DNA from: Gammaproteobacteria bacterium | GTDB taxonomy: Bacteria > Pseudomonadota > Gammaproteobacteria > Tethybacterales > Persebacteraceae | NCBI GenBank assembly: GCA_020027345.1 | Contig: JAHRAH010000119.1 | Coordinates: forward strand, 1 to 33,560 | Length of the DNA stretch: 33,560 nucleotides | Direction of reading: 5' to 3' | Shown: positions 1-33,560 of the stretch, piece after piece | How the letters are laid out: each line of letters begins with the position of its first letter | Position numbering within the stretch: the first letter of the stretch is position 1 | The notes under the pieces: generated by a model | Seen by the model: the letters and a program-made list of their open reading frames with translations, nothing else | Told to the model about the DNA's origin: nothing | Databases searched by the model: none | Program-made: the position numbers and the translations under genes

Positions 1-6
1 TCCTCC

Positions 7-30
7 GATTACTGAAACGGGTCAGTAATC
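7..30. repeat. Perfect 9-bp inverted repeat
   Basis: Arms GATTACTGA (7-15) and TCAGTAATC (22-30) are exact reverse complements around a 6-nt loop. There is no T-tract on either side, so it is not a typical intrinsic terminator. It could be an operator, the end of an element, or the tail of a gene outside the window. The rest of 1-97 shows no gene. Confidence 0.5.
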
Positions 31-97
31 TACCGCCAAAACACCCCTCAAATCCTTATCCCGCTTGAAAAAAAGAAACCCAAAAGCTCCACGAAAT

Positions 98-229
98 GTT
101 ACATTTCCCTCTCCAGAGGTGTAACGGGGCTTTCTTTGAGTGGCGTCCACGCCGCTCCTAATTTAATTTGAGCGGGCGCGGACGCCCGCTATTGTCGGCA
201 CCGTTACACCTCTGGAGAGATGTAACGAG
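98..229. repeat. MITE-like palindromic element, copy 1 (diverged)
   Basis: The element has GTTACA...TGTAAC palindromic ends at 98-125 and 203-226. Between them are two strong hairpins: GAGTGGCG/CGCCGCTC (about 139-158) and AGCGGGCG/CGCCCGCT (about 171-190), joined by an AT-rich linker. The same architecture recurs at 24344-24477 (best copy) and, truncated, at 8538-8596. It carries no ORF. It lies just downstream of the TRAP permease stop, so its hairpins could also serve as a terminator. The left end differs from the other copies. Confidence 0.7.
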
Positions 230-267
230 AATGCGCTTAAATTAAATTAAGGGCGGCGGTTTTTAGT

Positions 268-2892
268 TCAATGTTTGCGCCCAGCGCGGCGGCGCTGCAT
301 AAATGCGACTAGCGCGAGCAGCAGCAGGGCGGGCAGCCAGAATAATTGTTTGGGCGGGCGCTCTTCGTTTTTTTGTTCCAGCGCCGTTATTTCCCAGTCC
401 AAATCCAGGCCCGCTTTTTCCGCCTCGCCGCCGAATGTTACCGCGTCTATAAAAACTTTTCCGCCTTCTTCGCGCGCGGCAAATCCTGCGTTTTCTTCCA
501 GCCGTTTTTCGCCTTCGCCTTTTTCGCCGAGCGGCAAACTCACGGTCGTATGCACCATTTTTCCGCTGCTGATGTCTTCGCCGCTCGCGCGCAGCCGCAG
601 TTTTGCGCCGGCCGGCGCGGCTTCGGCGGCGGCGAATATTTGCGCGGGCGGCAGCGAAAGATGCACCGGCAGGATTTTGTCCAGCCAGAAACCGGGGCGG
701 AACAAAGTGAACGCGATGAGAAGCAGCGCAACCGTCTCCCACCATTTGTTGCGCGCGAGAAACCACCCCTGCGTCGCCGCGGCGAACAAAAGCATCGCCG
801 CTAGCGCCGTCGCAAAAACCAAAACGCCGCCGGCGAAGCCGACATTTATCAAAAGCAAATCGGTGTTGAATATGAAAAGAAAGGGAAGTATCGCCGTGCG
901 AATGTCGTAGGCGAACCCTTGAAAGCCGGTTTTTATCGGGTCGCCGCCGGAAATCGCCGAAGCGGCGAAGGCGCCCAGCCCGACGGGCGGAGTGTCGTCG
1001 GCGAGTATGCCGAAATAAAAAACAAACAAATGCACGGCGATGAGCGGAACTATCAGGCCGTTTTGCGCGCCCAATTCCACGATGACGCCCGCCATCAGCG
1101 AACTCACGACGATGTAGTTCGCCGTCGTCGGCAGGCCCATTCCGAGTATCAAACTGAACACGGCGACGAGCAAAAGAATCAAAGGCAAACTCCCGCCGGA
1201 AAGCGTTTCTATGAATTCGGCGACGAACTGCTGCATTCCCGTGAGCGTTACCGCGCCGACAATTATTCCGGCGGCGGCGGTCGCCACGGCTATCGCCGTC
1301 ATATTGCGCGCGCCGGAAGCGAGCCCGCGGCAAAAATCGCGCCAGCCCTCGCGCATTTTTGCGCCCGGCGCTCCGCCGCGCATCCATTCTTTCAGCGGCT
1401 TGTGCGTGAGCGAAACGGCGGCGAGAAAAACGACCGCCCAAAAAACCGAAAACGCCGGCGATTTGCGCTCCACCATCAAAAACCAAACCAGCGCGAAAAC
1501 CGGCAGCGCAAAATACGCGCCGACCGGCCACACTTCGGAAAAATCGGGCGCGCGCACAAGCGGGCGCGAAGGGTCGTCCGGCGGCAGGTCCGGCTTTTTC
1601 GCCGAAACCCGCAGCAAAAACAAATACGCAATCACGGAAAAAACGATAACGGCGGCGATGACCGCGGCGTCGTCTTTCAGCGCCGCTTTCAATCCCGTCA
1701 GAATAAAATACGCCGCGCCGACGATTGCGATTAAAAACGAAATAATCAGCCCCGCCCGAATCAAAGCGGGGGCGAAAGCGCGCGTCTTCGCCGCCGAAGG
1801 CAAGCCGGCCATTCCCGCCTTCACCGCTTCCAAATGCACGATGTAAACAAGCGCGATGTAGGAAATCACCGCGGGCAAAAATGCGTGCTTGATGACTTCC
1901 AAATAGGAAACGCCGACATATTCCACCATCAAAAACGCGGCGGCGCCCATTATCGGCGGGGTCAGTTGCCCGTTTGTGGAAGATGCGACTTCCACCGCGC
2001 CCGCTTTTTCGGCGGAAAAACCGACGCGGCGCATCAGCGGGATGGTGAATGTCCCCGTCGTTACGACATTCGCGGTGCTGGAACCGGAAATCATCCCCGT
2101 CATCGCGGAGGCGACGACGGCGGCTTTTGCCGGCCCGCCGCGAAAGCGACCGAGCAGCGAAAACGACAATTGAATTATGTAGTTGCCGGCGCCGGCGCCC
2201 TCCAAAAGCAATCCAAAAAAAACAAACAGGAAAACAAAATTCGCCGAAACGCCGAGCGCGACGCCGAAAACCCCCTCGGTGTAAAGCCACATGTGCGACA
2301 TCGCTTTTTGGAAAGACGCGCCCTTCCAGCGCACCGATTCGGGCAGCAGCGAACTGTCGCCGAAAAACACATACAAAAGAAAAACAACGGCGACGCAAAC
2401 CAGCGGCAAACCGAGCGCGCGCCGCGCCGCTTCCAAAAGCAAAACCATTCCGATTCCCGCCGCGGCCAAATCGGCGGCGGTCGGCGCACCGGCGCGCCCG
2501 GCCAAATCTTCCTTGAATATCAGCAAATACAAAGCGCAAAGCGGCGCGACTGCCGTCAGCGCCCAGTCATAAGCGGGGACGCGGTCGCGCGGGGAACTTT
2601 TGAGCGCGGGATAGGCGGTGAAGACCAGAATAAAAGCGAACGACAAATGCGCGACTTTGACATCGTCCAAATTAAGAATCGGCAAGAAAGACGAAACATG
2701 AAACGGCAGCGGCGAAGCGACCCACAACTGAAACAGCGTCCAGATAATGCAGACGGCCGAAAAAGCCCGCCCGACGCCGCCCGAAAACCGCCGCCCGCCG
2801 GTGTCGGCGGCGGCAGCCATCTCCTGCGCCGCCGCCGCGCCGCTTGCCGCCGGTTTGTTTTCTGCCGGCATAGTCCCCCGCGCGTTTTTCAT
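268..2892 (-). CDS. TRAP transporter fused permease (4TM/12TM, DUF3394-type C-terminus)
   Basis: This 874-residue, very hydrophobic protein is the fused small and large membrane subunit of a TAXI-class TRAP transporter, which drives periplasmic-binding-protein-dependent uptake with an ion gradient. Visible hallmarks are the large-subunit segment around residues 240-330 (GMISGSSTANVVTTGTF, and a TNGQLTPPIMGAAAF stretch) and a second repeat near 560-640 (GMGLPTTANYIV, DDTPPVGLGAFAA). A non-membrane region at about 745-850 with a PDZ-like AEKAGLDLDWEI segment fits DUF3394, followed by a last helix and a basic tail. Its binding protein is encoded at 4423-5397 in the same direction. The ATG at 2892 was chosen because a good -10 box lies 7 nt upstream; a second ATG is 7 codons in. 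The substrate is unknown. Confidence 0.93.
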   Translation of the reverse strand: MKNARGTMPAENKPAASGAAAAQEMAAAADTGGRRFSGGVGRAFSAVCIIWTLFQLWVASPLPFHVSSFLPILNLDDVKVAHLSFAFILVFTAYPALKSSPRDRVPAYDWALTAVAPLCALYLLIFKEDLAGRAGAPTAADLAAAGIGMVLLLEAARRALGLPLVCVAVVFLLYVFFGDSSLLPESVRWKGASFQKAMSHMWLYTEGVFGVALGVSANFVFLFVFFGLLLEGAGAGNYIIQLSFSLLGRFRGGPAKAAVVASAMTGMISGSSTANVVTTGTFTIPLMRRVGFSAEKAGAVEVASSTNGQLTPPIMGAAAFLMVEYVGVSYLEVIKHAFLPAVISYIALVYIVHLEAVKAGMAGLPSAAKTRAFAPALIRAGLIISFLIAIVGAAYFILTGLKAALKDDAAVIAAVIVFSVIAYLFLLRVSAKKPDLPPDDPSRPLVRAPDFSEVWPVGAYFALPVFALVWFLMVERKSPAFSVFWAVVFLAAVSLTHKPLKEWMRGGAPGAKMREGWRDFCRGLASGARNMTAIAVATAAAGIIVGAVTLTGMQQFVAEFIETLSGGSLPLILLLVAVFSLILGMGLPTTANYIVVSSLMAGVIVELGAQNGLIVPLIAVHLFVFYFGILADDTPPVGLGAFAASAISGGDPIKTGFQGFAYDIRTAILPFLFIFNTDLLLINVGFAGGVLVFATALAAMLLFAAATQGWFLARNKWWETVALLLIAFTLFRPGFWLDKILPVHLSLPPAQIFAAAEAAPAGAKLRLRASGEDISSGKMVHTTVSLPLGEKGEGEKRLEENAGFAAREEGGKVFIDAVTFGGEAEKAGLDLDWEITALEQKNEERPPKQLFWLPALLLLALVAFMQRRRAGRKH

Positions 2893-2899
2893 TCCGGCG

Positions 2900-2908
2900 A
2901 TTGTATCA
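2900..2908 (-). promoter_or_regulatory. Extended -10 box (TGATACAAT), probably giving a leaderless TRAP permease mRNA
   Basis: Read on the - strand the sequence is TGATACAAT, an extended -10, and 7 nt separate it from the ATG at 2892. Transcription would begin at or next to the start codon. No convincing -35 is seen. It overlaps the end of the cytochrome gene, so the permease may be transcribed separately from the genes before it. Confidence 0.45.
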
Positions 2909-3391
2909 CTTGCGGCGGTTTATTTTTTCCGACCATATTTCATAAACGCGCCCGGGCCACAAACTTTGAAAATAAGCGATGACCGCGTCGCGTTCTTCTT
3001 CCGACAACACTTCGCCGAAAGGCGGCATTTGCCCGCCGAAAGCGGCGCCGCCGTTTTCCACCGAACGGCGCAACTGCGCGAGGGAATGATGCCAAGTATG
3101 CGCGCTGCCGTCCAGCGGCGGCGGCGGATATGCCCCGCTTGCCAGCGGCTTGCGCCAGTTTTCCGCCCCGCGCGCGCGAACGCCGTGGCACGACAAACAA
3201 TGCGCATTAAACACATCTTCGCCGAGCGCGACTTGTTCCGCCGAATACCATTTTCCGGGGACGGTCGCCGCCGCGGTTTGCGCGCGCAAAGTTTTTAACC
3301 CGGCGAAAACGGCAACCGCAAAAACGGCGCAAAACAAAACCGCGGACAGCGCAAGTTTGTTCTTCATCAATGCGCGGCGCGGCATTTTCAT
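2906..3391 (-). CDS. Small c-type cytochrome, periplasmic, one heme
   Basis: The protein has 161 residues with a basic N-terminus and a hydrophobic segment (about 12-36), either a signal peptide or an uncleaved anchor. The single heme site is CLSCH at residues 65-69, and GGQMPPFG supplies a likely axial methionine (M122). This is a class I cytochrome c fold of normal size, expected to carry electrons in the periplasm. Its ATG overlaps the stop of the cupredoxin gene by 4 bp (ATGA), so the two are probably translationally coupled, and the copper protein is a plausible redox partner. The TRAP permease follows 13 nt later. The specific pathway is unknown. Confidence 0.9.
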   Translation of the reverse strand: MKMPRRALMKNKLALSAVLFCAVFAVAVFAGLKTLRAQTAAATVPGKWYSAEQVALGEDVFNAHCLSCHGVRARGAENWRKPLASGAYPPPPLDGSAHTWHHSLAQLRRSVENGGAAFGGQMPPFGEVLSEEERDAVIAYFQSLWPGRVYEIWSEKINRRK

Positions 3392-3924
3392 TCCCGTTCA
3401 AAAACGCCGACCATCCCCGCTTCGTAATGTCCGGGTATGTTGCACGCGAATTCCAGCCGCGCATCGCCCGAAAACTTCCACGCAAATTCCCCGCTTTCGC
3501 CGGGCTCCAGCAAAACGCTCCCCGATTCTCCGCCGTGCGAATGCCCTTCGCCGCGCATTTTTTCGCGGTCAATCTTTCCCGGCAACAGCGCCCCGCTTTG
3601 CATCATCGCCAGCATTTCTTTCTTGTGCGCCGAATGCATATCCGCGGTGCCGATGGTGAATTCGTGCACAAGCCGCCCGATGTTTGTGACCGAAAAATGC
3701 ACCGACTCCCCGGCGCGGACGGTAACCGACTTCGGCTCGTAATAAATGTCGCCCATCGCAATTTCCACCGTGCGCGCGGCGTTTTTAATTTCGGCCGGCT
3801 CGCCGATTTCCGCCGCGCTTTTTTTGTGTCCGTGACCGTGGCCGTGGTCGTGTTCGCCCGCGCCGCTTGCGGGAAAAGCCAGAGCAAAAAGCGCGGCGGT
3901 TAACATTGTTTTTTTCGCTTGCAT
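3388..3924 (-). CDS. Cupredoxin-domain copper protein with His-rich N-terminus
   Basis: The protein has 178 residues. A signal peptide (about 1-22, ending FPASGAG) is followed by a metal-binding-looking run HDHGHGHGH (25-33) and a plastocyanin/azurin-like domain. Type 1 copper ligands are evident: H87 in RLVHEF, then C161, H166 and M171 in FACNIPGHYEAGM. Between the ligands is a His- and Met-rich insertion (about 95-133), which may bind further copper. The role is periplasmic electron transfer or copper handling. AGGGAAAA precedes the ATG at 3924. It is coupled by a 4-bp overlap to the cytochrome c gene and lies 18 nt after the small membrane protein gene. Confidence 0.9.
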   Translation of the reverse strand: MQAKKTMLTAALFALAFPASGAGEHDHGHGHGHKKSAAEIGEPAEIKNAARTVEIAMGDIYYEPKSVTVRAGESVHFSVTNIGRLVHEFTIGTADMHSAHKKEMLAMMQSGALLPGKIDREKMRGEGHSHGGESGSVLLEPGESGEFAWKFSGDARLEFACNIPGHYEAGMVGVFERE

Positions 3925-3942
3925 TGTTTTCCCTTTCCTATT

Positions 3943-4356
3943 TCACCAAAACCAAGCCAGCGCAAAAACCCCGAGGACGATGTCGGCGCCGACGCATATC
4001 GGCGCATACCACGACGCGACTGGTTCGTTCAGCGCTTTCGGATGCGCGATGACAATGTCCCACCCCGCGTGCGCAAAACAAGCAAGCGCAAAAAACAGCG
4101 GACTGACGCGCGCGACCGCAATCGCGCACGCGAAAAAAAGCAGCGATACAACAATGTTCGCCGCCGCCTTCTTCGCCGTCGCCGAAGAAATGGCGACGCC
4201 AAAATACACCCCGCTGAAAACGCCGGCACTCGCGGTCAAAACATCAACCGCAAAATCCTCCGGCAAAAGCGCAATCGCCGCGCAAATCAAACCCGCAATC
4301 GCCGCCCCCGCCGCGGCGACAATCGCGGAATGCCCCCGGCTCATCGCCTTCGCCAT
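3943..4356 (-). CDS. Small four-helix membrane protein (DUF6010-like)
   Basis: This 137-residue protein has about four hydrophobic helices and little soluble sequence. Conserved-looking features are HAGWDIVIAHP near residue 97 and ASWYAPICVGADIVLG near 113, which resemble the DUF6010 family of unknown function; I recognise the pattern but not firmly. It sits between the TRAP binding protein and the cupredoxin in the same operon, so a membrane role linked to that transporter or redox pair is likely, but no function can be assigned. A G6 run before the ATG acts as ribosome binding site and is near a hairpin (4370-4390). Confidence 0.75.
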   Translation of the reverse strand: MAKAMSRGHSAIVAAAGAAIAGLICAAIALLPEDFAVDVLTASAGVFSGVYFGVAISSATAKKAAANIVVSLLFFACAIAVARVSPLFFALACFAHAGWDIVIAHPKALNEPVASWYAPICVGADIVLGVFALAWFW

Positions 4357-4369
4357 CGTCCCCCCTTTT

Positions 4370-4390
4370 CCCCCCGCCGCAAACGGGGGG
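4370..4390 (-). other. Intra-operon hairpin between binding protein and membrane protein genes
   Basis: Six C and six G (4370-4375 and 4385-4390) form a GC stem with a 9-nt loop in the gap between two operon genes. A U-rich stretch precedes rather than follows it on the - strand, so it is not a standard terminator. It may stabilise the upstream binding-protein mRNA, as is common where that subunit is needed in excess. Confidence 0.4.
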
Positions 4391-4422
4391 ACACAACAAA
4401 AAAAGAAAAACCGGCCGCGGTG

Positions 4423-5397
4423 TTACATCCAGCCGCGTTCTTTGTAGTATTTTTTCGCGCCCGGATGCAAAGGCGCCGACAAGCCGTCCTTTATCATCTC
4501 GGATTCTTTGAGGTTCGCAAACGCCGGATGCAGTTTGCGGAAGGCGTCAAAGTTTTCAAAAACCGCGCGCACGACCTGATACACGACTTTCTCCGGCACA
4601 TCGGCGGAAGATATAAATGTCGCGCCGACGCCGAAAGTTTGCGTGTCGTTTTTGTTGCCGCGGTACATTCCGCCGGGGATGACGGCGTGACGGTAGTAAT
4701 CGTTGTCGCTGACGAGTTTCTCCACCGCGCCGCCGCCGACTTCCACCAAAACCGAATCGCAGGAAGTCGTCGCCTCTTTGATGGAGCCGCTCGGATGCCC
4801 GACGGTGTAGATCATCGCGTCAATTTTGTTGTCGCAAAGCGCCTGCGACTGCTCGGCGGCTTTGAGCTCGGAGGCGACGGCGAAATCGGATTTCGTCCAT
4901 CCCTTCGCTTCCATCACGACTTCCATCGTGCCGCGCTGCCCGCTGCCGGGGTTGCCGATGTTGACGCGCTTGCCCTTGAGGTCGTCAAAAGTGCGAATGC
5001 CCGAATCCTCGCGGGCGACGACGGTGAACGGTTCCGCATGCACGGAAAACACCGCGCGCAGTTTGGGAAACGCGCCGCGCTCCTGAAACTTGCTGCTGCC
5101 GTGAAAGGCGTGGAACTGCCAGTCGCTCTGGGCGACGCCAAAATCCAGCTCGCCCTCGCGGATGGTGTTGATGTTGTAGACCGAGCCGCCGGTGGATTCC
5201 GCCGAGCAGCGAATGCCGTGTTCTTTGCGCCCCTTGTTGACCAGCCGGCAGATTGCGCCGCCGGTCGGGTAGTAGACGCCGGTCACGCCGCCGGTGCCGA
5301 TGCTGATGAATTGGTCCGCCGCCGCAACGGGCATGGCAAGCGCCGCGCCCAGCGCAAACGCAGCCGCCGCGCGGATTTTCCTGTCGCCGATTTTCAT
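4423..5397 (-). CDS. TAXI family TRAP transporter solute-binding protein
   Basis: The protein has 324 residues from the ATG at 5397, chosen because an AGGAGAG ribosome binding site precedes it and a typical Sec signal peptide follows (residues 1-27, ending PVAAA). The mature N-terminus carries the TAXI hallmark [19 protein letters not shown], followed by the family's [11 protein letters not shown] and [11 protein letters not shown] motifs. It would capture a substrate in the periplasm and deliver it to the fused permease at 268-2892. TAXI substrates are often unknown or dicarboxylates/glutamate; nothing here narrows it. It is the first gene of the operon, behind the promoter at 5455-5463. Confidence 0.95.
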
Positions 5398-5454
5398 TGT
5401 TTTCTCTCCTTTTTTTCCGCCGCCCGCGCCCCCGCGCAAACGGTCTTGCCCCGC

Positions 5455-5463
5455 ATTATAACA
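5455..5463 (-). promoter_or_regulatory. Extended -10 promoter of the TAXI-TRAP operon
   Basis: On the - strand this reads TGTTATAAT, a perfect -10 with the TG extension; no good -35 is visible. The start point would be near 5448, giving a leader of about 50 nt with a Shine-Dalgarno. The operon's first gene therefore has a normal leader, unlike many genes in this window. Confidence 0.6.
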
Positions 5464-5491
5464 TCTCGCTAACATCTCGCGCGCCCCTTTG

Positions 5492-6292
5492 TCATTCTTC
5501 CGCGCGCAAGCGGACGGTTACGGGGGCGTGGTCGGAGGGCTTTTCCCATGTGCGCGGGGCCGAATCGGGGGCGCAGGATTCGCATTTTGTTGCCAGCGGC
5601 GGAGTCAGCAAAAACATATCTATGCGCAGTCCGCGGTTGCGCGAAAAGGAGGCGGCGCGGTAGTCCCACCACGAAAAAACCCCGCGCGGCTGCGTAAAAA
5701 GTCGGTGGGCGTCGGCGTAACCGCGCGCGAGAAGTCCGGCGAAGGCGGCGCGTTCCGGCTTTGACACCAAAATATTGCCCGCGCCCCAATGCGCGGGGTC
5801 GTAAATGTCCTCGTCGGCGGGAGCGATGTTGTAATCGCCGCCGGCGGCGACGCCGCCGGGAAAATCGCGGGCGGCGTCGGCAATGTATTCTGCAAAATCC
5901 GCCAGCCATTCCAATTTGTATTCGTATTTTTCCGCGCCCACTTCGCCGCCGTTGGGAATGTACGCGGAAATCAGCCGCAAGTTTTCGCCGCCGCCGGACG
6001 GGGCGACGGTGACGGCGGCGACGCGCGCTTGTTTGTCATGCGGGCGGTTCGGCATTCCGCATTGCGCGTCCGCAATCGGCAGGCGGCTGAGAACTGCGCA
6101 GCCGTTGTACGCCTTCTGCCCGCAGCAAAAAGATTCGTAACCGGCGGCGCGAAAATCCGCGAACGGAAAATCCGCGCCTTCGCATTTTGTTTCCTGCAGC
6201 AAAAGCGCGTGCGGGCGCGCGGTTTCCAGCCACGCGAGAATGTGATTCTTGCGCGCGCGCACCGAATTAACATTCCAAGTCGTTATTTTCAT
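5492..6292 (-). CDS. xthA: Exodeoxyribonuclease III (AP endonuclease)
   Basis: The protein has 266 residues from the ATG at 6292, which starts with the family's [14 protein letters not shown]. Active-site motifs of the ExoIII/EEP fold are present in order: QET (E34), SAYIPNG (Y111), GGDYNIAP (D153, N155) and PSDHAPV (D254, H255). It repairs abasic sites and degrades the 3' end of duplex DNA in the cytoplasm. The start lies 1 nt after the aroD stop, so it is the third gene of a pepA-aroD-xthA run. The usual length is about 250-270, so it looks intact. The reading frame stays open upstream but is not protein-like there. Confidence 0.95.
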
Positions 6293-6293
6293 T

Positions 6294-7016
6294 TCACCGC
6301 GCCGCTTTTTTTGTTTTAGTTTGCGTTTTTGTTTTTGTTTTTCCGCGGCAGGCGAGAACGGTCTCGGCGAGCGAAAGTTGCCCCGGCGCGCTTTTTCCCG
6401 CGACTGCGGCAAAGGCGATTTTGGAACCCAGCCGGGGAAAACTGCGCCTGCTCGCGCGCGCGATTTCCGATTCGCCGATTCCAATTACGACAATCGGAAA
6501 ACTCCGCCACTCCCGCAAAAACTCCGCCATCGCCCGGTATTCGGAAACGGCGCGAATGCGGCATGCAATTTTAAGAACGATGTTTTTTTCGCCGCCGGAA
6601 AAAACTTTTTCGGCAAGCGCGCGCATTTCTCCCGGAGAATCCGCGCCGGACAAATTATGCCGCGAAAATATCACCGTCTTCCCCGCCGCGCGCGCCATCG
6701 CCGCGACGGTTTTTGCCTCGCGCGCGGCGCATTCAATGTCGGCGGCGCAAACAAAAGGAAGCGCGGCTTTTAATATCGCGCAGCGCGCGCGCGAAGTCCC
6801 CCGCCATTTTCCGCCCTCGCCCGCCGCGCGCAATGTCGCTACCGCCGGCATTTCGCAAAACTTTTCCGCAAGCACGGCCGCCGCCGAAGGCGTTTGCGCG
6901 CGCGCCAAATCCAAGCGCACTTCCGCTATTTCCAAACCCCGCGCGCGCAGTTTTTGCAATTCGCCCGCCGCCGGCGCACGCCAAAAACTCGCCGCCACCC
7001 GCGCGCGGCTTTGCAA
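6294..7016 (-). CDS. aroD: Type I 3-dehydroquinate dehydratase
   Basis: This enzyme converts 3-dehydroquinate to 3-dehydroshikimate in the shikimate pathway. Family motifs are clear: EVRLDL near the N-terminus, the catalytic His in FSRHNLS, the Schiff-base Lys in IVLKIACR, and the substrate loop GSKIAFAAVAGKSAPGQ with its conserved S-A-P-G-Q. About 240 residues fits the type I enzyme. The start is uncertain. There is no ATG near the beginning of homology, so I chose TTG at 7016, just after the pepA stop (7022); GTG at 6998 is possible, and the far-upstream ATG (7145) would overlap pepA by over 120 bp. The C-terminal tail is a low-complexity Lys/Thr stretch. Confidence 0.88.
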   Translation of the reverse strand: MQSRARVAASFWRAPAAGELQKLRARGLEIAEVRLDLARAQTPSAAAVLAEKFCEMPAVATLRAAGEGGKWRGTSRARCAILKAALPFVCAADIECAAREAKTVAAMARAAGKTVIFSRHNLSGADSPGEMRALAEKVFSGGEKNIVLKIACRIRAVSEYRAMAEFLREWRSFPIVVIGIGESEIARASRRSFPRLGSKIAFAAVAGKSAPGQLSLAETVLACRGKTKTKTQTKTKKAAR

Positions 7017-7021
7017 TAATT

Positions 7022-8488
7022 TTAATTCGCCGCCCACCGCCGCAGCATTTCCAAAAGCGCCGCCGCGCCAAAACCCGTAACCGGACCCGGCGCCGCCGCC
7101 AAGCCGCCCTCGCGCGACGCGGCCGACAAATCCAAATGCACCCACGACGCCCCGCCTTTAATAAATTCGCGCAAAAACAATACCGCCATAATGTGGTCGG
7201 CCGCGCCTTCTTCCGCGCATTGTTTAATGTCCGCGGCGCCGCTTTTTAATTCTTCGCGGTAATCTTCCGGCGCGCGAAACCAGCAAAGCCGCTCGCCGCA
7301 ACTTTCCCCCGCCGCAGCCGCCAACTCGCGGTCGCCCGCATTTTCGGTGAAGAAACCGCTCATTCTTTCGCCCAGCGCGGCGTGCATCGTCCCCGTCAAA
7401 GTCGCCATCGTTACTATCTTGTCCGCGGCGAAATCTTTTGTCGCAATCGCCAAAGAATCGGCGAGCAGCATCCGCCCTTCGGCGTCGGTGTGGACGATTT
7501 CAACAAGTTTTCCGTTCGCCGCTTTTATCACTTCGTCGGGGCGGTAACCGTCGGCGCCGATTGCGTTTTCCGCCAGCGCCAGCCACGCGTCCACGGCGAG
7601 CGGCAGCCGTTCGCGCGCGGCGCAAAGCGCGGCGGAAAAAACCGCGGCCGCGCCCGCCATGTCCTTTGCCATTCCGCGCATATGTTTCGCCGGTTTCAGA
7701 TTGACCCCGCCGGTGTCAAATGTTACGCCCTTGCCGACGAGCGTTATTTTGCGCCGCGCATTTTTCGGGCGGTAACGCAAACGCAATAAAACCGGCTCCT
7801 CCCGCGAAGCGCGCGATGCGGCGAGAAAAAGCCCCGCGCCGAGTTTTTGCAATTCGTTTTTGCCGAAAGCGCGCGCGCTGATTCCCGCCGCGCGCGCTTG
7901 CGCCGCCGCGTATTTTGCGAAAACGCCGGGCGTGAGAATGTTCGGCGGCAATTTTGTAAGAACGCGCGCGACCGTGTTCGCATATGCGTTTTCCGTCGCG
8001 GCGGAAAGCGCGGGAGTTTTTTGCGCGCCGGCAAAAACCATCTCCGGCGCGCGCGCCGAATCGCCCGGCAGTTGCGCATAATACACAAGCGCGGAGTAAA
8101 CCGCGAGCGGCGAAATATGCGGCGCGCATTCGGGGCGGACATCCACCGCGAGTTTTTTCACTTTCGGCAGCGCGTCCAACGCGCCGCGCAGGTTTTCCAA
8201 AAGCGAAAACACGCTTTCATTTTCGCAGCAAACGCGGCGGCAGACCGTCGTCCCCGAAGGAAGCGTTACCGTCGGCGGCGCTTTTTCGGCGTTGTTTTTT
8301 TCGTTTGCGAGTTTGCCCGCCGCGGCGGAAAACAATTTTGCGAACGGCACTTTACCGTTATTTTTGCCGCCGCCGTCGCCGCCGACGATTTGCAAAACCG
8401 CGCCAAAGGAATCGTATTCCTTCCCGGCAAGCGCCGCCGCCCGCAGCCGTTTGCGAACATCCGCCCCGCCAACCGCCCCCGCAATCAT
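7022..8488 (-). CDS. pepA: Leucyl aminopeptidase family protein (M17)
   Basis: The protein has 488 residues. The N-terminal half is a variable macro-like domain and the C-terminal half is the two-metal M17 peptidase. Metal and catalytic motifs are LVGKGVTFDTGG (K253, D258), MAKDMAGAAAV (D276) and HTDAEGRMLLADSL (D335, E337, R339), matching the family's NTDAEGR signature with His in place of Asn. It removes N-terminal residues from peptides in the cytoplasm. A TATAGA box lies 8 nt before the ATG, suggesting a leaderless message. It heads the run with aroD and xthA and is divergent from azlC. Confidence 0.93.
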   Translation of the reverse strand: MIAGAVGGADVRKRLRAAALAGKEYDSFGAVLQIVGGDGGGKNNGKVPFAKLFSAAAGKLANEKNNAEKAPPTVTLPSGTTVCRRVCCENESVFSLLENLRGALDALPKVKKLAVDVRPECAPHISPLAVYSALVYYAQLPGDSARAPEMVFAGAQKTPALSAATENAYANTVARVLTKLPPNILTPGVFAKYAAAQARAAGISARAFGKNELQKLGAGLFLAASRASREEPVLLRLRYRPKNARRKITLVGKGVTFDTGGVNLKPAKHMRGMAKDMAGAAAVFSAALCAARERLPLAVDAWLALAENAIGADGYRPDEVIKAANGKLVEIVHTDAEGRMLLADSLAIATKDFAADKIVTMATLTGTMHAALGERMSGFFTENAGDRELAAAAGESCGERLCWFRAPEDYREELKSGAADIKQCAEEGAADHIMAVLFLREFIKGGASWVHLDLSAASREGGLAAAPGPVTGFGAAALLEMLRRWAAN

Positions 8489-8496
8489 TCCGCAAT

Positions 8497-8502
8497 TCTA
8501 TA
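8497..8502 (-). promoter_or_regulatory. Putative -10 of pepA (TATAGA), leaderless type
   Basis: The hexamer is 8 nt before the pepA ATG. It differs from consensus and no -35 is obvious; the truncated MITE copy lies just upstream. The call rests mainly on the same spacing recurring at eight other genes. Confidence 0.3.
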
Positions 8503-8537
8503 ACGAAACCCCGGACTCGTTACACCGTCTCCCCGGT

Positions 8538-8596
8538 CTCGTTACATCTCTCCAGAGGTGTAACGCATTCAAAAAAAGCGGGCGTCGCCGCCCGCT
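8538..8596. repeat. MITE-like element, copy 2 (right end missing)
   Basis: The left terminal palindrome (8538-8565) matches copy 3 except for one base. It is followed by a hairpin AGCGGGCG/CGCCCGCT (8577-8596) and the AT-rich linker, but no right terminal repeat. A further CTCGTTACACC fragment lies at 8516-8526. It sits between the divergent pepA and azlC promoters. Confidence 0.7.
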
Positions 8597-8662
8597 CAAA
8601 TTAAAATTTTCCGGATTACCGCTTTTTTACAGAAGTGCGGGAATGACAGGGAATTGGGCGGG

Positions 8663-8668
8663 TAAAAT
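8663..8668 (+). promoter_or_regulatory. Putative -10 of azlC (TAAAAT), leaderless type
   Basis: TAAAAT is followed by six G and then the ATG at 8675. The same 17-base string, GGTAAAATGGGGGGATG, precedes the lysE-type gene on the other strand (25095-25111), which makes chance less likely. The G run could instead be a ribosome binding site. Confidence 0.4.
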
Positions 8669-8674
8669 GGGGGG

Positions 8675-9418
8675 ATGCATTCGGAGGAAAAGCAGAAGGC
8701 GGGGCGGAACTCTCGCTTGTCTTTGGCCTTTTTTGGCAAGGCGTTGCGGCGGGGGGCGGGCGGGGCGGGGTTTGCGCTGGGGTCTTCGTTTTTTGCGCTC
8801 GGCGCGCTCTTTGGCGAGAGCGGGCTTTCGGTCGCGGAAGCGGCGGCGTTTTCGTTTTTTACTTTCGCCCTGCCGGCGCAACTCGTCGCGGCGCAAATGT
8901 TCGCCGACGGCGCCGGGGCGGCGGCAGTCGTCGTCGCCGTTGTTTTCGTAAACGCCCGCCTTGTTCCGATGACGGTCTCGCTGCTGCCGCTGCTGCGGCC
9001 GGCGCGCGCGCGAACGGTTTGGGATTTCGCGCTCGCGCATTTTCTCGCCGTTACGAGTTGGGTGTTTTTTATGAACACCTACCGCGAAGAAGAAGAAAGC
9101 GCGCGCCTTTTGTGGTTTGCGCAGGCGGCGGTTTTTTTCTGGACGGCGGGCGTCGCCGCGACCGTCGCCGGACATTTCGCCGGCGCATCTTTGCCGCCGC
9201 ATTTGCTTGTCGGGCTGCTTTTTTTGAACCCCGCCTATTTTCTTTTTATGATGCTGCGCTCGCTGGCGCGCAAAAGCGACGCGGCGGCGATGGCGATGGG
9301 AATGCTGCTGCTGCCGCCGGCGCGTTTTTTCTTTCCCGAATGGGACGCCCTCGCCGCCGGAATCGTCGGCGGGACGGCCGCTTTTTTGTTTTCGCGCGGC
9401 GGGGGGGCGGGGGCGTGA
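8675..9418 (+). CDS. azlC: AzlC family branched-chain amino acid exporter, large subunit
   Basis: The protein has 247 residues, with a short charged N-terminus and then about six to seven hydrophobic helices. Family features are the AAAFSFFTFALPAQLVAAQMF segment (about 70-90), FVNARLVPMTVSLLPLL with the conserved N-x-R (about 102-118), and a late FLNPAYFLFMM. AzlC and AzlD together form an exporter for branched-chain amino acids and analogues. Its stop overlaps the GTG start of azlD (GTGA), so the two subunits are translationally coupled. The ATG at 8675 is preceded directly by a G6 run and a -10-like box. The direction is opposite to most of the window. Confidence 0.92.
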   Translation: MHSEEKQKAGRNSRLSLAFFGKALRRGAGGAGFALGSSFFALGALFGESGLSVAEAAAFSFFTFALPAQLVAAQMFADGAGAAAVVVAVVFVNARLVPMTVSLLPLLRPARARTVWDFALAHFLAVTSWVFFMNTYREEEESARLLWFAQAAVFFWTAGVAATVAGHFAGASLPPHLLVGLLFLNPAYFLFMMLRSLARKSDAAAMAMGMLLLPPARFFFPEWDALAAGIVGGTAAFLFSRGGGAGA

Positions 9419-9726
9419 GCCCGGCGTTTTTTATTTTGCTGTGTTCGCTGGCGACCTACGCCTGCCGCTTTGCCGGAGTCCTCGCCGCCGGAAAAGTGCG
9501 CCCGAACTCCGCCGCTTTTCGTTATGCGACCTGCGTGACCTACGGCATCATCGCCGCCATCATCCTGCGCCTTGTCGCCTACCCGCAGGGACCCGCCGCC
9601 GAAACCGCATTGGAAGCGCGCCTCGCCGCCATCGCCGCCGGTTTGCTCGTTTATTTCCTGCTCCGCCGCAATGTCGCCGCCGGCGCATGGACGGCCGCGG
9701 GAGTTTTTGTTTTAATCAATCCGTAA
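9415..9726 (+). CDS. azlD: AzlD family small subunit of the branched-chain amino acid exporter
   Basis: The protein has 103 residues with three to four hydrophobic helices. ATYACRFAGVL near the start and the central FRYATCVTYGIIAAIIL block match the AzlD pattern (a short Tyr-containing first helix, then a helix with a polar turn). The start is GTG at 9415, inside the azlC stop codon (4-bp GTGA overlap); no ATG is available in frame at this point. It works with AzlC in the inner membrane. The stop is followed at once by REP-like repeats. Confidence 0.88.
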   Translation: MSPAFFILLCSLATYACRFAGVLAAGKVRPNSAAFRYATCVTYGIIAAIILRLVAYPQGPAAETALEARLAAIAAGLLVYFLLRRNVAAGAWTAAGVFVLINP

Positions 9727-9727
9727 C

Positions 9728-9948
9728 CGTCATTCCCGCGAAAGCGGAAATCCATACGGGGATTGTGGTTTTCGCTGAGTTTGGGGCGGGCGAGGATTTT
9801 GCGGTTTTGGCGGGCGGGTTATGGATTCCCGCTTTCGCGGGAATGACGATTTGAATACGATTTTTCCTCTTCGCCTTTATTTGCGGGCGGGGACGATTCC
9901 TCTTTTTCGCCGGCTCCGTATGGATTCCCGCTTTCGCGGGAATGACGG
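9728..9948. repeat. REP-like cluster (three copies, one inverted)
   Basis: Copies lie at about 9728-9757 (CGTCATTCCCGCGAAAGCGG orientation), 9820-9848 and 9919-9948 (inverted orientation, ending CGGGAATGACG). Each unit is itself a palindrome (CCCGC..GCGGG), and the first and second can pair into a long stem, so the cluster can end transcription from azlCD and from whatever arrives on the - strand. Related copies fill 31423-33495. There is no gene in this gap. Confidence 0.85.
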
Positions 9949-9949
9949 G

Positions 9950-12900
9950 TTAGGCGCGGGGGAGTTTTAGCGGGGGGAGAGCGTCCACTATTTTCACGGT
10001 TTCTATGCTGATGCGGACGACGCGCTTCAACAGCGAGACGATGTATTCGGGGCCGCCGCTCCATTCGTTGGGGTCGTTGACTATGCCGCTTTCTTTGTTG
10101 ACGGCGCGCTGATAACGGTCCATCACCCATTCCACGGCGGATTTGCCGTTGACGCGGTAGCAATGCGCTTTTTCCGGAATGCCCGCGAGCGTCAGCGAAT
10201 CGTTGTAAACGACCGCCGATTTGTCCAAGCCGCCGGATTCTTTTTTGGCAAAGCGCATTTTGCGCACGGCGTAATCCGGCTTGCTTATCAAATCGCGCTT
10301 TATTTCGCGCAGGGGATATTCGGGCGCGATTTCGTAGTTGACATGCAATTCGGCGAGCGCGCGCCCCGCTTTGGCGAAAGCGCGAAAATCCCGGACGGTT
10401 TCGGCGAAGGGAATGCGCGGCAGCATCTTTTTCAGGTCGGAGGCGTAACGCCCGCGGTATTGCGGGGAATGCAAAACGCCGTAGACATAATAAAAGATGT
10501 CCTCTTTGGAAATGCCGCCCGCGCCGTATTGCTTGCGGAAGAGTTGCAGCGTCGCGTCCGGAATGTTGTCGCGCCGTTTGCCGCCGCCCCCGGCGAGTTT
10601 GCCCGCCGGGGTTTCGTAATAATACAATGGGAAGCACTGTCCGTTGGACTGTAATTGAATATCGGACAGAGTGTCCGTCACCAACGCCGAAAAATCACTG
10701 CTCGCCCCGATTCCGGACACCGATATGATGCGGTTTTCTATTTTAACCGCCGGAAAAAATCGGGGCATTAAATGCACCCTGTTATTAAACTGACGGTCAA
10801 AATAAAGCCACTGCCGGCAAAATGGGCGATACAACGACAGACGAATATTATCGCCATCAAATACCCCCTCCTTTCCTTTTGCCAAGTTGTCCACCAATTT
10901 GGCGTTCCAGCTGATTTGTTTCTCATCCTTGTTTATGAAACCGTCAGCCGGCAGCGCATTTTTGCGCGCCTTGGCGATTTTATAAGCCGCAATTTGAGAA
11001 TTGTAAAACCCGATGGTCGCGCGCATATTGGCGGCAACCGTTTTGCGCGCAAAATTATATGCCCATGCGTCCCTTGTGGTTTCCGCGCCCCGGCTGTATA
11101 AAAGAAACACGCTCGGGGAAGCGGCGGTTTTGCCTTTGTTTTCCTTGGCGCCCAGCGGCAGGAATTTTTGGAATTCGGGATGGCGCTGGTTAATCCAGTC
11201 GCCGGCCTCGTTGGGGACGACGGTTTGCCATTCAAGGTCGGCGTAGTTTTTGCCGCGCACTATGTCCAGTTTTTGCTCGCGCGTCAGGTAATCGCCGATG
11301 TCGTGGTAATACAATTTTGCCGGTGCTTTTTCGGCGCCGCGTTTTTTGATAAAAACAGTAACGGCGACCGGCGTCCGGGTGCCGTGGCCGAAAACATTCC
11401 CCTTTTCCTTCCGGCGCTGTTCGCCCGAAGTGCGGGCGTTGCCGCGCAGGTTCAGGCAGTAGATGGAGGAAAAATCTTTAATCAAACTTTTGCGCAGTCC
11501 GGCGGTGGCGTTGCCTTCAATAAATCCGCCGTTGGTGACGAAGGCGACGACGCCCTCTTCGCCGATTCTGTCCGCGGCCCAGCGAATGGAGCGGATGTAG
11601 GAATCATATAAACTGTTTTTGTTCGTCGCCTCGGAAAGGCGGGCGTAGGTTTCGGTTATTCTCGCGTCCAGCGCGGGGTATTTTAGGTTTGCGTTGGCGT
11701 CGTTTGCGCTGCGCTGCCCGGCGGAATAGGGCGGGTTGCCGATGATGACGCGGATTTCCGCCTTGTTTTGTTTTTTCGCGCGGGCGGAGTTGTCGGGGAA
11801 CACTTGGTCAATGGCGCGGTTCGTGTTTTCGCCCATCCGGAAGGTGTCGGCGAGGACGATTCCGGCGAAGGGGCGGTATTCGCCGCCGGCGCGGAAATGA
11901 AAACTTTCTTCAATGTTGACGGCGGCGATGTAATAGGCGAGCAAAACGATTTCGTTTGCGTGCAGTTCGGATTCGTATTTGCGCGGCAAATCGCGGGAGG
12001 CGATGATTCCCGACTGCAGCAGGCGGGCGGCGAAAGTTCCCGTTCCGGCGAAAGGGTCCAAGATATGCACATTGCGGGCGGTCAACCCTTTTCCGAATTC
12101 CGCCCGCAGCGCTTTGTCGGCGCTGGCGAGGATGAAGTCCACGATTTCCACGGGAGTGTAGACGATTCCGAGGCGCTCGGAATCCTTCTTGAATGCGGCG
12201 GCGAAGAATTTTTCGTAGAGTTCCTTCATCACCGTTTGCTTGCCCTCGGCGGTTTCTATTCCGCTGGCGCGCTCGCGGACGCTTTCGTAGAATTTCGCCA
12301 GTTTTTCGGTTTCGGCTTTGAGTCCGGCTTTGTCCAGAATGTCCAGCATTTTTTGCATCGCGCGGGAGACGGGGTTTTTCTCGGCGAAGCGGTAGTTTTG
12401 GAAAAGGGCGGAAAAGACCGGGCGGGTGATGAGATGCTGCGAGAGCATCTCCACGGCGTCGGATTCGCCGACGGCGGGGTTGAGGTTTTCGCGGAGTTTT
12501 TCCAGAAAGTCGCCGAACGGCGCGCGGCAGGAGCCGGAATGCAGCAGCCCGCGGATTCGGGCAATGTTTGTGCGGGCTATTTCGCCGACATCCTTCGCCC
12601 AATCCTCCCAGTAGCGACGGTCGCCGCATTTGAGGACGATGCGGGCGAAGATGGCGTTTTTCCATTCTTCAAATTCGGGGAAGGGCAGTTGCGGCATAGC
12701 CGGTTCGGTTTGCCCGGACTTGCCCGCGGACGGTTCGGAATCGGGAAAAGGAACGCCGATGATTTGTATTTTGTCATCCGGCGCCCCCTCGTTGAGCGCG
12801 ATGCGGTTTATCATCGCGTTAAAGCGCTCGTCGTGGGCGCGCAGGGCGCGCAAAACATCCCAGATGATTTTGTAGTTTTGGTCGCCGGAGGAAAGCGCCC

Positions 12901-14737
12901 TTTCCGGCGGCTCGCCGGCGGGAATGACGACGGGCAAAATGACATAGCCGAGTTTTTTGCCCGGGGCGGTGCGCATCACGCGCCCGACCGCCTGCACGAC
13001 ATCCACCTGCGATTTGCGGGGGTTGAGAAACATCACGGCGTCCAGCGCGGGGACATCCACTCCCTCGGAAAGGCAGCGGGCGTTGGAAAGAATGTGGCAG
13101 CGGTTTTCGCCGGGTTCACTTCGCAGCCAGTCCAGCAGGTTGACGCGCTGCAGGGCGTTCATCGTGCCGTCTACATGCTCCACTTCGCAAACGAGTTCGC
13201 CCTCTTCGGCGGCGCCGCTCTTTTCGCGGTATTCGCGCACGATGGAATCAAAACTTGCCTTCACCCGCCGGGAATCCGCGATGCGGTTTGTAAAAGCGAC
13301 GGCGCGGCGCATCGGGGCGGGGTCGGCGTTTGGCGCTTCTTCCTCCGGGGTCAGGCGCTTGGCGAGTCCGTTCCAGCAGCCGACGAGTTTTGCGGCGTCT
13401 TTGAGTTTGAGTTCGCCGCCGTCCGCAAGGGAGGACTGCACGGCGCGCGCCATCCGGCTTTCGTCTATCGTCAGCACCATCACTTTGTAATCGGAAAGCA
13501 GCCCGCGGCGCACGGCTTCGGAAAAGCCGAGGCGGTGGAGTTCCGCGCCGTATTTTTCTTCGTCGTCCATGGAGTAGACGGTGATTTTGTTTTCCGCCGC
13601 CTTTTTCTTGGCGGATTCCAAATACAAGCGGGGAGTCGCCGTCATATACAGGCGCTTTTTGGCGAGAATGTAACCGGCGTTGTGTATGGCGGTGAAATAT
13701 TTGGCGACGCCCTCGCCGCCCTCGCCTTCGGGGCGCTCTATGCCGGTCGTGCGGTGTGCTTCGTCGCAAACCGCCAAATCAAAAGGCAAAACGCCGCTTT
13801 GCTTTTGCGCGCGGGCGACGACATCAATGGAATGGTATGTGGAAAAAACAATGTTCAGCCGCTCCGCGCCCGGCGCAAAACGCGCCTTCAAACGCCGCGC
13901 CAATTCGCCGGGGTTTGTCGTCGCCGGCAGGGCGAGGTCGTGCATTTGTATGTCCTCGTTGTCGCGCCCCACTTTGTCGTCGGAGCAAACGACAAAATTG
14001 CGCTGGGGAACTTCCGCCTCCTCCGAAAACTCGCGCAGCGCCTGCGAAAGCAAAGACAAAGAAGGCACCAAAAACAAAACGCCGCCGCCGCCGGGCGCCG
14101 CCACCGCTTCGGCGATTTTCAGGGCGGTGTAGGTTTTGCCCGTGCCGCAAGCCATTATCAGCCGCCCGCGGCCGGCTTTTTCCAAACCGGCGAGAACATC
14201 CTTTATCGCCTCGCGCTGATGCGGCATCGGCTTTTTCTTTTGCGCGGGGGTTTTGATTTTGGGGTTGAGAAAACTCGCCCACGGCGCGTCGCCGGCGGCC
14301 ATGTCTCCGCGGCCGACGCGAACGCACGGCACTTTCTGCCCGCGCATCGCGTCCTCGGCGTTCTTCCCCCACTTTTCGGTGGTGGCGACAATCATTCGGT
14401 GCGTGAACGGCCGCTTCCCCGACGCGGTGAAGAATGTGTCAATGTCGCCGCGCTGAATGGAGGTTCCGGGCGCGTAAAACTTCGCCTGTATCGCCCAGTA
14501 GTTTGTCCTGTCGCCGTCCGGCTCTTCGGCGACCAAATCTATGCCGGTGTCGTCTTTCGGTTCGCCGCGCGATTCGCGCCATTCCGCCCACAGGAAAACT
14601 TTTGCAAACCGGTCTTTGTATATCGCGTCGTGCCGCAGCCAAAATTGCACCAGCCGCTCAAAAAAGCGCCCCTGCTCCGCCGTGTTGCCGGCTTTCGCCC
14701 GCAACGCTTCCAGCACTTTGTTAAAATCGTCCAGCAC
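9950..14737 (-). CDS. Type ISP single-chain restriction-modification enzyme
   Basis: This is a single 1595-residue polypeptide carrying all activities of a restriction-modification system. In order it has an Mrr-like nuclease domain (TGIDLVAEE with D67, then WAIQAKF with Q84 and K86); a superfamily 2 translocase with Walker A ACGTGKT (196-202), DEAH (325-328), MTATP (365-369) and the motif V/VI block SEGVDVPALD...QAVGRVMR (557-589); and an N6-adenine methyltransferase with DPFAGTGTF (894-902) and NPPY (1001-1004). The remaining ~450 residues are the expected target-recognition region. Domain order and size match LlaBIII/LlaGI-type enzymes. The start is GTG at 14737, with AGGGAAA just upstream. 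No separate subunits are needed or present. All motifs look intact. The target sequence cannot be read from the protein. Confidence 0.95.
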   Translation of the reverse strand: MLDDFNKVLEALRAKAGNTAEQGRFFERLVQFWLRHDAIYKDRFAKVFLWAEWRESRGEPKDDTGIDLVAEEPDGDRTNYWAIQAKFYAPGTSIQRGDIDTFFTASGKRPFTHRMIVATTEKWGKNAEDAMRGQKVPCVRVGRGDMAAGDAPWASFLNPKIKTPAQKKKPMPHQREAIKDVLAGLEKAGRGRLIMACGTGKTYTALKIAEAVAAPGGGGVLFLVPSLSLLSQALREFSEEAEVPQRNFVVCSDDKVGRDNEDIQMHDLALPATTNPGELARRLKARFAPGAERLNIVFSTYHSIDVVARAQKQSGVLPFDLAVCDEAHRTTGIERPEGEGGEGVAKYFTAIHNAGYILAKKRLYMTATPRLYLESAKKKAAENKITVYSMDDEEKYGAELHRLGFSEAVRRGLLSDYKVMVLTIDESRMARAVQSSLADGGELKLKDAAKLVGCWNGLAKRLTPEEEAPNADPAPMRRAVAFTNRIADSRRVKASFDSIVREYREKSGAAEEGELVCEVEHVDGTMNALQRVNLLDWLRSEPGENRCHILSNARCLSEGVDVPALDAVMFLNPRKSQVDVVQAVGRVMRTAPGKKLGYVILPVVIPAGEPPERALSSGDQNYKIIWDVLRALRAHDERFNAMINRIALNEGAPDDKIQIIGVPFPDSEPSAGKSGQTEPAMPQLPFPEFEEWKNAIFARIVLKCGDRRYWEDWAKDVGEIARTNIARIRGLLHSGSCRAPFGDFLEKLRENLNPAVGESDAVEMLSQHLITRPVFSALFQNYRFAEKNPVSRAMQKMLDILDKAGLKAETEKLAKFYESVRERASGIETAEGKQTVMKELYEKFFAAAFKKDSERLGIVYTPVEIVDFILASADKALRAEFGKGLTARNVHILDPFAGTGTFAARLLQSGIIASRDLPRKYESELHANEIVLLAYYIAAVNIEESFHFRAGGEYRPFAGIVLADTFRMGENTNRAIDQVFPDNSARAKKQNKAEIRVIIGNPPYSAGQRSANDANANLKYPALDARITETYARLSEATNKNSLYDSYIRSIRWAADRIGEEGVVAFVTNGGFIEGNATAGLRKSLIKDFSSIYCLNLRGNARTSGEQRRKEKGNVFGHGTRTPVAVTVFIKKRGAEKAPAKLYYHDIGDYLTREQKLDIVRGKNYADLEWQTVVPNEAGDWINQRHPEFQKFLPLGAKENKGKTAASPSVFLLYSRGAETTRDAWAYNFARKTVAANMRATIGFYNSQIAAYKIAKARKNALPADGFINKDEKQISWNAKLVDNLAKGKEGVFDGDNIRLSLYRPFCRQWLYFDRQFNNRVHLMPRFFPAVKIENRIISVSGIGASSDFSALVTDTLSDIQLQSNGQCFPLYYYETPAGKLAGGGGKRRDNIPDATLQLFRKQYGAGGISKEDIFYYVYGVLHSPQYRGRYASDLKKMLPRIPFAETVRDFRAFAKAGRALAELHVNYEIAPEYPLREIKRDLISKPDYAVRKMRFAKKESGGLDKSAVVYNDSLTLAGIPEKAHCYRVNGKSAVEWVMDRYQRAVNKESGIVNDPNEWSGGPEYIVSLLKRVVRISIETVKIVDALPPLKLPRA

Positions 14738-14755
14738 GGCTTTCCCTGCGGGGAT

Positions 14756-14761
14756 ATTATA
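14756..14761 (-). promoter_or_regulatory. -10 box (TATAAT) of the type ISP gene
   Basis: A perfect TATAAT lies 18 nt before the GTG at 14737, predicting a leader of about 10-12 nt with an AGGGAAA ribosome binding site. There is no clear -35. It is in the 46-nt gap after the Abi gene, so the restriction enzyme can be expressed on its own. Confidence 0.45.
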
Positions 14762-14783
14762 GCCGTTTGGTGGAAAGTGTTCG

Positions 14784-15479
14784 TTATCGGCGCCAAAATT
14801 CCGCCGCCCGCCATCCGCCCGGAAAACCCATCGCCGCCTCGCAAACTTCGCCGCGACTTTCCAGCAACCCCAACAATTGCCGCGCCCAGTCGCGCCCCGG
14901 CGGTATGATATCCGTCAGGTGCGCCAAAAGAACCAGCGTGTTGTAGAGTTTTCCCTGCGCGGCGAAATTAAAGAACGGCTTCAACGCCGGTTTTTTAACC
15001 GGCAACACCGGCTCAATGTCAAAACGCACATTCCACAAACGCTCGTGATGCGCGCAAATGTTGCGAACTTCCGTCAGATGATGCAAAAACGGCGCGAGGA
15101 TTTTTTCATCCGTTCCGTAGGCGTTTGCAATTTGCTGGCGCAGGGAATGGCTTTTGATGCCGCTGTAACGCCGCGACAATTTTCCCATGGATGTTTTCAC
15201 CTCACTCCGAAAAGGCATCTGCGCGCGCACGGAAATCTCAACGCGCCCGGCGGCGTCCATCACCAGCAGGCGCAATTTACGGTCAAAAACATAAAGGTCA
15301 ACGACGCGCCCAAAATCCGCGCCTTCGCAAAAACGCCCGCCGCCCCGCCCCTGAAAAGAAGACCAGTATTCGCGCAAAACGCCCGCGCCGATGTGCCGCA
15401 AGAAATGCCGCGCGCTTTCGCGGTCGGGAACGCACATCCCGAGGCGAATCAAGGAATTAATCCGCTCGTCGGCATTCAT
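14784..15479 (-). CDS. Abi family protein (AbiD/AbiF-like, HEPN fold)
   Basis: The protein has 231 residues from the ATG at 15479; a TTG seven codons upstream is possible. The family core is present: IRLGMCVPD near the N-terminus, the DLYVFDRKLRLLVMDAAGRVEI helix (61-82), and the diagnostic LTEVRNICAHHERLWN (135-150). R139 and H144/H145 of the latter form the R-x4-6-H motif of HEPN ribonucleases. Abi_2 proteins are abortive-infection factors; by family inference it would cleave RNA on phage infection. It is directly upstream of the type ISP gene in the same direction and has its own strong promoter, so the two form a small defence unit. The trigger and the target are unknown. Confidence 0.9.
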   Translation of the reverse strand: MNADERINSLIRLGMCVPDRESARHFLRHIGAGVLREYWSSFQGRGGGRFCEGADFGRVVDLYVFDRKLRLLVMDAAGRVEISVRAQMPFRSEVKTSMGKLSRRYSGIKSHSLRQQIANAYGTDEKILAPFLHHLTEVRNICAHHERLWNVRFDIEPVLPVKKPALKPFFNFAAQGKLYNTLVLLAHLTDIIPPGRDWARQLLGLLESRGEVCEAAMGFPGGWRAAEFWRR

Positions 15480-15504
15480 CGGGGTTTCGGCGCGGCGCAA
15501 TGTT

Positions 15505-15567
15505 GTTCCCCGAAGAAAAAAATGCCCCCCCCTGGTGCGCCGGTCGGCGAGAGGCGTGGAGGGGAAC
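15505..15567 (-). repeat. Inverted repeat in the Abi leader
   Basis: GTTCCCC (15505-15511) and GGGGAAC (15561-15567) are perfect 7-bp arms around about 49 nt that include runs of A and C. In the Abi transcript (start point near 15571) this would fold in the 5' leader just before the start codon. It could be a regulatory stem or a dispersed intergenic repeat. Confidence 0.35.
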
Positions 15568-15577
15568 TATCGCTTTC

Positions 15578-15604
15578 AGTATACCACAATTGGGAAAAAG
15601 TCAA
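15578..15604 (-). promoter_or_regulatory. Promoter of the Abi gene (TTGACT, extended -10 TGGTATACT)
   Basis: On the - strand TTGACT (15604-15599) is separated by 15 nt from TATACT (15583-15578), preceded by the TG of an extended -10. The spacer is short, but the extension compensates. It is one of the best promoters in the window and predicts a leader of about 90 nt. The stretch 15605-15686 up to the dprA stop shows no gene. Confidence 0.6.
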
Positions 15605-15686
15605 CCCTTTCGCCGGAAAATTTTTTGCGCGGGCAATTCCGTCGTTGCCGTATTTCCGGCCGCGGTGCGGCAATGGCAAAGCCGGA

Positions 15687-16661
15687 TTATGCGAAGAGGG
15701 GCGCGTCGTTGTTTTTGGGGGGACGGCTGGCGAGGAGTTGTTTGAGGGATTGGGGGGAATCGGGGGCGGGCCAGGGAAGCGCGCCTTTTTTTTGCAGCGC
15801 CGCCAGTCCTTTGCGTTCGCCGCCTTCGGCGCGGACATAAATTGGCGCGAGGCGGAGGGAGTTCAGTTGTTCCGTCGCGCCCGCCCATGTTCCGCCGGCG
15901 CCTTCGGCGGAATGCACGACCAATGCGGCGTCGGCGAGCGCGTATATTAATTTGTTGCGTTCCATCGCGCGCCCGACTGCAAAGCCGGCGCCGGGGTCGC
16001 AAGGCGAAACCAAAACCAGCCGTCCGTCCGCGAGCATTTCGCGGTGTTCGGAATGCGTCGCCGCCCGTTCCAAACCGTGCGCGAGAACGCCCGCGGCGCT
16101 TCCGCCGTTTTCCAGCGCGCCGCGCATCGCGGACAAATCGGCGCCGCGCGCCGCGCCGGAAATCAAAACAGCGCCCGCCCGCGCCGCGAGTTCGCCGGCG
16201 CCGCGCGCGTATTCGGCGAGTTCTTCGTTTATTTCGCGCGAGCCGACGACCGCCAATCCTCCGCTTTCCAAAAGCGCCGGTTCGCCGCAGCCAAAAAGCA
16301 CCGCCGGCGCGCGCGCGCGCAACCGTTCTTTAATGCGGCGGGGATATTCGCCGTCGCCGCGCCCGAAAAACCATATCGCCCGCGCCTGCCAGCGCCGCGC
16401 CGCCTGCGCGAGCAAAAAACCGCGCGCCAAAAGCGTGCGCAGCCGGTTCGCGCAAACGACATTCGCGCATTGTTCAATCCATTTCTCGGAATCGGGCGCG
16501 ATTAAATCCGCCGGGGTTTTTTGCAGTTCGCCCAGCCGCTGCGCGAGTTTGTTGTATTCGCCGAGTGCCAGCGTTTTCGCTTCTTCCCGCCCGCGCCCGG
16601 CGAACAGCGGCGCGCTCAGCAAAAGCGCCGCCTGCGTGTTTGCGGAAACTTCCCCGCTCAC
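15687..16661 (-). CDS. dprA: DprA/Smf-like DNA-processing protein (SLOG Rossmann fold)
   Basis: The protein has 324 residues from GTG at 16661, which overlaps the helicase-PRTase stop by 4 bp (GTGA). The Rossmann core carries LAVVGSREI (136-144), LISGAARGADLSAM (166-179) and ERNKLIYALADAALVV (234-249, corresponding to the RNR motif of DprA). A GGTWAGATEQL block (256-266) stands in place of the usual SG-s-l-TA motif. An N-terminal helical region (about 1-120) precedes it and the usual C-terminal winged helix is absent. Canonical DprA loads RecA on incoming single-stranded DNA in transformation. The variant motifs and the coupling to a PRTase-helicase suggest a specialised partner rather than the housekeeping protein. 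The name therefore denotes family, not proven role. Confidence 0.85.
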   Translation of the reverse strand: MSGEVSANTQAALLLSAPLFAGRGREEAKTLALGEYNKLAQRLGELQKTPADLIAPDSEKWIEQCANVVCANRLRTLLARGFLLAQAARRWQARAIWFFGRGDGEYPRRIKERLRARAPAVLFGCGEPALLESGGLAVVGSREINEELAEYARGAGELAARAGAVLISGAARGADLSAMRGALENGGSAAGVLAHGLERAATHSEHREMLADGRLVLVSPCDPGAGFAVGRAMERNKLIYALADAALVVHSAEGAGGTWAGATEQLNSLRLAPIYVRAEGGERKGLAALQKKGALPWPAPDSPQSLKQLLASRPPKNNDAPLFA

Positions 16662-18721
16662 TGCATTCGCCCGGCGGCGTCCGCCAAAACAAAAGGAAAA
16701 ACTTCGCCCGCGCCGTTTTGCCGCAAAAGCCGCGCGGCGAATGTAAGCGTCCATCCCGAATCCATAATGTCGTCCACGAGCAAAACCGCGCCGGGCAAAA
16801 CCCCGCCGCAAACTTCCGCCGCGCCGAAAACATTGCGCGCCTGCTGCGCGCTGTTTTGCATTTCTTTTTGCGGCGGGCGCGGGGTTTTTATTTTCAGCGC
16901 GGCGCGAAACTCCAACGCCAAAAGCGCCGCCAGCCGCCGCGCAAAACCGGAAAGCAAATCCGGATGCCGCAGCGACGGCGCGCAGGTTATCCATTCCGGA
17001 CGCGGCCGCGGATTCCATTCGGCAATCAGCCGCGCGCAGGCGGCCGCAAGTTCTTCGCCGAACTCTCCGCTTTCGTATTTTCCGGCGCGAACCAAATCGC
17101 TCCAGCCGCCGTCGCCCCAAACGCAAAGCGCGCGCCCCTCGCGCATGTTTTCGTTTTCGGCTATTTTGCCGCGCAAACCGTCCGGCATTCCGGAAGGCCA
17201 CATTTTGCGCGGTTTTATGACGGCAAAAGAACGGCGCAAAAAAGCCGCCGCCTCCCGCGCCAGCGCCGGATTCACATCTTCCGAAAGCGGGCTGCCGGGC
17301 GGCTCCCGCACCGCGTCCGCGTCGCCGTCCAAAGCGGCGACGAGAAAACGCATATGCCCCGAAGAAAGCGCGGCGCATTCGCGCATTTGTTTTTGTTCTT
17401 CGCGCCGCAATTGCGTGAGCCGTTGCGCGCGCCGCCAAAACGATTCGCTTAACTGCGCCGCGGTCAGCCGCCAGCGGGTTCCTTCTTTTACAACCGGCGC
17501 GGGCGATTCCAGCGAAAGCAATTGCAAAGTTTTTTCCGCGCGGCTTTTGCGAATGTTCAGCCGCGCCGTAAGTTCCGGCAAAGTCAACCCGTCCGCTTTT
17601 TTTAATTCGCCGACGACCGCCGCCGCTTCCTCGCGCGAGGGAAAAGCGGTGTTGATGAAATGATCGTTGATGTCGCCGTCTTCCGCGCCGTGCAGCAAAA
17701 CGCAGTGCGCGTTTTTGAGCGCCCGCCCGGCCCGCCCGACCTGCTGGTAATAGGCGACGACAGAACCGGGCGACTGATAATGAATTACAAAAGCCAAATC
17801 CGGCTTGTCAAAACCCATTCCCAGCGCCGTCGTCGCGACCAGCGCTTTTATTTTGTTTTCCAGCAGCGCCTGTTCCAATTCGGGGCGCTTTTCGCTTTCG
17901 CTTGTGTATGATTCGGCGGCGAACCCGCAACGCCGCAGCCACGCGGCGACCCTCTCGGCGTCGCGCACGGTGAGGGCGTAGATAATTCCGCTTCCCCGCA
18001 TTTCGCGCAACCGTTCCGCCAGCCAGGCCAGCCGCCGCGCCGGAGGCGGAATGTCCATAGTTTGCAAAATAAGCGAGCGGCGCGACAAATCGCCGCGCAT
18101 TACTTTAATATTCGCGCCCAGCGTTTCGCGCAAATCGTCGACGACGCGGTCGTTTGCCGTCGCCGTCGTCGCCAAAAGGCGAAGATTGCCCGGCAGCGCT
18201 TCAATCATCCGCGCGAGCAAACGGTAATGCGGGCGGAAGTCGTGCCCCCAGTCGGAAATGCAGTGCGCTTCGTCAATAACCAAAAGCGATATTCGTTCCG
18301 CCGCCCGCGCCAGCACGCGCGTTTGAAAGCGCTCGTTTGCCAGCCGCTCCGGGGAAATAAGCAAAATGTCCGCCTCGTCGGCGAGGATTTTTTGCTCGGC
18401 GCTTTCCCATTCTTCGGTGTTTTCGGAATTGATGGTAATCGCGCGCAACCCCATTCTTTCCGCCGCGGCGATTTGATTTCGCATCAGCGCAAGCAGCGGA
18501 GAAACAAGCAAAGCCGCGCCGCCGCCGGCTTCGCGCAAAAGTTTGGCGGCAATAAAATACACGAAACTTTTCCCCCAGCCGGTGCGCTGCACGACCAGCA
18601 GCCGCCCCTTTCCTTCGGCGACGACGCGCACAGCATCTTCCTGCCCTTCGCGAAAAACCGCCCCGGCGTTTTGGCAGCCCAGCCGCAAAAGTTGCAGCGC
18701 CCGATTTGCGTCATACTTCAC
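16658..18721 (-). CDS. RecQ-like helicase fused to a C-terminal phosphoribosyltransferase
   Basis: The protein has 687 residues. Residues 1-345 are a RecQ-type superfamily 2 helicase: QRTGWGKS (45-52), DEAH (150-153), TTATAN (185-190), TTALGMGFDKPD (297-308) and QQVGRAGR (326-333). A winged-helix-like section follows (about 360-425). The place where RecQ normally has its four zinc cysteines (about 448-480) keeps only C449 and reads GHMRFLVAALDGD then a Cys-free tail. Residues 560-687 are a type I/ComF-like PRTase with the PRPP loop LLVDDIMDSGWTL (647-659). The start is GTG at 18721, with TACAAT 6 nt upstream. The next gene is the overlapping DprA-like one. This composition recalls ShosTA (PRTase plus DprA), here joined to a helicase. 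A DNA-repair or defence role is inferred. Confidence 0.9.
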   Translation of the reverse strand: MKYDANRALQLLRLGCQNAGAVFREGQEDAVRVVAEGKGRLLVVQRTGWGKSFVYFIAAKLLREAGGGAALLVSPLLALMRNQIAAAERMGLRAITINSENTEEWESAEQKILADEADILLISPERLANERFQTRVLARAAERISLLVIDEAHCISDWGHDFRPHYRLLARMIEALPGNLRLLATTATANDRVVDDLRETLGANIKVMRGDLSRRSLILQTMDIPPPARRLAWLAERLREMRGSGIIYALTVRDAERVAAWLRRCGFAAESYTSESEKRPELEQALLENKIKALVATTALGMGFDKPDLAFVIHYQSPGSVVAYYQQVGRAGRALKNAHCVLLHGAEDGDINDHFINTAFPSREEAAAVVGELKKADGLTLPELTARLNIRKSRAEKTLQLLSLESPAPVVKEGTRWRLTAAQLSESFWRRAQRLTQLRREEQKQMRECAALSSGHMRFLVAALDGDADAVREPPGSPLSEDVNPALAREAAAFLRRSFAVIKPRKMWPSGMPDGLRGKIAENENMREGRALCVWGDGGWSDLVRAGKYESGEFGEELAAACARLIAEWNPRPRPEWITCAPSLRHPDLLSGFARRLAALLALEFRAALKIKTPRPPQKEMQNSAQQARNVFGAAEVCGGVLPGAVLLVDDIMDSGWTLTFAARLLRQNGAGEVFPFVLADAAGRMQ

Positions 18722-18727
18722 GGCGCA

Positions 18728-18733
18728 ATTGTA
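18728..18733 (-). promoter_or_regulatory. -10 box (TACAAT) of the helicase-PRTase gene, leaderless type
   Basis: TACAAT lies 6 nt before the GTG start in the 32-nt gap after fumC. It would give the helicase-PRTase/DprA pair its own leaderless transcript, independent of aguA-fumC. No -35 is evident; upstream sequence is the end of fumC. Confidence 0.45.
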
Positions 18734-18753
18734 ACCGCCGACGACGGCCGCTT

Positions 18754-20154
18754 TTATCCCTGAATCCCGCCTTCGGTTAATTTGGCGGGGTCCAAAAGTT
18801 TGGCGAGTTGGGCGCGGGGGATTTCGGTTTCTTCGGCGGCGACATCCAAAACGGGGCGTCCTTCTTTGTAGGCGCGCTTTGCAATTTGCGCCGCTTTTAA
18901 ATAACCGATGACCGGGTTTAATGCCGTTACCAGAATCGGATTTTGCGCGAGCGAACGGCGCATCGCTTCCGGGCGCGGATGAAAACCGGCGATGGCGCGG
19001 TCGGCGAGCAAGGGCGCGACGGCGGCGAGCAGTTCAATGGATTCCAAAAGGTTGTCCGCTATCAGCGGCAGCATCACATTCAATTGGAAATTGCCGGACT
19101 GCCCGGCGACGGTTATTCCGGCGTCGTTGCCGATAACGCGCGCCGCGACCATGCACGCGGATTCGGCCGCGACCGGATTTACTTTTCCGGGCATTATGCT
19201 GCTGCCCGGCTGCAGCGCGGGCAATTCAATCTCGCCCAAACCGGCGAGCGGGCCGCTGTTCATCCAGCGCAAGTCGTTGGCGATTTTCATCAGCGCGACG
19301 GCGGCGGCTTTTAATTGCCCGGACATTTCCACCGCCGCGTCCTGCGAAGCCAAACTTTCAAAAAAAGAAGCGTTCGGAACAAACGGCGCGCCGGTCGTTT
19401 GTTTCAGTTTGCGCGCAAAAAGCGCGGCGAACTTCGGATGCGTATTAATCCCGGTGCCGACCGCCGTGCCGCCCTGCGCCAGCATCAGCAGGCGCTTTTC
19501 CGAATCCTTTATGCGCGCGATGCTTTTGCGAACCTGCGCCGCCCAGCCGCCGAGTTCCTGACTCATGCGCACGGGCATCGCGTCCATTAAATGCGTGCGC
19601 CCGGTTTTTATGTGCCGCCGCGTTTGCCGCGCCTTTTTTTCAATTGTTTTCGCCAGATGTTCAAGCGCCGGCAAAAGCGCGCCGCGCAAACGCAAAACCG
19701 CCGAGACATGTATCGCCGTCGGGACGACATCGTTGCTGGACTGCCCCATATTGACATGGTCGTTGGCGCTCACATTCATCCGGCTTTTTTGCGCCGCCAA
19801 AGTGGAAAGCACTTCGTTGATGTTCATATTGCTGCTCGTGCCGGAGCCGGTTTGGAAAACATCCACCGGGAAATGTGCGAGGTGTTCGCCCGCGGCGACT
19901 TCCTTCGCCGCGGCGGCAATTGCGGCGCCGATTTTTTTGTTGAGCAGTCCCAGTTCCATATTCGCATCCGCCGCCGCGAGTTTTATCAGCGCCAGAGCGC
20001 GAATAAAAGCCGGGCGCATCGGGCGGCCGCTGACGGGGAAGTTTTCCGCCGCGCGCTGCGTTTGCGCGCGGTAGAGCGCGCCCGCCGGCACGCGCAGTTT
20101 GCCCATGGAATCCTCCTCAATGCGGAAGTTTTTGTTGTTTGCTTTTTTTGTCAT
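18754..20154 (-). CDS. fumC: Class II fumarate hydratase
   Basis: The protein has 466 residues and interconverts fumarate and malate in the citric acid cycle, as a homotetramer in the cytoplasm. Superfamily signatures are intact: FRIEEDSMG and ALYRAQTQRA near the N-terminus, TGSGTSSNMN (102-111), NMGQSSND (135-142), TGRTHLMDAMP with the catalytic His (H188), and the flexible-loop signature GSSIMPGKVNP (317-327) with the catalytic Ser. The length equals that of characterised FumC. The ATG overlaps the aguA stop (ATGA), so the two are coupled, although no metabolic link is obvious. Confidence 0.95.
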   Translation of the reverse strand: MTKKANNKNFRIEEDSMGKLRVPAGALYRAQTQRAAENFPVSGRPMRPAFIRALALIKLAAADANMELGLLNKKIGAAIAAAAKEVAAGEHLAHFPVDVFQTGSGTSSNMNINEVLSTLAAQKSRMNVSANDHVNMGQSSNDVVPTAIHVSAVLRLRGALLPALEHLAKTIEKKARQTRRHIKTGRTHLMDAMPVRMSQELGGWAAQVRKSIARIKDSEKRLLMLAQGGTAVGTGINTHPKFAALFARKLKQTTGAPFVPNASFFESLASQDAAVEMSGQLKAAAVALMKIANDLRWMNSGPLAGLGEIELPALQPGSSIMPGKVNPVAAESACMVAARVIGNDAGITVAGQSGNFQLNVMLPLIADNLLESIELLAAVAPLLADRAIAGFHPRPEAMRRSLAQNPILVTALNPVIGYLKAAQIAKRAYKEGRPVLDVAAEETEIPRAQLAKLLDPAKLTEGGIQG

Positions 20155-21197
20155 TGCAGCGTTTCCTTTTCTTTCGGCGGGGCGGCTTCGCCCGCCGGCT
20201 GTTGCTGGGTGATGCAGTGTATGCCGCCGCCGCCGCGAACAATCGCGCGCGCATCCACCTGCGCGACGCGCCGCCCGGGAAAGGATTCGGCTATTATCGC
20301 GCGCGCTTTTTCGTCTTCCGCGACTCCGAAAGAAGGCATAACAATGCCGCCGTTTGCGGGATAAAAATTAATGTATGACGCGAGAAGGTCGCAGCCGTTT
20401 TCGCGCACGGACGGTTTCGGCAGCAACCGCAATTGCAGTTTGCGCCCTTTTGCGTCGGTCGCGTCGCGCAGGCGGCGGATGTTTTCTTCCAAAACGGAAT
20501 CGCCGCCGCTTTCCATCGCCAAAACTTCGCCGGGCGCGCAAAAGCATGCGAGATTGTCAATGTGACCGTCGGTTTCTTCGTCGCGCTCGTCGCCGGCGAG
20601 CCATATTGTTTTTTCGCATCCCAAATGCGCGCGCAATTGCGATTCTATTTCCGCGCGCGAAAGCGAAGGGTTGCGGTTCGGATGCAAAAGGCATTGTTCG
20701 GTCGTCAGCGCCGTTCCTTCGCCGTCGGTGTGAAAGGAGCCGCCCTCCATAACCAGCGGCGCGTCAAACCGGCGCATTCGCAAAAAACGCAACATTCCGG
20801 CGGCGGCCGCGTCGTCATTCTCAAAGAGGCGGTATTTTTCCCCCCATGCATTAAAGCGCCAATTGATTCCGGCAATTTCCCCGCCGGCGCCGCGCACAAA
20901 AGTCGCGCCATTGTCGCGCAGCCACGAATCGTCAATCGGCATCGGCACGATTTCCGCATTGCCGTTCAAAGCGGCGCGGGCCGCGGCGGCGTCTTCGGAA
21001 TTCGCCAGCATCCGCACGCTCTCAAACTCGCCAACGGCGCGGGCGGTTGCGGCATATCCAAGCCGCGCCTCCGCCAGCCCGCGCGCGCCGCCCCAAACTT
21101 CCGCGCGGCAGGGCCAAGCCATCCAGCAAGCCGAATGCTCCCCCCATTCCGCCGGCATTGCAAACCCGTCTTCCGCCGGTGTTTTTTCGTTTTTCAC
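20151..21197 (-). CDS. aguA: Agmatine deiminase (porphyromonas-type peptidylarginine deiminase family)
   Basis: The protein has 348 residues. Agmatine is converted to N-carbamoylputrescine plus ammonia, in putrescine synthesis or agmatine breakdown. Motifs in order are GFAMPAEWGEH and WMAWP at the N-terminus, DDSWLRDNG (89-97), GGSFHTDGEG (152-161), DGHIDN (210-215) and the catalytic-Cys block GGGGIHCITQQQP (C328). I chose GTG at 21197 because homologous N-terminal sequence begins there and a perfect TATAAT lies 7 nt upstream. An ATG at 21248, with a G5AG site, would add 17 residues not expected in the family. No carbamoylputrescine amidase is in the window. Confidence 0.93.
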   Translation of the reverse strand: MKNEKTPAEDGFAMPAEWGEHSACWMAWPCRAEVWGGARGLAEARLGYAATARAVGEFESVRMLANSEDAAAARAALNGNAEIVPMPIDDSWLRDNGATFVRGAGGEIAGINWRFNAWGEKYRLFENDDAAAAGMLRFLRMRRFDAPLVMEGGSFHTDGEGTALTTEQCLLHPNRNPSLSRAEIESQLRAHLGCEKTIWLAGDERDEETDGHIDNLACFCAPGEVLAMESGGDSVLEENIRRLRDATDAKGRKLQLRLLPKPSVRENGCDLLASYINFYPANGGIVMPSFGVAEDEKARAIIAESFPGRRVAQVDARAIVRGGGGIHCITQQQPAGEAAPPKEKETLQ

Positions 21198-21204
21198 GAT
21201 TCCG

Positions 21205-21210
21205 ATTATA
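21205..21210 (-). promoter_or_regulatory. -10 box (TATAAT) of aguA, leaderless type
   Basis: A perfect TATAAT is separated by 7 nt from the GTG start. The -35 region is weak. It lies downstream of the terminator at 21296-21324, so aguA does not need transcription from further upstream. Confidence 0.5.
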
Positions 21211-21295
21211 CGCCGCTTGCCGTGATACAATATCCGCGCCAAAAGCATTTTGCGGGTCTCCCCCTTGCCGGGGGTCCTGCTGAATACAAAACCGT

Positions 21296-21324
21296 AAAAA
21301 AGCGGACGGGTCGCTCCTGTCCGC
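21296..21324 (-). terminator. Intrinsic terminator upstream of aguA
   Basis: GCGGAC (21302-21307) and GTCCGC (21319-21324) form a 6-bp stem, extended inside the loop by GG/CC. On the - strand the hairpin is followed directly by six T. No protein gene ends here on this strand, so it must end an untranslated RNA or attenuate an aguA leader. A second hairpin (CCCCC 21260-21264 with GGGGG 21270-21274) follows. Confidence 0.65.
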
Positions 21325-21466
21325 GGAAATAGGCGGGAAAAGGCCTGCAGTGCTTTTGGCAACGCCCGGCGTTTGCGCGCCGGGAACGCCAATGAAACTG
21401 CAAGCCAGCGTTAGTTTTCGCCGGGCGGAGCGCGCGACGCGCGTCCGCGCCGGTTGCTTCCCCGCC
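21296..21466 (-). ncRNA. Candidate structured RNA (small RNA or leader), unknown class
   Basis: Read on the - strand, 21466-21457 pairs with 21341-21332 (10 bp with G-U pairs). Directly stacked on it, 21406-21397 pairs with 21351-21342 (10 bp, one G-U), continuing through 4-bp (21388-21391 with 21357-21360) and 7-bp (CCCGGCG/CGCCGGG, 21378-21384 with 21365-21371) helices. A further hairpin sits at 21421-21453. The whole ends in a terminator. A possible extended -10 (TGATATAAA) lies at 21533-21541, inside the start of the divergent glycosyltransferase gene. I do not recognise 6S, SRP, RNase P, tmRNA or a known riboswitch. Folding was done by eye in GC-rich DNA. Confidence 0.35.
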
Positions 21467-21516
21467 ATTCCGTCGGCGGCGCGCGCTTGCCTCAGCGCGC
21501 GGCCGCTGGCGAAACG

Positions 21517-22296
21517 GTGACGCCGCCGCCGGTTTATATCATCTCGCTCGCTCGCGCGGCGCAAAGGCGCGAGGATATCTGCCGCCGATTAAACGCCGCG
21601 GGAATCTCCCACGAAATCTTGGACGCCGTAGACGGCGAAAAAGAAGGCGCAAACCGGCACGGCGGCGGGCTGCGGCAGGATTTGTGCAGACGCAAACACG
21701 GGCGCGATATGACTCCCGGAGAAATCGGCTGCTTTCTCAGCCATCGCAATCTCTGGCGCAAAATCGCCGCGCAAGAAAACGGCTGCGCGATGGTTTTGGA
21801 GGACGATGCCGTTTGGGACGGGGATTTTTTATCCGCAGCCGCGCGCGTTATGGAATGCGAATGGATTTGGGATGTCGTTTTGTTTTCGCGCTTTGCCGCG
21901 CCGAAAATTGACCGCGCATTGTGCGAACTCGGCAACGGGCGGCGGCTGGTGCGTTACAAAACCCGGGCGCTCACGACGGCGGCGTATTTAATCAGCCAAT
22001 CCGGCGCGCAAAAAATGCTGCATCATTGCCGCGAAATGCGCGAACCCGTCGACAATATGATGGGGGAATGGTGGAAGAACGGCGCCGCTTTTTACAGCGT
22101 CCATCCGCCACCGGTTAAGCAAGCGGATTTTCCTTCGCTAATCGGCGGGGAAAAGCGCGGCGCGAAATATTCGCAAATGACCGTCCCCCAAAGAATCGCC
22201 GCATCCCTCGCCCGCAAACGCGAAAGATGGGCGTGCCGCATTTACTTGCGAACAAATCCGCCGAAAAAGAAAACTACGGCAACTCCACGGGAATGA
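21517..22296 (+). CDS. Glycosyltransferase family 25 (LPS biosynthesis)
   Basis: The protein has 259 residues from GTG at 21517; a TTG at 21454 would add a non-homologous N-terminus. GT25 motifs are PVYIISLARAAQR at the start, ILDAVDG (34-40), MTPGEIGCFLSHRNLW (65-80) and MVLEDDAVW (92-100), the last holding the metal-binding acidic residues. Family members add galactose or glucose to lipooligosaccharide or to other surface glycans. Its stop overlaps the next ATG (ATGA). The promoter is not visible and the upstream gap is occupied by the structured RNA candidate on the other strand. It is the first gene of a three-gene glycan cluster. Confidence 0.92.
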   Translation: MTPPPVYIISLARAAQRREDICRRLNAAGISHEILDAVDGEKEGANRHGGGLRQDLCRRKHGRDMTPGEIGCFLSHRNLWRKIAAQENGCAMVLEDDAVWDGDFLSAAARVMECEWIWDVVLFSRFAAPKIDRALCELGNGRRLVRYKTRALTTAAYLISQSGAQKMLHHCREMREPVDNMMGEWWKNGAAFYSVHPPPVKQADFPSLIGGEKRGAKYSQMTVPQRIAASLARKRERWACRIYLRTNPPKKKTTATPRE

Positions 22297-23270
22297 AAAA
22301 GAATCTCGTCATCGTGCGCGCGGGGGAAAACTCGCTGCACCGCGAATGGCTTTCGCCCGGGCGCGAGTGGGATATTATCGTCAGCGGTTACGGCGACGCG
22401 CCGCCCGAAGAGGAAGAAGAATGCATCGCGCATTATTTCAAGGGCGCGAAATGGAACGGCATTTACGACGCAATCGCCGCGAATGAGGATTTTGTTTTTT
22501 CGCACGAGCGGATTATGCTGCCGGACGACGATTTGCGCATGCGCGCCGCCGACATTAATGCGCTTTTCGCAATCGGCGAAGCGCTGGATTTGCGGCTTTA
22601 CCAACCCTCGCTCACGGGGCATTTTTCGTGGGCGCACCTCAACTGCCGCCGCGACTGCCTCGCGCGGTGGGTGGGAATGGTGGAAATAATGACGCCGGTT
22701 TTGCACCGCGACATTTTGCGTTTGCTCTGGCGGGATTTTCGCCAAATGCGAAGCGGGGTTGGAATGGATTATTACTGGCAAGTGTTTTCCGGCTTTCCGC
22801 ACACCGCGGTTTTGGACTGCGTTCCCGTGGAACACACCCGCCCTATTGGAAGCAGGCAGCCGGACGCGGCGGAGGACGAGTCAACCGTCAACTGTTTGCG
22901 CCGGGGGTTTTCTTTGTCCGGTTTTGCGCCCTGGGCGGGGTCGTTTTACGGCGACATCGCCGCCGTAAAAAACGATTTAAGCGTTTCGTGGATTGACGGT
23001 GTCCCAGAAATTCGCAGCCGCAAATACCGGCGACTGTTAATTGGCGAAAGGCGGCATTCGCTGGATTTTCCCCGGCGAAAACCGGCGCGCGCGGAAAATA
23101 AAAACCCCCGCGACGCGGCGACAACCAAACTCGCCGAAGTTTTCAACGAATACGCCGCGGACAAGGATTTTTCCGTCCTCTCCCGCAACGACTGCCGTCC
23201 GCCGCTTTCGGCGGAAAAGAAAAGCGGCGGCGGCATAACAGCGATGCCGGCGCAAAACGGACAACGGTAG
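22293..23270 (+). CDS. DUF707-like probable glycosyltransferase
   Basis: The protein has 325 residues from the ATG at 22293. It resembles the DUF707 family: NLVIVRAG and HREWL at the N-terminus, WDIIVSGYG (26-34), KGAKWNGIYDAI (50-61), an acidic LPDDD motif (76-80) in the place of a nucleotide-sugar-binding DXD, DINALFAI (87-94), LYQPSLTGHFSW (102-113), EIMTPV (131-136) and GVGMDYYW (155-162). The function is inferred to be sugar transfer from context and the DDD motif. The last ~60 residues are basic and low in complexity. It is coupled by ATGA to the GT25 gene, and the broken GT90 gene starts 2 nt after its stop. Confidence 0.8.
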   Translation: MKKNLVIVRAGENSLHREWLSPGREWDIIVSGYGDAPPEEEEECIAHYFKGAKWNGIYDAIAANEDFVFSHERIMLPDDDLRMRAADINALFAIGEALDLRLYQPSLTGHFSWAHLNCRRDCLARWVGMVEIMTPVLHRDILRLLWRDFRQMRSGVGMDYYWQVFSGFPHTAVLDCVPVEHTRPIGSRQPDAAEDESTVNCLRRGFSLSGFAPWAGSFYGDIAAVKNDLSVSWIDGVPEIRSRKYRRLLIGERRHSLDFPRRKPARAENKNPRDAATTKLAEVFNEYAADKDFSVLSRNDCRPPLSAEKKSGGGITAMPAQNGQR

Positions 23271-23271
23271 C

Positions 23272-24202
23272 ATGCGCCAAGAATCCGCATTTCAGGAAAT
23301 TATCCGGACGCCGCGCCTTCTGTTTGCGGACGGACTTTTTCTTTTGGGGATGCGCCCGCCCGCTTACCGTAAAGGAAGGGAGTGGATTCGCGTTACGGTT
23401 TCCGGCGGCGGAATTGTCTTCAAAGATTACAACTGTTTTCAAAGCAGGTTTTCCGCGCTGAAATCCCTGACGCTTTCCGCTTTTAACCGGCGCGAATTGC
23501 CGCGCGGCAATTACCGTTTTTGGATTAATGCCGGGGACGAATACCGCCGCGGAGATTTGGAGCGTTATTATCATTTCGCCGCGGGCAAGCCGCAGTATCC
23601 GTGCTTTTCCTTTTGGAATTGGCCCGAAGCGGGGCTGGACTTTGAGCGGACTGCGCGGGAAATCGCCGAAGCAGGGTTAAAAACGCCGGAAACGCGAAAA
23701 GTTTTTTTGGATAGGCGCGCTTGAAACAAGCCCGCTTCGCTCGCGTTTGTTTGAAATCGGAAAAAACCGGCCGGATTTGTTTGACATTCGGGCGCACAAT
23801 TTTTCCGGCGGCAGTCCGGACAAAGAGAGTTTTGTCACCCTGCCCGGACATTGCCGGTGGAGCGCGCTGCTTGATGTGGAGGGGCGGGGATATTCCGGAC
23901 GGCGAAAATATCTTTTTTATTCCAACCGCCCGCTGCTCATTGTTGACGACCAATGGCGCGAGTTTTGGCAGGACGGTCTGCGCCCGATGGTGCATTATGT
24001 CCCCGTCAGGAGCGACCTCGGCGACCTTGTGGAAAAAGCGGAACTTTTGCTGAACAACGAACCGTTGCGCCGGGAAATAGCGGAAAACGCCCTCGCATAT
24101 GCCCGCAACAACATAACCAGGGAATCCGCATACCGGTAAATTGAATTGGTGTTTAACCACGCAAAAGAACGCGGCGTCCGAAGTTTTTTGCGGCAAGGAT
24201 AA
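23272..24202 (+). pseudogene. Broken glycosyltransferase family 90 (CAP10-like) gene
   Basis: The first frame (23272-23724) has VFKDYNCFQSRFSALKSLTL and ENDs at KVFLDRRA. The second frame, one base on, carries LFDIRAHNF, LLDVEGRGYSGRRKYLFYSN, LLIVDDQWREFW and HYVPVRSDLGDLVEKAE, all typical of CAP10/GT90 sugar transferases. The break is at a run of seven T (23702-23708); removing one T restores KVFWIGALETS, matching the family's FW-x-G motif. A second lesion is the in-frame TAA at 24137, after which the same frame continues sensibly (IELVFNHAKERGVRSFLRQG) to 24202. Two lesions argue for a decayed gene rather than programmed frameshifting, although assembly error is possible. Confidence 0.8.
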
Positions 24203-24310
24203 TTTTCCCGTGGTTCTCTTTGTCCGGCAAAATTGCCCGCGCTTATTTTATGTCATCCATTTATTGACAATCCAGCGCACCATCGGTTTGCTTTTTCCGT
24301 TATTTTTTCG

Positions 24311-24332
24311 CGGCGGAATGATTCGCCGTTTT
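24311..24332 (+). terminator. Intrinsic terminator after the glycan cluster
   Basis: CGGCG(G)AA (24311-24318) pairs with TTCGCCG (24322-24328) around a 3-nt loop, with four T following. The stretch 24203-24310 is AT-richer and holds no gene I can recognise. Confidence 0.45.
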
Positions 24333-24343
24333 CCCTGGCCGGT

Positions 24344-24477
24344 CTCGTTACACCTCTCCAGAGGTGTAACGGATTTGCCATGAGCGGCGTCCCCGCCGCT
24401 CCTAATCGTCTTAGTTTGAGCGGGCGGGGACGCCCGCTCTTTTTGGCTGCGTTACACCTCTGGAGAGGTGTAACGAG
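24344..24477. repeat. MITE-like element, copy 3 (complete, 28-bp perfect terminal inverted repeats)
   Basis: The 134-bp element runs from CTCGTTACACC to its reverse complement. The terminal 28 bp at 24344-24371 and 24450-24477 are exact reverse complements, and each is itself a near-perfect palindrome around CTCC/GGAG. Inside are two hairpins, GAGCGGCG/CGCCGCTC (8 bp) and GAGCGGGCG/CGCCCGCTC (9 bp). It has no ORF. It lies between the convergent glycan cluster and lysE-type gene. No clear target-site duplication is seen. Confidence 0.85.
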
Positions 24478-24500
24478 TACGGTTGCCGGGCTGCGGGGAG

Positions 24501-25097
24501 TTATAAAATTGTCGGCAGCATTGCGGCTATTAGCATTAGCGCCATTGTCACATTGAAGCAGCGCAGCCAGAGGGGGTTCTTTTTCAGAAAGCCGCCGATG
24601 CCGGCGCCGAACAGTCCCCACAAGGAAACACAGGGAAAACTGAAAAACAAAAACACGCCGGCTATCATCGCCGCCTGCAAAAAAACCGCGCCGCCGCCCA
24701 TAAAAGCGGTCGTCGCGCCCGCCGCCATCGCCCACGCCTTCGGGTTCACCCACTGAAAAAGCGCCGCCTGCAAAAATGTCATCGGGCGTTTTTTTGCGCT
24801 TTCTTCGCCGATGCCGGCGAAGGCGATGCGCCACGCTATCCAGAAAACAAAAAAGAACGCGGCGTAACCCATAACCGAATGCAGGCGCGGCGATTGCCGG
24901 AAAACTTCGCCCAGCCCGGCGCCGACAAGAAATGTCATCGCGGAAAAACCGATGCAAATTCCGGCAATGTGCGCGACCGTGCGCGCAAAACCGAAGTTCA
25001 CCGCCGAAGCGGTGACCATCATATTGTTCGGCCCCGGCGTTATCAGCGTGGAAAACGCGAAAGCGGCAAGGGGAAGAATCACGCCCGCGTCAATCAT
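24501..25097 (-). CDS. LysE/RhtB family amino acid exporter
   Basis: This 198-residue inner-membrane protein has about six helices. The N-terminus has the family hallmark FSTLITPGPNNMMVTASAVNFG (about 15-36, with the conserved TPGPN) and the central QAALFQWVNPKAWAMA block (with the conserved NPKA) opens the second half. Members export amino acids such as lysine, threonine or homoserine lactone; the substrate here is unknown. The ATG at 25097 is preceded by G6 and TAAAAT, the identical string seen before azlC, another amino acid exporter. It is monocistronic, with a MITE beyond its stop. Confidence 0.93.
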   Translation of the reverse strand: MIDAGVILPLAAFAFSTLITPGPNNMMVTASAVNFGFARTVAHIAGICIGFSAMTFLVGAGLGEVFRQSPRLHSVMGYAAFFFVFWIAWRIAFAGIGEESAKKRPMTFLQAALFQWVNPKAWAMAAGATTAFMGGGAVFLQAAMIAGVFLFFSFPCVSLWGLFGAGIGGFLKKNPLWLRCFNVTMALMLIAAMLPTIL

Positions 25098-25103
25098 CCC
25101 CCC

Positions 25104-25109
25104 ATTTTA
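25104..25109 (-). promoter_or_regulatory. -10 box (TAAAAT) of the LysE-type gene, leaderless type
   Basis: TAAAAT, then six G, then the ATG at 25097. This is the same 17-base string as at azlC. No -35 is obvious. Confidence 0.4.
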
Positions 25110-25171
25110 CCGAAAACAAACTTCGCCGCGAAATTTAAATATTTGTTTTTTCGCATTATCTTATGCCGCAT

Positions 25172-26011
25172 TCAAAGCCAGCGCTTGCGGCGTTTGTAGG
25201 ATTTTATGTTTTTGAACGACTTGCGCTCGCGGTGCGAGCCGAGGTAAAACTCCTTGACATCCTCGTTTTCGCGCAGTTCTTCGGCGGTTCCGTGCAGGGC
25301 GATTTTGCCCTGCTCCATCACATAGCCGCGCCCGGCGACGCGCAGCGCCATATTCGCGTTTTGTTCCACAAGAAGAACGGTTACGCCCAGTTCGCGGTTG
25401 AGTTTTGCGATGATGGAAAAAACCTCGCGCACCAAAAGCGGCGAAAGCCCCATGGAGGGTTCGTCCATCAAAATCAGCCGCGGCGCGGCCATAAGCGCGC
25501 GCCCTATCGCGAGCATTTGCTGTTCGCCGCCGGAAAGATAACCGGCGAGCCCGCGCCGCTCTTTAATGCGCGGAAAATAATGAAACACTTTGCGCAGGTT
25601 TTCCTCTTCGCCGTTCGGGTCGGCGGCGTGCGCGCCCAAAAGCAGGTTTTCCAAAACGCTCATATCCTGAATAATGCGCCGCCCCTCCATCACCTGAAAT
25701 ATGCCGCGGCGGACGATGTCGTCGGGGCGCAACCCGTCTATGCGCGCGCCGCCGTAAAGTATTTCTCCGCGCGTGATTGCGCCTTCCTCGCTTTTGAGCA
25801 GCCCCGATATTGCTTTGAGGGTTGTGGATTTTCCGGCGCCGTTCGCGCCCAGCAGCGCGGTTATCCCCCCGGCTTCCGCATGCAAACTCAGCCCGCGCAA
25901 AACCAGCGCGACTTCGTTGTATATCACTTCAATGTTATTAACCGCCAAAAGCGGCGCGGCGGCGGCGGGGTTGCCGTTCGCCGCGGGCGAAGCCGTTACG
26001 GTTTGTTCCAT
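25172..26011 (-). CDS. livF: Branched-chain-type ABC transporter ATPase
   Basis: This 279-residue cytoplasmic ATPase is of the LivF class. After a ~20-residue Ala/Pro-rich lead it has LLGANGAGKST (Walker A, 53-63), the Q-loop VMEGRRIIQDMSV, LSGGEQQMLAIGRAL (159-173), LMDEPSMGLSP (Walker B, 181-191) and the H-loop position LLVEQN. The basic tail ending FKNIKSYKRRKRWL is characteristic of a LivF subgroup. It overlaps the end of the aldehyde dehydrogenase gene by 16 bp. Its likely partners are the LivM permease and binding protein at 29043-31357. No LivG or LivH lies in the window, so the transporter is incomplete here. Confidence 0.93.
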   Translation of the reverse strand: MEQTVTASPAANGNPAAAAPLLAVNNIEVIYNEVALVLRGLSLHAEAGGITALLGANGAGKSTTLKAISGLLKSEEGAITRGEILYGGARIDGLRPDDIVRRGIFQVMEGRRIIQDMSVLENLLLGAHAADPNGEEENLRKVFHYFPRIKERRGLAGYLSGGEQQMLAIGRALMAAPRLILMDEPSMGLSPLLVREVFSIIAKLNRELGVTVLLVEQNANMALRVAGRGYVMEQGKIALHGTAEELRENEDVKEFYLGSHRERKSFKNIKSYKRRKRWL

Positions 26012-27423
26012 CCGCTCACCGCTTTCACTTCCAAAAACTCCTCCAAGCCGAAAACACCGCCTTCGCGCCCGACGCCGGAATGTTTGTAACCGCCGAAAGG
26101 CGCGCCCGAATGCAAATGCGCGCCGTTTATTTGCACCATTCCCGAACGCAGCCGTTTTGCGATTCTCCGCGCGCGTTCTGCGTCGCCGGTTTGGATGTAG
26201 TTTGTCAAACCGTATACGGTGTCGTTCGCCGCCGCAACCGCTTCTTCTTCGCCGTCAAAGGGCGCGACGGCGAGCACCGGGCCGAATATTTCCTCGCGCG
26301 CTATTGTCATTTCCGGTTTGACATCGGCGAAAACCGTCGGGCGCACAAAATACCCGCGCCCGCGCCCTTCGGGACGGCCGGTTCCGCCGGTGACAAGCCG
26401 CGCGCCTTCGTCTATTCCGCTTTGTATCAGCCGCTGGATTTTCTCAAACTGCGCGCGCGAAACAACGGGGCCGATGTGCTTTCCTTCTTTTTCCGCCGCG
26501 TTGGTTTCGGTCTTCTTTGCGGTTTCCGCCGCGGACTGCACGGCTTTTTCGTATATGGATTTTTCCGCAAACATTCGCGTCGGCGCGTTGCACGATTGCC
26601 CGGTGTTGTTGAAGCAGTGCCGCGCGCCGCGCACGACGGCTTTTTCGTCGGCGTCGGCGAAAATAATGTTCGCGCCTTTTCCGCCGAGTTCCAAACTGAC
26701 GCGCTTGAAAGTGTCCGCCGCGTTTTTGGAAACGCGCGCGCCCGCCCGCGAAGAACCGGTGAAGGAAACCATATCCACATCCGGATGCGCCGAAAGGCGC
26801 TCGCCGACGACGGCGCCCTCGCCGTTTATGAGATTGAAAACGCCCGGCGGAAAGCCGGAGTCGTGAATCATTTCCGCAAAAAGCATCGCCGAGAGCGGCG
26901 CGATTTCCGAAGGTTTGAGAACCGCCGCGCAGCCGGCGGCGAGAGCGGGCGCGGCTTTCAGCGTGATTTGATTCATCGGCCAATTCCAGGGCGTGATGAG
27001 CGCGCAAACGCCAATCGGCTCGCGCAGCACGGCGCCGCCGTTTGTTTCGCGCTCAAACTCGTAATCCTCCAACTCGGAGATGAAGGTTTGCAAATGTCCT
27101 TCGCCGGCGCCGACTTGCGCCGCCCGCGCCATCGTAATCGGCGCGCCCATTTCCAAAGATATCGCCTCCGCCATTTCGTCCGCGCGCTTTTGGTATTGCG
27201 CGAGAAGTTTTTGCAAAAGCGCGAGGCGTTCCTTTTTTTCGCTTTGCGACCATTCGGCAAAAGCCGCCCGCGCCGCGGCGACTGCGGCGTCGGCGTCCTC
27301 TTCGCCGCCGAAAGATATCACCGCGCAGGGTTCTTCGGTGGAGGGATTAATAACCTCGGCGTCATGCGCGCGCAGGGGCGCGGACCATTTCCCGCCGATG
27401 TAAAACTTCCGCTTGTCAAGCAT
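25996..27423 (-). CDS. NAD(P)-dependent aldehyde dehydrogenase
   Basis: The protein has 475 residues, full length for the family. It oxidises an aldehyde to the acid in the cytoplasm. Motifs are the ITPWNWP cofactor/oxyanion segment (N147), LKPSEIAPLS (169-178), FTGSSRAG (221-228), the general base E245 in SLELGGKGANI, the catalytic C278 in NNTGQSC, and EEIFGPVLAV near the C-terminus. It is the generic ALDH type (betaine/aminobutyraldehyde-like), but the substrate cannot be told. AGGAG precedes the ATG at 27423, and a TAAAAT lies 23 nt upstream. Its coupling to livF suggests catabolism of an imported compound. Confidence 0.93.
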   Translation of the reverse strand: MLDKRKFYIGGKWSAPLRAHDAEVINPSTEEPCAVISFGGEEDADAAVAAARAAFAEWSQSEKKERLALLQKLLAQYQKRADEMAEAISLEMGAPITMARAAQVGAGEGHLQTFISELEDYEFERETNGGAVLREPIGVCALITPWNWPMNQITLKAAPALAAGCAAVLKPSEIAPLSAMLFAEMIHDSGFPPGVFNLINGEGAVVGERLSAHPDVDMVSFTGSSRAGARVSKNAADTFKRVSLELGGKGANIIFADADEKAVVRGARHCFNNTGQSCNAPTRMFAEKSIYEKAVQSAAETAKKTETNAAEKEGKHIGPVVSRAQFEKIQRLIQSGIDEGARLVTGGTGRPEGRGRGYFVRPTVFADVKPEMTIAREEIFGPVLAVAPFDGEEEAVAAANDTVYGLTNYIQTGDAERARRIAKRLRSGMVQINGAHLHSGAPFGGYKHSGVGREGGVFGLEEFLEVKAVSGWNKP

Positions 27424-27511
27424 CGCTTCGCTCCTTTTGTTTTATTATTTTATGGGACAACCGTTTCTTAAAAAAAGCGCCGTCCAGAAGAAGGGCGTAT
27501 TTTTGTGTCAT
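27416..27511 (-). pseudogene. N-terminal remnant of a NYN-domain (PIN-like) protein
   Basis: This 31-codon reading frame begins MTQKYALLLDGAFFKKRLS, very like the first strand of NYN/LabA nuclease-like proteins (hydrophobic strand, then the catalytic D-G and a Lys/Arg-rich turn). After this the sequence turns into an AT-rich stretch and stops inside the aldehyde dehydrogenase start. The rest of the domain (about 150 residues) is missing, so this looks like a truncated gene. The match is short, and a chance resemblance cannot be excluded. Confidence 0.35.
27447..27452 (-). promoter_or_regulatory. Putative -10 (TAAAAT) of the aldehyde dehydrogenase gene
   Basis: TAAAAT lies 23 nt before the ATG with an AGGAG site between, so this would be a short-leader transcript. 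It is embedded in a generally AT-rich stretch, and no -35 is clear. Confidence 0.3.
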
Positions 27512-27639
27512 CGTCAATCGGAAAAAGGCGGGGTTAGGTGCGCGGAACGCCTTCCAGCCAAGGGCTTCTTCTTTGGGATCACGGCGCACGGTCCCCCTGT
27601 TTGATTGGGGGCCATTAAACCACATCTTCGGCGCCTTTG
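27512..27639. other. Intergenic stretch with hairpins, nothing recognised
   Basis: This is the gap between the NYN remnant and the methyltransferase stop. It contains GTGCGC...GCGCAC arms and a CCCCC/GGGGG hairpin (27590-27613) but no T-tract and no ORF of note. It may be debris from the event that truncated the NYN gene. Confidence 0.4.
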
Positions 27640-28533
27640 TCAACTCCCCGCTTCTGCCGCGCCGTTTGCGCCCGCGAGCAGGCGGGCGGGGGCTTCGGCG
27701 GCGAGGCGGCTTTCGGCGGTTTGGCAGTATTGCGAGGAGATTTCCACGCCCAAATAATCGCGCCCGGTGCGGCGGGCGACCAGCGTCGTCGTCCCCGCGC
27801 CGTTGAAGGGATCCAACACGGCATCGCCGCGAAAACTAAAAAGCAGCAAAACCCGCCGCGCCAATTCCTCCGGAAACATTGCCGGATGACCGTGCTTGGA
27901 TGCGCGCTCCGGCGCAATCGCCCATTTGCCGTAGACCCATTTCTTAAAGTCCTCGCCGCTGATGTCGGCGTTTTCGCGCAAGCCGGGTTTTTTGATTCCG
28001 CCCTTGCAGAAAACTTCCACAAACTCCCACGAGTATTTGAGATACGGCGCCGAGGGGCTTTTCCAACTTCCCCAGGAAGTGTATTTGCAGTTGTAGTTGT
28101 TTTTTTCCCAGAGGATTTCGCCTTTCCAAATCATCCCGCGGCGCAGCAAATGCCGGCTGATGATGTGGTGCGAGGGGACATAATCCGAAAACAGCGGCTG
28201 CACATTGACAACAACGCGCCCGCCGTCCTTGACGACGCGAACGCATTCGTCCAAAATGCGAAAGAGTTTGCGAAAGTATTCGCGCCAGTTTTTGTCGTCG
28301 CGCGCGCCGCCGTAATCCAGCCCGAAGTTGTAGGGCGGCGAAGTGAAAACGATGTCAATGCATTCATTCGGAAGTTCGCGCAAAAAGATTTCGCTGTCGG
28401 CGCAAACGATTTTGTTGCGATATTCTTCCGGAAGTTCGCAACCGCCGCGCGCGCGGGTTTTTGCCGCCGATTTTAGTTCCCGGAATTCCCCCGCCGCGCC
28501 TTCGCGCCGTTTTTTTATCTTTTCATTTTTCAT
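27640..28533 (-). CDS. Orphan DNA methyltransferase (N6-adenine or N4-cytosine, beta-class order)
   Basis: The protein has 297 residues from the ATG at 28533. Catalytic motif IV is TSPPYNFG (64-71) and the S-adenosylmethionine motif I is DPFNGAGTTT (241-250), in the IV-before-I order of beta-class enzymes. A WGSWKSPSAPYLKYSWE section (154-170) and HPAMFPEELARR (216-227) are typical of this family. The N-terminal 35 residues are basic. There is no cognate restriction endonuclease next to it; it overlaps the thioesterase stop by 4 bp (ATGA), so it is co-expressed with a metabolic operon. It could be an epigenetic regulator or the survivor of a lost restriction system. Confidence 0.92.
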   Translation of the reverse strand: MKNEKIKKRREGAAGEFRELKSAAKTRARGGCELPEEYRNKIVCADSEIFLRELPNECIDIVFTSPPYNFGLDYGGARDDKNWREYFRKLFRILDECVRVVKDGGRVVVNVQPLFSDYVPSHHIISRHLLRRGMIWKGEILWEKNNYNCKYTSWGSWKSPSAPYLKYSWEFVEVFCKGGIKKPGLRENADISGEDFKKWVYGKWAIAPERASKHGHPAMFPEELARRVLLLFSFRGDAVLDPFNGAGTTTLVARRTGRDYLGVEISSQYCQTAESRLAAEAPARLLAGANGAAEAGS

Positions 28534-29009
28534 TTCTCGCTTTCGCCGCCGGAAGGTTTGGCGAAAGGGTTTGCGACTACGGCGAAAGTGAGGAGCGCTT
28601 TTGCGAGGAGTTTTTTTTCGCCCGCTTTTTCGCCGAAAACCTCGGCTTCGCCGATTATCAGCCGCCGCCCGGTTTTGATAACGCGCCCCTCCGTCAGCAA
28701 CCGTTCGCAATCGCCGGGGCGCAACAAATTCAATTTGTATTCCGCCGTCAACACGCGCTCGCCCTCGGCGACGACAGTGGATGCGGCGACGCCGGCGGTG
28801 TGGTCGGCGACGACGGCATATAAACCCCCGTGAATAACGCCGCCCTGATTCAAAAGTTCCGCGCGCGAAGACAAAACGCTGCGGCAAAATCCGCGTTCCA
28901 GCGCGATGATTTCCAAGCCGACAAATTGCGTAAAGCGCGAAGCGCGCACGACCCAGTCGGCGTGCGACAAATCCCCGCAGCCGGGGGCCTTACCTTCGCC
29001 GGCATTCAT
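28530..29009 (-). CDS. PaaI family hotdog-fold thioesterase
   Basis: The protein has 159 residues. The hotdog domain has the PaaI signature LNQGGVIHGGLYAVVADHTAG (53-73), with H60-G-G and D69 in the catalytic region, then LTAEYKLNLLRP in the middle strand. It hydrolyses acyl- or aryl-CoA thioesters, often to rescue CoA during aromatic-acid catabolism. It lies between the ABC binding protein (33 nt upstream) and the methyltransferase (4-bp overlap). Together with an aldehyde dehydrogenase and the Liv-type transporter it suggests uptake and breakdown of an organic acid. Confidence 0.9.
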   Translation of the reverse strand: MNAGEGKAPGCGDLSHADWVVRASRFTQFVGLEIIALERGFCRSVLSSRAELLNQGGVIHGGLYAVVADHTAGVAASTVVAEGERVLTAEYKLNLLRPGDCERLLTEGRVIKTGRRLIIGEAEVFGEKAGEKKLLAKALLTFAVVANPFAKPSGGESEK

Positions 29010-29042
29010 AAAGAATGACGGGCGCGCGCGCGTTTGCGTTCT

Positions 29043-30272
29043 TTAATACCCCAGCCAATCTTTGCGCCGCGGCAAAGTTGTTTCCGCAATTTTTTCCACG
29101 GTAACTTTCCCGCCTTTGTTCACGCCGCGGTAGACATTCACAGTCATTGTCCCCCGGTGGTCGTCCGGCGACCATGTGGAGGGAATGCAAACGCCTTCCA
29201 GCCCTTGCGGCACCCAGTTTTGGCGCGCGTACATTCCTTCTTTTATTCCGGGGCCGGTAACTTCGCCTTTGTTTTCCAAAGACCATTCCATCGCCTCTTT
29301 CATATAGAAAGCGCTGCAGACGCCGCGGATGTAATGATGCGTGCGGAAGTCGTCGTCGCCGGCTATTTCGCGCACGAGTTTCATTCCCGGCGCGTCGCTG
29401 TCCCAGAAGGGAGTCGCCGCGACGAAATGCATATCGGCGCCGTCGCCCGCGCTTTCCAAAACGAGCCGGTCGCCCGCCCATATATTCGCGAGAAATTTAA
29501 AATCCGCGCCGACGGTCGCGCACGATTTCAGCAGCGAAACAACGGAGCCGCCGAGGTTTGCGAGGAAGGCGTAGTTTGCGCCCTGCTCCTGCATTGTCAG
29601 GCACTGCGCTTTAAAGTCGGCGGGCTTCATTGAAACGACTACCGGCGGCAGCACTTCAAAACCGAGTTCCGCCGCGTATTCCGCGCACGCTTTTTTCGGC
29701 GCTTCGGGGTAGGGATGCTGCGCCCCGGCGTGGACGAACTTCGGCTTTCCGTTTTTGCCGCTGTTTTTCCAATCTTCCGCCGCCCACTTTGCCAAAGCGC
29801 GGCAGCCGTCGGAATAGGAGGGGCCGTAAAAGAAGTTATACGGCGCCGGTTTTTTTGTGTTCGGATTCGCCCCGGTCGGGTCGGTCAGGTGGCCGGAATA
29901 CGAGGCCGAATAGGTCGGGATTTTGTCGCGCGCGACGAAGGATATCAGCGCTTCGGTGTCGCCCGTCCCCCATCCTTGCAGCGCCGTCATTCCCCCGCTG
30001 CGCGCGCGCCATTTGTTGTATTGCGCGACCGCCTGCGGGACTTTGTAACTGTAATCCACCGATTCAAATTCCAGCAGTTTGCCGAGCGCGCCGCCCTTGC
30101 TGACGATGTGGTTGAGCGCGTCCAAAACGCCCGGGCCGTAGTATTTGCCGACAAACGCCGTCGGGCCCGTGTAATCGCGCAAATGCCCGACGAACACTTT
30201 TTCCGCCGCCAGCGCGGGCGGTGCGGCGCAGGCCAACGCCAGCGCGAACACAATGAGTTTTGTTTTTTTCAT
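29043..30272 (-). CDS. Branched-chain-type ABC transporter substrate-binding protein
   Basis: The protein has 409 residues from the ATG at 30272, behind a GGAGG site, with a Sec signal peptide (1-22, ending ALA). The mature protein is a type I periplasmic binding fold: VGHLRDYTGPTAFVGKYYGPG (first strand and ligand loop), ALQGWGTGDTEALISF, IPTYSASYSGHLTDPTGANPN (second ligand loop) and GANYAFLANLGGSVVSLLKS. This subgroup accompanies LivM/LivF transporters of amino acids, amides or aromatic acids. It is coupled by ATGA to livM. The Trp-rich GTGDTEAL and the long loop around 110-150 are subgroup features. The ligand is unknown. Confidence 0.92.
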   Translation of the reverse strand: MKKTKLIVFALALACAAPPALAAEKVFVGHLRDYTGPTAFVGKYYGPGVLDALNHIVSKGGALGKLLEFESVDYSYKVPQAVAQYNKWRARSGGMTALQGWGTGDTEALISFVARDKIPTYSASYSGHLTDPTGANPNTKKPAPYNFFYGPSYSDGCRALAKWAAEDWKNSGKNGKPKFVHAGAQHPYPEAPKKACAEYAAELGFEVLPPVVVSMKPADFKAQCLTMQEQGANYAFLANLGGSVVSLLKSCATVGADFKFLANIWAGDRLVLESAGDGADMHFVAATPFWDSDAPGMKLVREIAGDDDFRTHHYIRGVCSAFYMKEAMEWSLENKGEVTGPGIKEGMYARQNWVPQGLEGVCIPSTWSPDDHRGTMTVNVYRGVNKGGKVTVEKIAETTLPRRKDWLGY

Positions 30273-31357
30273 GGTTTTCCTCCGTGCGAGAAAGGGTAAT
30301 ACTTCCAGTAGGCCTTCGCCACCAGCCATCGGTGGCGCAAGCCGTCCGGCTCAAAGATTAAGAATAACACAATTGCCAGCCCGATGGCCATCTCCTTGAA
30401 ATACGGCAGCGAATCGGCGATGCCGCCCGCGCGCGCAAACTCCGTCCGCGCCAGCGCGGCATTCGCCGCTTCCATCACTTCCGGCAGCAAAACGATAAAA
30501 GCCGTTCCCATAATTGTCCCGCTCACGGTGCCGGCGCCGCCGATGACGACCATCGCCAAAAACAAAACCGAAAGAAAAATGTTAAACCCCTCGGCGGAAA
30601 CAAAACCCAAATAATGTCCGTAAAGCGCGCCGCCGACTCCGGCGTAAAAAGAAGAAAGCCCGAAAGCGAGCAAACGGTAGCGCGTGAGATTAATGCCAAG
30701 CATTTCCGCCGAAAGATAATAATCGCGCAACGCGACCAAAGCGCGCCCGTCGCGGCTGCGCCGTAAATTGACCGCGGCAAACGAAAGCAATAAAAACCAA
30801 AACAAAACCAGATAATAATAACGCGCGTCGGTGTTAAGAATAAAACCGAAAATGCTGACTTGTTCCGCCGCCGCGCCGTATGCGCCGCCGGTAAAACTCT
30901 CGGCGCGAATGAAAAAATCCTCCAATATAAATTGCGCCGCGAATGTCGCGATGGCCAGATACAAACCCTTAATGCGCGCCGCCGGAGCGCCGAATATTAA
31001 ACCGACCGCGGTCGTCATCAGCCCGGCGAGCGGTATGCAAAAAAACACCGGCACCGGAGTGTTCGTCGCCAGCCACGCCGAAGCGAATGCGCCGAAGCCG
31101 AACATCGCGCCGTGCCCCAGCGATATCTGCCCGGAAAGCCCGACCAAAATATTGAGCCCGATGGCGGCGACGCCGTAATATCCGATTTGCATCGCCAGCG
31201 AAAGCGCGTAAACATCCGCAACCGCCGGCAAAAACAAAAGCGCGACGACCCCCAGCCAAACGGCGACAAGCGACCCCCGCGAATGGCAAACCGCCATATC
31301 CGCCGCATAACTCATCCGAAAATCTCCGCAAGGCCGGGGAATAACAATATGGCTCAC
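30269..31357 (-). CDS. livM: Branched-chain-type ABC transporter permease
   Basis: This 362-residue membrane protein has about ten helices. It shows the LivM hallmarks GLNILVGLSGQISLGHGAMFGFGAFASAW (about 68-96), the EAA-like cytoplasmic loop RDGRALVALRDYYLSAEMLGINLTRYRL (about 200-227) and IGGAGTVSGTIMGTAFI (about 275-291). I took GTG at 31357 rather than the ATG at 31315 because homologues carry a GDF-x-x-SYAAD N-terminus, which the GTG includes, and because a TAAAAT box sits 7 nt upstream. The partner LivH permease and LivG ATPase are not seen. It is the first gene of the Liv/thioesterase/methyltransferase run. Confidence 0.93.
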   Translation of the reverse strand: MSHIVIPRPCGDFRMSYAADMAVCHSRGSLVAVWLGVVALLFLPAVADVYALSLAMQIGYYGVAAIGLNILVGLSGQISLGHGAMFGFGAFASAWLATNTPVPVFFCIPLAGLMTTAVGLIFGAPAARIKGLYLAIATFAAQFILEDFFIRAESFTGGAYGAAAEQVSIFGFILNTDARYYYLVLFWFLLLSFAAVNLRRSRDGRALVALRDYYLSAEMLGINLTRYRLLAFGLSSFYAGVGGALYGHYLGFVSAEGFNIFLSVLFLAMVVIGGAGTVSGTIMGTAFIVLLPEVMEAANAALARTEFARAGGIADSLPYFKEMAIGLAIVLFLIFEPDGLRHRWLVAKAYWKYYPFSHGGKP

Positions 31358-31364
31358 GCCCGCA

Positions 31365-31370
31365 ATTTTA
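31365..31370 (-). promoter_or_regulatory. -10 box (TAAAAT) of livM, leaderless type
   Basis: TAAAAT directly follows a TG and is 7 nt before the GTG start. No good -35. It is the probable promoter of the whole Liv run. 31371-31422 holds short CGTCATTCCC fragments and no gene. Confidence 0.4.
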
Positions 31371-31422
31371 CATCAACGGGCAAATCAACCGTCATTCCCA
31401 ACCCCCGTCATTCCCCAAACCC

Positions 31423-31573
31423 CGTCATTCCAGCGGAAGCTGGAATCCATACCATCCCCGCAAAAAGGACAAACTCATCCCCGCCCGCAAACAACGGCGA
31501 AAAGGAAAAACCCTATGGATTCCAGCTTTCGCCGGAATGACGATGTGGATTCCAGCTTTCGCGGGAATAACGA
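31423..31573. repeat. Long REP-like direct repeat, copy A
   Basis: It starts CGTCATTCCAGCGGAAGCTGG, passes through a conserved middle with AAAAGGACAAACTCATCCCC, and ends with inverted TGGATTCCAGCTTTCGC units. Copies B (32519) and C (33348) share the start, the middle and most of the end. It contains two palindromic REP units facing each other, so it can fold into a large stem. It abuts the stop of the first paralogue. Confidence 0.85.
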
Positions 31574-32221
31574 TTACCGTTCCCCTTTTGCCGGCGGTTT
31601 GGTTATCTGTTTGATTTCGTTTTTGGCGGTGAGTTGCAGGAGAATCAAACCCGCCCGCAGCGCCAGCGCTATTGGCTCTTCTTCGTCCGCCGGCACTTCT
31701 TTGCGCGTCAGCGCGCGCTTGAACATCATCACTCCGACGATTTTCTTCCCCCGCGAATATTTTTTAAGCACACGCTTAAACTGCGGCAGCCGCCGCTCCG
31801 CGAAATCGCGCACACCTTCCGGGCGCAGCGCGCGCTTGACTTCCACGACCACGGTCGCGGCCGGATTCAAACCGACGATGTCGTATTCGCATTCCGCTTG
31901 TCCGTTGGCGATGCGCACTCCGGCGAAGAATTCGTCAATCGCAATACCCCCGATGCTCTTCACTTTCCGCAAGGCCGCGAGGCATTCGTCCTCCAGCATC
32001 ATCCCCTCGCCGTTGGTGTAGTTGCCGACGGTTTTGTTCGTTTGCGCGGCAATCCGCCCCGCTTCCGCGAGTTGTTTGTCCACTTCTTTGCTCCGCTTTG
32101 CCGCCGCCGCCGCCTCTTTGCGCCGTTCTTCCATCAGGAGCCGGATATCTTCCGCCACCGCCGCCAGCACCTTTTCCACACGGTCAAGGCGCGACTCCGA
32201 TTCCGTTTTTTGCACAGTCAT
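31574..32221 (-). CDS. Coiled-coil plus PD-(D/E)XK-like protein, paralogue 1
   Basis: The protein has 215 residues. The N-terminal ~65 residues are a charged coiled coil (LDRVEKVLAAVAEDIRLLMEE, then Ala/Lys/Glu repeats). The rest is a compact domain with EYDIVGL (D114) and VVVEVKRAL (E127, K129), a D...E-x-K arrangement as in PD-(D/E)XK nuclease-fold proteins (DUF3782-like families). Activity is not proven, and the ERRLPQFKRVLKKY helix after the motif fits the fold. The domain is about 83% identical (hand count) to the neighbour at 32640-33311, while the coiled coils differ. A TATAAT box is 6 nt before the ATG. The function is unknown. Confidence 0.8.
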   Translation of the reverse strand: MTVQKTESESRLDRVEKVLAAVAEDIRLLMEERRKEAAAAAKRSKEVDKQLAEAGRIAAQTNKTVGNYTNGEGMMLEDECLAALRKVKSIGGIAIDEFFAGVRIANGQAECEYDIVGLNPAATVVVEVKRALRPEGVRDFAERRLPQFKRVLKKYSRGKKIVGVMMFKRALTRKEVPADEEEPIALALRAGLILLQLTAKNEIKQITKPPAKGER

Positions 32222-32227
32222 TCGGGG

Positions 32228-32233
32228 ATTATA
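32228..32233 (-). promoter_or_regulatory. -10 box (TATAAT) of paralogue 1, leaderless type
   Basis: TATAAT, 6 nt, ATG. There is no Shine-Dalgarno between. The same arrangement precedes paralogue 2. Confidence 0.5.
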
Positions 32234-32270
32234 GCATCCACCCTTTCTAACTATACCCCCCGCCGCTTGC

Positions 32271-32511
32271 GGGGGGGGGTGAGGGGGGGAATCTGCGGCG
32301 GCGGGATTTGTGGTTTTCCCCCCCCCCCACCCCCCCCCATCGGAGATGGGGGGGGGGTTGACTTTTATCCCCGTCATTTCCAACCACCCCCCCCCCCATC
32401 TTTGATGGGGGGGTGAGGGGGGGGAATCTGCGGCGGCGGGATTTGTGGTTTCCCCCCCCCCAACCCCCCCCATCGGAGATGGGGGGGGTTGACTTTTATC
32501 CCCATCATTCC
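32271..32511. repeat. Poly-G/poly-C tandem repeat (two units of about 131-134 bp)
   Basis: Each unit has a G run, GTGAGG, another G run, AATCTGCGGCGGCGGGATTTG, a C run of 9-13, a CATCGGAGATG palindrome flanked by C and G runs, and TTGACTTTTATCCCC. Between units lies another hairpin (C run, ATCTTTGAT, G run). A related CGCCGCTTGCG hairpin with G9 lies at 32255-32279 and again at 33507-33531. Homopolymer lengths may be unreliable. There is no gene. Confidence 0.85.
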
Positions 32512-32518
32512 ACTCCCC

Positions 32519-32639
32519 CGTCATTCCAGCGGAAGCTGGAATCCATACAATCCCCGCGAAAAGGACAAACTCATCCCCGTCCGCAAACAACGGCGAAAAG
32601 GAAAAACCCTATGGATTCCCCCCTCCGCGGGAATAACAA
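32519..32639. repeat. Long REP-like direct repeat, copy B
   Basis: The same start and middle as copies A and C, but the last REP unit is altered (CCCCCTCCGCGGGAATAAC). It runs directly into the stop codon of paralogue 2, as copy A does with paralogue 1, so the repeat and gene seem to have been duplicated together. Confidence 0.85.
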
Positions 32640-33311
32640 TTACCGTTCCCTCTTCACCGGCGGTTTGGTTATCTGTTTGATTTCGTTTTTGGCGGTGAGT
32701 TGCAGGAGAATCAGGCCCGCCCGCAACGCAAGCGCAATCGGTTCGTCCTCGTCCGTCGGCACTTCCTTTCGCGCCAGCGCCCGCTGGAACATCATCGCCC
32801 CCACCACTTCCCGCCCCTGCGAGTATTTTTTCAATATCCGCCTAAACTGCGGCAGCCGCCGCTCCGCGAAATCGCGCACCGCCTCCGGGCGCAACGCCCG
32901 CTTCACTTCCACCACCACCGTCGTGGGGACGCTCAAGCCGACGATGTCGTATTCGCCTTCCATTTGCCCGTTGGCGGCGCGCACTCCAGCGAAGAATTCG
33001 TCAATCCGGATGCCCCCGATGCTCTTCACCTTCCGCAATGCCGCGAGGCATTTGTCCTCCATCATCCGCCCCTCGCCGTTCGTGAAGTTGCCCCACTGTT
33101 TGTTGAGGTCTTCCATCCGCCGGTCAATTTTTTCGCCGCGCCTTGCCGCTTCCGCATCGCGCTTTGCCGCTTCCGCCGCCGCTTTACGGCGCTCCTCCGC
33201 CGTTTGACGGATTATTTCCTCGGTGATATTCTGCTTTTCCGCAATCGCCGCGAGCGATTCTTCTATGCGGGCAAAGCGCAAGTCGGAGGCGGTTTTTTCG
33301 GTATTTGCCAT
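32640..33311 (-). CDS. Coiled-coil plus PD-(D/E)XK-like protein, paralogue 2
   Basis: The protein has 223 residues. The N-terminal ~75 residues are a coiled coil (ARIEESLAAIAEKQNITEEII, then Glu/Ala/Arg repeats) unlike that of paralogue 1. The C-terminal 146 residues are its near twin, with EYDIVGL (D122) and VVVEVKRAL (E135, K137). Ends are identical from TAKNEIKQITKPP to the final GER/RER. The start ATG at 33311 is 6 nt after TATAAT. The conserved nuclease-like domain with a variable coiled coil suggests the coiled coil sets the partner or target. Whether it cuts DNA, and whether it belongs to a mobile element, cannot be told. Confidence 0.8.
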   Translation of the reverse strand: MANTEKTASDLRFARIEESLAAIAEKQNITEEIIRQTAEERRKAAAEAAKRDAEAARRGEKIDRRMEDLNKQWGNFTNGEGRMMEDKCLAALRKVKSIGGIRIDEFFAGVRAANGQMEGEYDIVGLSVPTTVVVEVKRALRPEAVRDFAERRLPQFRRILKKYSQGREVVGAMMFQRALARKEVPTDEDEPIALALRAGLILLQLTAKNEIKQITKPPVKRER

Positions 33312-33317
33312 TTGCCG

Positions 33318-33323
33318 ATTATA
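33318..33323 (-). promoter_or_regulatory. -10 box (TATAAT) of paralogue 2, leaderless type
   Basis: TATAAT, 6 nt, ATG, as at paralogue 1. No -35 is recognisable in the repeat-rich upstream sequence. Confidence 0.5.
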
Positions 33324-33347
33324 GCAAACCCCCGTCATTCCCTCCCC

Positions 33348-33495
33348 CGTCATTCCAGCGGAAGCTGGAATCCATACCATCCCCGCGAAAAGGACAAACT
33401 CAGCCCGTCCGCAAACAACGGCGAAAAGGACAAACCCTATGGATTCCAGCTTTCGCCGGAATGACGATGTGGATTCCCGCTTTCGCGGGAATGAC
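33348..33495. repeat. Long REP-like direct repeat, copy C
   Basis: It matches copy A nearly throughout (start, middle and the paired end units). The remaining 33496-33560 has a CGCCGCTTGCG hairpin with C and G runs like that at 32255-32279, then unrecognised sequence to the window edge, so the array may continue beyond it. Confidence 0.8.
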
Positions 33496-33560
33496 AAGGA
33501 TTATTTACCCCCCGCCGCTTGCGGGGGGGGGTCGGAGTTTGCCGTCCACATCGGCAGATG

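Follow-up and report, generated by a model that had tools for sequence, protein, structure and literature searches.

Identification of the operon

In the window analysed here, a 33,560-nucleotide stretch of gammaproteobacterial DNA, a gene for a RecQ-like helicase that carries a PRTase domain at its C-terminus is followed by a gene for a DprA-like protein. This locus raises the question of whether the two genes form a new system or belong to one already described. The initial annotation proposed that the pair could be a helicase-armed relative of ShosTA in which DprA restrains or senses the PRTase. This view fits, but the exact system has already been published as PsyrTA, or RqlHI. The same two-gene architecture is found in PsyrTA of P. 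syringae, following the account of Sberro 2013 cited in PMC8790059, and in RqlHI of extraintestinal E. coli (PMC4670107). Moreover, shosTA, syrTA, and rqlHI have been grouped as systems with DprA-type antitoxins (Rousset 2022, PMC9122126).

The toxin gene, psyrT/rqlH, lies on the minus strand at 16658..18721 and encodes a RecQ-like helicase with a C-terminal PRTase, 687 aa in length, from a GTG start. The helicase-PRTase reading frame reported initially is real, but its end at 18733 was placed 12 nt beyond the true position of 18721. The PADLOC PsyrT model matches the 687-aa protein with an E-value of 2.1e-254 and 844 bits, and residues 1–683 align with positions 1–685 of the 689 in the profile. 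Alignment and a motif check also bore out the intact motor motifs and the C-terminal PRPP loop that had been noticed earlier. Walker A RTGWGKS (residues 46–52; 18566..18586, minus strand), the DEAH box (residues 150–153; 18263..18274, minus strand), TTATAN (residues 185–190), and QQVGRAGR (residues 326–333) are all intact, and the PRPP loop VLLVDDIMDSGWT occupies residues 646–658 (16748..16786, minus strand). The equivalents of RqlH K49 (mutated in PMC4670107), D148, and D663 are all present in the window as K51, D150, and D654, respectively. Additionally, the helicase matches TIGR00614 with 231.8 bits (cutoff 219.8) and is a RecQ-like SF2 protein with intact ATPase motifs. It falls short of canonical RecQ, with an NCBIfam equivalog score of 262.9 against a cutoff of 640.2.

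The antitoxin gene, psyrA/rqlI (15687..16661, minus strand), encodes a DprA/SLOG-like protein of 324 aa that lacks the C-terminal HTH. As had been proposed, its GTG start overlaps the TGA stop of psyrT within GTGA. The psyrA frame stays open upstream of this GTG, and the choice of start is supported because position 3 of the PsyrA profile aligns to residue 5. The PADLOC PsyrA model matches residues 5–314 (1.8e-106, 354.6 bits), and Pfam DNA_processg_A matches at 4.9e-33; it falls short of canonical DprA, with an NCBIfam equivalog score of 79 against a cutoff of 191.15. The order of psyrT and psyrA and their 4-nt overlap recur in the copies from S. meliloti and from an E. coli plasmid.

In common with PsyrTA, the two proteins match practically the entire toxin and all of the antitoxin core, and the gene order agrees; in contrast, the 324-aa antitoxin has no HTH region, and the helicase has no zinc cysteines. 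Similar to RqlHI, a RecQ-like helicase with a PRTase precedes a DprA-like gene in one operon, with equivalent Walker, DEAH, and PRPP-loop residues, whereas identity to the E. coli plasmid copy is approximately 46% for the toxin and 42% for the antitoxin. The runner-up PADLOC families are far behind PsyrT and PsyrA, with 301 bits for DpdF and 74 bits for ShosA. Collectively, these comparisons indicate that the two genes are very probably a toxin-antitoxin operon of the PsyrTA (RqlHI) kind, located in a small defence island. The pair is therefore not new, having been described already; the window holds a further copy with a minor structural twist, and its identification strikes one candidate "new" system off the list.

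The PRTase domain and its relatives

The PRTase domain spans residues 501–687 of PsyrT (16661..17221, minus strand). The Pfam Pribosyltran score of the psyrT C-terminus is under the cutoff (23.2 vs 26.3 bits), and the fold was therefore tested by modelling. An AlphaFold2 model of the domain, built from 16 aligned homologues, reached a pLDDT of 95.5, and a Foldseek search of the PDB with this model returned PRTases throughout, with H. pylori ComF (7p0h) at the top and ShosT with PRPP (8zvc) also listed. The ShosT profile matched the window PRTase with an E-value of 0.0005 over 35 residues only. In a tree with ShosT and ComF, poorly resolved at approximately 122 columns, too few to relate the domain to ShosT, the ShosT branch is very long and the window PRTase falls outside the ComF group; clustering with ordinary ComF, which the initial annotation had named as contrary evidence, was thus not seen.

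ShosTA shares with the window a PRTase toxin of the same fold and a DprA-like antitoxin. In contrast, ShosT is a stand-alone PRTase without a helicase, the window PRTase is fused to one, and the sequence link between the two is weak. Membership in ShosTA was ruled out on this fusion and on the antitoxin scores (ShosA 74 bits, PsyrA 355 bits). The ComFA/ComFC competence pair likewise has a helicase-linked PRTase, and H. pylori ComF is the top fold match, whereas ComFA and ComFC are separate proteins with a role in competence, and the window PRTase lies apart from ComF in the poorly resolved tree. Two further genomes of this class carry ShosTA or ShosTA-like pairs, consisting of a DprA-like gene and a small PRTase gene (L095, approximately 1760-2950, and L094, 2096-3593, both minus strand).

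Genomic neighbourhood and transcription

Adjoining psyrTA on the minus strand, with short gaps, are an AbiD-like gene and then a type ISP restriction-modification (RM) gene (9950-15500); both are outside the system. The Abi_2/AbiD-like gene (14784..15500) matches Pfam Abi_2 at 1.6e-27 and PADLOC AbiD at 5.4e-36, and the RM gene (9950..14737) encodes a single-chain type ISP enzyme of 1595 aa with Pfam Type_ISP_C, ISP_coupler, and Mrr_cat_2 domains and a PADLOC IIG score of 2034 bits. On the other side lies a housekeeping gene for class II fumarase (18754..20154, minus strand; Lyase_1 and FumaraseC_C), which is present in 5/5 genomes of the order, with 63-75% identity in the four relatives. The same-family fumarase loci have no other gene in common with the window. 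Together, psyrTA, the AbiD-like gene, and the type ISP gene form a compact defence island between the fumarase gene and AzlC/aminopeptidase genes.

The defence setting proposed at the outset also holds more widely, since RM, BREX, or ABC-3C neighbours are often found. The E. coli plasmid copy sits within a type I RM operon, the Acinetobacter plasmid copy sits within a BREX locus, and psyrTA of Yersinia nurmii adjoins an ABC-3C gene; some copies have no evident defence neighbour. Elsewhere in the window, approximately 9 kb from psyrTA, a stand-alone N6/N4 DNA methylase gene (27640-28887, minus strand; Pfam N6_N4_Mtase, 6e-38) adjoins open reading frames without Pfam matches (25163-27471, plus strand).

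The claim of a private psyrT promoter is weak. The proposed -10 box, TACAAT, is indeed present 6 nt ahead of the psyrT GTG, but no -35 element pairs with it, and a promoter scan of 5.6 kb found nothing at the psyrT start and one site overall against 1.5 expected. The looser motif TANNNT occurs 4.5 times per kb. Read-through from the fumarase gene is equally possible because psyrT starts 32 nt past the stop of this same-strand gene.

Distribution and phylogeny

PsyrT occurs in 16/399 genomes of the phylum and in two of the five genomes of the order of the window; in a third genome of the order, PsyrA is found at a contig end. As had been anticipated, the association with a DprA-like partner is frequent: PsyrA lies next to PsyrT in 9/12 phylum loci, counting those with a visible downstream side and leaving the window out. 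The window PsyrT is 59-61% identical to the S. meliloti (61%) and Yersinia copies, and its identity to the copy in the same-family genome G002 is approximately 48%. Similarly, in the tree, the window PsyrT groups with the S. meliloti and Yersinia copies, apart from G002, and the G002 copy occupies a different site, between genes for phosphoglucose isomerase and a thioredoxin-like protein. This patchy presence and a phylogeny that does not follow the host are not the pattern of a vertically inherited core gene, the outcome that the initial annotation had named as adverse. Sequence comparison thus indicates that the history of psyrTA in the window is horizontal. A tblastn search for carriage in phages matched the helicase core only, and every match spanned less than 80% of the query.

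Match statistics and lengths are identical for the PsyrTA loci of "Citrobacter sp. 18056" (L048) and Yersinia nurmii (L049), which suggests recent transfer or a mislabelled assembly. PsyrT is in pieces in a Cardiobacteriaceae draft (L050:202-1021) and contains an internal TAG in L080 and L089, and PsyrA is split over two frames in an S. meliloti locus (L056:10076-11430); these broken copies may represent sequencing errors or real decay.

Loss of the HTH and the zinc module

The psyrA reading frame ends at 324 aa, and no HTH remnant was found past its stop in three frames. The HTH is also absent from the G002, CSMAG, and Lachnospiraceae copies of PsyrA; the clade mates of the window mostly retain a longer antitoxin C-terminus. 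RqlI has this C-terminal HTH, and RqlI 1-320, which is without it, still neutralises (PMC4670107); the HTH-less antitoxin of the window should therefore still work. Given these copies and RqlI 1-320, the HTH is not essential for membership in PsyrTA/RqlHI.

In PsyrT, the four cysteines of the RecQ zinc-binding module (for example, CGKCENC in other PsyrT proteins) are absent from the corresponding region (17291..17386, minus strand), according to the alignment and motif survey. The zinc-less proteins of the window, S. meliloti, Y. nurmii, G138, and G084 form one group with support of 100/100, and the cysteines are kept in 15/15 other full-length PsyrT proteins examined. Other PsyrT proteins share this module, and its absence was counted against the PsyrTA reading of the window; the cysteines are common in PsyrT and lie outside the published PsyrTA/RqlHI definition. 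A limited literature search found no published description of a zinc-less PsyrT branch. The zinc-less clade, here with an HTH-less antitoxin, might be a functionally distinct subtype in which DNA is sensed by the bare motor. With only this motor left for sensing, the trigger or substrate would differ from that of RqlHI. We consider such a subtype rather unlikely. A branch that naturally has no zinc module, here with an HTH-less antitoxin, offers a simpler version for testing the parts that are required for sensing, restraint, and toxicity.

Alternative explanations

The two losses could instead represent decay, leaving a degenerate and inactive remnant. The joint absence of the zinc cysteines and the HTH, together with the broken relatives in L050, L080, and L089, would agree with this explanation. 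However, the zinc loss is common to a clade that is well supported and whose proteins are otherwise intact, every motor and PRPP motif is kept, both frames are open, and RqlI is functional without its HTH, and decay is thus very improbable. A housekeeping role is slightly more credible but still improbable. Here, the helicase and a DprA paralogue would serve in repair or recombination, the PRTase would be a salvage or regulatory add-on, and toxicity would be an effect of overexpression. Consistent with such a role, nearly every Gram-positive that carries RqlH has no RqlI (PMC4670107), three PsyrT loci of the phylum are without PsyrA, and psyrTA gave no signal of foreign base composition, its GC content being like that of its neighbours and the genome. 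Nevertheless, the patchy occurrence within the order and the phylum, the differing sites in two same-family genomes, the departure of the phylogeny from the host, and the frequent RM, BREX, and ABC-3C neighbours all argue against repair, and the source genome, a 2.36-Mb draft, encodes a separate housekeeping RecQ and DprA.

Finally, PsyrT could be taken for DpdF of the Dpd (7-deazaguanine DNA modification) system, since PADLOC DpdF models match it, at best with 5.1e-90, and some match its PRTase. However, the PsyrT model outscores DpdF by 844 to 301 bits, the score with NCBIfam DpdF is 162 bits and thus far from the cutoff of 550, and there are no dpd genes among the annotated neighbours. Membership in Dpd was rejected on these scores and has a negligible chance of being correct.

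Possible mechanism

For the PsyrTA/RqlHI reading, the functional background comes mainly from RqlHI. In E. coli, RqlH alone causes SOS induction, filamentation, and mutation, and deletion of the PRTase or a change of D663 (D663A) abolishes its growth inhibition and SOS induction (PMC4670107). Moreover, RqlI binds RqlH via the PRTase, as observed by co-immunoprecipitation, and neutralises it; the helicase motor restrains the RqlH PRTase, and the viability of helicase-dead mutants is not rescued by RqlI (PMC4670107). ShosT shows phosphoribosyl transfer and pyrophosphatase activity, disturbs purine pools, and damages DNA (reviewed in PMC12593503).

By analogy, the mechanism of ShosT might apply to PsyrT. 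The PsyrT-PsyrA complex would load on DNA, and PsyrA would let go or be drawn away once DNA or the metabolism of the host is disturbed by a phage or some other element. The freed PRTase could then draw on PRPP to change either the nucleotide pool or a DNA base, possibly resulting in DNA damage and a growth stop, as reported for ShosT. It is conceivable that, as proposed in the initial annotation, a nucleotide signal or DNA that has been unwound controls the window PRTase. The psyrTA operon of the window may also act against phages; a deletion/expression test of PsyrTA in E. coli NILS69 detected no protection against phages (PMC12409345).

In locus L090, a PsyrT homologue (1486-2799, minus strand) is cut to 437 aa, with the zinc module and PRTase gone, and an intact PsyrA of 454 aa (170-1534, minus strand) overlaps the shortened gene. 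The loss of the PRTase half while the antitoxin is kept fits the PRTase as the toxic part.
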